From contig ONDR01000009.1 of NCBI GenBank assembly GCA_900316675.1, positions 1 to 64,000 of the forward strand: a stretch of 64,000 nt of DNA, read 5' to 3'. The stretch is from an uncultured Bacteroidales bacterium. GTDB taxonomy: Bacteria; Bacteroidota; Bacteroidia; Bacteroidales; UBA932. The notes under the pieces were generated by a model that worked only from the letters and a program-made list of their open reading frames with translations, was not told the DNA's origin and did no database searches. The position numbers and the translations under genes were made by a program. Position 1 is the stretch's first letter. Every line of letters starts with the position of its first letter. Positions 1 through 64,000 of this stretch are shown piece by piece.

Positions 1-52
1 CACCATCGCCGATGGTACTGCCCCACCAGGTGGGAGAGTAGGTAGCTGCCGT
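1..52 (+). rRNA. rrf: 5S ribosomal RNA, 3' part
   Basis: The first 50 bases read as the 3' third of a bacterial 5S rRNA: a helix IV/V region followed by a conserved stretch of the form GGGAGAGTAGGT and the closing CTGCC. The 5' part lies before the window, so this is the tail of an rRNA operon transcribed on the plus strand. A strong terminator follows directly. The exact 3' end cannot be fixed without the pairing partner in helix I. Confidence 0.85.
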
Positions 53-59
53 TCTTCGG

Positions 60-96
60 GACTCCGGTCGACACACGTCGATCGGAGTCTTTTTTT
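60..96 (+). terminator. Rho-independent terminator of the rRNA operon
   Basis: A 13-bp stem (60-72 paired with 77-89, one G-U pair) closes a four-base loop and is followed by seven T residues at 90-96. It sits about 8 bases after the 5S rRNA, as expected for the end of an rRNA operon. Confidence 0.92.
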
Positions 97-111
97 ATGT
101 CCAGTTGGATA

Positions 112-185
112 GGCTCCCACGCCAAAGGGCAAAATGGTTCGGAAACTTACGCTCCGAACCACATCACCCTTTGGCTGCACGAGCC
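112..185. other. Three-tiered hairpin of unknown function
   Basis: Three perfect inverted repeats are nested around one centre: 112-116 with 181-185 (5 bp), 122-129 with 167-174 (8 bp) and 135-143 with 153-161 (9 bp). They are separated by nearly symmetric internal loops of five to six bases and closed by a nine-base loop. The element lies between the rRNA terminator and the pssA terminator and encodes no convincing protein. It could be a structured RNA, a palindromic repeat element or a backup terminator; the sequence alone does not decide. Confidence 0.6.
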
Positions 186-200
186 CTGCGCACCAGGGAA

Positions 201-230
201 AAGAAAAAAGACAGGCGGGGGCCTGTCTTT
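201..230 (-). terminator. Rho-independent terminator of pssA
   Basis: A 10-bp perfect stem (206-215 with 221-230) surrounds a five-base G loop. Read on the minus strand it is followed by a T-rich tract (the A run at 201-209). It lies 24 bases after the pssA stop and ends the pepC-pssA transcript. Confidence 0.85.
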
Positions 231-253
231 GGGAAGAGGGTATTGGGTGTTGA

Positions 254-985
254 TTATTTTCGAACCAGCAGGAAGGCGAGGTTGATAAGGATGTAGGAAA
301 GGAAGGAGGCGAAGATAACTGTAGCCCAGGAGAGGCCCAGAATAGCCACCACAACGACAGCAATAGCAGTAATGCTGAAGAAAGCAATACGCTTGAAACC
401 ATCGACAGTTGCAGCAGCATCAGAATGATCTCCACCAAACTTCATCGCAAACATAGGAACCTCGCTGACCATAAGGAAGGAAAGCACGGCAGCAAGCACC
501 GGAACAAACCATCCAAGGCCCAGGAGGCAGCCAGCAAAACTGTCCGGAGCAACGGTAACAAGATAAGCGAAAGAACCGCAAATCATAGCTGCAGCAGGGC
601 AGGGAAGGCCGATGAATGAAAGATGCTGCCTGGTATCAATATTGAACTTGGCAAGACGGAAGGCCGTGGCGATGGCAAAGATAAGAGGAAGCCAAACATA
701 CCAAGGCATGCCAAAAGCAGCATCACGGGACACCTGGAATAACATAAGCGCCGGCAAAACGCCGAAGCTTACAAGATCGCACAAGGAATCCAGCTGCTTT
801 CCAAGCTCTGAATAAGCATGCAGCAAACGCGCAGCAAAGCCATCAAAGAAATCCGCCACAGCAGCGCCAAGCATGAATAGGAAGCCCGTATCAGGACGTC
901 CGTTCAATGTGAAAATCACCCCAAGAACCCCGCAGGCGAGATTCATTGAGGTGATTGTATCCGGAATAATCTTGGTAATACCCAT
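254..985 (-). CDS. pssA: CDP-diacylglycerol-serine O-phosphatidyltransferase
   Basis: This integral membrane enzyme transfers a phosphatidyl group from CDP-diacylglycerol to L-serine, giving phosphatidylserine, the precursor of phosphatidylethanolamine. The CDP-alcohol phosphatidyltransferase signature is complete: D45, D48-G49, A52-R53, G62, D66 and D70 have the family spacing (DxxDGxxARx8Gx3Dx3D). Several hydrophobic segments follow. At 243 residues the length is normal. The start codon overlaps the stop of the upstream peptidase gene as TAATG, so the two are probably translationally coupled. The downstream pathway enzymes psd and cdsA lie elsewhere in the window (41919-43411). Confidence 0.95.
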   Translation of the reverse strand: MGITKIIPDTITSMNLACGVLGVIFTLNGRPDTGFLFMLGAAVADFFDGFAARLLHAYSELGKQLDSLCDLVSFGVLPALMLFQVSRDAAFGMPWYVWLPLIFAIATAFRLAKFNIDTRQHLSFIGLPCPAAAMICGSFAYLVTVAPDSFAGCLLGLGWFVPVLAAVLSFLMVSEVPMFAMKFGGDHSDAAATVDGFKRIAFFSITAIAVVVVAILGLSWATVIFASFLSYILINLAFLLVRK

Positions 986-2187
986 TATTTAATTCCAAGC
1001 TTAGACTTAAGAGCCTTGGGAAGAGCATCCTTGTGCATCATGATGCCAAGAACCTTGCCACGGCAGAAAGCATCTGACATGTACCAGAGACCTTTGTACT
1101 TGCCGCTTTCACCCCAGGAATTCTTAATCATAATGTATTTGTTACCAAACTGATCCTTGGCAATACCGTAAGCCTGCATGCCATGGTCGTCAGTGGTAGA
1201 TTTCTCGTCGTAACCCTTCTGACGGTAAGCCTGATCAGCTACGATCTCCTTGGGAGCCTCTGCAGGCTTCTCCTCGGCCTTTTTCTCATCAGCCTTACCT
1301 ACCCAGCGCTCCTGGTCTGAACCAGAAGTAGAAGCCTTGGGATCGATAAGAAGAGCGGTACCATTGCGGGTGAAACCGGGCTCACTTACGTCACCGCCCC
1401 AGCAAGTGGTATAACCATTCTCAAGAGCATAGTAAAGGGCATCCATAAGCTCGTCGATAGGAACATTGTAGGCCTGATCCCTGCGCCAGTTATCACAAAC
1501 CTCTACAGCGAAGGTGGTGTAGAATGGATGATGGGTGAAGGAAGTAAGGGTGATATAATCATCAGCGTTCAGCTTGAATGAGTCACGATAAGAAGCAGGA
1601 GTGTATTTCTTGCCCTTGTATTCGAACTCAGTGGGGCATTCGCCGAAGTAAGCGTCCATGATGCCCTTGAAACCATTCTTCCATGCGGTAGAAAGCTTCT
1701 TATTGGGGTTCTTTGCAATTGCATCTACATATGCCTTGGCAACGGCGTCAATCTCTCCGTGAACAGGGAGCTCTGTGCCATAGTTAAGGCCGGGCATAAC
1801 CTCTGTAGGTACAAGACCATAGTTCTTCATAATGTGGTGAACAGCATCCTCGCTCCAGCTGCCGGCAGCGAAACCAAGGTGACCATCCATGCGAACGAAC
1901 TCTTCTGCCCTGTCCTGATAAGACTTGCTTACAACGAACATCCTGGAGAAATCAGGATAATCAGCCTCTTTAAGATTGTTGATACGGATAGCCTCTGACT
2001 CAAGGAAAGCAAGTGCAGAGAAGCACCAGCAGGTACCGGAACGGTTCTGGTTCTTGATAGAGGTAATAGGATTCTCCTTTACAACGGTGAAGGTTAGTCC
2101 GGGATCAGCGGCTTTGGGCTGTGCCAATGCGCTGAAAGGGAGTACGATTGCAGCAATGGCTGCTGCGAACAATGTTTTCTTTACCAT
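985..2187 (-). CDS. Secreted C1 (bleomycin hydrolase-like) aminopeptidase
   Basis: A papain-superfamily cysteine peptidase related to bleomycin hydrolase/aminopeptidase C, which trims residues from peptide N-termini. A signal peptide covers about residues 1-22 (cleavage after ALA), so it is exported. The oxyanion Gln47 and catalytic Cys53 lie in a NQNRSGTCWCFS block corresponding to the NQG.CGSCWAF box. The catalytic His (DDHGM) and Asn (KNSWG) are near the C-terminus. A charged E/K/P-rich stretch precedes the His region. The 400-residue length suits the exported Bacteroidota subfamily. It leads a two-gene operon with pssA; no functional link is obvious. Confidence 0.9.
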   Translation of the reverse strand: MVKKTLFAAAIAAIVLPFSALAQPKAADPGLTFTVVKENPITSIKNQNRSGTCWCFSALAFLESEAIRINNLKEADYPDFSRMFVVSKSYQDRAEEFVRMDGHLGFAAGSWSEDAVHHIMKNYGLVPTEVMPGLNYGTELPVHGEIDAVAKAYVDAIAKNPNKKLSTAWKNGFKGIMDAYFGECPTEFEYKGKKYTPASYRDSFKLNADDYITLTSFTHHPFYTTFAVEVCDNWRRDQAYNVPIDELMDALYYALENGYTTCWGGDVSEPGFTRNGTALLIDPKASTSGSDQERWVGKADEKKAEEKPAEAPKEIVADQAYRQKGYDEKSTTDDHGMQAYGIAKDQFGNKYIMIKNSWGESGKYKGLWYMSDAFCRGKVLGIMMHKDALPKALKSKLGIK

Positions 2188-2263
2188 ATTATGATGTATT
2201 TATGTTTCCGAATTGCGAATCTAATAATTTATTGTGATATTTACAAGAAGAAACAAGGCATAC

Positions 2264-2878
2264 ATGCAAAGGATTTATTATTTTCATGGAATGGGCGGAG
2301 GCTCTGACAGCCGCATTCCATCCATATTGAAGGAGCATCTGCCGCAAGGCATTGAGTTGTATGTGCGTACGTACGACTTCGACCCCGAAGTGGCCCATGC
2401 CCAGGCGGAAGCCTGGATGAAGGAACTTGCCCCCGATCTGGTGATAGGCGAGTCTCTTGGTGCCCTGCATGCCTTAAGAGTGCCTGATGTTCCCAGGGTT
2501 CTTGTTTCCCCTGCGCTTGGCGCCCCATCATGGATGCGGTTTTATTCCGCAATCTCTCTTATACCGGGCGTGACAGCGCTCCTGGACAGGATGTACAAGC
2601 CAAGGGAAGGGGATAGGCAACCATTGCATTTTAAGCATAGTATCCTTAAAAAATATGCCGCTCACGGCCGTGAGGCGATGCTTCCCAATGGCGGCAGCAC
2701 CTTCGCCTTCTTTGGCCGGCACGACCATTATCTTAAGTGGAGAGTCGTAAACATCGGCAAATATGAAAAGATGTTCGGCAAGACATATACCGTTTATGAT
2801 GGGACTCATTTCATGGAAGAGGAATATGTACTGGACCTCCTGCTCCCAAAAGTGCTGGAAATCCTAAAAAATTATTAA
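2264..2878 (+). CDS. YqiA-like alpha/beta-hydrolase (esterase)
   Basis: A small cytosolic alpha/beta-hydrolase of 204 residues. The N-terminal YFHGMGGG strand-loop supplies the oxyanion hole, the nucleophile elbow is GESLG with Ser64, and the likely Asp (FGRHDHY) and His (GTHFME) of the triad are near the C-terminus. The natural substrate is unknown; relatives hydrolyse short acyl esters. An in-frame ATG at 2234 would add ten residues, but the conserved fold begins directly at the ATG at 2264, which I prefer. It is divergent from the pepC gene and followed closely by the lipoprotein operon. Confidence 0.8.
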   Translation: MQRIYYFHGMGGGSDSRIPSILKEHLPQGIELYVRTYDFDPEVAHAQAEAWMKELAPDLVIGESLGALHALRVPDVPRVLVSPALGAPSWMRFYSAISLIPGVTALLDRMYKPREGDRQPLHFKHSILKKYAAHGREAMLPNGGSTFAFFGRHDHYLKWRVVNIGKYEKMFGKTYTVYDGTHFMEEEYVLDLLLPKVLEILKNY

Positions 2879-2883
2879 TTTTG
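2876..2883 (+). promoter_or_regulatory. Candidate -7 element for the lipoprotein-rlmI operon
   Basis: TAATTTTG fits the Bacteroidota -7 consensus TAnnTTTG and lies 20 bases before the ATG of the following lipoprotein gene. No clear -33 TTG is seen at the right distance, so read-through from the upstream hydrolase gene is also possible. Confidence 0.4.
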
Positions 2884-2903
2884 CAAGAAATATTGTCCAC
2901 AAT

Positions 2904-4082
2904 ATGAAAAGAACCATAATATTGGCTGCATCCACCTGTATTGCAATGCTCCTGGCATCATGCAAAGGACCGGAAGTGCAGGGAGAAAAGGTAGGGGAAT
3001 ATACCCAGAGCCTTATTTCCGATACAACACAAAACGCCTACCAGATCATTTCACTGTCCAGGAATAAGAACATCCAGGGCAACATAGCCGTTATCGGAGA
3101 ACCGGAATTTACGCTTCTTGTAAGCGAAAACCTGGTAAAAAGCGATATGTTTGACAATATCAACGGCAAACTGAATCCCGACGGACTCCCGGACTTTGCC
3201 GGAGAAACCATATGCCCCACATTGGACTCTTTTAACAGCCCGTATGCTTCATTCCTGACTGCAGGCAAGGAAGACGCCCTTTCCGGAGTAAACGTATATA
3301 ACTTTGTCGCTGCACTGGATACGGCATGCTATCTGAACGCTTACGACACAGAGAAAATCCTGCATAAGTCAAGAGCAAAACTCGTTGTCTTATCTAGCTT
3401 ATATTCAAGTTCTTACGGTAAAAAAGACATTGACACTCTAAGAGTTCTTACCAATTCCAGAGTGCAGATCGTAGCTCCTGTAAATGCAATGCTTGACCAG
3501 GCCTGGGAACTCTGTGGAAATGGACTTAACCTGGGTGTTTGGACATCTAAGGAGATACTTGACAGCGGTATTTACCCCGAAGCTATAGAAGACGAAAAAG
3601 AGTCAAGAAAGGATTTGGCAGCATCATATGTTGTTATCGCCCCTGATACTGCGAGCACCGTTGCCGGCCGCTTCCTGGACTTTATGAAACAGTATTCCGC
3701 ATCCGGCGATGCTGTAAAGAAACTCTCCGCCATAGTTGTGGATGATATGTCTGTCCCGGTAGATGAACTCCGTGAGGCTGTAAAGTCCGTCATGGCCGTA
3801 GATCAGGACAGGTATCTTACCTACCTTAACTATATGTCTCCGGACCTTAAGGTGATAGATCTTAGGGAAGCTGTCGCTACTGCATGCTACCGCATTCTTC
3901 GCTCTCAGAATATATTTACCCACAAGATTGCGTATCCGCAGGTTAAACTATATGTTACAACTGCGTCAGAGCGCGATAAATCATATGTTACCCTGGAACT
4001 GAAGGATAAGTATCTCCCTGAAGACCTTAGGCAGTTCATGATCACAAATACCCCCAATATCTTTGCCGAATATGTTCGTTAA
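2904..4082 (+). CDS. Conserved lipoprotein of unknown function
   Basis: A 392-residue lipoprotein. The type II signal peptide ends in the lipobox LLASC, with Cys20 as the lipidation site; the residue after Cys is Lys. The mature part has no motif I recognise. It is soluble in character with alternating helices and strands, and could form a two-lobed alpha/beta fold, but that is a guess. It is the first gene of a tight operon with an RNase D-like exonuclease (11-base overlap) and rlmI. The neighbours act on RNA in the cytoplasm whereas this protein is on the envelope, so the link is not obvious. Confidence 0.85.
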   Translation: MKRTIILAASTCIAMLLASCKGPEVQGEKVGEYTQSLISDTTQNAYQIISLSRNKNIQGNIAVIGEPEFTLLVSENLVKSDMFDNINGKLNPDGLPDFAGETICPTLDSFNSPYASFLTAGKEDALSGVNVYNFVAALDTACYLNAYDTEKILHKSRAKLVVLSSLYSSSYGKKDIDTLRVLTNSRVQIVAPVNAMLDQAWELCGNGLNLGVWTSKEILDSGIYPEAIEDEKESRKDLAASYVVIAPDTASTVAGRFLDFMKQYSASGDAVKKLSAIVVDDMSVPVDELREAVKSVMAVDQDRYLTYLNYMSPDLKVIDLREAVATACYRILRSQNIFTHKIAYPQVKLYVTTASERDKSYVTLELKDKYLPEDLRQFMITNTPNIFAEYVR

Positions 4083-4728
4083 AAGCATTGAAAACGAGGA
4101 TATAGAACGTCTGCCGTTGGCTGCCTTCGAGGGCAGCATTACGGTTATAGATAAGCCCGGCAAAGCATTCGATCACGCTATAAGGTATCTTAAGACAAAG
4201 CATATAATAGGTTTTGATACTGAATCGAGACCCTGTTTCAGTGCCCATCAGCCGCATTTTGGAGTTTCTCTTCTGCAGCTGAGCGGCTCGGAAAAAGCAT
4301 TCCTGTTCAGAATTAAGTCTTTGGGAATGATGCAGAGCCTTTGCAGCATACTTTCCAACCCGAATATATTGAAGATCGGTGCTGCCGTTGCGGACGATAT
4401 CAAGGGCCTGCAGCAGTACAGGAAGTTCGAGGCCAGAGGTTTTGTGGATCTCCAGAAAATAGTGTGGGAGTGGGGAATAAAAGACAAGAGCGTTAAGAAA
4501 ATGGCAGCCATCATCCTTGGAATGAGGATATCCAAAAGCCAGCAGCTCTCTAACTGGGAGGCTGAAAACTTGTCCGAATCGCAGCAGAAATATGCTGCAA
4601 CCGATGCCTGGGTGTGCAGGGAAATGTACAAAAAGCTTCTTGTGACCGAAAAGAACCCGCTTACTCCGGAGGAGATGGCACCTAAGGTCCCCGAAGCCCA
4701 GCAACACGCAAACGAAGTTATACAATGA
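4072..4728 (+). CDS. RNase D-like 3'-5' exonuclease
   Basis: A DEDDy-family 3'-5' exonuclease domain of 218 residues. The three motifs are visible: Exo I as FDTES, Exo II around the AVADDIKGL segment, and Exo III as YAATDAWVC, where the Asp and the preceding Tyr fit the DEDDy pattern. It has no HRDC domains, unlike classical RNase D, so it is a single-domain relative acting on RNA or DNA 3' ends. A TTG at 4063 is in frame, but the ATG at 4072 gives the better N-terminus. It overlaps the lipoprotein gene by 11 bases and rlmI by an ATGA. Confidence 0.87.
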   Translation: MFVKSIENEDIERLPLAAFEGSITVIDKPGKAFDHAIRYLKTKHIIGFDTESRPCFSAHQPHFGVSLLQLSGSEKAFLFRIKSLGMMQSLCSILSNPNILKIGAAVADDIKGLQQYRKFEARGFVDLQKIVWEWGIKDKSVKKMAAIILGMRISKSQQLSNWEAENLSESQQKYAATDAWVCREMYKKLLVTEKNPLTPEEMAPKVPEAQQHANEVIQ

Positions 4729-5918
4729 TAAAAGTAATCTTGAAAAAGGGCAGGGAAGAGTCTCTAAGACGCTTCCATCCTTGGGTTTTCTCCGGTGCAA
4801 TAGCACAGATTAACGGTAATCCGGCAGAAGGTGACGTGGTTTCCGTCCAGGCCGCTGACGGCAGTTTCCTTGCTATTGGCCACTATCAAGTAGGCTCAAT
4901 CGCAGTACGCGTCCTGAGCTTTGAGCACCAGTCTCTTCCGGCCGATTTCTGGAAGGATACTATAGGTAAAGCCCTGGAAATGAGGAAGGCCTGCGGTTTT
5001 GCAAATGCCGTAGATTCCGACTGCTACCGTCTTGTTCACGGAGAAGGCGACAATCTGCCCGGACTTATCATTGATTACTATAACGGAGTCTGTGTAATGC
5101 AAGCCCATTCGGCCGGCATGTTCAGGGCTAAAAAGCAGATTTGCGAGGCCCTGCAGCAGGTTTACGGACCTTCTTTGAAGGCCGTTTATGACAAGAGTTC
5201 AGGTACCGCACCTTTCAAGGCCGGCCTGGAACTTATTGACGGCTATCTGTATAAGGCCGATGGTTTCAGTGCAGACGAGGAAATTGTGACCGAGGGCGGC
5301 CATAAGTTCTTTGTAAACTGGAGTGAGGGCCAGAAAACCGGCTTCTTCCTTGACCAGAGGGTAAACCGCGCCCTTGTAGAAAAGTATGCCCAGGGCCGCA
5401 GGGTACTGAACCTTTTCTGCTATACCGGCGGTTTTTCAATCTACGCCCTTGGCGGAGGCGCTGTTCATGTAGATTCAGTAGACAGCTCTGCGAAAGCCAT
5501 GTCCATGGTGGACAAAAATGTGGCTTTGAACGGCTTTGAGCCGCAGATGCATACAAGCTATTGCGAAGACGCCATCGATTTCCTTAAAAAGATTCCCGAG
5601 GATTCGTACGACCTGATGATAGTGGATCCTCCGGCATTTGCGAAGCATAGAGGAGCCCTGAGCAACGCTTTAAGGGCTTACCAGAGGCTGAATGCCTCCG
5701 CTATCTCTAAGGTGGCTCCTGGCGGCTTCGTTTTCACTTTCAGCTGTTCCCAGGCCGTGGACAAGGAAGCATTTGCCCTGGCAGTGTTCTCTGCTGCCGC
5801 CCAAACAGGAAGAAAGGTCAGAATTCTGGCTCGTCTAAGCCAGCCTTCCGACCATCCTGTCTCTATTTATCACCCTGAAGGTGAATACCTTAAAGGTCTG
5901 CTTCTTTACGTAGAGTAA
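4725..5918 (+). CDS. rlmI: 23S rRNA (cytosine-C5) methyltransferase, RlmI type
   Basis: An SAM-dependent methyltransferase of the RlmI/YccW family, which makes m5C at position 1962 of E. coli 23S rRNA. An N-terminal PUA domain (about residues 1-75, starting with a HPWVFSGAI block) precedes an EEHUB-like region and a Rossmann fold. Motif I is LNLFCYTGGFS and motif IV DPPAFAKHRG. A conserved Cys in FSCSQAV matches the catalytic C-terminal Cys. At 397 residues it has the family length. It is coupled to the upstream exonuclease by ATGA, and its last 29 bases overlap the tail of a convergent lipoprotein gene. Confidence 0.92.
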   Translation: MIKVILKKGREESLRRFHPWVFSGAIAQINGNPAEGDVVSVQAADGSFLAIGHYQVGSIAVRVLSFEHQSLPADFWKDTIGKALEMRKACGFANAVDSDCYRLVHGEGDNLPGLIIDYYNGVCVMQAHSAGMFRAKKQICEALQQVYGPSLKAVYDKSSGTAPFKAGLELIDGYLYKADGFSADEEIVTEGGHKFFVNWSEGQKTGFFLDQRVNRALVEKYAQGRRVLNLFCYTGGFSIYALGGGAVHVDSVDSSAKAMSMVDKNVALNGFEPQMHTSYCEDAIDFLKKIPEDSYDLMIVDPPAFAKHRGALSNALRAYQRLNASAISKVAPGGFVFTFSCSQAVDKEAFALAVFSAAAQTGRKVRILARLSQPSDHPVSIYHPEGEYLKGLLLYVE

Positions 5919-6594
5919 GCTCCTTTCCAACTTCCAGATTGCCCGCATAGCTTAATACGGGTTCTTTGCACATATCCTGGGGGTTGGTTCCAGGCTGTCC
6001 CTGGGGAATTGGTTCTCCCAGCAGGCTGAACAACTGTACCCAGTAAATGGGGAATTCTCCGTCTTTAGCCTTGAAGTTCATGGGGTTGCTCTTAAAGATT
6101 TTGTTTCCCTTTGAATCAAGATAGCTGAACTGGATCAGCTCAGTGCAGTAAAGGGCGTCGTTGTCCGGGAGGAAATGAACGTCGTATCCGCGTCCGCAGA
6201 AGGTCTTTGCACGCTCTACGGCAGCGTTTACATCACAGGTGTCAGGAAGCCTCTTTACGATGAAAGTAGGGTAGGAACCGTCCCTGAGTTTAAAATCTTT
6301 GAGCGTAGTGTCAAGAGGATGACGGTCTACGCCATGTTTGATGGTAGCGTCGATGACAAAAACAGAGTCGCCTTTGACTTCTATGATGCCGGCATGAATC
6401 AGGTTAAGGGTGTCGTTTCCGGTGGCATCCTTTATAGCATCAGCAATTGAATTGGTGTCCAGGGAATAGTCAGACGGTATTCCAAAGAACAAGATGTCCC
6501 CGTTATGAAGTTTATTGTCCTGCTTGCTGCAGCAGCTTGCAATCAGTGCGATGCTGACGCCAACAGATAAAAGTACGTTGATAACCTTTTTCAT
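5890..6594 (-). CDS. YiiX/NlpC-P60-like papain-fold lipoprotein
   Basis: A lipoprotein of 234 residues with lipobox LIASC (Cys21). The mature part resembles the permuted papain-like YiiX/YebB family: a His in NLIHAGI (His67) comes before a Cys in ALYCTELIQ (Cys150), the reverse of the normal papain order. The opening motif NGDILFF is also typical. Relatives are amidases or hydrolases of the cell envelope, but the substrate is unknown. An ATG at 6627 would add 11 residues that do not look like a signal peptide, so the ATG at 6594 is chosen. The 3' end overlaps rlmI by 29 bases. Confidence 0.82.
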   Translation of the reverse strand: MKKVINVLLSVGVSIALIASCCSKQDNKLHNGDILFFGIPSDYSLDTNSIADAIKDATGNDTLNLIHAGIIEVKGDSVFVIDATIKHGVDRHPLDTTLKDFKLRDGSYPTFIVKRLPDTCDVNAAVERAKTFCGRGYDVHFLPDNDALYCTELIQFSYLDSKGNKIFKSNPMNFKAKDGEFPIYWVQLFSLLGEPIPQGQPGTNPQDMCKEPVLSYAGNLEVGKELTLRKEADL

Positions 6595-6612
6595 AATATC
6601 TCCTTTAAATGA

Positions 6613-6640
6613 AAATACCCCTGACAAAAGTCAGAGGTGT
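6613..6640 (-). terminator. Probable terminator of tRNA-Cys
   Basis: An imperfect stem (about 6614-6622 with 6627-6635, one mismatch, loop AAAA) lies between the 3' end of tRNA-Cys and the lipoprotein start. On the minus strand it is followed by a short T-rich stretch. It probably ends the tRNA transcript, with some read-through possible. Confidence 0.55.
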
Positions 6641-6644
6641 TTAG

Positions 6645-6715
6645 AGGTGCGAAGCGGAATCGAACCGCTGTAGCAGGTTTTGCAGACCTGTGCCTAACCG
6701 CTCGGCCATCGCACC
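6645..6715 (-). tRNA. tRNA-Cys (GCA)
   Basis: A 71-nt tRNA. The seven-base acceptor stem pairs 6709-6715 with 6646-6652. The anticodon loop reads CTGCAAA, giving anticodon GCA for cysteine. The T-arm carries GGTTCGATTCC and the discriminator is U, as expected for tRNA-Cys. The CCA end is not encoded. It has its own promoter 12 bases upstream. Confidence 0.95.
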
Positions 6716-6726
6716 GAAAAGGATTA

Positions 6727-6757
6727 CAAAGGTACACAAAAAATCATAAAATCCAAA
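6727..6757 (-). promoter_or_regulatory. Promoter of tRNA-Cys
   Basis: On the minus strand this reads TTTG (6757-6754), exactly 19 bases, then TACCTTTG (6734-6727), an ideal Bacteroidota -33/-7 promoter. Transcription should begin within about ten bases of the tRNA 5' end. Confidence 0.85.
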
Positions 6758-7053
6758 TCCAATTTTATAAAAATAATAAAGTACAGCATACTCTTTCTAT
6801 AAAAAGAAAATGAGGTTGAAGATGTTGTTCGTAAGAAGTAAAAATTCTTAAAAATTTTTCATTACGAAGTGAAAGCAAATAAATATTATAAAATCGTTTT
6901 AGTGTAAGGAATTGATTTTATAGTAACGTTTTATATTAAGGAACACCCCCTTATTTTAATCGTTTTAGGATGAATTTAACTGTTCCTAATTTCCTGCTAA
7001 TTAATCAATTATACTGAAATTATGATTTTTATAAAAAATTCAATTGTAAAATT
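6758..7053. other. AT-rich spacer without a gene
   Basis: About 300 AT-rich bases separate the divergent promoters of tRNA-Cys and the small RNA. I see no credible ORF. A TTCGTAA/TTACGAA inverted repeat lies near 6820-6860, and two similar ATCGTTTTAG segments occur near 6890 and 6960. Neither has an assigned role. Confidence 0.6.
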
Positions 7054-7083
7054 TTGGATTTAAAAAATTAAGACTTACCTTTG
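7054..7083 (+). promoter_or_regulatory. Promoter of the candidate small RNA
   Basis: TTG at 7054-7056, a 19-base spacer, and TACCTTTG at 7076-7083 match the Bacteroidota promoter consensus fully. No protein start follows within reach, and the transcript would end at the terminator at 7201-7236. This identifies a non-coding transcription unit. Confidence 0.82.
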
Positions 7084-7088
7084 CAATA

Positions 7089-7236
7089 GAGTTGATGGGG
7101 TAGTGATTCCTTGTGACTCTTTGGTTATTAGTTTTAGTGTTATTAATTATGTGGTTTAGCAAGCGTGTTCGCACGTGAGTGTCAATTGCTTGCAAGGATG
7201 GAGCTGAGCCTTTAAAAGGGTCGGCTCTTTTCTTTT
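7089..7236 (+). ncRNA. Candidate small RNA, possibly 6S-like
   Basis: A transcription unit of about 148 nt defined by a strong promoter upstream and an intrinsic terminator at its end. It has no ORF of note. A rod-like fold is possible: CCTTG at 7109-7113 can pair with CAAGG at 7193-7197, GCAAGC at 7159-7164 with GCTTGC at 7188-7193 (these last two pairings compete for one base), and a small UUCG hairpin lies at 7164-7175. A long AU-rich internal region remains unpaired. Size and shape recall 6S RNA, the RNA polymerase-binding regulator, or the Bacteroidales-1 RNA motif, but no family was tested. Confidence 0.55.
7201..7236 (+). terminator. Terminator of the candidate small RNA
   Basis: A 12-bp stem with one mismatch (7201-7212 with 7216-7227) is followed by TTTCTTTT. 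The plus-strand T tract shows that it ends the small RNA rather than the convergent maf gene, whose stop lies at 7235. Confidence 0.8.
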
Positions 7237-7816
7237 ATATGAACCTTAGAAGCAGCTCATAAACCAGGTGGACAGGCAGTCCCATTACCGTGTAAAACGA
7301 ACCCTCTATGGAAGGAATGCCAATATAACCGATCCATTCCTGGATACCGTAGGCTCCCGCTTTGTCGAAGGGACGGTAATTCTCTATATAATAGTCAATT
7401 TCCTGGTCGGACAGGGAAGTAAAAGTCACTTTGGCAGTGTCTGATGCCGTTTCCATGCGCTTAGAGTCACGGACGCAGATGCCGGTAATGACGGAATGTG
7501 TCTTGCCTGACAGGGTTTTAAGCATCTGACGGGCCTGGGCAGGGCCGGACGGCTTGCCCATGATTATGCCGTCACAAACCACAATTGTGTCGGCGGTAAT
7601 CAGTATTTCATCCTCTTTAAGTGGCCTGTGAAAGCCGTTTGACTTGCCAATGGCAAGGGAAAGCGGCAGCATCTCGGGCGGAAGGCCGGCATCGGCCATG
7701 TTCTCTACGAAACTGCTGTCGGTATCAACGACAAAATCGGTCAGCAAACCGCCCAGAAGCTCTTTTCTCCTGGGCGAATTGCTACAAAGGATAATATGCT
7801 TGCCTTTGGTATCCAT
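7235..7816 (-). CDS. maf: Maf-family nucleoside triphosphate pyrophosphatase
   Basis: A Maf/HAM1-like pyrophosphatase of 193 residues, hydrolysing dTTP/UTP or modified nucleotides to the monophosphate and thereby cleaning the nucleotide pool. The N-terminal SNSPRRKELL motif, the TADTIVV block and the KPSGPAQARQML segment are the conserved substrate- and metal-binding parts. A longer frame begins at 7858, but the ATG at 7816 overlaps the kdsC stop as TAATG and starts just before the conserved strand, so it is preferred. It is probably co-transcribed with kdsC and the DUF3467 gene. Confidence 0.9.
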   Translation of the reverse strand: MDTKGKHIILCSNSPRRKELLGGLLTDFVVDTDSSFVENMADAGLPPEMLPLSLAIGKSNGFHRPLKEDEILITADTIVVCDGIIMGKPSGPAQARQMLKTLSGKTHSVITGICVRDSKRMETASDTAKVTFTSLSDQEIDYYIENYRPFDKAGAYGIQEWIGYIGIPSIEGSFYTVMGLPVHLVYELLLRFI

Positions 7817-8343
7817 TAACCAAACAGTTTCTTGTACATGGCAGCGTCGAAGGTCCATTTGCCCTGAGCCTTCAAAACCATCTCGACGGCATTGCGTATG
7901 CAGCCCTTGCCACCGGGGTAGTCGGATACGATATCGCAGACAGCCTTGACTTCAGGGACGGCGTCGGCAGGGCACAGGGCCAGGCCGGCCATCATCAGGG
8001 GGCCTACGTCGGGAATATCGTCGCCGATAAACATAACATCCGCGGCGGAAAGGCCGTGACGGGTGCAGAAATCCTGCAAATCCTCTGTCTTGATGCGGGA
8101 TTTCATGTAAACATCCTCTTTATTGAGGCCAAGAGTGGAAAAACGTACGTTGATAGAGGTTGAACTGCCACCGGTGATTATGGCGATGGGGAAGCCCATC
8201 ATTGTGGCCATACGCACGGCAAAGCAGTCCTTGGCATCGTAGGTACGTAGAAGTTCACCGTTGATGTCGCAAAGTACGCCTCCGTTTGTAAAGACGCCGT
8301 CAATGTCAAAAGCAAAGGCTTTTATGTCTTTTGGCTCCGTCAT
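7816..8343 (-). CDS. kdsC: 3-deoxy-D-manno-octulosonate 8-phosphate phosphatase, KdsC-type HAD
   Basis: A cap-less C0-type HAD phosphatase of 175 residues. Motif I is FDIDGVFTNG with the nucleophile and acid Asp pair, motif II is ITGGSS, a Lys lies in the KSRIKTEDL helix and motif IV is IGDDIPDV. The family removes the phosphate from KDO-8-P, giving the KDO used in lipopolysaccharide inner core. The C-terminal GGKG segment is also typical of KdsC. It overlaps maf by one base. Confidence 0.9.
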   Translation of the reverse strand: MTEPKDIKAFAFDIDGVFTNGGVLCDINGELLRTYDAKDCFAVRMATMMGFPIAIITGGSSTSINVRFSTLGLNKEDVYMKSRIKTEDLQDFCTRHGLSAADVMFIGDDIPDVGPLMMAGLALCPADAVPEVKAVCDIVSDYPGGKGCIRNAVEMVLKAQGKWTFDAAMYKKLFG

Positions 8344-8349
8344 TCCCGA

Positions 8350-8676
8350 TTAATTGTTGTTGGGGCCGCCTTTAAGCGCGCCGAAGTCTCCGAAATTGAT
8401 GGTTCCGCCCTTGGGCTGGTTGTCAAGATCTATGATGCCGAAGCTGCTTTCATACTTGACAACATTGTCCTGCAGTGCGTTCAGAAGGCGTTTTGCATGC
8501 TCCGGTGTCATAATGACGCGGCTGAAGATCTCTGCTTTAGGGAAACCGGGCAGCATCCTTGCGAAATCAAGTATGAATTCGCTGTGGGAATGAGTGATGA
8601 TAGCAAGGTTTGAATATGAACCCTGAGCCACTTCTTTGCTTATATCAAGGCCTAATTGTTTCTGATTGTTGTCCAT
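8350..8676 (-). CDS. DUF3467 domain protein
   Basis: A 108-residue protein of the DUF3467 family, common in Bacteroidota and of unknown function. The core AQGSYSNLAIITHSHSEF, the FARMLPG block and the MTPEHAKRLL segment are characteristic. It looks soluble, without signal peptide or membrane segment. It is the first gene of the DUF3467-kdsC-maf operon, with six bases to kdsC. On the minus strand a TAAGTTTG element (8711-8704) could be its -7 box. Confidence 0.82.
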   Translation of the reverse strand: MDNNQKQLGLDISKEVAQGSYSNLAIITHSHSEFILDFARMLPGFPKAEIFSRVIMTPEHAKRLLNALQDNVVKYESSFGIIDLDNQPKGGTINFGDFGALKGGPNNN

Positions 8677-8724
8677 AGTATAATATTCTTTTTAATAGTT
8701 CTGCAAACTTAGCAAATATTTTCG

Positions 8725-8732
8725 TATTTTTG
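8725..8732 (+). promoter_or_regulatory. Candidate -7 element for valS
   Basis: TATTTTTG fits TAnnTTTG and lies 28 bases before the valS ATG. It sits back to back with a minus-strand TAAGTTTG (8704-8711) facing the DUF3467 gene, so this 85-base gap is a divergent promoter region. Neither box has a clear -33 element. Confidence 0.45.
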
Positions 8733-8760
8733 TAAGCTATAATACGACTAAACACATTTT

Positions 8761-11415
8761 ATGGAACTAGATGTAAAATATAATCCCTCGGCAGTAGAGG
8801 ACAAATGGTACTCCTATTGGCTTGATAATAAATTCTTTCACTCGGAGCCGGACGGCAGGAAGCCCTATACGGTAGTTATTCCGCCGCCCAATGTTACCGG
8901 TATCCTGCACATGGGTCACATGCTTAACCAGACCCTGAACGACGTCCTGGTGCGTAAGGCACGTATGGACGGCTTCAATGCCTGCTGGGTGCCCGGTACA
9001 GACCATGCCTCCATCGCTACGGAGAACAAGGTCGTTAAGATGCTAGAAGAAAAAGGCATCAAGAAAGCCGACCTTACCAGGGAGCAGTTCCTTGCATACG
9101 CTTGGGAATGGAAAGAAAAATACGGCGGCATCATACTTCAGCAGCTGCGTAAACTGGGTGCATCCTGCGACTGGGATCGTACCCGTTTCACCATGGAACC
9201 TGCTCTAAGTGAGGCCGTTATCAATACTTTCGTATATTTCTACAAGAAAGGCCTTATCTACAAGGGCGTAAGGATGGTGAACTGGGACCCTGACCGCTGC
9301 ACTGCTGTTAGTGACGAAGAAGTAATCCACAAGGACACCAAGAGCCATTTCTATCACCTTAGATACTATATTTCAGACGGTAACGGCAAGCCTACGGACA
9401 AATTCCTGGTAATTGCCACCACCCGTCCTGAAACTATTATGGCGGATGCTGCAATCTGCGTTAACCCCGCAGACGAAAGGCATCACTGGCTTCGTGGCAA
9501 GAAAGTTCTTATCCCTCTGATTAACAGGGAGATTCCTGTAATCGAGGATAGCTACGTAGAGATGGACTTCGGTACCGGTTGCCTTAAGGTTACCCCAGCC
9601 CACGATGTTCATGACTACGAGATTGGTATGCGCCATAACCTCCCGGTTCTGGATATTATCGACGAACACGGACGCCTGAACGAGGCCGCACAGATCCTGG
9701 TAGGTGAGGACCGCTTCGTGGCCAGAAAGAAGATAGTCAAGATGCTGGAAGAAGCCGGCAACCTTGTAAAAGTAGAAGAATATGTATCGCCGGTAGGCTA
9801 CTCAGAAAAGAGCGACGCCGTTATTGAGCCCCGCCTTTCTGCACAGTGGTTCCTTAAAATGGACAAACTAGCCGCAGACGCGCTCGAGACCGTAGAGAGC
9901 GGCCGTACCAAGCTTATTCCGGACAAATACCGCAATACCTACCGTCACTGGATGGAAACTGTTCGCGACTGGTGTATCAGCCGCCAGCTCTGGTGGGGCC
10001 AGCAGATACCTGCTTACTACCTGCCCGACGGCCGCATCGTCGTAGAAGCTACACCTGAAAAGGCCCTGGAAGAAGCTCAGAAGCTGGTTCCCGGCCTTAA
10101 GGCAGAGGATCTTAAGAGGGATGAAGATGTTCTTGATACCTGGTTCAGTTCATGGCTTTGGCCTATCTCTGTATTTGACCCTGAGAAGCCAGGCAACCCT
10201 GACCACAAGCCCAATGCAGACCTGTCTTACTACTATCCTACCAATGACCTTGTAACCGGCCCGGATATCCTTTTCTTCTGGGTTGCAAGAATGATTATGG
10301 CAGGAGAAGAGTTCATGGGCAAGGAGCCTTTCAGCAACGTTTACCTTACCGGTATCGTACGTGACAAGCTGGGCCGTAAGATGTCCAAGAGCCTTGGCAA
10401 TTCCCCTGACCCTCTTGAACTTATAGCAAAATACGGTGCTGACGCAGTGCGCATTGGCATGCTGCTCTGCTCTTCTGCCGGCAACGACATTTTCTACGAT
10501 GAGTCCCAGATTGAGCAAGGCCGTAATTTCTGCAATAAGATCTGGAATTCGTTCCGCCTTATCAAGGGTTGGACAGTTGATGAGTCACTTGCCCAGAGCG
10601 ACGTTAACAAAGTGGCTGTCAAGTGGTTCGGTAATAAACTCTCACAGGTTGTAGAGACCGTAGAAGACCATTATTCCAAGTACAGGATCTCCGATGCGCT
10701 GATGACCATCTACAAGTTCTTCTGGGACGATTATTGTGCCTGGTATCTGGAGCTTGTCAAACCCGCCTACGGCGCAGCCATCGACAAGGCTACTTACGAT
10801 GCTACATTGGAATTCTTCAACAGCCTGCTTAAGCTCATCCACCCTGTAATGCCATTCATTACTGAAGAGCTTTGGCACGCCCTGGAAGAGAGGAAAGAGG
10901 GTGCTACCATCATGTATGAGCACACTCCTGTCGCAAAGGCTTACGACAAAGAGTTCATCGATGCCTTCGAGCTTGCAAAAGAGGCTGCCGGTTCTGTCCG
11001 CAGCGTAAGGCAGCAGAAGGGTATTTCACCCAAGGAAGCCCTTAAACTCAAAATCAAGGGTGCTTTCCCCGCAGAACTTCTGCCCGTTGTCAAGAAATTA
11101 GCCAATGTATCTGACATAGAGTTCAAAGACAGCTTCACAAGCGACCTTTCTGGCGTAGGCTTCATGGTTGGTACAATTGAGATGTTCGTTATCCTTGAAG
11201 GTCTAGTGAATGCAGAAGAAGAGATTGCCAAACTTGAGGCAGCTTTGGAATACCAGAAGAAATTCCTGGATTCAGTCCGCAAGAAGCTTTCCAATGCCAA
11301 CTTCGTTGCTCACGCGCCTGAGGCTGTAGTTGCCGGTGAGCGCAAGAAAGAGGCCGACTCTCTGTCTAAGATCGCAAGTTACGAATCTCAGCTTAAACAA
11401 CTGAAGAACAATTAA
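8761..11415 (+). CDS. valS: Valyl-tRNA synthetase
   Basis: Class I aminoacyl-tRNA synthetase charging tRNA-Val. The HIGH motif appears as LHMGHML following PPPNVTG near residue 45, and KMSKS lies in the GRKMSKSLGN block. A CP1 editing domain with TTRPETIMAD lies between them. An anticodon-binding helical domain and a C-terminal coiled-coil arm (about residues 810-884) complete the protein. The 884-residue length is typical. It opens a run of co-directional genes with only 2-21 bases between them, up to the dipeptidase at 16765. Confidence 0.98.
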   Translation: MELDVKYNPSAVEDKWYSYWLDNKFFHSEPDGRKPYTVVIPPPNVTGILHMGHMLNQTLNDVLVRKARMDGFNACWVPGTDHASIATENKVVKMLEEKGIKKADLTREQFLAYAWEWKEKYGGIILQQLRKLGASCDWDRTRFTMEPALSEAVINTFVYFYKKGLIYKGVRMVNWDPDRCTAVSDEEVIHKDTKSHFYHLRYYISDGNGKPTDKFLVIATTRPETIMADAAICVNPADERHHWLRGKKVLIPLINREIPVIEDSYVEMDFGTGCLKVTPAHDVHDYEIGMRHNLPVLDIIDEHGRLNEAAQILVGEDRFVARKKIVKMLEEAGNLVKVEEYVSPVGYSEKSDAVIEPRLSAQWFLKMDKLAADALETVESGRTKLIPDKYRNTYRHWMETVRDWCISRQLWWGQQIPAYYLPDGRIVVEATPEKALEEAQKLVPGLKAEDLKRDEDVLDTWFSSWLWPISVFDPEKPGNPDHKPNADLSYYYPTNDLVTGPDILFFWVARMIMAGEEFMGKEPFSNVYLTGIVRDKLGRKMSKSLGNSPDPLELIAKYGADAVRIGMLLCSSAGNDIFYDESQIEQGRNFCNKIWNSFRLIKGWTVDESLAQSDVNKVAVKWFGNKLSQVVETVEDHYSKYRISDALMTIYKFFWDDYCAWYLELVKPAYGAAIDKATYDATLEFFNSLLKLIHPVMPFITEELWHALEERKEGATIMYEHTPVAKAYDKEFIDAFELAKEAAGSVRSVRQQKGISPKEALKLKIKGAFPAELLPVVKKLANVSDIEFKDSFTSDLSGVGFMVGTIEMFVILEGLVNAEEEIAKLEAALEYQKKFLDSVRKKLSNANFVAHAPEAVVAGERKKEADSLSKIASYESQLKQLKNN

Positions 11416-11417
11416 TT

Positions 11418-11831
11418 ATGGAGTTTAAAACAAGTTTTCCCATACGCTACTACGAGACCGACCAAATGGGTATCGTGCACCATTCAAACTATATCAGATT
11501 CTTTGAATGCGCCCGTAATGTGATGATGGATACCCTGGGCTATCCTATCCAGCAGTGCGAAGCGGACGGTGTTACCATTCCGGTAGTTTCCGTAGATTGT
11601 CATTACAAGCATCCGGCAAAGATGGGGGATACCGTAACTGCAGTTGCAAGGATAGAGAAAACCCCAATGGCTAAGCTGGTTGTTCAGCAGACCGTATACA
11701 ATCAGGACGGTGTTCTGTGCGCAGAGGGTACGGTAATACTTGGCTTCCTTAACAAAGAGACAGGCCATCCTACACGCTGCCCTGAAAAGCTGGTGTCTAT
11801 AATTGAAAAAGGCATATCGGAAGAAAAATAA
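11418..11831 (+). CDS. YbgC-type acyl-CoA thioesterase
   Basis: A hot-dog fold 4-hydroxybenzoyl-CoA thioesterase family protein of 137 residues. The signature YYETDQMGIVHHSNYIRFFE near the N-terminus contains the catalytic Asp of this family. It hydrolyses acyl-CoA or acyl-ACP thioesters in the cytoplasm; the acyl preference cannot be read. It starts two bases after the valS stop and precedes tatA by 18 bases. Confidence 0.9.
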   Translation: MEFKTSFPIRYYETDQMGIVHHSNYIRFFECARNVMMDTLGYPIQQCEADGVTIPVVSVDCHYKHPAKMGDTVTAVARIEKTPMAKLVVQQTVYNQDGVLCAEGTVILGFLNKETGHPTRCPEKLVSIIEKGISEEK

Positions 11832-11849
11832 TCATTTAATCCTTATACT

Positions 11850-12062
11850 ATGAAAACCTTATTAGCTTGGTCTGTAGGCCCTTGGGAGATTGTCATCATT
11901 CTGGTGGTAGTATTGCTGCTGTTTGGCGGTAAAAAGATTCCTGAGCTGATGGAAGGCCTTGGAAAAGGCGTCAAAAGTTTCAAGAAGGGCATGAATGACG
12001 TCGAGAAAGAGATCGAGAACGTCAAGAAGGAAGATACAAAACCTGAAAAGAAGGAGGAATAG
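11850..12062 (+). CDS. tatA: Sec-independent translocase subunit TatA/E
   Basis: A 70-residue TatA-type protein: a short N-terminal membrane helix (about residues 10-27), the conserved FGGKKIPEL hinge and an amphipathic helix ([17 protein letters not shown]), followed by a charged K/E-rich tail. It forms the pore-like part of the Tat system, which exports folded proteins. tatC follows after three bases. No tatB is present, so this is a minimal TatAC system. Confidence 0.94.
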
Positions 12063-12065
12063 CGG

Positions 12066-12812
12066 ATGTCCGCAGATGGCGGAATGACATTTTGGGACCA
12101 TCTGGATGTCCTAAGGGGAACATTGATACGCATTGTCGTAGCTGTGCTCCTGGTGTCCGTTGCCATCTTTTGCATGAAGTCCTGGGTGTTTGACGGGCTT
12201 ATTTTCGCCCCCACACGCCCGGATTTCTTTGTTTACAAGTGGCTTAAGGCCGATGTAAACATACAGCTGGTGAATCTGGATATTTCCGCCCAGTTTTTCA
12301 CTCACATCAAAGTATCTCTGATGCTTGGCCTTGTGGCCGCCTTCCCGTACATTGTTTACGAGCTGTGGAAGTTCATAGCACCGGCCCTTTACCAGAACGA
12401 AAAGAGTGCTGTTAAAAAGGCCTTCGGCTTTGCTTCGCTGCTGTTTTACATTGGCGTCGCTGTAGGTTATATCTTTGTATTTCCGGTCACTTTGCAGTTC
12501 TTTCAGGGCTATTCTATCAGTGATTCGCTTACCAATAATTTTTCCCTGCAGTCCTACATATCGATGCTTACGTCGATGGTGCTGCTGTTTGGTATAGTGT
12601 TCGAGTTTCCTTCCGTGCTGGCCGTATTGTCTAAAATGGGCCTTGTGACAAGGAGCTCCTTGCGCAAGTACAGGCGCCATGCGCTTGTGGGAATCCTGGT
12701 TGTAGCAGCTATAATAACACCGGCCGATCCGGTATCAATGCTTATTGCAGCAGCTCCTTTGTACCTGTTGTATGAACTAAGCGTATTTGTTTGTGCTAAA
12801 GATAATAAGTAG
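12066..12812 (+). CDS. tatC: Sec-independent translocase subunit TatC
   Basis: The receptor subunit of the Tat translocase, a six-helix membrane protein that recognises twin-arginine signal peptides. The N-terminal FWDHLDVLRGTLIR motif, the FPYIVYELWKFIAPALY block and the FEFPSVLAVLSKMGLV region are diagnostic. At 248 residues it has the normal size. It is co-transcribed with tatA and followed after two bases by an ABC-F gene. Confidence 0.96.
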   Translation: MSADGGMTFWDHLDVLRGTLIRIVVAVLLVSVAIFCMKSWVFDGLIFAPTRPDFFVYKWLKADVNIQLVNLDISAQFFTHIKVSLMLGLVAAFPYIVYELWKFIAPALYQNEKSAVKKAFGFASLLFYIGVAVGYIFVFPVTLQFFQGYSISDSLTNNFSLQSYISMLTSMVLLFGIVFEFPSVLAVLSKMGLVTRSSLRKYRRHALVGILVVAAIITPADPVSMLIAAAPLYLLYELSVFVCAKDNK

Positions 12813-12814
12813 GC

Positions 12815-14740
12815 ATGATTTCCATTAACACTTTAAATGTTTCCTTCGGTGGGGAGACCCTTTTTGACAACGTCAGCTTCAGTTTGACTGACGGAGAAAA
12901 AGTGGGCCTCGCCGGAAAGAACGGTGCAGGGAAATCCACCCTTCTTAAGATTATCTGCGGCCAGATGGCTCCTACATCAGGAAGCATCGATAAGCCAAAG
13001 AATGTGCGATGCGGCTACCTTCCGCAGATTATGTCCCACAACAAAGGGATATCGGTCATCGATGAGGTAATGACGGTGTTCCGGGAGCGCTTCGCCCTTG
13101 AAGAGGAGTTTACGGCCGCAACGGAGGCTCTTGCCAGCAGAACCGACTATGAATCACCTTCTTATGCGGCTCTTATAGAGCGCGTCAACCAGCTCTCCGA
13201 TTTGCTTTCTGTACAGGAATCCGAACCGCCGGTAGTGTCTGCCGGAAGGGTGCTGAAGGGCCTGGGCTTCAAGGAAGAAGACTTCGACCGTATGACAGAG
13301 ACCTTCAGCCAGGGGTGGAATATGCGAATGGAGCTGGCAAAGATACTTTTGTCTGCGCCTGAGGTCATGCTCTTGGACGAGCCTACAAACCACCTGGATA
13401 TAGAGTCCATCCAGTGGCTGGAAAAGTTCCTGAAGGCTTATTCCGGTACCGTTGTGCTGGTTTCCCACGACAAACGCTTCCTGGATAATGTAACCACACG
13501 TACGCTGGAGATATCCGTAGGCAAGCTGTACGACTATAAGGTGCCTTACAGCCAGTATCTGGTGCTTAGGCAGGAACGCCTTCAGCAGCAGATGGCCGCC
13601 TGGCAGAACCAGCAAAAGATGATAGAAAAGACGGAAGAATTCATAGAACGCTTCCGCTATAAGGCCACTAAATCCAATCAGGTCCAGTCCAGGATTAAGG
13701 CCTTGGACCGCCTTGACAGGATAGAGATTGACGAGACCGACCTGTCCGCAATTTCTTTCAAATTCCCGCCTGCACTGCGTTCAGGAGATGTTGTTTACAA
13801 GGCAGTAGGCCTGAGTGCCGGTTATCCCGGGAAGGTTGTCTTTACCGATGCCGATATTGAGATTAAGAGGGGAGAGAAGATTGCTTTTGTAGGCCGCAAC
13901 GGAGAAGGTAAAACCACCCAGCTGCGAGTCATACACGGGGAACTATCGCCGCTTGACGGCGAATCAAAGGTGGGACATAACGTGGCCTTCGGCTATTATG
14001 CTCAGAATCAGGAGGATATACTGGACAAAAATGCAACGGTCTGGGAAACCGTGGACCGCATCGCCGTAGGCGAAATTCGCACTAAGCTGCGGGACCTGCT
14101 GGCCGGCTTCCTTTTTAAAGGAGAGGATATCGACAAAAAGGTTTCCGTGCTGAGCGGCGGGGAAAGGGCTCGTCTGGGCATGGCCAAACTGATGCTTGGC
14201 ACATTCAACTGCCTCTTGCTGGACGAGCCTACCAACCATATGGATATCAGGTCGAAAGAGATGCTTAAAAAGGCCCTGAAGGCCTATGACGGCACATTGA
14301 TTGTAGTATCTCACGACAGGGACTTCCTGGACGGCCTGGTAGACCGTTTATACGTCTTCAGGGACGGACGGGTTAAGGACTTCCCCGGGAATATCAACGA
14401 CTTCCTGGATACCTTGGACGATGCTGCTCCTCAGCAGCCTGTCAAAACACAGGCTCAGGCCCCCGCACAGGCGGCACAGCCTGCGCCGCAGCAGAAGGGG
14501 GCCGGTGCATATCAGGCACTTAAATCTGAAAACAAGGAACAGAAAAAGATTAAAAACAGGATAGAGTTTCTTGAAAAGGAGTCGGACAAACTGTCCCAGA
14601 AGATGAAGGAACTTGAGGCTAAGCTGTCCGCTCCGACAGAAAAAGACGATATAATGGAGCTTACGCGTCAGTATCTGGAACTTAAAAGAGATCTGGATGC
14701 AAAGACGCAGGAATGGGAAAAACTAATTGAAACCATGTAG
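12815..14740 (+). CDS. ABC-F family ATPase (ribosome-associated type)
   Basis: A soluble protein with two ABC ATPase domains in one chain and no membrane segments. Walker A motifs are GKNGAGKST (near residue 35) and GRNGEGKTT (near 360). Each domain has a signature motif and a Walker B ending in LLDEPTNH. The linker between them is the charged region with the RFRYKATKSNQVQSR block, which in ABC-F proteins reaches the ribosomal P-site. A Q/A/P-rich segment leads to a C-terminal coiled coil (about 570-641), as in Uup/YdiF relatives. The likely role is relief of translational stalling; which subfamily is not certain. Confidence 0.9.
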   Translation: MISINTLNVSFGGETLFDNVSFSLTDGEKVGLAGKNGAGKSTLLKIICGQMAPTSGSIDKPKNVRCGYLPQIMSHNKGISVIDEVMTVFRERFALEEEFTAATEALASRTDYESPSYAALIERVNQLSDLLSVQESEPPVVSAGRVLKGLGFKEEDFDRMTETFSQGWNMRMELAKILLSAPEVMLLDEPTNHLDIESIQWLEKFLKAYSGTVVLVSHDKRFLDNVTTRTLEISVGKLYDYKVPYSQYLVLRQERLQQQMAAWQNQQKMIEKTEEFIERFRYKATKSNQVQSRIKALDRLDRIEIDETDLSAISFKFPPALRSGDVVYKAVGLSAGYPGKVVFTDADIEIKRGEKIAFVGRNGEGKTTQLRVIHGELSPLDGESKVGHNVAFGYYAQNQEDILDKNATVWETVDRIAVGEIRTKLRDLLAGFLFKGEDIDKKVSVLSGGERARLGMAKLMLGTFNCLLLDEPTNHMDIRSKEMLKKALKAYDGTLIVVSHDRDFLDGLVDRLYVFRDGRVKDFPGNINDFLDTLDDAAPQQPVKTQAQAPAQAAQPAPQQKGAGAYQALKSENKEQKKIKNRIEFLEKESDKLSQKMKELEAKLSAPTEKDDIMELTRQYLELKRDLDAKTQEWEKLIETM

Positions 14741-14761
14741 AAACAGTAAAATAACTGCCAT

Positions 14762-15682
14762 ATGAAAAAGATTATTGCAACAGCGCTTCTTTGCGCAACA
14801 ATGCTTGCCGGTGCAATTTGCGCCAAGGCACAGACCGTTACAAAATCCAGTGAATTCAGCACATTCACTGCTATCGATGCATGTTATAACTACGAGATTG
14901 TCATCAAAGACAGCCCCTCCCACAAAGTAGAATGGATTGTGGACGAGATTGTAGAAGATCTGGTCCAGATCTATCAGCAGGGAAGTGTTCTTAAACTGGC
15001 CTTTGACAAGAAGGCTATGACCAAGGAGCAGAAAAAGTATTTCAAAGGCAAAAATGCTCCTAAAATGACGCTTAAGGTTACTATCTATACTCCTGATATT
15101 GAGTCCCTTACCATTAAGGACGAGGTGCATGTAGACGCTTCTGGCGCCACATTCAACGCCAATTCCTTCAACCTTTCAATGGAGGATGAGACTACCCTTA
15201 ACACCATGACCGTCAAGGCTAACAGCGCTGTTATACAGACTTCTGACAAGGCTGTTGCAAATATGACCGTCGACAGTAGGAAAATAGAGGTTAAGGGAGC
15301 AAAGAAGTCTGCTGTAAAGCTTAATATCAAGGACTGCGAGCAGCTTATCATCAAGTCTGAGGGCGATTTTGATCTTGACATTGCCGGTGACGTAGTCAAC
15401 GGAGTATCAATTCAGGCTGCAGGCTCATCAAAGATTGCCCTGGAGAAGGGTACAACCCCCCAGCTCCTGTTCACCAGCAAGAATTCCGCCGAGCTTGATG
15501 CAACCGCTTACGAGACCAAGAAAGCAGAGTTTGCAATGACTGGCGGCAAGGCCTATATCAATGCAACAGAGGTAGTTAAGCTTGACCTTAAAGGCAGCCT
15601 TGTATCATTCATGAACGACCCTGTGATTGACATTGTAAAGGTAGAAAAGTCTACAATTACACACTTTAACGGCAAGAAATAA
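14762..15682 (+). CDS. DUF2807 (GIN-domain) exported protein
   Basis: A 306-residue exported protein with a signal peptide ending near residue 24 (AICAKAQ). The mature part is the putative auto-transporter adhesin head GIN domain (DUF2807), a repetitive beta-solenoid; the alternation of short strands such as IESLTIKDEVHVDASG is visible throughout. It carries no lipobox. Members are frequent in Bacteroidota and their role is unknown. It lies 21 bases after the ABC-F gene, and the M19 dipeptidase follows after 3 bases. Confidence 0.85.
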   Translation: MKKIIATALLCATMLAGAICAKAQTVTKSSEFSTFTAIDACYNYEIVIKDSPSHKVEWIVDEIVEDLVQIYQQGSVLKLAFDKKAMTKEQKKYFKGKNAPKMTLKVTIYTPDIESLTIKDEVHVDASGATFNANSFNLSMEDETTLNTMTVKANSAVIQTSDKAVANMTVDSRKIEVKGAKKSAVKLNIKDCEQLIIKSEGDFDLDIAGDVVNGVSIQAAGSSKIALEKGTTPQLLFTSKNSAELDATAYETKKAEFAMTGGKAYINATEVVKLDLKGSLVSFMNDPVIDIVKVEKSTITHFNGKK

Positions 15683-15685
15683 ATT

Positions 15686-16765
15686 ATGATAGTTCTGGAT
15701 TCGCATTGTGATACCCCCTCACAAGTGGTAAGACTACGGGATCTGGGACTGGATAACCGCCTGGCACACATCGACTTTCCTAAACTTAAGGCGGGGAAAG
15801 TCGATGCTTGTTTCTTTGCGCTGTATACATCCCAGTCCAAACCGCGTCAGGAAGCCCTTCCTTATGTGTGGAAGATGCTTGAAAAGAGTAAGGAAGCGGT
15901 AGAAAAATGCCCTTATGCAACCCTTGCTACTTCTACAGCAGAGGTTTATGAGAATAAGGCTAAAGGCTTGATATCCATTTTGTTTGGAATGGAGAACGGA
16001 AATCCCGTAGGTGAGTCCGTGTCTGAACTTGTCCGCCTATATGAGGCGGGCGTAAGGTATGTTACGCTTACCCATAACGGAGACAATCAGATAGCGGACA
16101 GTGCATCCCAGGGGACTACCTGGAATGGACTTAGCCCCTTTGGAGAGGGTTTTGTGGCTAAAATGAACGAGCTGGGCATGATAGTAGACCTTGCCCATGC
16201 CTCTGACAAGACATTTTACGACTGTCTGAGCGCTTCTTCTACCCCAATTGTGTCCACACACTCATGCTGCAGGGCTCTGGCCTCTCACAGGCGAAATATG
16301 GACGATAAGATGCTGCGTGCGCTGGCCGATAAAGGGGGAGTTATACAGATTAACTTCTACCCGGCCTTCCTGTCAGACGATTTTAACAAGGCCTTTTCTG
16401 CAAATCCACTTTCTGACGAGGCTGACCGTGTAGAAGAAGAGTTCATAGCGGATCCTGCCAATGCCGAAAAACGTCAGGCATGGGACAATATTCAGGAAAA
16501 ACTTCTGGCTTTGGACAGACCTTCATATAAAAGGGTAGTGGATCATATCGACCATGCAGTTAACGTTGCCGGAGTAGAAAGTGTGGGCCTTGGTTCAGAC
16601 TTTGACGGAATTGTCGTGCCCCCTGCCGGTCTTGAAAATGCATCTAAAATGGGAGTAATTTTTGAGGAAATGTGCAGGCGCGGTTACACCGATGATGCCA
16701 TAGAAAAAATTGCCGGCAAAAACTTTCTAAGAGTCTTCTCTGACGTCGAAAAAGCAGCAAAATAG
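15686..16765 (+). CDS. M19 family membrane dipeptidase homologue
   Basis: A zinc-dependent dipeptidase (renal dipeptidase family, M19) of 359 residues with a TIM-barrel fold. Metal ligands are visible: the HCD pair in LDSHCDTP, the Glu in FGMENG, the His in IVSTHSCCRAL and another in the DLAHASD segment. GLGSDFDG near the C-terminus is also conserved. It has no signal peptide, so it is probably cytosolic and cleaves dipeptides. It is the last gene of the valS run; a hairpin follows at 16775-16800. Confidence 0.92.
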   Translation: MIVLDSHCDTPSQVVRLRDLGLDNRLAHIDFPKLKAGKVDACFFALYTSQSKPRQEALPYVWKMLEKSKEAVEKCPYATLATSTAEVYENKAKGLISILFGMENGNPVGESVSELVRLYEAGVRYVTLTHNGDNQIADSASQGTTWNGLSPFGEGFVAKMNELGMIVDLAHASDKTFYDCLSASSTPIVSTHSCCRALASHRRNMDDKMLRALADKGGVIQINFYPAFLSDDFNKAFSANPLSDEADRVEEEFIADPANAEKRQAWDNIQEKLLALDRPSYKRVVDHIDHAVNVAGVESVGLGSDFDGIVVPPAGLENASKMGVIFEEMCRRGYTDDAIEKIAGKNFLRVFSDVEKAAK

Positions 16766-16769
16766 GGCC

Positions 16770-16800
16770 AAAAAGCGGGATAACATTTTTGTTACCCCGC
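16770..16800 (-). terminator. Terminator of pyrD-cinA, possibly bidirectional
   Basis: A 10-bp stem with one A-C mismatch (16775-16784 with 16791-16800) surrounds a six-base loop. On the minus strand it is followed by five T residues (16774-16770). It lies between the convergent dipeptidase and cinA genes and may stop both. Confidence 0.75.
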
Positions 16801-16832
16801 TAAACAATTTTGTTTCTTTGTCTAATTTACAG

Positions 16833-18095
16833 CTATTTAACTTCTTCTTTTAGTTGCTTAAGCAAAGTGAAGAGAGCAGAGGCGGCAAAACGCTGAATGT
16901 TGCGTTTTCTGTCGTTTCTGTAGTTAAATTTCTGTGAAAAAACGCCCTTCGGAGTAGCAACTCCAACCCAAACTGTGCCCTCCGGATTGTCTTTGTCTCC
17001 GCCTCCCGGACCGGCATATCCGGTGGTCGATACGGCATAGTCACTGCCGATCAGTTTGCGGACCCCGCATGCCATTTCACGGGCAGTTTCACTGCTTACC
17101 ACTCCAAATTTTTCTATGGTCTCGCTCTTGACTCCAAGTACCTTTTCTTTTACCGATACTGCATAAGAAGTAACGGAGCCAAGGAAGTAGCTGGATGAGC
17201 CGGGAACCGTAGTAATAAGGTGGGCGATTTCGCCTCCGGTGCAGGATTCGGCAGCACTAAGGGTAAGGTCATTCTTTTTAAGCAGTTTACCTATGGCTCC
17301 TTCAAGGGTATCGTCTTCATAAGAATAGATAGTGTCGCCAAGAATATCGGACAGCTCTTTTATTTTACTGTCAATAATTTGCTTTTCGTTATCTAATGTT
17401 CCGCTATATATAGAAAGCCTTAGCCTTACACCCTTTAGCGGATCAGGAAGATAGGCAAGATGAACCTGTTTTGGCAGGGAATCTTCCCAGGCAGCAATCT
17501 TTTTAGAGAGGGCCGACTCTGCTATCCCATAAGTCATTATGTTATGATGCAGTATGTTGTCCATGGGGTAGTGTGCCTTGATGTCTGCAACTACATCTTC
17601 CAGGGCCGCCTCAGTCTCGAAGGGAACGCCCGGCATGGCATAAAGTGTGGAATTACCTTTCCCGAGTCCTCTGAAGACCATAATAGGAGCCGTACCGCGT
17701 TTATTCAGTATAACTTCGCAGGTATCCGGCACGTTAGCCTGCAGGCGGTTTATTTCCAGCATATCAAGGCCGCGGCTATGGAGAATCTGTTTAACGATCT
17801 CCAGCTGCCCCTGGTGCATGTAGTAACCTTTTGCTCCTGAAAGCTTTGCGAGCGCCGGTTTTGTAATATCGTCTTTAGTGGGGCCAAGACCACCGGTGCT
17901 GATAACGATATCGTTTCTTTCCAGTTCTTTCTTAAGAATTGAGACAATCTGCCTGCCGTCGTCCGGCATGGAGACCATTCTTGTGACTTTAGCCCCGATT
18001 GCGCCTATTGCGCGTGACACCGTGGCAGAATTGGTATCTACCACCTGTCCTATCAGCAGTTCGTCACCTATCGTACAAATAGATGCTTTAAGCAT
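16833..18095 (-). CDS. cinA: CinA-family protein (nicotinamide-nucleotide amidase)
   Basis: A two-domain protein of 420 residues. The N-terminal COG1058/MoaB-like domain starts with CTIGDELLIGQ and contains STGGLGPTKDD; it acts as an ADP-ribose pyrophosphatase in relatives. The C-terminal PncC domain (about residues 260-415), with AAESCTGGEIAHLIT and the STTGYAGPGGGD block, deamidates nicotinamide mononucleotide and so recycles pyridine nucleotides. Its start overlaps the pyrD stop by eight bases, so it is translated together with it. Confidence 0.94.
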   Translation of the reverse strand: MLKASICTIGDELLIGQVVDTNSATVSRAIGAIGAKVTRMVSMPDDGRQIVSILKKELERNDIVISTGGLGPTKDDITKPALAKLSGAKGYYMHQGQLEIVKQILHSRGLDMLEINRLQANVPDTCEVILNKRGTAPIMVFRGLGKGNSTLYAMPGVPFETEAALEDVVADIKAHYPMDNILHHNIMTYGIAESALSKKIAAWEDSLPKQVHLAYLPDPLKGVRLRLSIYSGTLDNEKQIIDSKIKELSDILGDTIYSYEDDTLEGAIGKLLKKNDLTLSAAESCTGGEIAHLITTVPGSSSYFLGSVTSYAVSVKEKVLGVKSETIEKFGVVSSETAREMACGVRKLIGSDYAVSTTGYAGPGGGDKDNPEGTVWVGVATPKGVFSQKFNYRNDRKRNIQRFAASALFTLLKQLKEEVK

Positions 18096-19116
18096 TTTTA
18101 GGAATTAATTGTTTGTTGATTCTTTTAACTATTGAAGGGCCCTTGTACATGAATCCGGTACCGATTTCAACCAGTGAAGCACCTGCATTGAGCATTTCCT
18201 TTGCGTCCTTTGAGGTCATTATGCCACCGCAGCCGATGATGGGCAGCCTCCCTTTTGTCTTTTCATGGACATATTTGACAAGTGCCAGGCTCTTAGGGAA
18301 GAGCGGAGCTCCGGAAAGGCCGCCGGCACCTATGTTTTCAAGCTTTTTAGCCGATGTGGCAAGGTTTTCACGGGTATTGGTAAAACCACCCGCTACAATG
18401 CCGTCAATGCCGGAAATCTGGGCATAATCCAGAATCTCGTCTATCTGGGAATGACCTAGGTCCGGAGAAATCTTTAGCAGGACAGGTTTATATCGGTCCA
18501 GCGTCATTCTGGTAGTCAGCAGCTCGTCAATGATTTCAGAGAGGTAGGATATGTCAGGTTGGCCGTCATTCACCGTACATGCGATGCTGACCACAAACAT
18601 ATCCACAAAATCGTACAGCATTGAAAAGCAGTATCCGTAGTCCTTTACTATCCTGTCTGACTCTGAAATACTGTTTTTACCTATATTAGCCACAATTATT
18701 GACGAAGGATGCGAAATCTTCAGGTTATTAATCAGGTTCATTACGCCCTGATTATTGTGTCCCATGCGGGATATAACTGCCTTGTCTTTAGGCAGATAGA
18801 ATAATCTAGGCTGAGGATTTCCAACCTGCGGAAGGGGAGTGACAGATCCTATTTCAATAAAGCCGAAGCCGAAGTCAGAGAATTGTCTGCAATACTTGCC
18901 GTCAGGGTCTATTCCGGCGGAAAGCCCAACCGGATTCTTGAAATTAAGGCCGAATACATTGCGCTGAAGGCTTGGATCCGTCCTATTATATACCATACGG
19001 ACCAGCGGTCTTAGGTACTTGTACCTGCCGGCGAAGCAGAAAATGGCCAGAAGAATCTTGTTCTGACGCTCAGCTCCAAGGAAGGACAGAAAAAAACGTA
19101 ATACCTTATACAACAT
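18088..19116 (-). CDS. pyrD: Class 2-like dihydroorotate dehydrogenase with altered active site
   Basis: The fold is that of a membrane-associated, quinone-type dihydroorotate dehydrogenase (pyrimidine synthesis): an N-terminal helical extension (about 1-45), the KNPVGLSAGID strand, FIEIGSVTP, the NIGKN segment and the C-terminal FMN-phosphate site IIGCGGI...AGASLVEIGTGF. However, judged by eye against E. coli PyrD, the orotate-binding Lys is Pro71, the NxSS segment with the catalytic Ser reads SIAC (177-180) and the ATNTT segment reads AGGFT (242-246). The protein may be a paralogue with another substrate. It is followed by cinA with an 8-base overlap. Confidence 0.8.
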   Translation of the reverse strand: MLYKVLRFFLSFLGAERQNKILLAIFCFAGRYKYLRPLVRMVYNRTDPSLQRNVFGLNFKNPVGLSAGIDPDGKYCRQFSDFGFGFIEIGSVTPLPQVGNPQPRLFYLPKDKAVISRMGHNNQGVMNLINNLKISHPSSIIVANIGKNSISESDRIVKDYGYCFSMLYDFVDMFVVSIACTVNDGQPDISYLSEIIDELLTTRMTLDRYKPVLLKISPDLGHSQIDEILDYAQISGIDGIVAGGFTNTRENLATSAKKLENIGAGGLSGAPLFPKSLALVKYVHEKTKGRLPIIGCGGIMTSKDAKEMLNAGASLVEIGTGFMYKGPSIVKRINKQLIPKNA

Positions 19117-19193
19117 ATCGCAACAAAAAACTCATAGAAACCTAAAGGATTCTACGCGAAGATAGCAAATAGTTTTGAAAAACGGTTGATCGG

Positions 19194-19619
19194 CTATCGT
19201 AATTCTTGAAATGTTCCGTCGCTGTAAAAAACTATTACAGAAGAAATCGTCTTTTTTACGGGTTGCTCGAACTCCGGAGCAGACTGCTCAATAACTTGAT
19301 TTTCAATTACTTGAGTAGGGGAGTCGGCTTGATCGAACAGGGTAACGTCCTCTTCTTCAGGGGCTTCTATTGCCCTTTGAGGCTGCGATAATCCAGATAC
19401 CTGTGCAGATTCCTTGTACATTTTGCCCTTCCCGGCAAGGAGCCACTCGATATTCAGGGCAGGGTAGCACTTCATAAGGTTAGTGATAAACTCATAACCC
19501 GGTTTGTTCCTTCCTGCAAGAATATGAGAGATGCTTGCACGTGCTACTCCTAAGTTGTCTGCAAACTGCGACTGTGATATGTTTTCAGCAGCTAAAAATT
19601 GCTCTAATCTGGTGTTCAT
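19194..19619 (-). CDS. XRE-family helix-turn-helix transcriptional regulator
   Basis: A DNA-binding protein of 141 residues. The N-terminal HTH_3 domain (about residues 1-65) contains ISQSQFADNLGVARASISHIL, a textbook Cro/CI recognition helix. An acidic linker follows, and the last 20 residues (KKTISSVIVFYSDGTFQEL) form a small conserved strand pair. A GTG at 19640 is in frame, but it falls inside the -7 box of the promoter, so the ATG at 19619 must be the start. Target genes are unknown; queA lies divergently across a 400-base spacer. Confidence 0.88.
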   Translation of the reverse strand: MNTRLEQFLAAENISQSQFADNLGVARASISHILAGRNKPGYEFITNLMKCYPALNIEWLLAGKGKMYKESAQVSGLSQPQRAIEAPEEEDVTLFDQADSPTQVIENQVIEQSAPEFEQPVKKTISSVIVFYSDGTFQELR

Positions 19620-19639
19620 TTTGGTTACCGATGTTTTCA

Positions 19640-19671
19640 CAAATCTAACGCTATTTTTTGATATTTACAAA
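19640..19671 (-). promoter_or_regulatory. Promoter of the XRE regulator
   Basis: On the minus strand: TTTG (19671-19668), 20 bases, TAGATTTG (19647-19640). Transcription would start near 19633, giving a leader of about 15 bases and excluding the upstream GTG as a start codon. Confidence 0.72.
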
Positions 19672-20033
19672 TTTATATGAAACGACGTTTGAACAAGTAA
19701 ATCGAGAAATAATATAAAATATATCGTAATTCATTGACGTTATGGTAAAGATAGAAGTATCTAACTATTTGATTAACCCATAATTAGCTGTATAGTATTT
19801 TAGGTTAAATACACAGAATTTCGGCATTTGATAGGTATTAACATTTTTCAGTTTAAACCTTAATTTATATGCTATTATATAACTACCTGATTATCGGTAA
19901 ATTACGCAATGGATAGAAATTATATAATATTTGCTTATTTTACATCTTTTAAATTTTCTTGTTGTAAAATGTAAATTGCAATTAATTGATGTAAATTTTA
20001 AAATTGTGTTTGGTGGTGTTAAAAATCTAACAC
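19672..20033. other. AT-rich spacer between XRE regulator and queA
   Basis: About 360 bases, strongly AT-rich, between two divergent promoters. A frame is open upstream of queA from 19931, but its sequence is not part of the QueA fold and lies before the queA promoter. I see no RNA gene or clear operator here. Confidence 0.55.
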
Positions 20034-20064
20034 TTTCAGAATTGCTTTTGAATGCTTATTTTTG
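20034..20064 (+). promoter_or_regulatory. Promoter of queA
   Basis: TATTTTTG at 20057-20064 is a perfect -7 element; TTTC at 20034-20037, 19 bases upstream, is a one-off -33. It predicts a transcript start near 20070 and fixes the queA start at 20087. Confidence 0.6.
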
Positions 20065-20086
20065 CACCTCAAAAAGTAAAAACAGA

Positions 20087-21298
20087 ATGATACCTGAACT
20101 TCATATAGAAGATTATTCCTATCCGCTGACCTCGGACAGAATTGCAAAATATCCTCTTCCAGAGCGCGATTCTTCCAAGCTATTGCATTACTGTGACGGA
20201 AAAATCGAATCTCACACGTTTAAAAATCTGCCGGAATTGCTGCCTGAAGGCGCTCTAATGGTGTTTAATGACACTAAAGTTGTACCTGCAAGACTACATT
20301 TTAAGAGAGATACCGGAGCAATTGTAGAGATTTTCTGCCTTCGTCCTGTATTGCCGGTAGAATATAACCTTGCTTTTGCCAGCACGGCATCCTGCCGCTG
20401 GGAGTGCGTTATTGGTAATTCCAAGCGTTGGAAAGGAGATTTGCTCTCTTTCTTTGCAGAAGGAGAAGTCTCCAAAGAGGCCGCAGAGCTATGTCTAAAG
20501 GCTGCATTGATAGAAAAAGAGGGCCAGACCGGAATAGTTGAATTCACCTGGCAGGGCGGAAAGCCGTTCTCTTCTGTGTTGGAGATCTGCGGAAATGTAC
20601 CTATCCCACCCTATCTGGACAGGGATACCGAAGCCATTGACCATGAACGTTATCAGACGCTTTATGCCAAGATCAGAGGCTCTGTAGCCGCCCCTACGGC
20701 CGGTTTGCACTTCACTGAAAGGGTGTTGGATGGTATCAAGTCACGTGGAATTGATATAGAAAACGTATGCCTTCACGTAGGCGCAGGTACCTTCCTGCCT
20801 GTTAAGGACTCAGAGGTTTCAAAGCACAAGATGCACAGGGAGCCCTTTGTTGTGGAATTGGGCCTTTTGGAGAAGTTGCTGGCTAAAAAATGCCCTCTTA
20901 TTGCGGTAGGAACCACATCAGTCCGTACTCTGGAATCCCTATATTATATAGGTGAAACAATCATAAAGACAGGTAAACCGGCTGACGTAGAGCAGTGGGC
21001 GCCTTATGAAACAGAGCATGTAATAAGCACTGAAGAGGCACTCGGCGCTATTGTTAAATATCTGAAAGACAATGGCCTTACCAAGCTTGTCGCAGGAACC
21101 AGGATAATCATCGTACCGGGATTTAAATTCCGTCTTGTAGACATGCTGGTAACCAACTTCCATCAGCCCGAAAGTACGCTTATCCTGCTTGTATCGGCCT
21201 TTGTGGGCGGAAATTGGCGTCCGATATATGACTATGCCCTGGCCAATGGCTACCGCTTCCTCAGCTATGGTGACAGCTCGCTTTTGTTTAGGAAATAG
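20087..21298 (+). CDS. queA: S-adenosylmethionine:tRNA ribosyltransferase-isomerase
   Basis: QueA transfers and isomerises the ribosyl part of SAM onto 7-aminomethyl-7-deazaguanine in tRNA, giving epoxyqueuosine at wobble position 34 of tRNAs for Asp, Asn, His and Tyr. Conserved blocks are the N-terminal YPLPERDSSKLL, FNDTKVVPARL, the APTAGLHFT segment, HVGAGTFLPV and the C-terminal FHQPESTLILLVSAFVG. The frame is open from 19931, but the promoter at 20034-20064 and the family N-terminus show that ATG 20087 is the start, giving 403 residues. Confidence 0.95.
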   Translation: MIPELHIEDYSYPLTSDRIAKYPLPERDSSKLLHYCDGKIESHTFKNLPELLPEGALMVFNDTKVVPARLHFKRDTGAIVEIFCLRPVLPVEYNLAFASTASCRWECVIGNSKRWKGDLLSFFAEGEVSKEAAELCLKAALIEKEGQTGIVEFTWQGGKPFSSVLEICGNVPIPPYLDRDTEAIDHERYQTLYAKIRGSVAAPTAGLHFTERVLDGIKSRGIDIENVCLHVGAGTFLPVKDSEVSKHKMHREPFVVELGLLEKLLAKKCPLIAVGTTSVRTLESLYYIGETIIKTGKPADVEQWAPYETEHVISTEEALGAIVKYLKDNGLTKLVAGTRIIIVPGFKFRLVDMLVTNFHQPESTLILLVSAFVGGNWRPIYDYALANGYRFLSYGDSSLLFRK

Positions 21299-21308
21299 AC
21301 ATTGAATA

Positions 21309-21339
21309 TTGTTTTATTACAGTAGATTTAATATCTTTG
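21309..21339 (+). promoter_or_regulatory. Promoter of the acyltransferase gene
   Basis: TTG at 21309-21311, 20 bases, TATCTTTG at 21332-21339, twenty bases before the ATG at 21360. It makes the acyltransferase gene a separate unit from queA. Confidence 0.72.
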
Positions 21340-21359
21340 TAAAAACCTAAACCAAAGAA

Positions 21360-22550
21360 ATGTCAGAACAGACTAATGAATTCGAGAGCATAAGCCCATA
21401 CACCGACGAAGAAGCCGTCAAGGCGCTCGGCGTTGTTGCAGATCATCCTGCAGTAGCGGCTGTGTCAAAATATATCTTCCCCGACGAGCCGGAAACCTTT
21501 CTGCGTGACGCTCTTAAGCAGATTCACAGCGTAGATGAGTTCCAGAAAGCAGTTATGACCAAGGCTGTAGAATGGGTCGTTAATACAACTGCCACCAGCT
21601 TTACCTTCGACGGACTGGAAAACCTTCGTGCCGTAGAGGGCTGCTTCCTGGCACTGTCAAACCACAGGGACATCATCCTGGATCCTGCGCTGACGCAATA
21701 TATGCTCTTTAAGAACAATATGCCCATGACGCAGATTGCCGTAGGAGACAACCTCCTGAGCAATAAGTATATAGAGCTTCTTATCCGCTCCAACAGAATG
21801 ATCAAGGTCATTCGTGGAATATCGGCCAGAACACTTTATCTGTCATCCCAGCTGCTCAGTAAATATATCCGTCACAATATTACCGAAGGCATCAGCTCAA
21901 TATGGCTGGCACAGAGGGAAGGCCGCACCAAAGACGGCATGGATACAACAGAGCAGGGCTTGCTTAAAATGCTGGATATGAGTGGCCCCGGAGACTTTAC
22001 AGAGAACTTCGAACAGCTGAACATCATTCCGCTTAGCATATCCTACGAATATGAGCCTTGCGACGTACTTAAGGCTAGGGAACTGCTTATTTCCCGTACG
22101 CAGAAGTATGTCAAGGCAGAGGGTGAAGACCTTTTCAGCATCGCAACCGGCATCAAACAGTTCAAGGGTCGTATACATCTTAACATAGGCAAACCTCTTA
22201 CTCATAAAGAGATATACGAGGCCTCGTTCTGCAATAAAAACGACCGCTATCAGTTTATACGTCACGCTGTTGATGAGCGCGTAAGGGAAGGCTACAAGCT
22301 GTGGGAGAACAACTACATTGCCTACGACCTTCTTTACGGCGGCAAAGCCAAGGCAGACCACTACACCAAGGAAGACCTTGAAAAGTTCAAGGCTTACATA
22401 GAAGGCCAGCTGGATAAATTGTACAAGTCTCCCTTCCCGGATCTGGATAAATTAGACCGGGCGGAACTCAGGAAGATTCTTCTTACCATTTATTCCAACC
22501 CGGTCGTTTCCAAAGAGGAACTGCCTGTTTGTATTGACAGTCTTAATTAA
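21360..22550 (+). CDS. PlsC-like glycerophospholipid acyltransferase
   Basis: A 1-acyl-sn-glycerol-3-phosphate acyltransferase family protein of 396 residues. The catalytic NHxxxxD box is SNHRDIILDP near residue 100, and the acceptor-binding block is WLAQREGRTKDG. No membrane segment is obvious, so it may associate with the membrane peripherally. Members of this long Bacteroidota subgroup acylate lysophosphatidate or a related lipid; the exact acceptor is unknown. Its last four bases overlap the convergent mscS gene. Confidence 0.87.
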   Translation: MSEQTNEFESISPYTDEEAVKALGVVADHPAVAAVSKYIFPDEPETFLRDALKQIHSVDEFQKAVMTKAVEWVVNTTATSFTFDGLENLRAVEGCFLALSNHRDIILDPALTQYMLFKNNMPMTQIAVGDNLLSNKYIELLIRSNRMIKVIRGISARTLYLSSQLLSKYIRHNITEGISSIWLAQREGRTKDGMDTTEQGLLKMLDMSGPGDFTENFEQLNIIPLSISYEYEPCDVLKARELLISRTQKYVKAEGEDLFSIATGIKQFKGRIHLNIGKPLTHKEIYEASFCNKNDRYQFIRHAVDERVREGYKLWENNYIAYDLLYGGKAKADHYTKEDLEKFKAYIEGQLDKLYKSPFPDLDKLDRAELRKILLTIYSNPVVSKEELPVCIDSLN

Positions 22551-23473
22551 GCGTTATTCTTAATATTAACGTCTAACTGAGGGAAGGCGAATTGAACGCC
22601 GCTCGCAGGTAGTTTCTTATATATTTCTTCGTTAATCTTCCAGGTAACGGGCCAGTAATTCTCTGTATTAACCCAACCCACGGCTGTAAATTCAATAGTG
22701 CTTTCATTAAGGGCGGTAAGGTTAACTGCAGGGTCCGGAACGCCAGGTGTAGTGCTGTTCAGTACACGTTCGTCCTCTTTAATCAGTTCCAGGAGGATCT
22801 GACGCACTTTGTCCGGATCGCTGCCATAAGCAACGTTAACTTCCCAGGTGCAACGATGCGTAGGCAGGTGAGAGAAGTTGTCGATATTGCCGTTTGACAG
22901 GGCTCCGTTGGGCAGGATAATAGTTGAATTATCTATCGCACGGATTTTTGTACTGGCGATATTAACCTCTGTAACAAAACCCTCGTAACCAAGAGCCTTG
23001 ATATAGTCTCCGGCCTTGAAAGGTTTGAATACCAGGATCATAATGCCACCTGCGAAGTTCTGTACGGTGCCGCTCATAGCCATGCCAATCGCCATGCCGC
23101 CTGCGGCCAGAAGCGCTGCCAGAGAGGTTGTATTAATTCCCAGCTGGCTGATGGTGATGATAATAAGCAGAATGGTAAGGGTGATGCTTACCAGGCTGGA
23201 TACAAAGGTTGCAATGGCTTTGTCCGTGCCTTTCTTGGTAAAGAGTTTGTTCAGGACCTTCTTGATCCTTCTGATAATCCATGCTCCGACCATATAAATG
23301 ATCAGGGCGATTAGTACCTTGATGCCGAATTCTATGGCTTGCCGGCCAAGGTTGGAAACAACGCCTGCGGGATCGTCAGCTATCTGTTCCTTAAGAGAGT
23401 GAACAGCTGCCTTTGCAGAATCCGCAATGTTCAGCGTGTCTTTGATAACTAAGTCTAATAAATTAGTAATCAT
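22547..23473 (-). CDS. mscS: Small-conductance mechanosensitive channel (MscS family)
   Basis: An MscS-type channel of 308 residues that releases solutes on hypo-osmotic shock. After an amphipathic N-terminus come three membrane helices (about 45-65, 88-110 and 115-140). The pore helix TM3 shows the Ala/Gly pattern AAGGMAIGMAMSGTVQNFAGG. The beta domain follows with FKAGDYIKALGYEGFV and the ILPNGALSNGNI block. It is the last gene of the rlmD-exchanger-mscS series, 12 bases after the exchanger. Confidence 0.95.
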   Translation of the reverse strand: MITNLLDLVIKDTLNIADSAKAAVHSLKEQIADDPAGVVSNLGRQAIEFGIKVLIALIIYMVGAWIIRRIKKVLNKLFTKKGTDKAIATFVSSLVSITLTILLIIITISQLGINTTSLAALLAAGGMAIGMAMSGTVQNFAGGIMILVFKPFKAGDYIKALGYEGFVTEVNIASTKIRAIDNSTIILPNGALSNGNIDNFSHLPTHRCTWEVNVAYGSDPDKVRQILLELIKEDERVLNSTTPGVPDPAVNLTALNESTIEFTAVGWVNTENYWPVTWKINEEIYKKLPASGVQFAFPQLDVNIKNNA

Positions 23474-23485
23474 AAACTTACGTTA

Positions 23486-24448
23486 TTATAGTTTATAAAA
23501 AAGGTATATCAGATAAGCTATGTACACCGCAACGAACAATACTCCGCCGCGACGGCCGATCCTTTTTGGCCCGCGTCCCCAAATTATAGCCAGCAAAATA
23601 AGGCCTCCGATTATCAGCGCACCAAAATCGACCATATTGATATTAAGCATGCGGACGGGGGAGACGATGGCAGAACAGCCAAGTACCAGCATTAAATTAA
23701 AGATATTGGAACCAAGCACGTTGCCCAAAGCCAGCTGGCTCTTGCCCTGGATGGTAGCGATAATGCTTGTGGCGAATTCCGGCAGGGAAGTGCCAAGGGC
23801 CAGGACGGTAATGGCTATGAATTTATCACTGAGACCGGCCATGTGAGCAACATTGACGGCAGAATCCACAAAGATGCGGCCTCCGAAAATGAGGGCGCCT
23901 ATGCCGGCCAGAAGCATAAGGATGTACAGCCACATCCGGCCGCCCGTATTGACCGATACTTCTTCTTCCGGAGCCTTGCCGCTCTTTTTGAAAGACAGCC
24001 AGATATAGAGGCTGAAAAGCAGAAGCATCAGTACGCCAACAGGTCTGGAAAGAATGTCCTCAGAGCCTATTCCAAACAGGGTATGCGCCTTTCCTACAAG
24101 GAAGACGGCCAGCGTAAAGCCAAGGTACCAGGGAATGTCAAAATGCTTGTTGGCACGGGATACTTTAACCGGCTTCAGCAGGGCCATGACTCCAAGTATA
24201 ATAAGTCCGTTAAAGATATTAGAGCCCATTACATTGCCGGCGCTGACGTCCGAATTACCTTCGGCTGCGCCAACCATGCTGACCACCATTTCCGGGGCCG
24301 ATGTGCCTATGGCGACTATCGTCAAACCTATGATGAACTCACTGATACCCAGCTTCCTGGCTATGCCGGAAGCACCTTTTACCATCGCCTCGGCGCCCAG
24401 AAGTATGAGTGCCAGACCGGCAAGAAGTATCAATATCTCTTGAAACAT
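23486..24448 (-). CDS. Calcium/sodium antiporter (YrbG/CaCA family)
   Basis: A cation/Ca2+ exchanger of 320 residues with ten predicted membrane helices in two inverted repeats. The alpha-repeat signatures are visible: VAIGTSAPEMVVS with GNVMGSNIFNGL in the first half, and LALGTSLPEFATS with GNVLGSNIFNLM in the second. It exchanges Na+ for Ca2+ across the inner membrane. It starts four bases after the rlmD stop and precedes mscS, so an operon with rlmD is likely. Confidence 0.94.
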   Translation of the reverse strand: MFQEILILLAGLALILLGAEAMVKGASGIARKLGISEFIIGLTIVAIGTSAPEMVVSMVGAAEGNSDVSAGNVMGSNIFNGLIILGVMALLKPVKVSRANKHFDIPWYLGFTLAVFLVGKAHTLFGIGSEDILSRPVGVLMLLLFSLYIWLSFKKSGKAPEEEVSVNTGGRMWLYILMLLAGIGALIFGGRIFVDSAVNVAHMAGLSDKFIAITVLALGTSLPEFATSIIATIQGKSQLALGNVLGSNIFNLMLVLGCSAIVSPVRMLNINMVDFGALIIGGLILLAIIWGRGPKRIGRRGGVLFVAVYIAYLIYLFYKL

Positions 24449-24452
24449 GATT

Positions 24453-25856
24453 TTACTTTCTGATGAGTTCGCAGACGTTTTCTACGTGATGCGTGTGGGG
24501 GAACATATCTACAGGCTGAACCCTTACAATCTTGTAATCCTGCTGCATTATGGCAAGATCGCGGGCCTGTGATGCGGGGTTGCAGCTTACATAAACTATC
24601 TTTTCAGGCGCTGCTTTAAGTATTACATCGGCAACGTCCGGGTGAATACCGGCGCGCGGGGGATCCAGGATAACAACGTCCGGATGGCCGTGAGCCGCCA
24701 CAAAGTCGTTGGTAAGAATATCCTTCATATCTCCGGCGTAGAAGTCGCAGTTAGTTATGCCGTTAAGGCGGACGTTAGTCCAGGCGTCTTCTATAGCCTC
24801 CGGAACATATTCAATACCAATTACTTTCGCCGCTTTTGCGGATACGAACTGGGCGATGGTCCCGGTGCCAGTATAGAGGTCATAAACGGTCTGGGAGCCT
24901 GTCAGGCCTGCAAATTCACGTACTACACTGTACAACTTGTAGGCTTGGTCGCTGTTGGTCTGATAGAAGGATTTGGGGCCGATCTTGAAGCGCAGATTCT
25001 CCATTTGCTCGTATATTGCATCCTCACCATAATAAAGAACACAATCCTGGTCGGAAATAGAGTCGTTTTTCTTCAGGTTTACGACATAATAGAGCGATAC
25101 GATCTGCGGAAACTCTTTTACAAGGGCGTCCAGTAGGGTAGTGCGCGCTTTCTTATTGTCCTCTCCAAAGCAGATAATGACCATGAATTCGCCCTTATTG
25201 TTGCAGCGGACGAACATATTGCGCAGCAGGCCGGTATTGTTTCTGATATCGTAGAAAGACCAACCGCTTTTTATAGCTAACTGCTTGATAAACAGGCGGA
25301 TAGCGTTAGAAGGTTCGGGCTGGAGCCAGCATTCTTCTATATCCAGTACTTTATCGAAAAAGCGGCCTACATGAAAGCCCAGGCCACATTTTTGAGCTTC
25401 TGACAAGCCTTCGGTATTCTCTCCATAGTCGAACCAACGACGGTTGCTGAAAGAGAATTCAAGTTTGTTCCTGTAGAAGCTGGTTTTATCGGAACCAAGG
25501 GCAAGGGGAATCTCCGGCACGTCCAGATGGCCGATCCTTACCAGTTGGTCGTAAACCTGCTGGGTTTTTGCCTTAAGCTGCAATTCGTAAGGCAGCGGCT
25601 GCCATTTACATCCGCCACAGGTGCCGAAATGCTTGCAAAAAGGTTCAAGCCTGTCAGGAGAAGGTTTTACAAGTTCAGTAATATAACCTTCCATGTAATT
25701 GTGCTTCTTGACAGCCTTGACATTTACCACGTCACCGGGAACAGCAAACTGCACAAACAGCACCAGGCCGTCAACATGGGCAAGGGCTTTTCCTTCTGCA
25801 GCGACGGCTTCAATGGTAACATTGTTTAAAGTGACCTGTTTATCTTTCCTGGGCAT
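24453..25856 (-). CDS. rlmD: 23S rRNA (uracil-C5) methyltransferase, RlmD/TrmA family
   Basis: An SAM-dependent uracil-5-methyltransferase of 467 residues. An N-terminal TRAM domain is followed by the Cys cluster C74, C80, C83 (CKHFGTCGGC) of the [4Fe-4S] site. The catalytic domain has motif I VYDLYTGTGTIAQ, the LDPPRAGIHP loop and the nucleophile in VYVSCNPAS. The C-terminus FPHTHHVENVCEL is diagnostic. The family modifies U1939 or U747 of 23S rRNA; the exact site here is inferred. Confidence 0.93.
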   Translation of the reverse strand: MPRKDKQVTLNNVTIEAVAAEGKALAHVDGLVLFVQFAVPGDVVNVKAVKKHNYMEGYITELVKPSPDRLEPFCKHFGTCGGCKWQPLPYELQLKAKTQQVYDQLVRIGHLDVPEIPLALGSDKTSFYRNKLEFSFSNRRWFDYGENTEGLSEAQKCGLGFHVGRFFDKVLDIEECWLQPEPSNAIRLFIKQLAIKSGWSFYDIRNNTGLLRNMFVRCNNKGEFMVIICFGEDNKKARTTLLDALVKEFPQIVSLYYVVNLKKNDSISDQDCVLYYGEDAIYEQMENLRFKIGPKSFYQTNSDQAYKLYSVVREFAGLTGSQTVYDLYTGTGTIAQFVSAKAAKVIGIEYVPEAIEDAWTNVRLNGITNCDFYAGDMKDILTNDFVAAHGHPDVVILDPPRAGIHPDVADVILKAAPEKIVYVSCNPASQARDLAIMQQDYKIVRVQPVDMFPHTHHVENVCELIRK

Positions 25857-25973
25857 ATGGGGTAGCGTTTTGATTTATCCTACTTAACATAATATAAATT
25901 GTGTAACAAACGGCCAAGTCGCTTGTATTATGCAAAGATACTACAAGTTTTTCTGCATTAGAAGGATTTTTAG

Positions 25974-25981
25974 TATATTTG
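25974..25981 (+). promoter_or_regulatory. Candidate -7 element for the acetyltransferase-like gene
   Basis: TATATTTG lies 21 bases before the ATG at 26003. A minus-strand TATCTTTG (25940-25933) faces rlmD, so the 146-base gap is a divergent promoter region. Good -33 boxes are not evident. Confidence 0.5.
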
Positions 25982-26002
25982 CAGAAACTATAACAAAAGA
26001 AT

Positions 26003-27133
26003 ATGGCTGTTACCATTAAACAGGTTACTTGCAAGAAGGATTTGAAGAGATTTGTAGATTTCCCAAACAAACTATATGAGGGAAATCAGTATTTTGTTCC
26101 TAAGCTGTTTATTGAGGAATACAACACTTTCAACGAGAAAAAGAATCCTTGCTACAAGTTCAGCGAAGCTGCCTTGTTTCTTGCATATAAAGATAATAAA
26201 ATCGTCGGCCGTGTAGCGGCTGTCATCAATCATAGAGCAAATGAAATCTGGAAACATAAGGAATGCCGTTATGGCTGGATAGATTTCATCGATGACCTTG
26301 AGGTATCAAAGGCTTTGCTGGAAACCGTTGAAGCTTACGGACGCAGCAAAGGTATGGAAATAATTTCCGGCCCGCTGGGCTTTACGGATTTTGATCCTGA
26401 AGGCATGCTGATTGATGGCTACGACCAGCTTTGTACGATGGCCCTTATTTACAACTATCCTTATTATAGCAAGCACATGGAGGCCCATGGCTATGAGAAA
26501 GAGATAGACTGGGTGGAATACAAGGTTTATATTCCGGATGTCATGCCGGAGAAAATCACCAAGGTCGCAGAGATTGTTACAAACCGTTACGGCTTCAAAA
26601 CCAGGAAGTTAACCAAGAAAGAGGTTCTTAAGGAAGGCCTTGGCTATAAGCTGTTTGCGCTTATTAACGAGACCTATAAGAACCTTTATAATTTTACTCC
26701 TATGACGGATGACATGGTAGACAAATATGTTAAGGACTACCTTGGAATCCTGGACTGGGAATATGTTACAGTCGTAGAAGACGCCCAGGGAGAAATGGCA
26801 GCATACGGTATTGCTGTTCCTTCAATCAGAGTCGCTCTACAGAAATGCCGTGGCAAGCTCTTCCCTCTTGGCTGGTACTATATATTAAGGTCTCTCTACT
26901 TCAAGCATGAAGAATGCATTGAGCTCTTGCTTGTAGGCGTTAAGCCTGAGTATCGTAGCAAGGGACTTATGGCGTTGATTTTCAGCGACTTAATCCCCCG
27001 CATGAAACGCGGTAATTTTGTTTACGGAGAAACTAACGCAGAGCTTGAGACCAACACTACTGTCCAGCAGCAGTGGGGTATGTTCGATACAGAGCAAAAG
27101 AAGCGTCGCAGAATTTACACTAAGAAGCTGTAA
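26003..27133 (+). CDS. GNAT-like acetyltransferase family protein
   Basis: A 376-residue cytosolic protein of a conserved Bacteroidota family related to GNAT N-acyltransferases. The N-terminal half has FVPKLFIEE and the NKIVGRVAAVINHRAN strand pair, and SGPLGFTDFDPEGMLI is strongly characteristic. The C-terminal part carries LLVGVKPEYRSKGLMALIFSDLI, which resembles the acetyl-CoA-binding R/QxxGxG/A loop. The substrate is unknown. It lies 21 bases before rarA on the same strand. Confidence 0.78.
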   Translation: MAVTIKQVTCKKDLKRFVDFPNKLYEGNQYFVPKLFIEEYNTFNEKKNPCYKFSEAALFLAYKDNKIVGRVAAVINHRANEIWKHKECRYGWIDFIDDLEVSKALLETVEAYGRSKGMEIISGPLGFTDFDPEGMLIDGYDQLCTMALIYNYPYYSKHMEAHGYEKEIDWVEYKVYIPDVMPEKITKVAEIVTNRYGFKTRKLTKKEVLKEGLGYKLFALINETYKNLYNFTPMTDDMVDKYVKDYLGILDWEYVTVVEDAQGEMAAYGIAVPSIRVALQKCRGKLFPLGWYYILRSLYFKHEECIELLLVGVKPEYRSKGLMALIFSDLIPRMKRGNFVYGETNAELETNTTVQQQWGMFDTEQKKRRRIYTKKL

Positions 27134-27154
27134 ATAATTCTTTTATAAGTATTT

Positions 27155-28465
27155 ATGGAGCCGCGCACTACCCTGCTCCCTCCCCTCCCGGAGCGGATGC
27201 GTCCTACATCCCTTGAAGGATATGCAGGCCAGAAGCATCTGGTTGGCAAAGGTTGTGTGCTGCGTAACATGATAGAGAGCGGGAATCTGTCATCCTTCAT
27301 CCTTTGGGGGCCTCCAGGAACGGGAAAGACCACTCTTGCCAGGATCGTTGCAAACTCTGCCGAACGCGAATTTTACACGCTTTCGGCCGTATCTGCCGGT
27401 GTAAAGGATGTGCGGGATGTCATTGATAAGGCCAAGGCTGACAGAACATCCGTTTTTGCCACAGGCAAAGGCGCTCCGGTACTGTTTATAGACGAGATTC
27501 ACCGTTTCAATAAAGCCCAGCAGGATGCCCTTTTGGGTGCCGTAGAAGAAGGTATTATCGTTCTCATTGGTGCAACCACGGAAAACCCTTCCTTCGAGGT
27601 TATCAATCCCCTACTCTCCCGCTGTCAGGTATTTATACTTAAGTCTCTTGACGCAGAAGACCTTTTAGGCCTCTTACAGCACGCGCTGCAGACGGATGAG
27701 GTATTATCCCGTAAAAACATCAAACTGCAGGAAACAGAGGCCCTAATGCGCTTTAGCGGGGGTGATGCACGCAAACTGCTGAATGCACTTGAAATAGTTG
27801 TAGATGCCAGCCCGTCGGAGCCTATTGTCATAGACAACAAATCTGTTGGCCTTTACCTGCAGGAAAATGTAGCCAGATACGATAAGGGAGGAGAAATGCA
27901 TTACGATGTTATTTCTGCCTTTATCAAAAGTGTCAGGGGCTCTGATCCTAACGCAGCGGTCTATTATCTTGCAAGGATGCTGGATGGTGGCGAAGATCCG
28001 CTTTTCATAGCCAGAAGGCTTTGTATACTGGCGGCCGAAGACATCGGCCTGGCCAACCCCAACGCCCTGCTTCTGGCAGATTCCTGCTTCCGTATTGTCA
28101 ATTCGATAGGCATGCCGGAAGCCCGCATTCCTCTGTCAGAGACTGCCATCTACCTGGCATCATCGCCCAAAAGCAATTCGGCATACATGGCTATCGATAC
28201 CGCATTGGCCGCAGTTAAGGAGAAGCCTGAAGCCAGCGTTCCTCTCTACCTTAGGAATGCTCCTACGGAGTTCATGGCTAAGATTGGCTACGCCGACGGC
28301 TATAAGTATGCTCACGATTATCCGGGCCACTTTGCAGATCTTGAATTCATGCCGGACGAATATGCCGGACGTGTCTTCTACTCCCCTGCCGACAATAAAC
28401 ACGAGGCCACGCTTAAATCCTACCTGGAAGCCTGCTGGCCCAAGTATTACGGTACTAAGAATTAG
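27155..28465 (+). CDS. rarA: Replication-associated recombination protein A (AAA+ ATPase)
   Basis: RarA/MgsA, a clamp-loader-like AAA+ ATPase that acts at stalled replication forks. Walker A is GPPGTGKTT near residue 50, Walker B is [15 protein letters not shown], sensor 1 is [12 protein letters not shown] and the arginine-finger region is LLSRCQVF. The C-terminal part forms the tetramerisation domain with [14 protein letters not shown] and the EDIGLANP block. At 436 residues it is complete. It ends seven bases from the convergent tamL gene. Confidence 0.95.
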
Positions 28466-28471
28466 CTTATT

Positions 28472-30637
28472 TTAGAAGGGATAACCGACGGCAAAGTGAA
28501 TTGCATTGCCGTTACGATGGAACCACTTTTTGGGGCCAAGCCATTTTGAGCCCTTAAGAGAAGGATCGTGGAAACGGAGTCCCATGTCCAGACGGAGCAA
28601 AAGTACGCTAAGATTAACCCTGAGGCCAATTCCCCAGTCAGCGGCAAGTGTGCGCGGAATATCCTTAAGAATAAACTCGCCGTCAGGATGCTTGTCATAA
28701 GACTTTTTCAGGGTCCAGACATTACCTGCATCAATAAAGACGGCTCCGTTGAAGATACCTACAACGGGGAACCTAAGTTCAAGATTGGCTTCAAATTTTA
28801 CATCGCCGGTCTGGCTAGGAATTACAAAATATGTATTCCTTTCTGCGTCGCCGGGACCAACTGTACGCGCCTGCCAGCCCCTGAGGCTGTTGGCACCACC
28901 GCTGAAGAACTGCTTCTCAAAGGGCAGACTCATGGAGTTTCCGTAGGCGTAGCCGGCGCCCATGAGAACGCGGCTGGCAAGGGTTGTGGCTTCTCCAAGG
29001 CTCCATGTCTTTCCAAGTGTAAGCTCGCCCCTAACGTACTGTGAATAAGGGATTCCTCCTATGGTTGCTATGCCGTATTCCTTTCTTTTAAGGATAGTGT
29101 TTGCAAGATCCAGTACATTTCCTGAAAGGTCTACATTAAGCCTGAAGTAATGATAAGAGCCGGTCGGAACAACGGAATTGTTTGTGGTATAATACAGCGT
29201 GAAGCTTGTACCGGCGTCAAAGTGGCTCAGGTAAGCATTGCTAAGGAAAGGATTCTCTTCTATAGACTCCCAGAACTCCTCATCAATATCCCTGAGTTTA
29301 ACGTAACTAACGCGGAGCGGGGTCAGCTGGTAATAGAACTTACCGCCAGACCACAGATAAGAGTAAGAGGTAGAGAACAGGTTCCTCTTGTATTCCGGCC
29401 TATCCTGGAAATTGAAGGATGCCTTGATTTGGGTCTGGGGCACCCTGTCGGGGAACCATCTTGTAGGCAGAAGCAGGAACTTGGCAAATGTAAGGCTTCC
29501 GTTAACGCCAAATTCCGTAGAACGGATATTGGTGCGCGGCTTGAACTGCCAGTCACCGTTTAAGCCAAGGTTCAGGACCTCGCTGCCTCCAAGGATGTTG
29601 CGGCTGTAATAGGTAATCTCAGGCGATATACCAATAAGGCCGTTGGAATTGGAAGAAGCTTCAAGGTTAAGCTTCACTCCCCTCTGCTTTGCCGGAGTCA
29701 GCTCTATCTGGCAGTCAACGGCATCGTCGTAGAAGGTGGAACGCTCCAGCGTGATTTGCGTGCCGCTGAGCGCTGCAAGGGCGGAAAAACGGCTATATGT
29801 GGTATTGATTGCAGACTCTGAGTAAGTCTTCTTGGGCTTGATGGCGTTCATCCTTTGAAGGAAAGTCTCCCTAAACCTAATGGTTTTGGGATAGGAAATG
29901 GACACATTCCCAAACTTGAACCGCGTAAGGTTGGGTGCCTCTCCGCCCTCAGGAGCTTGCGCAACCCTCATTGTGAGGTCTGCGGTGCCATCGGAGGACA
30001 AGGTGTCGGCCAGGAAGGTGAAAGAGGTCTTGTTGATGTCATAAAAGCCCTTTTCCCTAAGGTAGGCGGCTGCCCTTACCGTCTCCGACTCTAATGCCGC
30101 CATGGAAAGATAATCCCCTTTGTGTATTGTTATATTGGCGGAATCGGCCAGAAAGATACGGTTAAACTCCTCATTTTCAGGCAATTGAAGATGAAAACCC
30201 CTTATCAGGTATCTTCTTCCCGGCTTTACGGTATAGCGGACGGTTGCAGATTTGCCCTTTGTTTCCGTTTCCGTGCTGATGGAAGAACGGTAATAGCCCA
30301 AATATTCCATCTGACGCTCCATATTCTCTGCCGACATCCTGGTCTGTGCCGTATCCAGCACGACCGGCGCCGTTCCTATGGACCGGAGCAGGTTCGACAT
30401 CCACGACGAATCCCTGCCTGCCCAGTTGTAAACATAGAGCATAGGACTCCAGGACGGCTTCTGCTTGATATAAGGGGTGATTTTTGATGTCTGGAAGTCC
30501 TCGTCCCCTACCACGACGACGTCGTTTGATTTAAGGCGATACTGTCTTTCCGGGATAAGACGGGTTGTACTGCAAGCACCGGCCGCAAGGATGATTGCAG
30601 CCGACACAAGAAGATTCTTTATGCAGTTTCTCTTCAC
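28472..30637 (-). CDS. tamL: Omp85-family outer membrane lipoprotein TamL
   Basis: A 721-residue BamA/TamA-superfamily protein. The signal peptide ends in a lipobox with Cys22 (AAGACSTT), as in the Bacteroidota lipoprotein version TamL. POTRA-like modules lie in about residues 30-280 and the 16-stranded barrel in the rest. The surrogate RGF-type motif appears as FSGGANSLRGW, and the last residues end in GYPF. It should help insert or transport outer membrane components. The start codon is GTG; no in-frame ATG lies nearby and the promoter at 30657-30687 fits it. It is convergent with rarA. Confidence 0.88.
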   Translation of the reverse strand: MKRNCIKNLLVSAAIILAAGACSTTRLIPERQYRLKSNDVVVVGDEDFQTSKITPYIKQKPSWSPMLYVYNWAGRDSSWMSNLLRSIGTAPVVLDTAQTRMSAENMERQMEYLGYYRSSISTETETKGKSATVRYTVKPGRRYLIRGFHLQLPENEEFNRIFLADSANITIHKGDYLSMAALESETVRAAAYLREKGFYDINKTSFTFLADTLSSDGTADLTMRVAQAPEGGEAPNLTRFKFGNVSISYPKTIRFRETFLQRMNAIKPKKTYSESAINTTYSRFSALAALSGTQITLERSTFYDDAVDCQIELTPAKQRGVKLNLEASSNSNGLIGISPEITYYSRNILGGSEVLNLGLNGDWQFKPRTNIRSTEFGVNGSLTFAKFLLLPTRWFPDRVPQTQIKASFNFQDRPEYKRNLFSTSYSYLWSGGKFYYQLTPLRVSYVKLRDIDEEFWESIEENPFLSNAYLSHFDAGTSFTLYYTTNNSVVPTGSYHYFRLNVDLSGNVLDLANTILKRKEYGIATIGGIPYSQYVRGELTLGKTWSLGEATTLASRVLMGAGYAYGNSMSLPFEKQFFSGGANSLRGWQARTVGPGDAERNTYFVIPSQTGDVKFEANLELRFPVVGIFNGAVFIDAGNVWTLKKSYDKHPDGEFILKDIPRTLAADWGIGLRVNLSVLLLRLDMGLRFHDPSLKGSKWLGPKKWFHRNGNAIHFAVGYPF

Positions 30638-30656
30638 TACGTGAGGGTCTTTCCTG

Positions 30657-30687
30657 CAAATATACTTATTTACATAAAGAAATCAAA
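30657..30687 (-). promoter_or_regulatory. Promoter of tamL inside the end of the GH13 gene
   Basis: On the minus strand TTTG (30687-30684), exactly 19 bases, TATATTTG (30664-30657). Most of it lies within the last 22 bases of the GH13 coding sequence. It predicts a start near 30650, 13 bases before the tamL GTG codon. Confidence 0.78.
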
Positions 30688-32210
30688 GCACCGTCACATG
30701 CTTTAACCTTAACATTTACAGTGCATGAGTCTTTTTTAACTCCGGCCCACTCGAATGCATTTCCGGGGATGTAAACGGAAACATCAGCATCCTCTTTGGA
30801 GAAATTGGCTACGATAAGATCAATTTTGCCTCTGAAGGTGCGCAGGAAGGCGAAATGCTTCGTAGAATCGAAGTATCTTGGATTCCTGTTGCAGTACTGA
30901 AGGTCATAGGTTCCACCTCCGCGGATAATATCCTTCTGGGAATACTCCAGCAACTTTGAATACTTTTTCAGAGTTGCAGCCTCTGACTTGTTAAGACCTT
31001 TGCCTGTATGGATGAAGGTATCAAGATGCTTAATCGATGCCGGACACCACCAATCAAAGATAGTTGTACGGCCGTTTATGCCACTGAAGCCCTCGGCATC
31101 CATTCCGCGCTCCCCTGCCTCTTGTCCAAAATAGAGCATAAACGGAGCCCTGTTAAGCAGAAGGGATACGTAAAGCGCTGCAAATGAATTCTTTGCATCA
31201 CCGGCAAAGAAATCGCTGGCAACACGAACCTCATCGTGATTCTCTATGAAATTCAGCATATAAGGCTGAAGATTCCCAAGGAACTGCCAGTCCCCGGTGA
31301 TCCGCTCTGCGCTGGAATAAGGGGCATCACTCGTAAGATTGCTCCTGACAATGGAGAAAAGGCTGTCATACAGGCCGCATTTGTCGTACAAAGCGTCGAA
31401 ACCAACCTCGAAGGCATAGTACCTGTAACTTGCCTTGTCGTATACTTCTGCGATGAATTCTGCGTGGTTGTACTCTTCCCTGGTCTTCTCTATGATGTAT
31501 TTGATAGCCTCGCGCGGGATCATTTCCACCATGTCGCAGCGGAAGGCATCTACGCCCAGGCTGCACCAGAACTTCAGCACCTGGACCATTTTATCCCAGG
31601 TGGCCGTGTGGAAGTCGCAGTAATTCAGCTTGACGGTGTCGTACCAATCAGTGTCTGACGGAGAATCCGTAAATGCGTTTCCGGAAGCCTTGGCGGGATA
31701 CTCTTCATAAGAAGTTTCTATAGGCAGGTGAAGCTCCTGGCCGGGATAATAGTAGAAGTCGTTCTCCGGTTTCCAATGAACCGATACGTCGTCGTTGCCA
31801 CCAAAGAAATCGGAGCAGCAGCGCGCCATATGGTTGGGAATAAAGTCCAGGATGACCTTCATTCCGGCATCGTGGGTGCGCTTAACCAAACGCTTGAACT
31901 CATCCATTCTTTTTGACTTATTGTCAGCAAGATAAGGATTGACATCGAAGTAGTCCTCGATAGCGTAAGGAGAGCCGGCATTACCCTTTACCCAGTCATT
32001 TTTGCCGTCCGCATGACGGATGACTCCGGTATACCAAACGTAACCCACATGAAGGGTTTCGTGAAGGTATGCGAGCACTTCCTTGTCGAAGTTTGAGAAG
32101 TGCCCGCTACCGTTATCAGCAAGACTGCCGCCGACTTTGAGGGCACCCTCTTTGACAGAGGGGTTCCAAAGTCGCGGCAGCACTTGGTAAATTATAGCTT
32201 TTCCAAGCAT
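30666..32210 (-). CDS. GH13 alpha-amylase family enzyme
   Basis: A 514-residue alpha-glucan-active enzyme with a TIM barrel and a C-terminal beta domain. Conserved regions are DFIPNHMAR (region I), DAFRCD with the nucleophile Asp226 (II), EFIAEV with acid/base Glu255 (III), and FIENHDEVR with Asp326 (IV). It lacks a signal peptide, so it works in the cytoplasm, for example on glycogen or imported maltooligosaccharides. Subfamily and bond specificity are not evident. It starts three bases after the PPi-phosphofructokinase gene, which links it to hexose catabolism. Confidence 0.9.
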   Translation of the reverse strand: MLGKAIIYQVLPRLWNPSVKEGALKVGGSLADNGSGHFSNFDKEVLAYLHETLHVGYVWYTGVIRHADGKNDWVKGNAGSPYAIEDYFDVNPYLADNKSKRMDEFKRLVKRTHDAGMKVILDFIPNHMARCCSDFFGGNDDVSVHWKPENDFYYYPGQELHLPIETSYEEYPAKASGNAFTDSPSDTDWYDTVKLNYCDFHTATWDKMVQVLKFWCSLGVDAFRCDMVEMIPREAIKYIIEKTREEYNHAEFIAEVYDKASYRYYAFEVGFDALYDKCGLYDSLFSIVRSNLTSDAPYSSAERITGDWQFLGNLQPYMLNFIENHDEVRVASDFFAGDAKNSFAALYVSLLLNRAPFMLYFGQEAGERGMDAEGFSGINGRTTIFDWWCPASIKHLDTFIHTGKGLNKSEAATLKKYSKLLEYSQKDIIRGGGTYDLQYCNRNPRYFDSTKHFAFLRTFRGKIDLIVANFSKEDADVSVYIPGNAFEWAGVKKDSCTVNVKVKACDGALISLCK

Positions 32211-32213
32211 GGT

Positions 32214-33443
32214 TTACCAATTGAGGATCTTCATGAAGTCGTAATCCTCTGGATAGGGAACGTATGCTTTAGCAGCCTCGTAGTCTTCGGGAGTAATGAA
32301 CTGGCAGATGTGGATGAAGTAGTTCTGTGCAGTTCCACCGTTGATGTTGACCCTGCGCGGAGGAATCTTTCCGTCTGCGCCCTGAAGGTCTTTCAGGTAC
32401 AGAGGATGAGAATAACCCTCGTGGTCTACATATACCATGCAACCGGTTTCTCCCTTCTGGTAGAGTTCATAAACGCCCATTGCAAGCTCTGTGCAGTAGG
32501 TAAGATCGAAGGCGATAGGATCCTGGCAGCGAACATCGTAGCCAATCTCTACCGGACGGGTCTTAACCTTAAGGCCGATCTTCTTGAATTCCTGCTCGAG
32601 AAGGTCGTTGAAAAGCACTGCCTTTGAAATCTTGCCAAGCTCCGGGTGACCGTGCTCGTCGTAAGACATATGAACGCCAGTAGCTTTAATCTCTTCAGGA
32701 TCAAGGTCATGGAATACGCCCTCTGCTACAACTACGGTACCGTAACGGATACCCATGATCTTACGCTTGATAATAGCTGAAATGGCAAGCTTTACAATCT
32801 TGTCCAGGCAGATTCCGGTCTTATTGAACATTTCCGGGATGATGGTCATAGGGCAATGTGTAGCCTCGCCGATACCAAGGGCAAGATGGCCTGCTGAACG
32901 GCCCATTGCAGAGATGAGCAGCCAGTTGCCGGATGTGCGTGCATCCTCATATACTGTGCTGGCGATGTGAGCACCCTCATTCTTTGCAGAATTGAAACCG
33001 AAGGTAGGTGTGTTGTTAGGAAGAGGAAGGTCGTTGTCGATGGTCTTGGGAACGTGGATGTTCCTGATGGGATACTTCTTGTCCTCCAGGAATTTAGCGA
33101 TTCTGTTAGCGGTAGAAGCGGTGTCGTCGCCACCTACGGTAACAAGGAGCTTGATGTTGTTGTCCTTGAAGAGGTCAACGTTGAAATTCTTCTCAAAGTC
33201 TTCCTGGGTAGGTTTGAAACGGCTCATTTCAAGATAAGAACCGCCACGGTTGAAATAATAGTCTGCCCTTAGGAAGTCAAGATCTTCGTAGCGGGGGTTC
33301 TTGCTGAAGAGTCCTGAATAACCGCCGTGAAGGCCGATTACGCGGAAGCCATTGCAAAGGAAGGTTTTGGCTACTGAACATACAACAGCGTTCATGCCCG
33401 GAGCGGGGCCGCCGCCACAAAGGATAATGATTGAATCTTTCAT
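32214..33443 (-). CDS. pfp: Phosphofructokinase, pyrophosphate-type
   Basis: Phosphofructokinase of 409 residues converting fructose 6-phosphate to fructose 1,6-bisphosphate. Two diagnostic positions point to PPi rather than ATP as the phosphate donor: GGDD at 104-107 (ATP enzymes have GGDG) and PKTIDND at 132-138 (ATP enzymes have PGTIDND). The N-terminal CGGGPAPGMNAVV loop and the MGRSAGHLALGIG block are also conserved. A PPi-linked enzyme makes glycolysis reversible at this step and saves ATP. It has its own promoter and leads the GH13 gene. Confidence 0.93.
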   Translation of the reverse strand: MKDSIIILCGGGPAPGMNAVVCSVAKTFLCNGFRVIGLHGGYSGLFSKNPRYEDLDFLRADYYFNRGGSYLEMSRFKPTQEDFEKNFNVDLFKDNNIKLLVTVGGDDTASTANRIAKFLEDKKYPIRNIHVPKTIDNDLPLPNNTPTFGFNSAKNEGAHIASTVYEDARTSGNWLLISAMGRSAGHLALGIGEATHCPMTIIPEMFNKTGICLDKIVKLAISAIIKRKIMGIRYGTVVVAEGVFHDLDPEEIKATGVHMSYDEHGHPELGKISKAVLFNDLLEQEFKKIGLKVKTRPVEIGYDVRCQDPIAFDLTYCTELAMGVYELYQKGETGCMVYVDHEGYSHPLYLKDLQGADGKIPPRRVNINGGTAQNYFIHICQFITPEDYEAAKAYVPYPEDYDFMKILNW

Positions 33444-33489
33444 GTTGAAATATTTATTGTTTAATAACTTACATTTTAGTTTTATCGTA

Positions 33490-33522
33490 CAAATTTACAC
33501 AATCATGTTGAATTTATACAAA
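33490..33522 (-). promoter_or_regulatory. Promoter of the pfp-GH13 operon
   Basis: Minus strand: TTTG (33522-33519), 21 bases, TAAATTTG (33497-33490). A start near 33483 gives a 40-base leader before the ATG at 33443. Confidence 0.6.
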
Positions 33523-33622
33523 TGTTTTTTATCTAAATCGTTTTGAGACAATAAGATAGGAAAATAGGACAATAAATTGTATTTTTTCTCAAATTTATGC
33601 TTAAATACTGGCGTTTTTTGAC

Positions 33623-33630
33623 TATTTTTG
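33623..33630 (+). promoter_or_regulatory. Candidate -7 element for the ligA operon
   Basis: TATTTTTG lies 23 bases before the ligA ATG. No good -33 box is present at 19-20 bases. Upstream, GACAATAA is repeated at 33546 and 33568 within an AT-rich stretch; its meaning is unknown. Confidence 0.5.
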
Positions 33631-33638
33631 TAGTTTGA

Positions 33639-35729
<2,091 letters not shown>

Positions 35730-35740
35730 TACATGCGGTT

Positions 35741-37972
35741 ATGAAAGTATTCGACAGCAGCGACTTTGAACTTATTAACAGGGATTTTGAGTCCTTGATG
35801 GAGTCTGTGCGCAAGCGATGCGAGAATCCGGACGAGGTAGCCGTCGTCAAGCGAGCCTTCGAGTTCGCCAACGAAGCCCATAAGAACGTCAGGAGGCGTT
35901 CCGGCGAGCCTTACATCCTTCATCCCATCGCCGTGGCAAGGATAGTTGTGGACGAAATCGGTCTGGGATACAAATCCATATCCGCTGCCCTGCTTCACGA
36001 TGTCGTAGAAGATACCGACTATACCGTTGCTGACATCAAAAACTTGTTCGGAGACAAGATCGCACAGCTTGTGGACGGGCTTACCAAAATCAAGAATGTA
36101 TTTGAAAATCAGCATGATTATGCCGCAGAGGTAATCCAGGACAACTATGCCACCAGCGTCCAGGCAGAAAACTTCAAAAGGATACTGCTCACCCTTAACG
36201 ACGATGCCAGGATAATCCTTATTAAGATGGCGGACCGCCTGCACAACTGCCGCACCATCGAATTCATGCCTGAGTATAAGAGGGACAAAATCCTTAGCGA
36301 GACAATGTTCATCTTCATTCCTATCGCCAACAGGCTTGGCCTGTACAGCATCAAGACAGAGATGGAGAACATTTGGCTCCGATATAAAGAGCCAGTTGCC
36401 TACAAGGATATTTCGGACCGGGTAAATCAGAAGATTAAGGACAGCGACAAGGAGATGGACGCCTTTGTAAAACCGCTTCGGGAGGCGCTGGAAGGCAAAT
36501 TCGACTTCATCATCAAAAAGAGGGTCAAGACTCCTTATTCAATATGGCGCAAAATGCAGTCAAAGCATGTGAGCTTCGATCAGGTCTATGACCTATACGC
36601 CATCAGGATCATCTTTAACCACGATAAAGAATCGACCCAGACCGAAAGGGAGGAATGCTTCCACATCTACTCTATAATAACCAGCATCTATACAGCACGC
36701 CAGGACCGCTTCAGGGACTGGGTCAGCCACACAAAGAGCAACGGCTACGAAGCACTGCACTGTACGCTGATGGACAGCAAAGGCTTCACCGTAGAAGTGC
36801 AGATCCGTTCCAAGAGGATGGACGACATCGCAGAAAGGGGCCTTGCAGCACACTGGTCATACAAGAAAGACGGCTATATTTCTGACAGCGCCGGTATTGA
36901 CCACTGGTTCCAAAAAGTACACGATACTCTTAACGCGCCTAACATGAGCTCGTCAACCGTTCTGGAAGAGCTCCATAACGAACTGATGTCCGGAGAGATT
37001 GTGGTTTTCACCCCTAAGGGCGCGCAAAAAATCATTCCGAAAGATTCCACTGTCCTGGACTTCGCATATCAGATTCATACTGAAATCGGCTACAAGGCAA
37101 TTGCAGCCAAAGTCAATCTTAAAACTGTTGCACTGAACTTCATACTCCATTCTGGAGATATAGTGGAAGTCATAACTGCAGAACAGGCTACGCCAAAGCG
37201 CGATCAGCTTGCCTTCCTTCGCACCAGAACAGCCAGGAACAGGGTCATTGACTGGTTCAGGAAGGACTTTAATGCAATCAGGGATGAAGGTATGGAGCGC
37301 TGTGCCAAGGACTTCAACATGATTGGCATTGACGTAACCAAGAACTACCTGCTTGCAAAGCTGGCATCAAGGAAGGGCTTCAACAATGCCGACGAATTCC
37401 TGTTCTGGTACGGCCTTCACCTGCTTAAGCTGGCCGACGTTTCAAGCATCGCCGTAAGCCTTCTTAAGAATGAAGGGGTTACCGACAATACAGCAGTAAT
37501 GGGTCACGAGATTGAGCTGACCAATGCCCTTGATTACGATGGCATAATCAAGATAGCAACCTGCTGCAACCCTATTGCCGGTGATCCTGTCATCGGATTC
37601 AAGAATCCTGACGACGGAACGGTGGTGATCCATAAGAAATCCTGCAAAGTGGCAGAGTTGGAAGCTGCTATGCACGGAGACAGAATCATCCTGCCGCAGT
37701 GGAGTAAATCAAGCCATCAGTACTTCCTGGTAAGAATTAAAATCGACGGCATAGACAAGATGGGTATGCTGAACGAGATTACCAGGTACATTTCCCTGAT
37801 TATGGGAGTAAACATAAAAGCCATAACTATTGGCGCCAATAATAATATTGTAACCGGCCATATAGACCTTTACGTACACGACAGAGAGGTCCTGGAGGCT
37901 CTTATGAAGCACCTCCGCGGCATTAACGGCATCACTAACGTAGAGCGCCAGAACATTTCAATGCATGAATAA
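35741..37972 (+). CDS. Bifunctional RelA/SpoT (p)ppGpp synthetase/hydrolase
   Basis: A long Rel protein of 743 residues controlling the stringent response. The N-terminal HD hydrolase domain has His61, His86-Asp87 (LLHDVVED) and the KMADRLHNCRT helix, so the hydrolase appears intact. The synthetase domain shows RVKTPYSIWRKM, WVSHTKSNGYEALH and EVQIRSKRMDDIAERGLAAHW. TGS (about 405-465), helical and ACT (about 665-740) domains follow. Both activities are therefore expected. It overlaps the following lipoprotein gene by eight bases. Confidence 0.96.
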   Translation: MKVFDSSDFELINRDFESLMESVRKRCENPDEVAVVKRAFEFANEAHKNVRRRSGEPYILHPIAVARIVVDEIGLGYKSISAALLHDVVEDTDYTVADIKNLFGDKIAQLVDGLTKIKNVFENQHDYAAEVIQDNYATSVQAENFKRILLTLNDDARIILIKMADRLHNCRTIEFMPEYKRDKILSETMFIFIPIANRLGLYSIKTEMENIWLRYKEPVAYKDISDRVNQKIKDSDKEMDAFVKPLREALEGKFDFIIKKRVKTPYSIWRKMQSKHVSFDQVYDLYAIRIIFNHDKESTQTEREECFHIYSIITSIYTARQDRFRDWVSHTKSNGYEALHCTLMDSKGFTVEVQIRSKRMDDIAERGLAAHWSYKKDGYISDSAGIDHWFQKVHDTLNAPNMSSSTVLEELHNELMSGEIVVFTPKGAQKIIPKDSTVLDFAYQIHTEIGYKAIAAKVNLKTVALNFILHSGDIVEVITAEQATPKRDQLAFLRTRTARNRVIDWFRKDFNAIRDEGMERCAKDFNMIGIDVTKNYLLAKLASRKGFNNADEFLFWYGLHLLKLADVSSIAVSLLKNEGVTDNTAVMGHEIELTNALDYDGIIKIATCCNPIAGDPVIGFKNPDDGTVVIHKKSCKVAELEAAMHGDRIILPQWSKSSHQYFLVRIKIDGIDKMGMLNEITRYISLIMGVNIKAITIGANNNIVTGHIDLYVHDREVLEALMKHLRGINGITNVERQNISMHE

Positions 37973-39755
37973 AAGACTGATAATACCCGCCATTCCGGTA
38001 TTTGCGATACTGGTTTCCGTAATGTTCCAGAACTCCTGCGCCAATACGACGCAGGCCCCTTCCGGCGGCATGAAGGATACCATTCCGCCCATAATCGTCA
38101 ATATCGATCCGCTGCCGGGCACGACAAACGTCCCCACGCACAAGACCACCATCAAATTCACATTTGACGAATATGTGGTAGTGAAGGAAGGCAAGAACAT
38201 ATTCCTGTCCCCTCCTCTTGACAAGGCCCCGAAATACAAGATCAAGGGAAAGAGCCTCCTGGTCTATTTCGATTCAGACCTTGACAGCAACACTACCTAT
38301 ACTCTTGATATTAGCAACGCCATAGCAGATAACCGTGAAGGCAATATGTATCCCGGCTATTCGCTGGTATTCTCTACTGGCCCCAAAATAGATTCCATGG
38401 TAGTTACCGGTACCGTCCGTGACTGCAATACTTTGCAGCCGATGAAAGGTGCTACGGTTATGCTATACAAGGACCTGTCAGACAGCGCCGTATTCAAGTC
38501 CAGACCCGTTGCTGCGGCAAAAACCGACGGCTGGGGCTACTTCTATATCAGAAATATAGAGAATACCGACTACCGTCTCTATGCCATTATGGACGAGATG
38601 AACAATAACAAGTACGACGTAGAGAGTGACAAGATTGCTTTTGTAGACAGCGTCATCCGTCCGGTCATGGTGGCTAGCGACCAGCTGCCGGAGCTGATGA
38701 AATACGATGTTTTGGATACAGTTCACTGCCAGGCCCGTAAAAGCGAGTACGAGCTTTACATGTTCCGCGACGAGGCTTCCCGTCAGCTTGTCAAGAACCG
38801 CGAGCGTACCGGAGACCGTACGGCCTACGTCTCTTTCATGGCTCCTGACGCCAAGATCGACTCTCTGTGGATAAGAAACGTGCCGCAGAACAAACTGATC
38901 ATGGAGTTCAACGCCACCAGGGATTCATTGCTTATTTGGGTAAACGACAGACGCAGGCCTATGGATACCTTGCACCTGTTTGTGGACTATCTGAAATCAG
39001 ATTCCGTAGGTGCGCTGGTTCCTTCAACCGAACACTTCCGTCTGGCCCGTCCGGGTGGAAAATACAGAAGGCCTGCAGCGGCTACCATCAAGCATGATGA
39101 TACCATTTGCAAGCTGAAACTGACCGCAGATCCCGCTACAATAGAGAGAAAGGGCTTCCAACTGAACTTCGACTTCCCTATTATCTCCGAGGGCTTCGAC
39201 AAAATGACCCTGACCGGTACCAATCCTCGTCAGCAGAAGAGCAAGGTTAAGTTCAAGGTAGAGAAAGATACAGCCAATATAAGGCAGTTCTTCATCAAGA
39301 TCGACGAAAAGATGCTGCCCGGCTATGAGTACGAGCTTTCATTGCCACATCGCGAATTCAGGGACATAAACGGCTACTACAATGACAGTATCAAGACTAA
39401 GGTTTCCCTGCCCAAGGACGATAAGCTGAGCCAGCTTCAGTTTAACCTGACCGGGGTAAAACACAGGTATCTGGTGGAGCTTCTGTCAGAAAAGATGGAC
39501 AAGGTACTTGATTCTTATACCGTAGATACGGACGGAGCTGTATTATTCCCCTATCTGAAGGCCGGCAAGTATTGCGTACGCCTTACCCAGGACAAGAACC
39601 GCAACGGAAGGGTGGATACAGGTAACTTGCTGAAACATCGCCAGCCTGAGAAGGTTAAATTCTACACGCTGCGCGACGGTTCCAATGTAATCAACATCCC
39701 CGAGGGTACGGAGATGGAGCAGAAACTGGATGTTGAAAAACTGTTTGAGAAATGA
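37965..39755 (+). CDS. Ig-like (Big_5) domain surface lipoprotein
   Basis: A 596-residue envelope protein common in Bacteroidota. The N-terminal hydrophobic segment ends in NSCANTTQ; Cys25 followed by an APSGGMKDTIPP block matches this family, although the lipobox itself (QNSC) is weak. Bacterial Ig-like Big_5 domains follow: TIKFTFDEYVVV and the SLLVYFDSDLDSNTTYTL strands are typical, then a carboxypeptidase-regulatory-like segment (VTGTVRDCNTLQPMKGATV). The function is unknown; a structural or adhesive role at the outer membrane is plausible. It overlaps rel by 8 bases and the barrel gene by ATGA. Confidence 0.82.
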   Translation: MNKRLIIPAIPVFAILVSVMFQNSCANTTQAPSGGMKDTIPPIIVNIDPLPGTTNVPTHKTTIKFTFDEYVVVKEGKNIFLSPPLDKAPKYKIKGKSLLVYFDSDLDSNTTYTLDISNAIADNREGNMYPGYSLVFSTGPKIDSMVVTGTVRDCNTLQPMKGATVMLYKDLSDSAVFKSRPVAAAKTDGWGYFYIRNIENTDYRLYAIMDEMNNNKYDVESDKIAFVDSVIRPVMVASDQLPELMKYDVLDTVHCQARKSEYELYMFRDEASRQLVKNRERTGDRTAYVSFMAPDAKIDSLWIRNVPQNKLIMEFNATRDSLLIWVNDRRRPMDTLHLFVDYLKSDSVGALVPSTEHFRLARPGGKYRRPAAATIKHDDTICKLKLTADPATIERKGFQLNFDFPIISEGFDKMTLTGTNPRQQKSKVKFKVEKDTANIRQFFIKIDEKMLPGYEYELSLPHREFRDINGYYNDSIKTKVSLPKDDKLSQLQFNLTGVKHRYLVELLSEKMDKVLDSYTVDTDGAVLFPYLKAGKYCVRLTQDKNRNGRVDTGNLLKHRQPEKVKFYTLRDGSNVINIPEGTEMEQKLDVEKLFEK

Positions 39756-40591
39756 TTAAACAACTGACAATCATATTTTTAGCCCTTGTGTCGGCAGTTA
39801 AGTTATCGGCACAGGATGCTCCGGACTCATTGAAAAGCATTCAGATAGAGTTCAGGGATACTGTTTCTACCGCTTATCTGGATACCGTCAATATAGACAA
39901 TACCCTTCATCTGAACGATTATTCAATGATAGGTGTCAACTACGGAATAGGACGCGCACAGGCTGTTTTCAATCCACCCAAGGAACAGGGCAGCCAGACC
40001 ATCCCCTCCTACTATGGCATCACTTATACCAAGTACGGCAAGTTCTTTGGCTACATGCCTTACTTCGGCCTGCAGATTGGCTTGTTCAGGGGTACGGACG
40101 GCTATGCCTTCAAACCCAACAAGGACGGAGAATATAACGTTACGGTAGAAGGCGCAAGGAAGGTTACCTACGACTTCATAGAGGTGCCTTTAGTGGCTCA
40201 GTTCCATATAGATACGCATAACTTCAAACTGCTTGCCGACGGCGGTATGTACGTCGGCTACAGGTATAAGATCCACCGTGAAGGAGACTTCAAGTATCCT
40301 GACCTTATGGACGACTTTACTGATTACGAGTATAAATGGGACTATGGCTTCAAGGCTGCAGCAGGTTTCGGACTTGTTTTCTCTCCCATCGAACTTCATG
40401 TCAAACTGAATATGAGATACGGTCTTGGATCATTCTACAAGCCGGATTACGCAGACAGGGAGTATTACCGTTTCGCTTATCCCTTCGACCTTATCCTTTC
40501 CGTCGGCATTCATTATCAGCTGAGCCGCCGCAGCGGAAAGACCAAGTCCCAGTTAAAAGAAGAAGCTAGAAAGATAGTATATGGCGAATAA
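39752..40591 (+). CDS. PorT-like outer membrane beta-barrel protein
   Basis: A 279-residue exported protein with a signal peptide ending near residue 20 (LSAQ). The rest alternates aromatic and polar residues in amphipathic strands (for example YFGLQIGLFRG, LLADGGMYVGYRY, GFGLVFSPIELHV) and has the features of the outer membrane barrel family OMP_b-brl_2. The C-terminus is basic and lies in the periplasm or cytosol-like tail. It is translationally coupled to the upstream lipoprotein (ATGA), suggesting that they work together, and overlaps ispG by 11 bases. Confidence 0.78.
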   Translation: MIKQLTIIFLALVSAVKLSAQDAPDSLKSIQIEFRDTVSTAYLDTVNIDNTLHLNDYSMIGVNYGIGRAQAVFNPPKEQGSQTIPSYYGITYTKYGKFFGYMPYFGLQIGLFRGTDGYAFKPNKDGEYNVTVEGARKVTYDFIEVPLVAQFHIDTHNFKLLADGGMYVGYRYKIHREGDFKYPDLMDDFTDYEYKWDYGFKAAAGFGLVFSPIELHVKLNMRYGLGSFYKPDYADREYYRFAYPFDLILSVGIHYQLSRRSGKTKSQLKEEARKIVYGE

Positions 40592-41927
40592 TACCATTCC
40601 GGTCAAAATTGGCCGAAACCTTATAATAGGAGGCGGCTGCCCCATTGTCATCCAGTCCATGTGCAACACTCACACGGACGATGTTGAAGCAACCGCACAG
40701 CAGTGCATCAGGCTATATGAGGCCGGTTCGCAGATGGTCCGAATCACCTGCCCCGGACGGCAGAATGTCCAGAACTTTATCGACATACGTAAGTATCTGA
40801 CGGACAAAGGATACGATATTCCTCTTGTGGCCGATATCCACTTTTCGGCAGAGACGGCCATTGCCATTGCTCCTTATGTAGAGAAGGTTCGTATCAATCC
40901 AGGAAACTTCCACAAGGACCATGAAGAGGCCTGCCGCAAGTTTGCAGAACTGGTAAAAGTCTGCAAAGAGCACGGCACCGCGATAAGGATTGGCGTTAAT
41001 CACGGTTCCCTTGGCCAGAGGATCACGACCCTGTATGGCAATACGCCGGTGGGTATGGCCGAGGCTGCCATGGAATGGCTTCGCCTTTGTGTGTTGAATG
41101 ACTTCCAGCAGGTGGTTGTTTCACTCAAGGCCTCCAATACCATTGTAATGACAGAGGCATACAGGTTGCTGGCTGCCAAGATGAAAGAAGAAAATATGCG
41201 TTTCCCCTTGCACCTTGGTGTTACAGAGGCTGGAAACGGTGATTCAGGGCGTATAAAGTCCTGTGTAGGTGTCTCTACCCTATTGGAAGAAGGTTTGGGC
41301 GATACAATCCGCGTGTCGCTTACTGAGCCGCCGGAAAATGAGCTTTCAACTGCGGCTTATCTTGCCGCCAGATATGATGGCCGCCTTAGCTCTGAGCTTG
41401 TTTCCTTCAGGATTGAAGGTCGCACGGCCCGTGCCCACTACCAGTCATCTTCCCGCGAGCGCCTGCTTTGGGACGCGTCCTGCGACTTTGGCCGCATGTT
41501 GCTTCTGAAAGAGATTGATGACGTTGTCTTTGCCGGCACCTATGTCGATGCTAACGGAGAAACTGTCAATATAGAGGCTTCCGGTTTTGGCGAGTATCTG
41601 CAGAACGAGCTTTTGCAGGCCTGCCGACGCAGGTTCTACAAGCCGGAGTACATTGCCTGCCCTGGTTGCGGCCGTACCATGTATAACCTTCAGGAGACCT
41701 TTGAAGAAGTAAAGAGACGCACAGCTCATCTTAAGAATGTGGTTATCGCCGTTATGGGCTGCATTGTAAACGGCCCGGGAGAAATGGCGGACGCAGACTG
41801 GGGCTATGTTGGTGAGGGCAACCACAAGGTGACCATATACAAAGGAAAAACCCCTGTGGCAAGTCATATACCTGACACAGAGGCTCCTGATTTACTTGTA
41901 TCCCTTATAGAAAAGGATCTACTTTAA
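40581..41927 (+). CDS. ispG: 4-hydroxy-3-methylbut-2-en-1-yl diphosphate synthase
   Basis: IspG (GcpE) catalyses the penultimate step of the MEP isoprenoid pathway with a [4Fe-4S] cluster. The N-terminal TIM barrel begins with GGGCPIVIQSMCNT. The cluster ligands Cys360, Cys363 (ACPGCGRT) and Cys394 (GCIVNGPGE) are intact. Between RVSL (244-247) and Cys360 there are about 112 residues, against about 28 in E. coli. This corresponds to an inserted A* domain, which is much longer in most Bacteroidota and plants. At 448 residues the protein is intermediate in length. The end overlaps the convergent psd gene by nine bases. Confidence 0.93.
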   Translation: MANNTIPVKIGRNLIIGGGCPIVIQSMCNTHTDDVEATAQQCIRLYEAGSQMVRITCPGRQNVQNFIDIRKYLTDKGYDIPLVADIHFSAETAIAIAPYVEKVRINPGNFHKDHEEACRKFAELVKVCKEHGTAIRIGVNHGSLGQRITTLYGNTPVGMAEAAMEWLRLCVLNDFQQVVVSLKASNTIVMTEAYRLLAAKMKEENMRFPLHLGVTEAGNGDSGRIKSCVGVSTLLEEGLGDTIRVSLTEPPENELSTAAYLAARYDGRLSSELVSFRIEGRTARAHYQSSSRERLLWDASCDFGRMLLLKEIDDVVFAGTYVDANGETVNIEASGFGEYLQNELLQACRRRFYKPEYIACPGCGRTMYNLQETFEEVKRRTAHLKNVVIAVMGCIVNGPGEMADADWGYVGEGNHKVTIYKGKTPVASHIPDTEAPDLLVSLIEKDLL

Positions 41928-42572
41928 TTCTGCTATTACAGTTTCGCAGGCGCGGGTGAAATCTCCAAGTTTCACCTTGATATCTGCGTCAAGCGGCAGG
42001 AACATATCTATCCTGGAACCGAATTTAATGATGCCGCACTGCTGGCCGGCAGTCTCTATTGCACCCTCTTTAGAGTAGCAAACAATCCTGCGGGCGAAGG
42101 TACCTGCAATCTGCTTGAAAAAGATCTCTCCATACTTGCTTTTTATGGCAGTAGAAGAATGCTCGTTCTCTTCTGAGGACTTTTCCTTGAAGGCAAGCAG
42201 GTATTTGCCGGGATGGTATTTATAATAAGTAACCTCGCCGGTCATAGGCCAGAAGTTGGCGTGCACGTCAAAGAAATCCATGTAAATGGAAACCTGCATG
42301 CACTCTTTCTTAAGATATTCTTTTTCAAACGCCTTTTTAAGGATGACGACCTTGCCATCCGCTACGGATGATATAACCTTGTCGTTGCCGACGGCATTGC
42401 GCACCGGCACCCTGTGGAAGTAAACCACAAAGCATGAGAAGGCTACCAGCACCGCTGCGAGAGGTACTGATATCTCCCATATAGGAATGAAATAAATTGC
42501 AGCGGCTGCTGCCAGTAGAGCTGCCAGACAAACTTTGGTTATTGTTCCGTACGAATCTTTATCTATTCTCAT
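41919..42572 (-). CDS. psd: Phosphatidylserine decarboxylase
   Basis: Converts phosphatidylserine to phosphatidylethanolamine at the inner membrane. Two hydrophobic segments lie at about 12-50. Conserved parts are YFHRVP, the YMDFFDVHANFWPMTGEV block and the C-terminal IIKFGSRIDMFLP. The Ser of the GS pair in FGSR is where the chain cleaves itself to give the pyruvoyl group. At 217 residues it belongs to the short PSD-A type. It follows cdsA by 11 bases; with pssA at 254-985 it completes PE synthesis. Confidence 0.94.
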   Translation of the reverse strand: MRIDKDSYGTITKVCLAALLAAAAAIYFIPIWEISVPLAAVLVAFSCFVVYFHRVPVRNAVGNDKVISSVADGKVVILKKAFEKEYLKKECMQVSIYMDFFDVHANFWPMTGEVTYYKYHPGKYLLAFKEKSSEENEHSSTAIKSKYGEIFFKQIAGTFARRIVCYSKEGAIETAGQQCGIIKFGSRIDMFLPLDADIKVKLGDFTRACETVIAELK

Positions 42573-42583
42573 AAATTCTTAAG

Positions 42584-43411
42584 TTACACGAGATTAAGCA
42601 ATACCAGGTACAAAACACCTGCGGGGATTGCGAATAGTGAGCTGTCAAAACGGTCCAGCAGGCCGCCGTGACCGGGAATGATGCCGCCGGAATCTTTAAC
42701 ATTGCTGCTACGCTTCCACATGGATTCGAAAAGGTCTCCGTAAACGCCAAAGACACCCATGATGGCACCAAGGATTACACAATGGTAAAACTCGTAGCCA
42801 AAGAAGCCTGTAAGGCCCAGAATAAGACCGGCAAGCATGGAAGAGAATATTCCACCCCAGAAACCAATCCAGGACTTCTTGGGAGAGACCTCAGGGAAGA
42901 GTTTCTTGCCATACTTCTGGCCAAGGGAGATTCCGAATATGTAAGCGCCTACATCAGATGCCCAGATAATGATGAAGAAGCCCAGCATCAGCTGACCGGA
43001 GAACTCTGTTCCGTCGAATACCACAAAGTTTGACAGTGACAGCGGAAGTGCGATATAAATAACGCTGGCAAGGATGTGGGAAAAATCGCGGAAGTCTCCC
43101 CTGTCGTGTGAATACAGGGATGCAGCCATCAGTACGGCAAACGGAAGCAATGCTACCGCCATGTACTTGCCGGACAGGTCGAAGGCAAGGATGATGAAGG
43201 TTGACAGAAACAGGATCACACCGGTAATAATGGAAAGAACCCTGCAAAGAAGGAATTTCTTACCAACTGTCATGTGGTGGAATTCCAGCATCATCACAAC
43301 AAGGATGAAGAGCATAAGGGCAGCGAAACCGAACTTGCTAAGCAGCAGGCCGGCCAGCATCACGCCAATGAAAACGATGCCGAAAATGCTTCTTTTTACG
43401 GTATTACTCAT
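42584..43411 (-). CDS. cdsA: Phosphatidate cytidylyltransferase
   Basis: CdsA makes CDP-diacylglycerol from phosphatidate and CTP, feeding pssA. It is a membrane protein of 275 residues with seven or eight helices. The family signature appears near the C-terminus as GVFGVYGDLFESMWKRSSNVKDSGGIIPGHGGLLDRFDS in spaced form: the SxxKRxxxxKDxxxxxPGHGGxxDRxD pattern is intact. A TTG at 43444 is in frame, but the ATG at 43411 overlaps the ftsH stop by eight bases and is the natural start. Confidence 0.94.
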   Translation of the reverse strand: MSNTVKRSIFGIVFIGVMLAGLLLSKFGFAALMLFILVVMMLEFHHMTVGKKFLLCRVLSIITGVILFLSTFIILAFDLSGKYMAVALLPFAVLMAASLYSHDRGDFRDFSHILASVIYIALPLSLSNFVVFDGTEFSGQLMLGFFIIIWASDVGAYIFGISLGQKYGKKLFPEVSPKKSWIGFWGGIFSSMLAGLILGLTGFFGYEFYHCVILGAIMGVFGVYGDLFESMWKRSSNVKDSGGIIPGHGGLLDRFDSSLFAIPAGVLYLVLLNLV

Positions 43412-45365
43412 TTTCTGTTTCTGTAGGTTTAGGTTCTGCTTCAACTTCTGCTTCCGGCTCCTTGTCAGTTACTTTGGGGCCGAGGATGGCTTCAAGGTCA
43501 TCCTGCATTATTACTTCCTTGTCAAGGAGCAACTTGGCTACCTTTTCAAAGGCATCATAATTATCTTTTATAATCTTTTCTGTGCGGGCATGGACCTCAT
43601 CTACAAGATTGCGTACCTCCTGGTCCATGAGTTCAGCGGTTTTTTCACTGTAAGGCTTAACCAGTTCGTAGCCGCGGGCGCCGGTGGAATCATAGAATGA
43701 CAGGGCGCCGACCTTGCTGCTCATACCATAATACTGAACCATTGCATAAGCCATGGTAGTGAGGCGCTCCAGGTCGCTCAATGCGCCGGAAGCGGGTTCG
43801 TTGTTGATAAGCTCTTCTGCCACACGTCCGCCCATAAGGGTGCACATTTCGTCCATCATAAAGGACTTGGACAGAATCTTACGCTCTGAGGGAAGGCTCC
43901 ATGTAAGGCCAAGTGCCTTGCCTCTTGGAATGAGGCTAACCTTGAATACCGGATCGGCGTGAGGAAGGAGCCAGCCTACAACGGCGTGACCGGCCTCGTG
44001 ATAAGCAGTAGTGCGTTTTTCTGCAGGAGTCATGATGGTGGAACTCTTGCGCTCCAGACCGCCGATGATGCGGTCAACCGCCTCCATGAAATCTTCCTGG
44101 GATACAAGCTTCTTGTTGCGACGTGCCGCAGTAAGAGCGGCCTCGTTGCAGACATTGGCAATATCGGCACCTGAGAAACCGGGGGTATGTTTTGCCATAA
44201 CCTCTACATCGAAGGATGGATCCAGTTTGATGTTCTTGAGGTGGACATTGAAGATCTCTATTCTTTCCTTGAGTTCAGGAAGTTCTACGTTGATCTGACG
44301 GTCGAAGCGGCCTGCCCTCATAAGAGCTTTGTCAAGGATATCAGCCCTGTTGGTTGCTGCAAGTATGATAACTCCGGAGTTGGAGGCAAAGCCGTCCATC
44401 TCTGTAAGCAGCTGATTAAGAGTGTTTTCGCGCTCGTCGTTTGAAGAGAAGCCGGCATTCTTGCCACGGGCACGGCCGACGGCGTCAATCTCATCTATAA
44501 AGACAATGCAAGGGGCTTTCTCCTTTGCCTGGGCAAAAAGATCACGTACGCGTGAAGCGCCTACGCCCACGAACATCTCTACGAAGTCCGAACCGGAAAT
44601 AGAGAAGAAAGGAACGTTAGCTTCACCTGCTACGGCCTTGGCAAGAAGGGTCTTACCTGTGCCGGGAGGGCCAACAAGAAGGGCTCCCTTAGGGATTTTT
44701 GCACCCAGGGAAGTATATTTCTTAGGGTTCTTAAGGAAATCCACGATTTCCATAACTTCCTCTTTTGCACCATACAGACCGGCTACGTCCTTGAAGGTTA
44801 CGTTTACGGTGTTCTTGTCTGCAAGCTTGCCTGTAGAACGACCTACGTTAAAGATACCGCCGGGACCACCTTTGCCACCGCCAAGATTGCGGCCAACGCC
44901 GCGGAACATCATGGCCCACATGGCAATGAAGAAGCCACCGAAGATAATCCACTGGATAATGTCGCCCCAGTTGGTGTTGTTATTCTCCATTACAACCTTG
45001 AACTGACGGTCAGGCTGCAGGGAGGTGTTGATTTCCTCGAAGGTAGCCTCAGGGTCGAACTTAGAGGATACCATGAATTCAAAGTGAGGGGAACGGTCCG
45101 GGGCAACGCCACCGAACTTGTCCATATACTTCATGAAGCTGTCCTGGCGAAGGGTAACTGTGCCGGTAAAGTCGTTCCTGACAAAGTTAACCTGCTTGAC
45201 ATCTCCTTCCTGAAGCATTTGCTTGACTTCCGGCCACTGAACCTCTCTGATATTGTATCCCCTGTTGGAAAACAGCAGATAGAATATTCCCAGAATGAGG
45301 ATAAGGTAGAACCAGGAAAAGTTTGCAAAAGGTTTTTTTGCTGTTTTCTTATTTCTACTAGCCAT
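43404..45365 (-). CDS. ftsH: ATP-dependent zinc metalloprotease FtsH
   Basis: A membrane-bound AAA+ protease of 653 residues that degrades misfolded membrane proteins and short-lived regulators. Two membrane helices (about 17-33 and 135-153) flank a periplasmic domain. The AAA module has Walker A GPPGTGKT (233-240), Walker [10 protein letters not shown] and the second region of homology [20 protein letters not shown]. The zinc site is HEAGH (456-460). The C-terminus is acidic. It starts immediately after rsfS and overlaps cdsA. Confidence 0.98.
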
Positions 45366-45827
45366 TTACTCTGTCTTTTTTGCTGTTTTCTTCTTGATGG
45401 TTGCCCTGAGTTTTGAAGCAGCCTTGGGTTTTACCCTTGAAGATGATTCTTCCTCTTTTGCCGGTGCGGCAGCCTTGGGTTCATCTTTGAAGCGACGCAG
45501 TTTTGCATCTGCCCAAAGATCTTCCAGACGATAGAAATTGCGATATTCCGTGAGGAAAATATGTACTACTACTTCTCCGTAGTCAAGTATGATCCAAAAG
45601 TCATTTTCAAGTCCCTGCATGCGCAGAACCTTCATTTCTGCCTTCTCTTCCATCTTTACGAGTACGTTGTCAGCGATGGCGGCAACGGCTGTCGTAGAGT
45701 CTGCGTTGCAGATTACAAAATGGTCACATATTGCGGTTCCTATACCCCTGAGGTCCAGGCTTATAACGTCCTGAGCCTTCTTCTCCAACATTGCGTCCGC
45801 GATGATTTTTACTGGTGATATTCTCAT
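45366..45827 (-). CDS. rsfS: Ribosome silencing factor RsfS with a basic tail
   Basis: RsfS binds ribosomal protein uL14 and blocks joining of the subunits in poor conditions. The core (about residues 1-112) has KAQDVISLDL, CDHFVICNADST, the GLENDFWIILDYGEVVVHIF strand pair and FYRLEDLWADAK. A Lys/Ala/Ser-rich tail of about 40 residues (to 153) is an addition to the usual 105-120 residues and may bind RNA. The stop codon lies immediately before the ftsH start, forming rsfS-ftsH-cdsA-psd. Confidence 0.92.
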   Translation of the reverse strand: MRISPVKIIADAMLEKKAQDVISLDLRGIGTAICDHFVICNADSTTAVAAIADNVLVKMEEKAEMKVLRMQGLENDFWIILDYGEVVVHIFLTEYRNFYRLEDLWADAKLRRFKDEPKAAAPAKEEESSSRVKPKAASKLRATIKKKTAKKTE

Positions 45828-45844
45828 GTTTTCCTGTAATTTCT

Positions 45845-45866
45845 TATTTTTGCATCTACAAAGATA
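45845..45866. promoter_or_regulatory. Divergent -7 elements for birA and rsfS
   Basis: A plus-strand TATTTTTG (45845-45852, towards birA) and a minus-strand TATCTTTG (45866-45859, towards rsfS) lie six bases apart. Both fit TAnnTTTG, and their transcripts would overlap at the 5' ends. The -33 boxes are not clear. Confidence 0.5.
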
Positions 45867-45900
45867 GTAATTTTATATTTTATAGCAATATAAAACGTAT

Positions 45901-46635
45901 ATGAAGGTAGTGTGGCATGACACTTTAGACTCTACTCAGGAAGAGATCAGAAGGAATATCGGCACCTTGGATAACATGTCCGTAGTTGCCGCTTTGTTTC
46001 AGACGGCAGGAAAAGGACAGCGCGGAAACAAATGGAGCAGCGGCCGCGGAGAGAATCTGACCTTCTCTATCCTGATACGTCCCGGACAGGATGGAATAAG
46101 ACCGATATCAGCTAAAGAACAGTTTCAAATAAGTATAGTTTCAGCATTGTCTGTCAATGATTTGATTGAAGGCCTTGGCATTCACTGCCGCATCAAATGG
46201 CCGAACGATATCTACGTTGGTGACAAGAAGCTTTGCGGCATGCTTATAGAGAACCAGCTCTCCCCTTCCGGCATGGTGGAAAGCAGCATTATCGGCATAG
46301 GAATCAATATCAATCAGACCGATTTTCCGCCGCAGCTGATGAATCCAACATCAGTCGCAAAAATCACCCATACTACTTATGATATCGAGCCCTTACTGCA
46401 GGATTTCCTGGCCATTTTCACCAAACTGCTGGCAATGGAGCCCAAAACCTTGAAAAAACGCTATCTGGACTGCCTGTACCGCATGGGACGCAAGGCTGAC
46501 TATGTGGATACAAAAACAGGAGAGCCTTTCTGCGGTACCATAATCGGTATTGACGAAGAAGCTCTCCTGAAGGTTGAAATGCCGGACGGCAGCGTTAAAA
46601 AGTTCGCCTTTAAAGAAATCAGCTATGTTTTATAG
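45901..46635 (+). CDS. birA: Biotin-[acetyl-CoA-carboxylase] ligase
   Basis: Biotin protein ligase of 244 residues attaching biotin to carboxylase carrier domains. STQEEI, the biotinyl-AMP loop GKGQRGNKWSSGRGENLTFS and KWPNDIYVGDKKLCGMLIE are all present; a small SH3-like C-terminal domain follows. It lacks the N-terminal helix-turn-helix of E. coli BirA and so is an enzyme only, not a repressor. The last 17 bases overlap the convergent rpe gene. Confidence 0.93.
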   Translation: MKVVWHDTLDSTQEEIRRNIGTLDNMSVVAALFQTAGKGQRGNKWSSGRGENLTFSILIRPGQDGIRPISAKEQFQISIVSALSVNDLIEGLGIHCRIKWPNDIYVGDKKLCGMLIENQLSPSGMVESSIIGIGININQTDFPPQLMNPTSVAKITHTTYDIEPLLQDFLAIFTKLLAMEPKTLKKRYLDCLYRMGRKADYVDTKTGEPFCGTIIGIDEEALLKVEMPDGSVKKFAFKEISYVL

Positions 46636-47284
46636 CTACGCAGGCTTCTGCCGGATTCTCTGCCCTGAAAACCGAGCTGCCGGCTACCAGGATTTCCGCT
46701 CCGGCCTTGGCAAGATCGGCTGAATTGCCGGCCCCCACGCCGCCATCGACTTCTATCTTGCATTTGTCTGCAAGACCACGCCTTGTAAGCTCTGCTTTAA
46801 GCTTTTCTATGCGCTCTATCGATTCCGGAATGAACTTCTGGCCTCCAAAACCTGCAAATACGCTCATAATCAGCACAAAATCAGCATCATCCAGATAAGG
46901 GAATACGTCCTCTACCGGGATGTCGGGATTAATGGCAAGGCCGGCTTTTACACCAAGGCCTTTAAGCTCTTTAAGCAGCTCTGAAGCGTTTTTGCCATCC
47001 AGACGGGCAGCCTCCAGATGGAAGCTGATCATGTGTGCTCCGCTTTTGGCAAAGCGTTGGAAGTAGTTCCACGGCTTCACTATCATAAGATGCACATCAA
47101 GGGGTTTGCGAGCCTTTTTTGCAATGGCATCTACAACAGGAAAGCCGAAGGAGAGGTTGGGTACAAGTATGCCATCCATCACGTCCAGATGGAAGATGTC
47201 GGCATGCTCGTTAACTAATTCCACTCCCGCGCCAAGATTCAGGAAATCTGCTGCCAGGATGGATGGGGCCAAAAGAACTGACAT
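46619..47284 (-). CDS. rpe: Ribulose-phosphate 3-epimerase
   Basis: Rpe interconverts ribulose 5-phosphate and xylulose 5-phosphate in the pentose phosphate pathway. The TIM-barrel metal and catalytic residues are in APSILAADF, FHLDVMDG, DVHLMI and IEVDGGV. The segment MSVFAGFGGQKF holds the phosphate-binding part; the usual form is MSVxPGFGGQ, so Pro is replaced by Ala. At 221 residues it is complete. It overlaps pepD by TAATG. Confidence 0.95.
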   Translation of the reverse strand: MSVLLAPSILAADFLNLGAGVELVNEHADIFHLDVMDGILVPNLSFGFPVVDAIAKKARKPLDVHLMIVKPWNYFQRFAKSGAHMISFHLEAARLDGKNASELLKELKGLGVKAGLAINPDIPVEDVFPYLDDADFVLIMSVFAGFGGQKFIPESIERIEKLKAELTRRGLADKCKIEVDGGVGAGNSADLAKAGAEILVAGSSVFRAENPAEACVAIKHS

Positions 47285-48723
47285 TACTTAAACTTTGTTA
47301 CTACGTCTACAAGGTGCTTTACAAACTTTTCGTTAGAGGCAAGATCCAGCTTTTCTCCGGGGGCATGTACGAAGCGAAGCGTAGGACCGAAGGAAATCAT
47401 ATCCAAGCCGGGGAATTTCTCCAGGAACAGACCGCACTCCAGACCTGCATGGATGGCTTTGACCTTAGGCTCATATCCAAAGATGGATTTGTAGCTGTCG
47501 AAGCTCAGTTTCAGTATCTTGGAATTCATGTCCGGCTTCCAGCCAGGATAGGGATCAGAGCGTTTTGTCTTGGCTCCGGCAAGGCGGAAACATGCCTCTA
47601 CCTTATCTGCAATAAGGTTTTTGGCAGAATCTACGCTACTGCGCTGGCTGGTGCAGATTTCTATCTTGCCAGGGGCCTTCATCTTAACCGATGCCAGGTT
47701 GTTGGATGTCTCTACAAGGCCGGGAATATCCTGACTCATAGCAAGTACGCCGTGGTGAACGGCAACCATTGAGGCAATAAGCTTCTTGGCTACAGCCGTT
47801 TCAATTGCAAATCTTGTATCGATTCCTTTATATGCTTCGATGCTGCCGGTAACCGCAGGGTCACTGACTGCAAATTCTGCCTTAAGCTCTTTTATAAACT
47901 TATTGTACCTTTCTTCAAGGCCTTTTTTCTGCAAAGGAGAAACTGCAATAACGGCCTCGGTTTCCCTTGCGATGGCGTTATGCTTGTTGCCGCCATCAAT
48001 CTTTACAAGCTGGAAGTTGGTCTTCTGTCCCTCCTCATAAAGGAAGCGGGCCATCTGCTGAACGGTATTGCAACGCTCTTTGTTGATGTCGTCGCCGCTA
48101 TGGCCGCCCTGGGCGCCGAAGATACGCAGCTTCAGCGTCTTGTAACTGGTTTTAACTGCTTCTTTCTTATACTTGAACTCTACCATTGTATTTACGCCGC
48201 CGGCGCAGCCTACGAACAGCTCACCCTCGTCCTCAGAATCAAGGTTGATAAGGGTTTTACCGGAAAAGAAGCCGCTTTCCAAGGCCATAGCTCCGTCCAT
48301 GCCGGTTTCCTCTGATATGGTAAACAGACACTCCAGCGGTCCGGTGGGAAGATCGCTCTCCAGCAGGGCCAGACAGGCGGCGATACCAATGCCGTCGTCG
48401 GCGCCAAGGGTGGTATCCTTGGCTATCATCCAACCGTCCTCAATAACATATTCTATGGGGTCTTTGGTAAAGTCGTGATTAGAGCCCGCATTCTTTTCGC
48501 AGACCATATCCTGATGGGCCTGAAGCACCAGTACGGGTACGTTCTCCTTGCCTTTTGCAGCTTTCTTGCTGATAAGGACATTGCCGGTGGCGTCCTTCTT
48601 TGCGGGAAGGCCCAGTTTGGCGGCAAAATCCATCAAATAATTGGTCATAGGCTCTTCGTGGCCTGATTCACGGGGTATTTTTGTAATCTCCTTAAAGATT
48701 TCCAAAACTCTTTTTGCGTCCAT
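47284..48723 (-). CDS. pepD: M20C aminoacyl-histidine dipeptidase (PepD)
   Basis: A cytosolic zinc dipeptidase of 479 residues, cleaving Xaa-His and other dipeptides. Metal-binding and catalytic parts are LQAHQDMVCEK, TTLGADDGIGIA, the ISEETGMDGA block with the catalytic Glu, and HAGLECG near the C-terminus. The lid domain occupies about residues 200-385. It follows dnaA with a short gap containing a hairpin and is coupled to rpe. Confidence 0.95.
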   Translation of the reverse strand: MDAKRVLEIFKEITKIPRESGHEEPMTNYLMDFAAKLGLPAKKDATGNVLISKKAAKGKENVPVLVLQAHQDMVCEKNAGSNHDFTKDPIEYVIEDGWMIAKDTTLGADDGIGIAACLALLESDLPTGPLECLFTISEETGMDGAMALESGFFSGKTLINLDSEDEGELFVGCAGGVNTMVEFKYKKEAVKTSYKTLKLRIFGAQGGHSGDDINKERCNTVQQMARFLYEEGQKTNFQLVKIDGGNKHNAIARETEAVIAVSPLQKKGLEERYNKFIKELKAEFAVSDPAVTGSIEAYKGIDTRFAIETAVAKKLIASMVAVHHGVLAMSQDIPGLVETSNNLASVKMKAPGKIEICTSQRSSVDSAKNLIADKVEACFRLAGAKTKRSDPYPGWKPDMNSKILKLSFDSYKSIFGYEPKVKAIHAGLECGLFLEKFPGLDMISFGPTLRFVHAPGEKLDLASNEKFVKHLVDVVTKFK

Positions 48724-48742
48724 ATTATGTACTTTTTAAACG

Positions 48743-48768
48743 AAAAAATCCCCGCCTACCTGACGGAG
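48743..48768 (-). terminator. Weak terminator overlapping the end of dnaA
   Basis: On the minus strand a 7-bp stem with G-U pairs (48768-48762 with 48756-48750) is followed by an A and six T residues. The dnaA stop codon lies in the loop and stem. It may reduce read-through from dnaA into pepD. Confidence 0.5.
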
Positions 48769-50174
48769 ACAAGGATTTTCTCTATATCATTAACATATTG
48801 CTTAAACTGCTTGTCAGTGGCTATAAGGTCCGCCACAGTTGAACAGGCGTGCATTACTGTTGCATGGTCTCGGCCTCCAAGTTCTTCGCCTATTGTAGAG
48901 AGCGAACAATTAATAAGAGTTCTGCTCATGTACATAGCAATTTGCCTTGCCTGAACTAACTGTCGCTTACGGGACTGCGAAAGCATGTCTTCACGGGTAA
49001 TTCCAAAATAGTCGCAAACTGTCTTCTGCACGGCATCCATTGTAATGGAATAGCTTTCCTCGCCCACAAGGTTGCCGGTCACTTCCCTGGCCAGTTCAAT
49101 GGAAATAGGCTTCTTTGAAAGGGTTGCATGTGCAACAAGAGAGATAAGTACGCCTTCCAGCTCCCTGAAGTTTGACTGAATCCTTGTTGCAAGCCAGTCA
49201 AGAACGGCATCGTCAATCTGTACACCCTCCCTGATTGCCCTGGATTTGAGCATCTGGAGCCTGGTTTCATAAGTAGGCTTGCGAAGCTGGGCGGAAAGGC
49301 CCCATTTCATCCTGGAGAGCAGGCGCTCCTCGAAGCCCTGAAGGTCTACCGGAGCACGGTCAGATGTGAAGATAAGCTGTTTTCCGTTTTCGTGCAGGTG
49401 GTTGAAGATGTTGAAGAGCGCATTCATTGTGCCCTGGCCGGCAAGATCCTGGATATCGTCAATAATAAGGACATCTATCTTCATGTAGAATGCCATGAAG
49501 TCAGTGAGCTTGTTGCGGATGCCGACAGCCTCCATATACTGGATCTTGAATTCGCTGCCTGTAACGTACAGTACGATGAGATCAGGATACTTCTCCTTTA
49601 TTGCCAGACCGATAGCCTGGGCAAGATGGGTCTTGCCAAGTCCCGGGCCGCCAAAAAGGAAGAGAGGGTTGAAGGATGTTGAACCGGGCGCATTGGCGAT
49701 GCTTTCACCTGCAGTGATTCCAAGTTTGTTGCATTCACCTTCTATAAGGTTGTCAAAACAATAGACAGGATTAAGCCTGGGGTTGATTTGAATGCGTTTG
49801 ATGCCGGGGAATACGAAGGCTCCGGGATTACCGTTTGTAGGATAAGTATTTACGGTAACCGCTTTGTTGACGGGAGCCGATGCTTCAGCAGCGGGGAATC
49901 TCATTGCCGGCTGACTGGTAACGGGACGGACCTGATAGAAAAGTTTTGCATCTGCGCCGATAACGCGGTGCATGGTTTTCTTTATAAGGTCAAGGTAGGT
50001 GTCTTCAAGGTACTCGCGGAAGAAGTTGGTAGGAACTTCTATTGTGAGATTATTGTCCTGGATTGACACCGGGCGCAGGGGTTTGAACCACATATCGAAC
50101 TTCTGAGGATCGATGATTTGCTCAATGATCCTCAGGCAGTTATCCCAAACGTCAATATGTCTGTTCTGATCCAT
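48756..50174 (-). CDS. dnaA: Chromosomal replication initiator DnaA
   Basis: DnaA unwinds the origin and loads the replicative helicase. Domain I (about 1-85) binds partner proteins; a short variable domain II follows. Domain III has Walker A GGPGLGKT (175-182) and Walker B VLIIDDIQD. Domain IV carries the DnaA-box-binding signature GGRDHATVMHA with the preceding SRKRQLVQARQIAMYMSR helix. At 472 residues it is full length. The 310-base space upstream has no clear DnaA boxes. Confidence 0.98.
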   Translation of the reverse strand: MDQNRHIDVWDNCLRIIEQIIDPQKFDMWFKPLRPVSIQDNNLTIEVPTNFFREYLEDTYLDLIKKTMHRVIGADAKLFYQVRPVTSQPAMRFPAAEASAPVNKAVTVNTYPTNGNPGAFVFPGIKRIQINPRLNPVYCFDNLIEGECNKLGITAGESIANAPGSTSFNPLFLFGGPGLGKTHLAQAIGLAIKEKYPDLIVLYVTGSEFKIQYMEAVGIRNKLTDFMAFYMKIDVLIIDDIQDLAGQGTMNALFNIFNHLHENGKQLIFTSDRAPVDLQGFEERLLSRMKWGLSAQLRKPTYETRLQMLKSRAIREGVQIDDAVLDWLATRIQSNFRELEGVLISLVAHATLSKKPISIELAREVTGNLVGEESYSITMDAVQKTVCDYFGITREDMLSQSRKRQLVQARQIAMYMSRTLINCSLSTIGEELGGRDHATVMHACSTVADLIATDKQFKQYVNDIEKILVSVR

Positions 50175-50484
50175 GCTTTTTACCAGTCAAAAAAATCACC
50201 AAGGGATCGTAAAACGTTTTCCTCGATGACATTGCAAATGTGGTTGAAAAATTTCTTAAAAAAAACAAAAAATGCTATTGCTTTTGAATTATATTTTTGT
50301 TTTATTAAAGTAAACGAAGCCTAAAATCGCTATTTATAGAATTTCTTGATTTACAGATACTTATAAGATTGAATTTCAATAAAAGCGCAATTTACGCGAT
50401 ATTCTTATTTGGATAGATTCTAAATTAGAGTCCTGATTGTAACCCCTTGATTTTGAAAGATGAAAATCGTTTTATAGGGGCTGA
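50175..50484. other. AT-rich spacer upstream of dnaA with a 3' hairpin
   Basis: This 310-base gap lies between the starts of dnaA and the end of the amidase gene. It is AT-rich. I searched by eye for TTATCCACA-like DnaA boxes and found none, so an origin here is not supported. An inverted repeat (50443-50447 with 50476-50480 and 50449-50454 with 50463-50468) directly follows the amidase stop and may end that transcript, though no T run follows. Confidence 0.5.
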
Positions 50485-51681
50485 TTATCGTACAATTTCG
50501 ACTGTATTTCCGTCTGTCTTAACAAGAAACGATTTCGGAAACGTTTTCTTGATTTTTTTGTGTTTTTCCCTGGCTTTTTTCAGATCTTTTTCCGTACCTA
50601 TAATATATTTGTAAAGCTTGCCGCTCTTAACTATGGTGGGCTTGTATCCCTTGAACTCGGAGTCGTTCGCCTTGAGAAGTTTTCCCACAGCCATGATCTG
50701 GGTTCCGTAAACTGTTCCCTGCTCCCCTGTCTTCTCTGCTTTTTCTACCTTTTCTGCCGCTTTTTCCTCTGCCTTTTGCTCCTGCGGGGCGGCTTTATCC
50801 TCTTCTTCCACCTTTTCTACCTTCTCCACCTTTTCCTTCTCCTTTACCGGCAAAGCGGTCTCAACGCCGTCGAAACGGGTTTTATAGGTCTTGAAGGCCC
50901 TGAAAATGGAGGCCGCAATCTTATCCTTGCCCTCGTCGGAATTAAAGACCTTAAAGTCAGACTCGTTGGACAAAAAACCGCATTCTATAAGTACGGAGGG
51001 CATGGATGTGACCCACAAAACCATGAAAGGATTCTGCCAAACGCCCTTATCCACTCCGATAGGGCCTTTCTTCATTTCCCGCTGCACATCCTCGGCAAAA
51101 GTCAGGCTCTGCTCCAGGTGCACGTTCTGCATCAGGCTGAAAACCATATTGGACATAGGATCGTTAGGGTCGAAACCAACCGGTTTGTCGTCCTCTGAAG
51201 AAAATACCTCATTTTCTCGCTGGCAGATGCGCTTGTTGTTTTCATAAAGGTCCCTGTTCTTATCCCTTGACTGGCCCAGACAGTGGATGGAAAAGCCGCG
51301 GGCTTCCTTTTTTGTATGTGCATCTATGTGGATGGAGATGAAAAGATCAGCATTCGCCGTGTTGGCGATCTCTCCCCTTTTGGCCAGACTTACATAATCG
51401 TCCGTGCCGCGGGTCAGGACTACCGACACTTCCGGATAGGAAGCGTTGATCAGGCGGCCCAGTTCCTTTGCGATGTAAAGAGTTATATCTTTCTCTTTCA
51501 GGGTTTTGCCGCTCTTGTTCTTGCGTGTGCAGCCGCCATCCTTGCCGCCGTGACCGGCGTCGATGCATACAGTATTCAATTTATGCGAGTCCGGCCCCTG
51601 GGCGTGGCAAACGGGCAGAAATGGCATCAGAGTTGCAAATAATACAACTGAGATTATGATTGATATTTGTGAATGTCTCAA
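50485..51681 (-). CDS. N-acetylmuramoyl-L-alanine amidase with SPOR-like C-terminus
   Basis: An exported cell-wall amidase (Amidase_3, zinc-dependent) of 398 residues that cuts the peptide from muramic acid during division. After a signal peptide (to about residue 27) the zinc ligands are in CIDAGHGGKDGG (His44), the SIHIDAH strand and LIECGFLSN with the catalytic Glu. A long K/E-rich spacer (about 275-325) leads to a C-terminal SPOR-like domain that may bind peptidoglycan. The only good start is a TTG at 51681, which gives a proper signal peptide; this is less certain than an ATG. Confidence 0.88.
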   Translation of the reverse strand: MRHSQISIIISVVLFATLMPFLPVCHAQGPDSHKLNTVCIDAGHGGKDGGCTRKNKSGKTLKEKDITLYIAKELGRLINASYPEVSVVLTRGTDDYVSLAKRGEIANTANADLFISIHIDAHTKKEARGFSIHCLGQSRDKNRDLYENNKRICQRENEVFSSEDDKPVGFDPNDPMSNMVFSLMQNVHLEQSLTFAEDVQREMKKGPIGVDKGVWQNPFMVLWVTSMPSVLIECGFLSNESDFKVFNSDEGKDKIAASIFRAFKTYKTRFDGVETALPVKEKEKVEKVEKVEEEDKAAPQEQKAEEKAAEKVEKAEKTGEQGTVYGTQIMAVGKLLKANDSEFKGYKPTIVKSGKLYKYIIGTEKDLKKAREKHKKIKKTFPKSFLVKTDGNTVEIVR

Positions 51682-51697
51682 AATGGTCTTATCTTTG
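51666..51697 (+). promoter_or_regulatory. Promoter of lptD
   Basis: TTTG at 51666-51669, 20 bases, TATCTTTG at 51690-51697. It overlaps the start of the divergent amidase gene, whose own -7 box TATATTTG may be at 51712-51705 on the minus strand. A start near 51703 rules out the in-frame ATG at 51673. Confidence 0.7.
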
Positions 51698-51738
51698 TAG
51701 GTTGCAAATATAACAATAAATACTGTAAATATAAATTA

Positions 51739-54522
51739 ATGTCCATAACAAAAAACATACTAGGCAAAGCTGGCAGCAGATTCAGATACGTGATTGCCGC
51801 AGCCATGCTCCTTTTTGTTATGGGACAGGCAGTATCATACGCCCAGAAGCCCAAAAAGGGCAAAAAAATCTTCACCCAGGCCGTAGAGTATAAAAAGGAC
51901 AGTGTAGTACTGTCAGATTCACTGCGCGCCATCAGAGACTCTTTGCACAGGGCGGATTCCCTCTTTAAGGCCGACTCTGCCGCAATGCAGAAGCACAGTT
52001 CCCTTGAATTCCCTGCTTTTTCTACCGCACGCGACTCTGTTGTGGATATTTTCTCTGACGGCCAGCGCAAGCGCCGCTATTACGGAGATGTGTCCGTCAC
52101 CTATGGAGACATGTCCCTGAAGGCAGAGTACATGGAATACGACATGAAGACGGGCATCGTCCATGCTACCGGAATCCTTGATACCCTGACCGGTGAATGG
52201 AAGGGTTTGCCGGAAATGACCCAGGGCAAGGATACTTATAAGATGGAAGAGCTGCGGTACAACTTCAATACCCGCAAAGCCAGGATCACCAATATGATTA
52301 CCCAACAGGACGAAGGCCTGCTGCAAGGTACCAGGATTAAGATGCTGGCAGACAAGTCCATCAGCATAAAAGGCGGCCAGTATACGGTCTGCGACCTTGA
52401 ACATCCGCATTACTACCTGCATATGACGTCGGCGAAGGTGCTTACCAAACCGACCAGAAAAACGGTATTCGGCCCGGCATGGCCGGTAATCGAGGATATT
52501 CCGCTGCCGATAGCAATCCCCTTCGGCTTCATACCAAAACGGCCTAACAGGGCTACGGGCTTGCTTATGCCTACCTTCGGAGAGGAAAGTTCCCGAGGCT
52601 TCTATCTAAGGGATTTCGGTATGTACTTCGTATTCGGAGACTATATCGATCTGTCCGTTACCGGAGACTACTATACCCTGGGTTCATGGGCTCTTGACAT
52701 AAATTCCAGATACAAAGTCAATTACAAGTTCAACGGTAACTTCTCCATACTGTATTCCAACGACCAGACCGGCCTTAAGGGTAGCACGGACTTCTTCCAG
52801 ACCAGGAACTTCTCCGTTAAATGGTCTCACAGCCAGGACAGTAAATTCATACCCGGAACAACCTTCAGCGCTTCCGTGAATTTCTCCAGCCCTTCCAGCA
52901 GCCGATATAATTCAAGGTCGGTGACAGAGGCTCTGCAGAACCAGGCATCGTCATCAGTATCCTTCTCTAAGAACTGGGGCGGCAAATACAACCTGTCAGT
53001 GAACATGCTGCACAGCCAGAACTCCAGGGATAGTTCGTATTCCTTCACCCTGCCTAATATAACCTTCTCTGTATCAAGATTCTATCCCTTCAAGAGAAAG
53101 GCCAGGGTAGGTAAAGAAAAATTCTATGAAAAGATAACTTTCGCATATAATACCACTCTGGTCAACAGGGTTTCCTTCAAGTCGTCGGAATTTATGAAAG
53201 ACGGCTTCCTGGACAAGTTCCAGAATGGTATGACGCATAAGTTTACCATCGGCCTGCCGTCATTCACATTGCTTAAGTACTTGAATTTCACGCCTAATGT
53301 CAATTATGGCATGAACTGGTACTTCAGGAAGAACGAGGCCGTCTACAACGAGGAAACAAACAAGGTAGAAACTGTTCAAGGCAAGCAGTTCGGGCATTTT
53401 GGCGCCACGCATGATTATTCTTTCTCGTTCGGAATGAGCACACGAATCTACGGTATGTTCAACTTCGGCAAGAATAAGAAGATTCAGGCTATCAGGCATG
53501 TCATATCACCGTCCATCAGCTTGTCGTTCAGTCCGGATAAAGCCACATCGTTCAACGGCTACAGGACCCTTCATTACACCGATGCATCCGGCAACGCGCA
53601 GGAGTATCAGTATAACATCTATTCCGGCCAGTTGAACTCCCCTCCCGGACGTGGAAAATCCGCCAACCTTGGTATAAGCATTGGTAATAACTTCGAGGCC
53701 AAGATCCGTGACCTGAGGGATACTACCGGCAAGGGTGTCAAGAAGATTAAACTGATTGATAACCTGAATATTACAACAGGTTTCAATCTTATGGCGGACT
53801 CACTAAAGATGAACCCTGTGGGCGTAAGTTTCTCTACCAACATTTTTGGCAAACTTGGACTTAACGGTAACTTGAACTTCGACCCGTATGCCATAGACTA
53901 CAAGGGCCGCAAGTATAACAGGTTCCAGATTTCCGAGCACGGAATCCTGCATCCGCTGCGCTTTACCGGCGCCAGCTTCTCTATGTCCTATTCACTGTCC
54001 GGTGACGGTACAGTCAAGGGTAACGATGGTTCGAAGGTGCAGAATCAGGGCGGCCCGGGCAGCAATGACGGCAACCAGTCGTCCGCAGACTATTACAGAA
54101 GAATTTACTATCATCCTTTGACCGGAGAATACATTCCCGGCGGTTGGCTTTACTATACCAACCCCAACGTGCCGTGGTCTGTTAACTTCAGTTATAACTT
54201 CTCCGTATCAAAGAGTTATCAGTATACAAACAACCAGCTTATTGTCAATAACAGATACACCCAGACGCTTAACATGAACGGAAACATCAAGGTTACGCCC
54301 AAGATGTCTATCAATGCGACGTCAGGTTTCGACCTTATGGCAGGAAAGATCACCACGTCGCAGGTATCTGCGTCCTATGACCTTCACTGCTTTAATATTT
54401 CCGTGTCATGGGTTCCGTTTGGAAAGTGGCAGAGCTGGAGTTTCAGGATTGCCGCAAACGCTTCTGCATTGGCAGACCTGCTAAGATACCGCAAGAGTAC
54501 CAGCTACTGGGATAAGATGTAA
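51739..54522 (+). CDS. lptD: LPS-assembly protein LptD, Bacteroidota type
   Basis: The outer membrane barrel that inserts lipopolysaccharide into the outer leaflet. After a signal sequence (about to residue 36) come a Ser/Asp/Leu-rich linker, then an OstA-like beta-jellyroll (YYGDVSVTYGDMSLKAEYMEYD), and a long C-terminal barrel (LptD domain) to the end at residue 927. An upstream frame from 51673 is ruled out by the promoter at 51666-51697. Its partner LptE is not in the window. kdsC (7816-8343) supplies KDO for the same LPS. Confidence 0.88.
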   Translation: MSITKNILGKAGSRFRYVIAAAMLLFVMGQAVSYAQKPKKGKKIFTQAVEYKKDSVVLSDSLRAIRDSLHRADSLFKADSAAMQKHSSLEFPAFSTARDSVVDIFSDGQRKRRYYGDVSVTYGDMSLKAEYMEYDMKTGIVHATGILDTLTGEWKGLPEMTQGKDTYKMEELRYNFNTRKARITNMITQQDEGLLQGTRIKMLADKSISIKGGQYTVCDLEHPHYYLHMTSAKVLTKPTRKTVFGPAWPVIEDIPLPIAIPFGFIPKRPNRATGLLMPTFGEESSRGFYLRDFGMYFVFGDYIDLSVTGDYYTLGSWALDINSRYKVNYKFNGNFSILYSNDQTGLKGSTDFFQTRNFSVKWSHSQDSKFIPGTTFSASVNFSSPSSSRYNSRSVTEALQNQASSSVSFSKNWGGKYNLSVNMLHSQNSRDSSYSFTLPNITFSVSRFYPFKRKARVGKEKFYEKITFAYNTTLVNRVSFKSSEFMKDGFLDKFQNGMTHKFTIGLPSFTLLKYLNFTPNVNYGMNWYFRKNEAVYNEETNKVETVQGKQFGHFGATHDYSFSFGMSTRIYGMFNFGKNKKIQAIRHVISPSISLSFSPDKATSFNGYRTLHYTDASGNAQEYQYNIYSGQLNSPPGRGKSANLGISIGNNFEAKIRDLRDTTGKGVKKIKLIDNLNITTGFNLMADSLKMNPVGVSFSTNIFGKLGLNGNLNFDPYAIDYKGRKYNRFQISEHGILHPLRFTGASFSMSYSLSGDGTVKGNDGSKVQNQGGPGSNDGNQSSADYYRRIYYHPLTGEYIPGGWLYYTNPNVPWSVNFSYNFSVSKSYQYTNNQLIVNNRYTQTLNMNGNIKVTPKMSINATSGFDLMAGKITTSQVSASYDLHCFNISVSWVPFGKWQSWSFRIAANASALADLLRYRKSTSYWDKM

Positions 54523-54530
54523 GAATCTTT

Positions 54531-54560
54531 TTGCGTATTTTGTTTTTCTTAGTATATTTG
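54531..54560 (+). promoter_or_regulatory. Promoter of rho
   Basis: TTTG at 54531-54534, 18 bases, TATATTTG at 54553-54560. A start near 54567 gives a leader of about 90 bases before the rho ATG, containing a short open frame. Confidence 0.68.
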
Positions 54561-54569
54561 CACATCGTT

Positions 54570-54680
54570 ATGGCTCCTTTCAGCATGATGCGCAGTCGCG
54601 CCAACACGGGGCCCTTCCGGTTTAAGATTATTAACAAATTTATTTCCAAATATTTATGCCTCATAGCCTATTTGAATTGA
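54570..54680 (+). CDS. Candidate 36-residue leader ORF upstream of rho
   Basis: An ATG only a few bases after the predicted transcript start opens a 36-codon frame that ends 25 bases inside rho, in another reading frame. The product is basic and hydrophobic at its end (it contains [12 protein letters not shown] and [12 protein letters not shown]). E. coli rho also has a leader (rhoL) used for autoregulation, but I see no sequence similarity. Ribosomes finishing this frame would terminate next to the rho start, which could couple or limit rho translation. It may equally be chance. Confidence 0.4.
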
Positions 54681-56425
54681 ATTCCATGTCAGAAGAGCAG
54701 CTTAAAGAGCTTGCAAAAGAACTTGGAATAAAGGTTACGAAGAAAATGACGGCTGAAACCCTTGGCTACGCCATATTGGACCAGGAAGCTCTTATCCAGA
54801 GCAAGCAGCCGGCCAACAATAATGCACCTAAAAAGAAAGGTCGTCCCCGCAAAGAGCAGAAGAGCGCAGAGAAGCCTGTAGAGAAAGCCGCAGAAAAGCC
54901 TGCAGCACAGGAAACACCCGCTCAGCCGCAGCCTCAGCAGCCTCAGGCTAATCAGCCCCAGGCACAGGAGGCAAAGCCCGCCAAGAATCGCAGGGGCCGC
55001 AAGAAAGGCGGAGAAGAAAAACCTGTAGAGCAGGCAGCAGCCCCGGCTCCGGCTCCTCAGCCTCAGGCCAACCAGACCCAGGCTCCGCAGGAAGAAAAGC
55101 AGGCCAAGAATCGCAGAGGACGCAAAAAAGCCGCCCAGGCCGCAGAGGCAGTCGCTCCCGTAGCTGCACCGGCAGAAACAGAAAAGCAGGAGCAGGCCGC
55201 TCAGCCTCAGGCCCAGGCCCCCAAGGCAGAGCAGCACAAGCAGCAGGAGCAGCCTCGCCAGGAACAGCCCAAGCCCGTTAAAATAGAGTTTGAAGGCACC
55301 GTAGAGGCCACCGGCGTTCTGGAAATCATGCCTGACGGCTATGGCTTCCTTCGTTCATCGGACTACAACTACCTTAATTCGCCGGACGATATTTACGTTT
55401 CACAGCAGCAGATCAAGCAGAATGCCCTCAAAACGGGTGATACTGTCACCGGAGAAATCCGTCCTCCGAAGGAGGGTGACAAATACTTCCCGCTGGTTCG
55501 CATCAAATATATCAATGGCCGCAGGCCTGAATTCATACGCGACCGTGTACCCTTCGACTTCCTGACTCCCCTTTTCCCGGACAAGAAGTTTAATTTGCTT
55601 GGCCATGGCCACGAGAAGGACGATTCCTGCCGAATTGTAGACATGTTTACTCCTATCGGCAAGGGACAGCGCGGACTTATCGTCGCTCAGCCTAAGACCG
55701 GTAAAACAATGCTGCTCAAGAGCATAGCTAATGCCATTGCAGACAATCACCCTGAGGTTTATGAGATTGTGCTCCTTATTGACGAGCGTCCTGAAGAGGT
55801 AACGGATATGAAGCGCAGCGTTAAGGCAGAGGTGGTTGCATCTACCTTCGATGAGCCGGCAGAGCGTCACGTAAAGGTTGCCAATATGGTGCTTGAAAAA
55901 GCGCGTCGCCTTGTAGAATGCGGTCACGATGTAGTTATACTCCTTGACTCCATTACCCGTCTTGCACGCGCCTACAACACTGTTCAGCCCGCCTCTGGTA
56001 AGGTTTTGACCGGTGGTGTCGATGCCAACGCGCTCCAGAAGCCTAAGCGTTTCTTTGGCGCTGCGCGTAATATAGAAGGTGGTGGTTCCCTCACCATTCT
56101 TGCCACAGCCCTTACAGAGACCGGTTCCAAGATGGACGACGTTATCTTTGAGGAATTCAAAGGCACTGGTAACATGGAGCTTCAGTTGGATCGTACTCTG
56201 TCTAACAGGCGTATCTTCCCTGCTGTTAATGTGGTTCTTTCAAGTACCCGCCGCGACGACCTTTTGTACAGCCCGGATCAGGCCAACCGTATTTGGATAC
56301 TCCGCAAGCTGCTTGCAGATATGAATCCTCTTGAGGCGATGAACTTCATGCTTGGTCTTATGGATACTTACAAGACCAATCAGGATCTCCTTGACAACAT
56401 GAGCAAGGTTAGTCCAAGAGACTAA
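54656..56425 (+). CDS. rho: Transcription termination factor Rho with disordered insert
   Basis: Rho is the hexameric RNA helicase that ends transcription. A short N-terminal helical domain (1-47) is followed by a disordered region (about 48-208) rich in Q, A, P and E with the basic motif KGRPRK at 61-66 and two copies of KNRRGRKK at 110-117 and 151-158. The RNA-binding OB domain (about 212-290) comes next, with the [10 protein letters not shown] block. Walker A is QPKTGKT (345-351); the Q and R loops follow. At 589 residues it is about 170 longer than E. coli Rho, as usual in Bacteroidota. Confidence 0.96.
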
Positions 56426-56439
56426 ATAACCATACGCAA

Positions 56440-57855
56440 ATGCATTATCTTGAGGAAGATACGATAGTTGCACCGGCCACCGTTCCTGGTACCGGTGCAC
56501 TGTCTCTTATACGCGTTAGCGGACGGGCTGCAATAGCGGCCTGTGGCAGTGTTGTGCGCGTCTGCGGAATGCCATTAAGCGACACTCCCGGTGGCCGACT
56601 GCGCTACGGAGAAGTCTTCCTTGCCGATGGCTCCCTTCTTGATACCGTTGTGGTGTCGGTTTTCCGTGCTCCGCATTCATATACCGGAGAGGATTCCGTA
56701 GAGGTAAGCTGTCACGCTTCCAAGTATATTGTATCCACCCTTATAGAGATGTTTTGCGCGGCCGGCTGCAGGCTTGCCGGACCGGGCGAATTCACCCAGC
56801 GCGCCTTCCTTGCCGGGAAGATGGATTTATCTCAGGCAGAGGCGGTTGCAGATGTTATCTCAAGTAATAGTGCAGCATCGCACCGCGTTGCAATGAATCA
56901 GCTTAAGGGCGGGTATTCCAACGATCTTAAGTCTCTTCGCAGCCAGCTGGTAGAAATGGCTTCCCTGCTTGAATTAGAGCTTGATTTCAGCGAAGAAGAG
57001 GTTGAATTTGCCAACCGTGATCAACTTAAAGCTTTACTTCAAACAGTATCCGGCCATATAGAGAAGCTTATATCCTCCTTTAAACTTGGAAATGCCATTA
57101 AGAATGGTATTCCGGTAGCTATAGTCGGTCCGGTCAATGCGGGTAAAAGTACCCTGCTTAACGCCTTGTTAAACGAGGACAGGGCTATAGTTTCAAGCAT
57201 CGCCGGAACCACCCGTGATACTATAGAGGAAACCGTCAATATTGGCGGAATTCTGTTCAGGTTTATTGATACTGCCGGCCTTAGGGAAACGTCCGAAGAT
57301 ATAGAAAACGAGGGCATCAAACGCTCTATAAAGAAGCTTTCTGAAGCTGAAATTGTACTTGCCGTTATCGACTTGACGGCTCCTCTTGAAGAGACTTGCG
57401 CTGCTGTTAAGGAAATCGCAGAAAAAGTAGATTTTACAAGTCAAAAACTTGTGATTTTGCTTAACAAATGTACTTCAGAAGGGGCTAACAAAAATGTTAC
57501 TTTGATTAACAATATTATTACTAATATTAATAATCAAGTAGTTACACTTGAAGTGTCTGCGCTCGAAAAAATTGGCCTAGATAAGCTGGAAAACTTGCTG
57601 AAAGAGTACTTCGGAGCCTTAAATTTACAAGAAGATACAACTTTAGTCACCAATGTCCGCCATCTTGAAGCCCTGAAAGAGGCACGTAAAAACCTCTCCG
57701 CTGTTTCGCTTGGACTTCGCACCGGCTCCCCCACCGATCTGGTGGCTCAGGACCTTCGCGATGCCATCACCGCCATCTCTTCCATTCTTGGCGAAGACAT
57801 CACCCCCGACACCGTCCTTCACCACATTTTCAAAAACCACTGCATCGGAAAATAA
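56440..57855 (+). CDS. mnmE: tRNA uridine-5-carboxymethylaminomethyl GTPase MnmE
   Basis: MnmE with MnmG modifies U34 of several tRNAs. The N-terminal folate-binding domain, a helical domain and an inserted G domain (about 220-390) are in order. G1 is GPVNAGKST (230-238), G2 GTTRD, and G3 DTAGL (277-281). G4, normally NKxD, reads NKCT (342-345), so the guanine-specifying Asp is replaced. The C-terminus CIGK is exact. At 471 residues it is complete. It lies 14 bases after rho. A short AT-rich stretch occurs near 57480-57560. Confidence 0.95.
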   Translation: MHYLEEDTIVAPATVPGTGALSLIRVSGRAAIAACGSVVRVCGMPLSDTPGGRLRYGEVFLADGSLLDTVVVSVFRAPHSYTGEDSVEVSCHASKYIVSTLIEMFCAAGCRLAGPGEFTQRAFLAGKMDLSQAEAVADVISSNSAASHRVAMNQLKGGYSNDLKSLRSQLVEMASLLELELDFSEEEVEFANRDQLKALLQTVSGHIEKLISSFKLGNAIKNGIPVAIVGPVNAGKSTLLNALLNEDRAIVSSIAGTTRDTIEETVNIGGILFRFIDTAGLRETSEDIENEGIKRSIKKLSEAEIVLAVIDLTAPLEETCAAVKEIAEKVDFTSQKLVILLNKCTSEGANKNVTLINNIITNINNQVVTLEVSALEKIGLDKLENLLKEYFGALNLQEDTTLVTNVRHLEALKEARKNLSAVSLGLRTGSPTDLVAQDLRDAITAISSILGEDITPDTVLHHIFKNHCIGK

Positions 57856-57898
57856 GAAACGAAAAGAAATGAAAAGCCTTGAAACAAGGATTCGTTTC
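57856..57898 (+). terminator. Hairpin at the end of mnmE
   Basis: An outer stem (GAAACGAA at 57856-57863 with TTCGTTTC at 57891-57898) surrounds an inner one (CCTTG at 57877-57881 with CAAGG at 57885-57889). It begins at the mnmE stop. There is no T run, so it is either a weak terminator or an mRNA-protecting structure. A GGGGTACCCC palindrome follows at 57930. Confidence 0.45.
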
Positions 57899-57972
57899 AT
57901 TATAGACATTAATATGTGTTTTCGATTGGGGGTACCCCAGTCATTGGATTATTCGTCAATACAGATAATAAC

Positions 57973-58764
57973 TTATTGAATTAGTTCGACCAGCGTTTTC
58001 CGGACAGTCTCCCATGCAGAAATCGGATCGTACGATATTTCCGGTCGAAGCAATTTGACCGTATCTCCTGTGAATTCCGGATCCGCCAATTTCTCCTCCA
58101 TATTGGCGACGAACTGCTTGTATGTCGGAGGCGTCTCCACTACGAAGCCGATATAGCGTTTATAACAACGAACCACCTCTTCTGGATTCACTTCTGCATT
58201 TTGAAGTGCATATGCAAGATCGAAAAGGTCGCGGCCTTTTTTTCGCTGATAAAGCGCGCGCATCTTTGTCCCAAGCAGCTCTTCCAGTTTGTAGGTGGTG
58301 AGATTGCATGAACCAGAAGCCCAGAGGCTTTCATAAGAGAAAGGAACCTTGACAAGACCGAGTTCATTGAAATGCTCATAGCAGTTAATCTCGACCTTGA
58401 GACGGATCTGAACAACCGGAGGGACCTCTGACTGAATTCGGAAAAGCATCGTATTATTGAAACGTTTGGGCTTGATGACTTTGTCCGGAAGATAACTGAG
58501 CACCTCCCCTAGCCTGAAAAGGATGGGCTTGATAGGTCCAGGATTAATCTGTACCAAGTCAATGTCCTCAGAATATCTTGGCTGAGGTGCAAGATAGAGC
58601 TTATGAAGAGCTGTTCCTCCACGGAAAGCCAGTTCTGATGCGAGGAATTCATCCGAGAATATGTCGGTCAAGGCTCGCGTGATGATGAGGTCCTGCTCAA
58701 CATTGGCGATATCTTCCCAGGGAACCTGTTTGTTCCAGTGCGTAATAGCTGATCGAGGAATCAT
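57973..58764 (-). CDS. abiEii: AbiEii-family nucleotidyltransferase toxin
   Basis: The toxin of a type IV toxin-antitoxin (abortive infection) pair; AbiEii-family proteins are nucleotidyltransferases that stop growth, in characterised relatives by modifying tRNA. The DNA polymerase beta-like core is visible: FRGGTALHKLYL (Gly49-Thr51), the catalytic pair Asp67 and Asp69 in YSEDIDLV, and the C-terminal motif KLEELLGTKMRALYQRKKGRDLFDL in spaced form. The start at 58764 overlaps the antitoxin stop as ATGA; the frame from 58806 is discounted. At 263 residues it is intact. Confidence 0.9.
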   Translation of the reverse strand: MIPRSAITHWNKQVPWEDIANVEQDLIITRALTDIFSDEFLASELAFRGGTALHKLYLAPQPRYSEDIDLVQINPGPIKPILFRLGEVLSYLPDKVIKPKRFNNTMLFRIQSEVPPVVQIRLKVEINCYEHFNELGLVKVPFSYESLWASGSCNLTTYKLEELLGTKMRALYQRKKGRDLFDLAYALQNAEVNPEEVVRCYKRYIGFVVETPPTYKQFVANMEEKLADPEFTGDTVKLLRPEISYDPISAWETVRKTLVELIQ

Positions 58765-59561
58765 AAGTCGTCTATTTCTATTTCGGTATTGACAATGATA
58801 TTCCAACGCTTGTCCAGAGTTGCCGCGTCGTCGTTCTTGCGGGTTGAGAGCCTGAACCGGTTAAGCTTGGGAGAAACTATCTTCAATTCATGGTAAAGAT
58901 CATTAGCCTGCGATTGATTCATCAGGACATTCTCCATAATGTAGCCGAGCCGTTGAACGGTCGCCACAGTAGAGAGAGACAGTAGTCCGCTCTCTGCTGA
59001 ACCCCTCCAAACCGTCTGTTCAGATAGTTCTTCAATCACAGTCGCTGCTCTTGAAAGGCCACCTATGTGATGCTCATATTGAACCAGATCAAGAGCCGTA
59101 AGTTCTGGACTTGATATGAGAACAGTGCCTGTCTCAGAATTTCTTTCCTTTAGAAAGCCGCATGGGATGGAGGATCGATAATTCCAATCTAAGCTCGTTT
59201 GTCTTTGCATTCTCACTTCAGGGGGCACAGTCATTATTGAAAACTGCTGTGGCCGTTGGTGCGCCGCACCGAGCAGCTCAGCCGCACTGAGCAAACAAAT
59301 ATAGTATGGCCGACTAAGATATCTCATTAGTTGGTCAATATAATACACAGGAGGGACCGTCCCCTTTGCCGCATAATGAGGCGGTATTACAACATAATAT
59401 CCCTTGTAGGGCTGGGCAATGGCTCCGCTTTTGCGAAGACGATATAGGTCATTAAGAATATGCTGTTGCGTGAAAGAAGGAAATGCATCTTTCACGTCAG
59501 CATATGAAAATGATGGACGACCGTCAATTTCGCGATTATGTACCCATTCACGAATACTCAT
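58761..59561 (-). CDS. abiEi: AbiEi-family antitoxin/transcriptional repressor
   Basis: The cognate antitoxin, 266 residues. An N-terminal winged helix-turn-helix (about 1-65, with SYADVKDAFPSFTQQHILNDLYRLRKSGAI) binds DNA and represses its own promoter in this family. The rest is the AbiEi domain with YYICLLSAAELLGAAHQRPQQFSIMT and the LTALDLVQYEHHIGGLSRAATVIEEL helix. In type IV systems the antitoxin does not bind the toxin directly. It has a -7 element and an inverted repeat 20-40 bases upstream. Confidence 0.88.
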   Translation of the reverse strand: MSIREWVHNREIDGRPSFSYADVKDAFPSFTQQHILNDLYRLRKSGAIAQPYKGYYVVIPPHYAAKGTVPPVYYIDQLMRYLSRPYYICLLSAAELLGAAHQRPQQFSIMTVPPEVRMQRQTSLDWNYRSSIPCGFLKERNSETGTVLISSPELTALDLVQYEHHIGGLSRAATVIEELSEQTVWRGSAESGLLSLSTVATVQRLGYIMENVLMNQSQANDLYHELKIVSPKLNRFRLSTRKNDDAATLDKRWNIIVNTEIEIDDL

Positions 59562-59577
59562 TTTCTTACTTTTGTTG

Positions 59578-59604
59578 CAAAGATAATCAATTTTAGATTA
59601 TTCT
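59578..59604 (-). promoter_or_regulatory. abiE promoter with operator-like inverted repeat
   Basis: On the minus strand TATCTTTG (59585-59578) is a perfect -7 box. An inverted repeat (AGATAATC at 59581-59588, seven-base gap, GATTATTCT at 59596-59604, nearly perfect) overlaps it. AbiEi proteins repress by binding inverted repeats in their own promoter, so this is a plausible operator. The -33 box is weak. Confidence 0.5.
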
Positions 59605-60041
59605 ATCACCAATAATAAGAAATGTTGTGAGACAAAGGATCTGCTAAGATTCTTTCTTTTTCCGGAATATGATTCAGAAGCCTGGTTATAGTAATAAAGA
59701 AGAAAGAATAACAATTCGTGGCACAATGAATGTAACAAGCGCGAAATCTATTTCATTGTATCTAATTGATTATTAGGCCTTTATTGGACAATATTTGTAT
59801 CACATTATACGTAATAGCTTGATTATTAATACATTACATTTCCTGCATCGGAAAGTAGTTTATACCGCCCAACTATCTGATAATCAATGACACGCGCAAG
59901 ATTTAATCCATTTTTGCACAACCACTGCACAACATATTATTATTGCATGCGAATAGAATGTCGATGAAACTCCGGTTAATGGTGTTTTCGGTTGTGCGCT
60001 CTTATGAGATTGCAGAAGGTTTCGTGAGAATACAGATTTGC
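59605..60041. repeat. Spacer with repeated octamers between abiE and araC
   Basis: This 437-base region has no convincing gene. The octamer ATAATCAA or its complement occurs at 59583, 59766, 59819 and 59880. GCACAAC occurs twice in direct repeat 11 bases apart (within TGCACAAC at 59915-59922 and 59926-59933) and once inverted at 59991-59997. These could be binding sites for the AbiEi or AraC proteins or remains of an insertion; no integrase or target duplication was seen. Confidence 0.5.
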
Positions 60042-60908
60042 TCATCTTAAGAATTCCGTCGGCGTCATCCCTGTGACTTTCTTGAATAGCCGGCTGAAAT
60101 GGTGCGGATATTCAAATCCGAGCAAATCGGCAACTTCTCCGACATTGAGCCCTTTCATCAGGAAGGTTTTGGCCTGGTCGATGACAAAGGTGTGAATGTA
60201 GCCGATGGCAGTACCTCCCGTGGACTGGTGGATCATGTCGCCGAAATATCGGGCGGAATAGGCCAGCTCTGATGCGCAGTAGGACACGGTAGGGATTCCC
60301 TTTTCATGCTGCAGACCTTTGGAGAAATAATCTACCAGCAAGCGGTGGAAGCGTTTGAGGATATCGCTTTCGCCGCTTTCTTTTTGGGTGAGCTGTCTTA
60401 GGTAGATGCGCTGGCAATAGTCCAGAATCAGTTTCAAGTAACTGATGAGGATGTTTCTGAGCGAGAGAGAATCCTGGTTTTCCTGCATTTCTTTTCGCAT
60501 GGTCACCAAGAGCAGCGAAATACGTTCCCATTCCTTGGACTCCATCCTTAGCCAGTCGGTGTCAAAATAGGAGAAAAACGGGTTTTCTGGTATATACAGT
60601 TCCGGAGACCAGAGCAGCGCCCATCCGTTGATGTACAAGGGCGTGCCGTTGTCTTCTCCTCCGCCAATCTGTCCCGGCGCAACGGCAATGATGGAGCTGT
60701 CGCCGACCAGAATGGATTTGGTGCCATAAGACAGATATTTAGGGAATTGCTGTTGAATGAAGAGACCGTAAACACCGTAATTGTTCAGACTGTTGCGGAA
60801 CGGCGACACCTCGTCATAACTGATGAGCGCCAGCTGTGGATGAAGTTCCGGAGCACCCACATATTTGGCGTAGACATTGGGATTATCGACCTTCAGGATA
60901 TTCTTCAT
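60042..60908 (-). CDS. AraC-family transcriptional regulator
   Basis: A 288-residue regulator. The N-terminal part (about 1-170) is a cupin-type sensing domain of the Bacteroidota kind. The C-terminal AraC DNA-binding domain has two helix-turn-helix units: the first around TVSYCASELAYSARYFGDMIH, the second VGEVADLLGFEYPHHFSRLFKKVTGMTPTEFLR in spaced form, with the family signature intact. The frame opens at 60968, but the ATG at 60908 is downstream of the -7 box and preferred. It is divergent from the hydrolase gene by 91 bases and may control it. Confidence 0.9.
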   Translation of the reverse strand: MKNILKVDNPNVYAKYVGAPELHPQLALISYDEVSPFRNSLNNYGVYGLFIQQQFPKYLSYGTKSILVGDSSIIAVAPGQIGGGEDNGTPLYINGWALLWSPELYIPENPFFSYFDTDWLRMESKEWERISLLLVTMRKEMQENQDSLSLRNILISYLKLILDYCQRIYLRQLTQKESGESDILKRFHRLLVDYFSKGLQHEKGIPTVSYCASELAYSARYFGDMIHQSTGGTAIGYIHTFVIDQAKTFLMKGLNVGEVADLLGFEYPHHFSRLFKKVTGMTPTEFLR

Positions 60909-60915
60909 AACACTG

Positions 60916-60923
60916 CAAAGATA
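60916..60923 (-). promoter_or_regulatory. Candidate -7 element for araC
   Basis: TATCTTTG on the minus strand ends eight bases before the araC ATG at 60908. It excludes the longer reading frame from 60968. No -33 box is found at 19-20 bases. Confidence 0.45.
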
Positions 60924-60987
60924 GCAAAATCTGCGAAATTGGTATATAGTTAGCAAAAATATGTACAATTACTTGGACATCTCCCCG

Positions 60988-60995
60988 TACCTTTG
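60988..60995 (+). promoter_or_regulatory. Candidate -7 element for the hydrolase gene
   Basis: TACCTTTG ends only four bases before the ATG at 61000, so the transcript would be leaderless or nearly so. The -33 element is not clear; activation by the divergent AraC protein could replace it. Confidence 0.4.
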
Positions 60996-60999
60996 CACT

Positions 61000-62061
61000 A
61001 TGAAACAAAACGTAACCATAGCCCTTGCAGCGATGCTCCTGCTCGGCTGCAACCAGAACATGAATATGAATACCCTGACTCTCACCCAGGAATGGGACAA
61101 GACCTTCCCGAAATCCGAATTGGTCCATCACAGCAAAGTCACTTTCCACAACCGTTTTGGCATTGAACTGGCCGCCGATATGTACGTTCCCAAAGAGATT
61201 CCCGGTCAAGGCGGGAATGACGCTGTAAAACTGCCCGCTATTGCCGTGAGCGGCCCCTTCGGCGCCGTGAAGGAGCAGACTGCCGGCATCTATGCTCAGC
61301 ATATGGCAGAGAGAGGTTTCCTTACGATTGCCTTTGATCCCTCCTTTACCGGAGAATCCGGCGGTGAGCCCCGCAGAATGGCGTCACCTGACATCAATAC
61401 GGAGGACTTCCTTGCGGCCGTGGATTTCCTTTCGACAAACGAGTTGGTGGATCCGGAGCGCATCGGCATCATCGGCATCTGCGGCTGGGGCGGCATGGCC
61501 ATCAATGCAGCGGCGCTGGATCCCCGGATCAAGGCAACGGTTACTTCCACCATGTATGACATGTCCCGCGTGGCACGTGAAGGCTACTTTGGCAGCACCG
61601 ACAGCGAGGCCGCCCGCGACGCCCAGCGGCAAGCCTGGGCCTCACAGCGAACCGAAGACTATCGCACCGGTACCTACAAGCGGGCCGGCGGCGTGGTCGA
61701 TCCACTTCCGGACGACGCCCCCTGGTTCGTCAAGGACTATCACGCCTATTACAAGACGCCCCGTGGCTACCACAAGCGCAGCGGCAACTCCAATGACGGT
61801 TGGAATGTCATCGGTACGATGTCTTTCATGAACCAGCCCTTGCTGGACATGGCGGGCGAAATCAAGACCCCCGTGCTCATTATCCACGGCGAGAAGGCCC
61901 ACAGCCGCTATTTCAGCGAAGGCGCCTTCGCCAAACTGAAGGGCGACAACAAGGAACTCCTCATCATCCCCGGGGCAGTGCATACCGACCTATATGATGA
62001 TGTCGCAGGAGTTATTCCCTACGACAAGATGGAGTCCTTTTTCAAAGAGAACCTGAAGTAA
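61000..62061 (+). CDS. Lipoprotein alpha/beta-hydrolase with Cys nucleophile
   Basis: An exported alpha/beta-hydrolase of 353 residues. The signal peptide ends in lipobox LLLGC, so Cys17 is lipidated. The nucleophile elbow is GICGWGG, with Cys in place of Ser as in dienelactone hydrolase-like enzymes. The PAIAVSGPFGAVKEQTAG segment, AFDPSFTGESGG, the acid region VLIIHGEKAHSRYFSE and the terminal VHTDLYD complete the fold. The substrate is unknown. The gene looks more GC-rich than its neighbours: one line of 60 bases at 61621 holds 38 G or C. It is divergent from araC and convergent with the TonB receptor gene (15 bases apart). Confidence 0.82.
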   Translation: MKQNVTIALAAMLLLGCNQNMNMNTLTLTQEWDKTFPKSELVHHSKVTFHNRFGIELAADMYVPKEIPGQGGNDAVKLPAIAVSGPFGAVKEQTAGIYAQHMAERGFLTIAFDPSFTGESGGEPRRMASPDINTEDFLAAVDFLSTNELVDPERIGIIGICGWGGMAINAAALDPRIKATVTSTMYDMSRVAREGYFGSTDSEAARDAQRQAWASQRTEDYRTGTYKRAGGVVDPLPDDAPWFVKDYHAYYKTPRGYHKRSGNSNDGWNVIGTMSFMNQPLLDMAGEIKTPVLIIHGEKAHSRYFSEGAFAKLKGDNKELLIIPGAVHTDLYDDVAGVIPYDKMESFFKENLK

Positions 62062-62076
62062 TGAAAGCCGCTATAC

Positions 62077-64000
62077 TCACATTCTTGCCTTACTCTCAGA
62101 TCCGGCGCCGGTGCCGCGGTACTTGCTCTGGGCTGTGTTGAAGTTGTAGCGGACGGATAGTTTCACCTTCTGTGTGTCCATCATGTTTGTCTGCTTGATG
62201 GTATGGCTGCCGAAATCGGAATAGGCATTAAAATGTGCAGTACGTGTAAGGTCCTCTCCTTCAAGGCGCAACACAAGCGAACCGTCACGGAGCAGTGTTT
62301 TCTGCACGGCAGCCGTGAGGTTAATGTTCCAGTTGCTCATATAAAGGTTCCGGGAATAGCCGGGACTCATAAACACTCCTCCCAGTTCAAACTGCCATCC
62401 CCCATTCACAGTGACGGTATTGAAAAGCTGGGCAAAGAAGATGGGCTTATTGTTGAACGTAGTTACGCGTATGCCGGATGCTTCACGGGGATCCGGGGCA
62501 TTTATCGTTAACCACTGAGGAAGAATACCCAATGTATAATTGATATTCCAGGGGCCTACGGTAGGGGTCAGGTTCACATATGCCGCCATCATGCGGAAAG
62601 GCGTTTCAATGTTACTGGGCTTCACCAGCACAACGCCTTCGTCGCCGTAAGGCGAAGACCAGGTGACAATGGCATCGTCGGTACGATTGTAATTAAGCAT
62701 GACGGAGATGAACTTCCACACGGCGGTAAATCCTAGATTATGAGACAGTTCAGGCTGCAGCTGCGCATTACCGCTCTGCCAGATGTACCGGCTGTTATAG
62801 CGTATCGCACTTGACAGATTCCCATAATGCGGTCTGCTGGTTTTGGTGCTGTAATTCAGCATTACTTGGACAGGGTTCTGCGTTTTAGCCCCGATAACCC
62901 CCGCATAGGAAACGTTGGGGAACCAGTTGCCATAGTTGCGGGAAAGATTGTTGGCTGGGGTTACGGCGTCTTCATAGGCGTAATGCACATATTCGTAACG
63001 CACTCCGGCGCTGAACTGGCCCACACCGGGTACGAGGCAGCCGTAAGAAGCAAAACCGGCAATATTGTCCTCTTTTATGGCCGCCTCGGATGCAGGAATA
63101 TCGATACCTTCCACCTTATAATTGTCCGTGCGGCGTGAGAAAGTCTCCTCAGTTCCGGCCTGCAGCTGGCCTATCCAAACGGGATAGGAAAGCACCGCCT
63201 TGGCGGCATACATCTTTCCCGTGTTGTTACTGGCGCTGCTGATGGCTGCGTCATCTGTCATTTCGCTGGCTTCGCTCGATACGGACTTGGAACTGTCATA
63301 GGTGCCGTAGTAGTCCAGGTTCACGTCGATACCCAGCTTTCCTGCGACGAGGCCGTTGTAATAGAGGTTGGCGCCAAGGTTATACGGCGGCCATTCCCCC
63401 ATCGTATCATCCGATACCGTTTTGAGCTTGTCAATCAACGTCCCGTTCTCGAACACATTGTCGTTCACCTCCGTATGAACGCTGTAAGACAGATGCCTGC
63501 CCCATTCCACCTTACCGCCCAGGAAGTGATTGTCGGCCATCTGCCAGTTCACGCCGGCGTTGCCATAGAGGGAACTGCCGATGTGTTCGTTCAGGAGCGT
63601 CCCTTTGTTCTCGAAAAGCCAATCGGCGCCATCGGCCTTTATACCGAAGGTCTGTTTCTCCAAGTAGCTTTCCTGGCGGGAAGTATTTCTGGCATAATTG
63701 ATTCCGCCGAAAAAGTCCAGGCCTCCCGTACGGTAGTTCACATTAAAGGCGCCGAAGGAATCATTCCCTTTGGCCCAGCGCAGGGACTGTGTATCTGAAG
63801 CATTCAGGTTGAAGCCGAAGCCGTCTCCCTGGCGCCGGATGGTGCGGATGCGCACCACCGCCCGCACCGTTGCATCATACTGGGCACCGGGATTGGTAAT
63901 CACTTCGACGCTCTGGATCTCATTGCTTTGCAGGCGGTCAAGTTCCGTGCTGTCAGAGACTCTCCTTCCATTAATATATACAAGTGGTGAGCCCTTCCCT
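62077..64000 (-). CDS. TonB-dependent outer membrane receptor, partial
   Basis: The frame is open to the window end, so the N-terminal part is missing. What is present begins in the plug domain (YINGRRVSD, followed by a SNEIQSVEVITNPGA strand) and continues as a 22-stranded barrel with long loops. It belongs to the outer membrane barrel family 3 (OMP_b-brl_3), in which the sequence ends without the strict TonB terminal Phe; here the last residues are a basic GAGSESKARM tail. It takes up an unknown ligand using TonB energy. No SusD-like partner lies on the visible side. Confidence 0.87.
   Translation of the reverse strand, partial: GKGSPLVYINGRRVSDSTELDRLQSNEIQSVEVITNPGAQYDATVRAVVRIRTIRRQGDGFGFNLNASDTQSLRWAKGNDSFGAFNVNYRTGGLDFFGGINYARNTSRQESYLEKQTFGIKADGADWLFENKGTLLNEHIGSSLYGNAGVNWQMADNHFLGGKVEWGRHLSYSVHTEVNDNVFENGTLIDKLKTVSDDTMGEWPPYNLGANLYYNGLVAGKLGIDVNLDYYGTYDSSKSVSSEASEMTDDAAISSASNNTGKMYAAKAVLSYPVWIGQLQAGTEETFSRRTDNYKVEGIDIPASEAAIKEDNIAGFASYGCLVPGVGQFSAGVRYEYVHYAYEDAVTPANNLSRNYGNWFPNVSYAGVIGAKTQNPVQVMLNYSTKTSRPHYGNLSSAIRYNSRYIWQSGNAQLQPELSHNLGFTAVWKFISVMLNYNRTDDAIVTWSSPYGDEGVVLVKPSNIETPFRMMAAYVNLTPTVGPWNINYTLGILPQWLTINAPDPREASGIRVTTFNNKPIFFAQLFNTVTVNGGWQFELGGVFMSPGYSRNLYMSNWNINLTAAVQKTLLRDGSLVLRLEGEDLTRTAHFNAYSDFGSHTIKQTNMMDTQKVKLSVRYNFNTAQSKYRGTGAGSESKARM

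Follow-up and report, generated by a model that had tools for sequence, protein, structure and literature searches.

To our knowledge, control of glycan import by FopS small RNAs has been described only within the Bacteroidaceae. In B. thetaiotaomicron, SusC translation is repressed by FopS RNAs, which pair with its start region (PMC11697453), and the GibS RNA of this species has a seed of the R1 type, as FopS does (PMC7366714). Here, a small-RNA gene was characterized in a stretch of 64,000 nucleotides from an uncultured Bacteroidales bacterium, which is referred to below as the window. With a probability of about 0.74, we propose that its product is a divergent, genus-specific, trans-acting sRNA similar to FopS and GibS, and that it is a predicted controller of SusC-type glycan importers.

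The family to which the window RNA belongs is multicopy, as is FopS (Rfam RF04319; PMC11697453), and some copies lie on phage-like contigs, a phage copy of FopS having likewise been reported (PMC11697453). Both expose an AU-rich 5′ seed that contains a related string, and both have a hairpin with a GUGA-type loop followed by a U tail, and sigma-ABfr promoters; SusC start regions are demonstrated targets of FopS and predicted targets of the window RNA. The window RNA also resembles GibS of B. thetaiotaomicron in having an unstructured, conserved 5′ seed that acts, or is predicted to act, at translation start regions, whereas GibS is a single gene with promoter motif PM2 and a second seed, R2, and acts on BT_0771 and BT_3893 instead of SusC (PMC7366714). 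Several features nevertheless separate the window RNA from FopS. The seed differs, and the Rfam FopS model does not find the window RNA; Cryptobacteroides genomes carry 1–3 copies, compared with 12–15 in Bacteroides; a structured 5′ leader or a tRNA-Cys often precedes the seed, and some copies have sigma-54 promoters, both unlike FopS; and the window copy, with its separate terminator, spans about 148 nt rather than the 65–70 nt of FopS. The Qrr sRNAs of Vibrio are paralogous RNAs with an invariant core and thereby recall the present family, some copies of which have sigma-54 promoters; however, they belong to another phylum, have other targets, and show no sequence relation to the window RNA. 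The Qrr sRNAs have also been named as paralogous sRNAs in the FopS study (PMC11697453).

The anatomy of the gene is summarized in Table 1. A first-pass annotation had described a complete small RNA gene with a promoter, no open reading frame, and a terminator, and each of these elements was recovered. The TTTG-N18-20-TAnnTTTG motif of the promoter has six exact matches across the 64 kb, whereas shuffles predict 0.86; no plus-strand ORF of at least 60 aa was found between 6451 and 7643, and the terminator hairpin with its T-rich tail would end the transcript at about 148 nt, provided that transcription starts near 7088. The proposed shape did not survive: instead of a rod with a closing stem, an internal bubble, and a UUCG hairpin, the centroid fold consists of three separate hairpins with the AU-rich stretch open between the first two, and the 3′ loop of relatives is GNRA-like. 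With the terminator included, the folded sequence is more stable than 200 of 200 shuffles (z = −4.3). The window RNA thus presents a single-stranded conserved seed followed by a hairpin, together with an extra 5′ hairpin and a separate terminator.

Table 1. Features of the small-RNA locus and neighboring genes in the window
Feature	Position	Strand	Basis or remark
Small-RNA gene	7053–7236	+	Canonical Bacteroidota promoter, no plausible ORF, terminator against maf
Bacteroidota housekeeping (sigma-ABfr type) promoter	7053–7083	+	TTTG at 7053–7056, 19-nt spacer, TACCTTTG at 7076–7083
Variable 5′ leader hairpin	7088–7120	+	Predicted fold; closing-stem covariation
Invariant AU-rich single-stranded core TTGGTTATTAGTTTTAGTGTTATTAATTATGTGGTT	7121–7156	+	Putative target-pairing seed, about nt 1–30
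3′ hairpin, GUGA (GNRA) loop and pyrimidine mismatch	7159–7193	+	Fold; covariation
Intrinsic terminator, stem GGATGGAGCTGAGCC..GGGTCGGCTCTTTTC, then T-rich tail	7194–7237	+	Fold (hairpin 7194–7234)
maf, convergent neighbor	7235–7858	−	ORF as listed; true start may be internal
tRNA-Cys(GCA)	6645–6715	−	Rfam match; opposite strand to the small RNA

Conservation in relatives, which the first-pass annotation had set as a test for the stems, proved far stronger than anticipated and was located in the unpaired core instead. In a family-wide sample searched with three mismatches allowed over 34 nt, all 19 copies of the core had none. At the same tolerance (at most three mismatches), the core was present in 11 of 11 Candidatus Cryptobacteroides genomes, whereas the 139 genomes that represented 25 other genera of the family all lacked it. 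Among 101 related genomes, the RNA was found in most of those from the same genus, with nt 7121–7156 identical in most; seven genomes of this same-genus set gave no match, and most of these are incomplete. A set of 120 loci was collected by exact core match, and the claim of invariance rests on the 101-genome and family-wide searches. The window genome carries one copy, and genomes across the genus, which come from rumen, poultry, and other gut samples, carry one to three. A core variant with a 4-nt deletion occurs behind tRNA-Cys in one of the three copies of genome G052 (L162). A synteny search around maf in other genera returned no homologue, in a comparison in which several frames were misread.

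Around this fixed core, promoters, leaders, and 3′ hairpins all vary, with strong covariation. Upstream of the core, some copies have a housekeeping promoter and a leader hairpin of 34–50 nt, and others have the housekeeping promoter directly at the core, so that transcription appears to begin at the core's GG and a leader hairpin is missing. A third type has a sigma-54 promoter (TTGGCACG-N4-TTG) with or without a leader, and in about nine copies, a tRNA-Cys lies directly before the core on the same strand. The TTG-N18-20-TAnnTTTG motif was found upstream of 61 of 77 distinct copies (0.5 in shuffles) and the sigma-54 motif in seven of the 77 upstream regions (0.02 in shuffles). Genome G052 combines three modes in its three copies, namely sigma-ABfr (L002), sigma-54 (L161:1723), and the position behind tRNA-Cys noted above. 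Two-sided changes were observed in six of seven pairs of the leader closing stem across 30 leaders (covariation 0.378 vs. 0.238 shuffled) and in all seven tested pairs of the 3′ hairpin, in which 92.5% of cells are paired (0.757 vs. 0.250 shuffled). The latter covaries around a GNRA-like loop, which is GUGA in the window. Relatives that share the subtype of the window copy (L066, L068, and L153) retain the separate terminator, and in most relatives the T tract follows the 3′ hairpin directly. The main loci are orthologous: 43 sites adjoin maf, the arrangement seen in the window, and 28 lie downstream of a tdh-like gene. At many orthologous loci, maf and then kdsC-like and DUF3467-like genes adjoin the RNA, these gene names being our reading of translated sequences. 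The element therefore appears to be mostly vertically inherited.

Given that FopS pairs at SusC start regions, the SusC leaders of Cryptobacteroides were tested for complements of the core. In the window genome, two of 11 usable leaders contain a complement of at least 10 nt, a count that is not significant alone. In an independent set of 79 SusC leaders from five other genomes, 24 contained at least 9 nt and 15 at least 10 nt, compared with 4.7 and 1.5 for shuffled cores, of which 0 of 500 reached either count. When similar leaders had been removed, 86 distinct SusC start regions remained, of which 26 (30%) had a perfect core complement of at least 9 nt, a number never reached in 1000 shuffles (mean 5.2, maximum 18). 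At this length, the reversed core matched 14% of SusC leaders, the corresponding core of g192, a sister genus within the family, 15%, and the Bacteroides FopS consensus 8%. Among control start regions, drawn from other loci of the genus and not from the same genomes throughout, the core found complements in 2.3% of other genes and in 4.5% of AT-rich other genes. In 300 of 300 trials, an order-4 Markov model generated leaders whose counts stayed below those observed, and the comparison of SusC with AT-rich leaders over 50 nt upstream gave a Fisher p of ~1e-10, with the caveat that AU-rich leaders and AU-rich seeds share vocabulary. The matches involve core nt 1–30 and cluster about 15–25 nt before the SusC start codon, which was assigned by a signal-peptide heuristic and is a source of noise. 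No clear enrichment of core complements was found in 674 start regions of non-SusC mRNAs. RNAduplex energies did not discriminate, since shuffled AU-rich cores bound SusC leaders equally well, and exact-match counts were therefore used. Separately, a 26-nt near-complement of the core was noted upstream of hpf, which encodes a ribosome hibernation factor, in genome G063 (L159, 460–488). The hpf/raiA leader was rejected as a target, since this complement is absent from readable Cryptobacteroides hpf leaders, including that of the window genome.

Pairing between the core and SusC leaders, as predicted from sequence, is thus supported statistically, and a mechanism can be outlined. Transcription would begin at or near 7088 and end at about 7236, and the exposed 36-nt core, mainly through nt 1–30, would pair with an A-rich region about 15–25 nt upstream of SusC-like start codons. 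Such pairing would block ribosome access and lower the import of particular glycans, while the 3′ hairpin would protect the RNA end. The direction of regulation is taken as repression, as with FopS. Placing the same core behind sigma-ABfr promoters, sigma-54 promoters, and tRNA-Cys read-through may allow different signals to act on one target set. However, the core is fixed over all 34–36 nt, beyond the needs of a 9-nt seed, and its 3′ part is used by almost no SusC match. Binding of a protein, putatively an RRM protein such as RbpB, is a good candidate for the reason why the whole 36-nt core is frozen.

Protein binding could also be the main function. The core would then be fixed because a conserved protein, such as an RbpB-like RRM protein, recognizes it as an RNA ligand, the RNA would serve mainly as a decoy or scaffold, and SusC complementarity would be secondary. 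Invariance of all 34–36 nt, which exceeds what a pairing seed requires, fits this reading, and RbpB is known to bind FopS through a long single-stranded motif (PMC11697453). We nevertheless consider it rather unlikely, as SusC complementarity is specific to the core when compared with shuffled, reversed, and FopS sequences.

A further reading concerns DNA rather than RNA, with the 36-bp core being primarily an attachment site for integrases of phages or mobile elements and the RNA gene being incidental. Tyrosine recombinases adjoin the core in three of three IMG/VR contigs as well as in G052 and L048, and for six of 30 copies the nearest contig end is no more than 200 nt away, compared with an expectation of 0.5. 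However, the elements that surround the core (promoter, leader stem, 3′ hairpin, and terminator) have been preserved, with covariation, and most copies occupy orthologous loci without a recombinase, which makes this primary role very unlikely. Secondary use of the core as an attachment site, as with tRNA genes, is possible in addition to the sRNA function that we favor. The recombinases near the core were located at L156 6143–7672, L157 5565–6425, L158 807–1557, L161 3183–4245, and L048 4220–5290. A pair of inverted cores brackets the recombinase together with a MATE-like transporter gene in both G052 and L048. The copies near contig ends (L004, L005, L006, L014, L028, and L029) are placed as if insertions at the core distinguished strains. 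No 38-nt core was found in annotated phages and plasmids.

A short conserved peptide is scarcely credible. One frame (..LVISFSVINYVV*) is open across the core, but every codon position is equally invariant, no start codon is conserved, copies starting at GG have none upstream, and the 4-nt deletion variant shifts the frame; this reading was rejected on these grounds. The identity first suggested for the transcript, a 6S or Bacteroidales-1 RNA, is the least probable of all: a size near 150 nt and the intergenic position agree with it, but the 6S, 6S-Flavo, and Bacteroidales-1 models gave no match in 6800–7500 even at E up to 10, the 6S model found nothing anywhere in the genome, the fold is not a rod, and the RNA is multicopy with an invariant single-stranded core.

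Across the whole window at the gathering threshold, Rfam reported nothing except tRNA-Cys. The FopS model (RF04319) did not report the window RNA at the gathering threshold or at E up to 10, and the RNA is therefore not filed under this family. A link to FopS was nonetheless obtained from the opposite direction. A model built from the core and hairpin of the window RNA family (model R1) found homologues in g192 with E values of 2e-5 to 2e-3 (L239 1513–1580, L238 843–909, and L240 1458–1523). All three g192 copies inspected are preceded by sigma-54 promoters and contain GGTTTTTAGTTTTAGGTTATTAGTTTG, or a sequence close to it, as their core; sigma-54 control may thus be old in the family. Model R2 combines the model R1 set with the g192 homologues and was built without any FopS sequence. 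Of 295 genomes searched across the order, 48 contained weak matches to it, many of which are probably due to chance, and several of which have the same architecture. In genome G100, from another family, the sole reported match of model R2 is a copy called FopS by Rfam. At this locus (L284), Rfam RF04319 scores three FopS copies at 66–78 bits, and model R2 matches all three at 24–34 bits. The seed strings compared were GGUAUUAGAUUUAAGGUUAAUAA for FopS, GGUUUUUAGUUUUAGGUUAUUAGUU for g192, and GGUUAUUAGUUUUAGUGUUAUUAAUU for the window, and the window core resembles the R1/R1′ seed of FopS in part. L297 provides a bridge sequence at 38 bits, below threshold. Convergence on the same targets could contribute to the similarity with FopS.

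The window RNA is best read as a regulator of the FopS kind that occurs in a new lineage and has a new seed, with structured leaders and sigma-54 promoters among its copies. In the literature examined, neither structured leaders nor sigma-54 promoters were reported for FopS, and a partial literature search found no published description of the core RNA in Cryptobacteroides. The same design in uncultured Cryptobacteroides, combined with a different genus-frozen seed that measurably matches the SusC leaders of this genus, suggests that RNA control of polysaccharide use is old and widespread in Bacteroidales. Comparison of genera makes seed–target coevolution testable, and sigma-54 promoters on some copies would connect glycan import with signals of another class. 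As a tentative extension, which we hold to be possible rather than probable, FopS may be one branch of an order-wide Bacteroidales sRNA superfamily. Its seeds would differ from genus to genus yet be frozen within each, since a single stretch would have to pair with dozens of SusC leaders, bind an RNA chaperone, and also serve as a phage attachment site, and copies would switch among housekeeping, sigma-54, and tRNA-linked transcription.

Two further structural observations were made. In many copies, as well as in other families (for example L274 and L285), a C.C or U.C pyrimidine mismatch lies immediately beneath the apical stem of the 3′ hairpin. Additionally, four loci from families f64 and f74 (L273, L274, L276, and L277, near 1501–1575), which gave no match at Rfam thresholds, share GTTAGTAGTTGTAAATGTTAGTAATGTG followed by a GUGA or GGGA hairpin with a C.C mismatch and possibly represent another branch.
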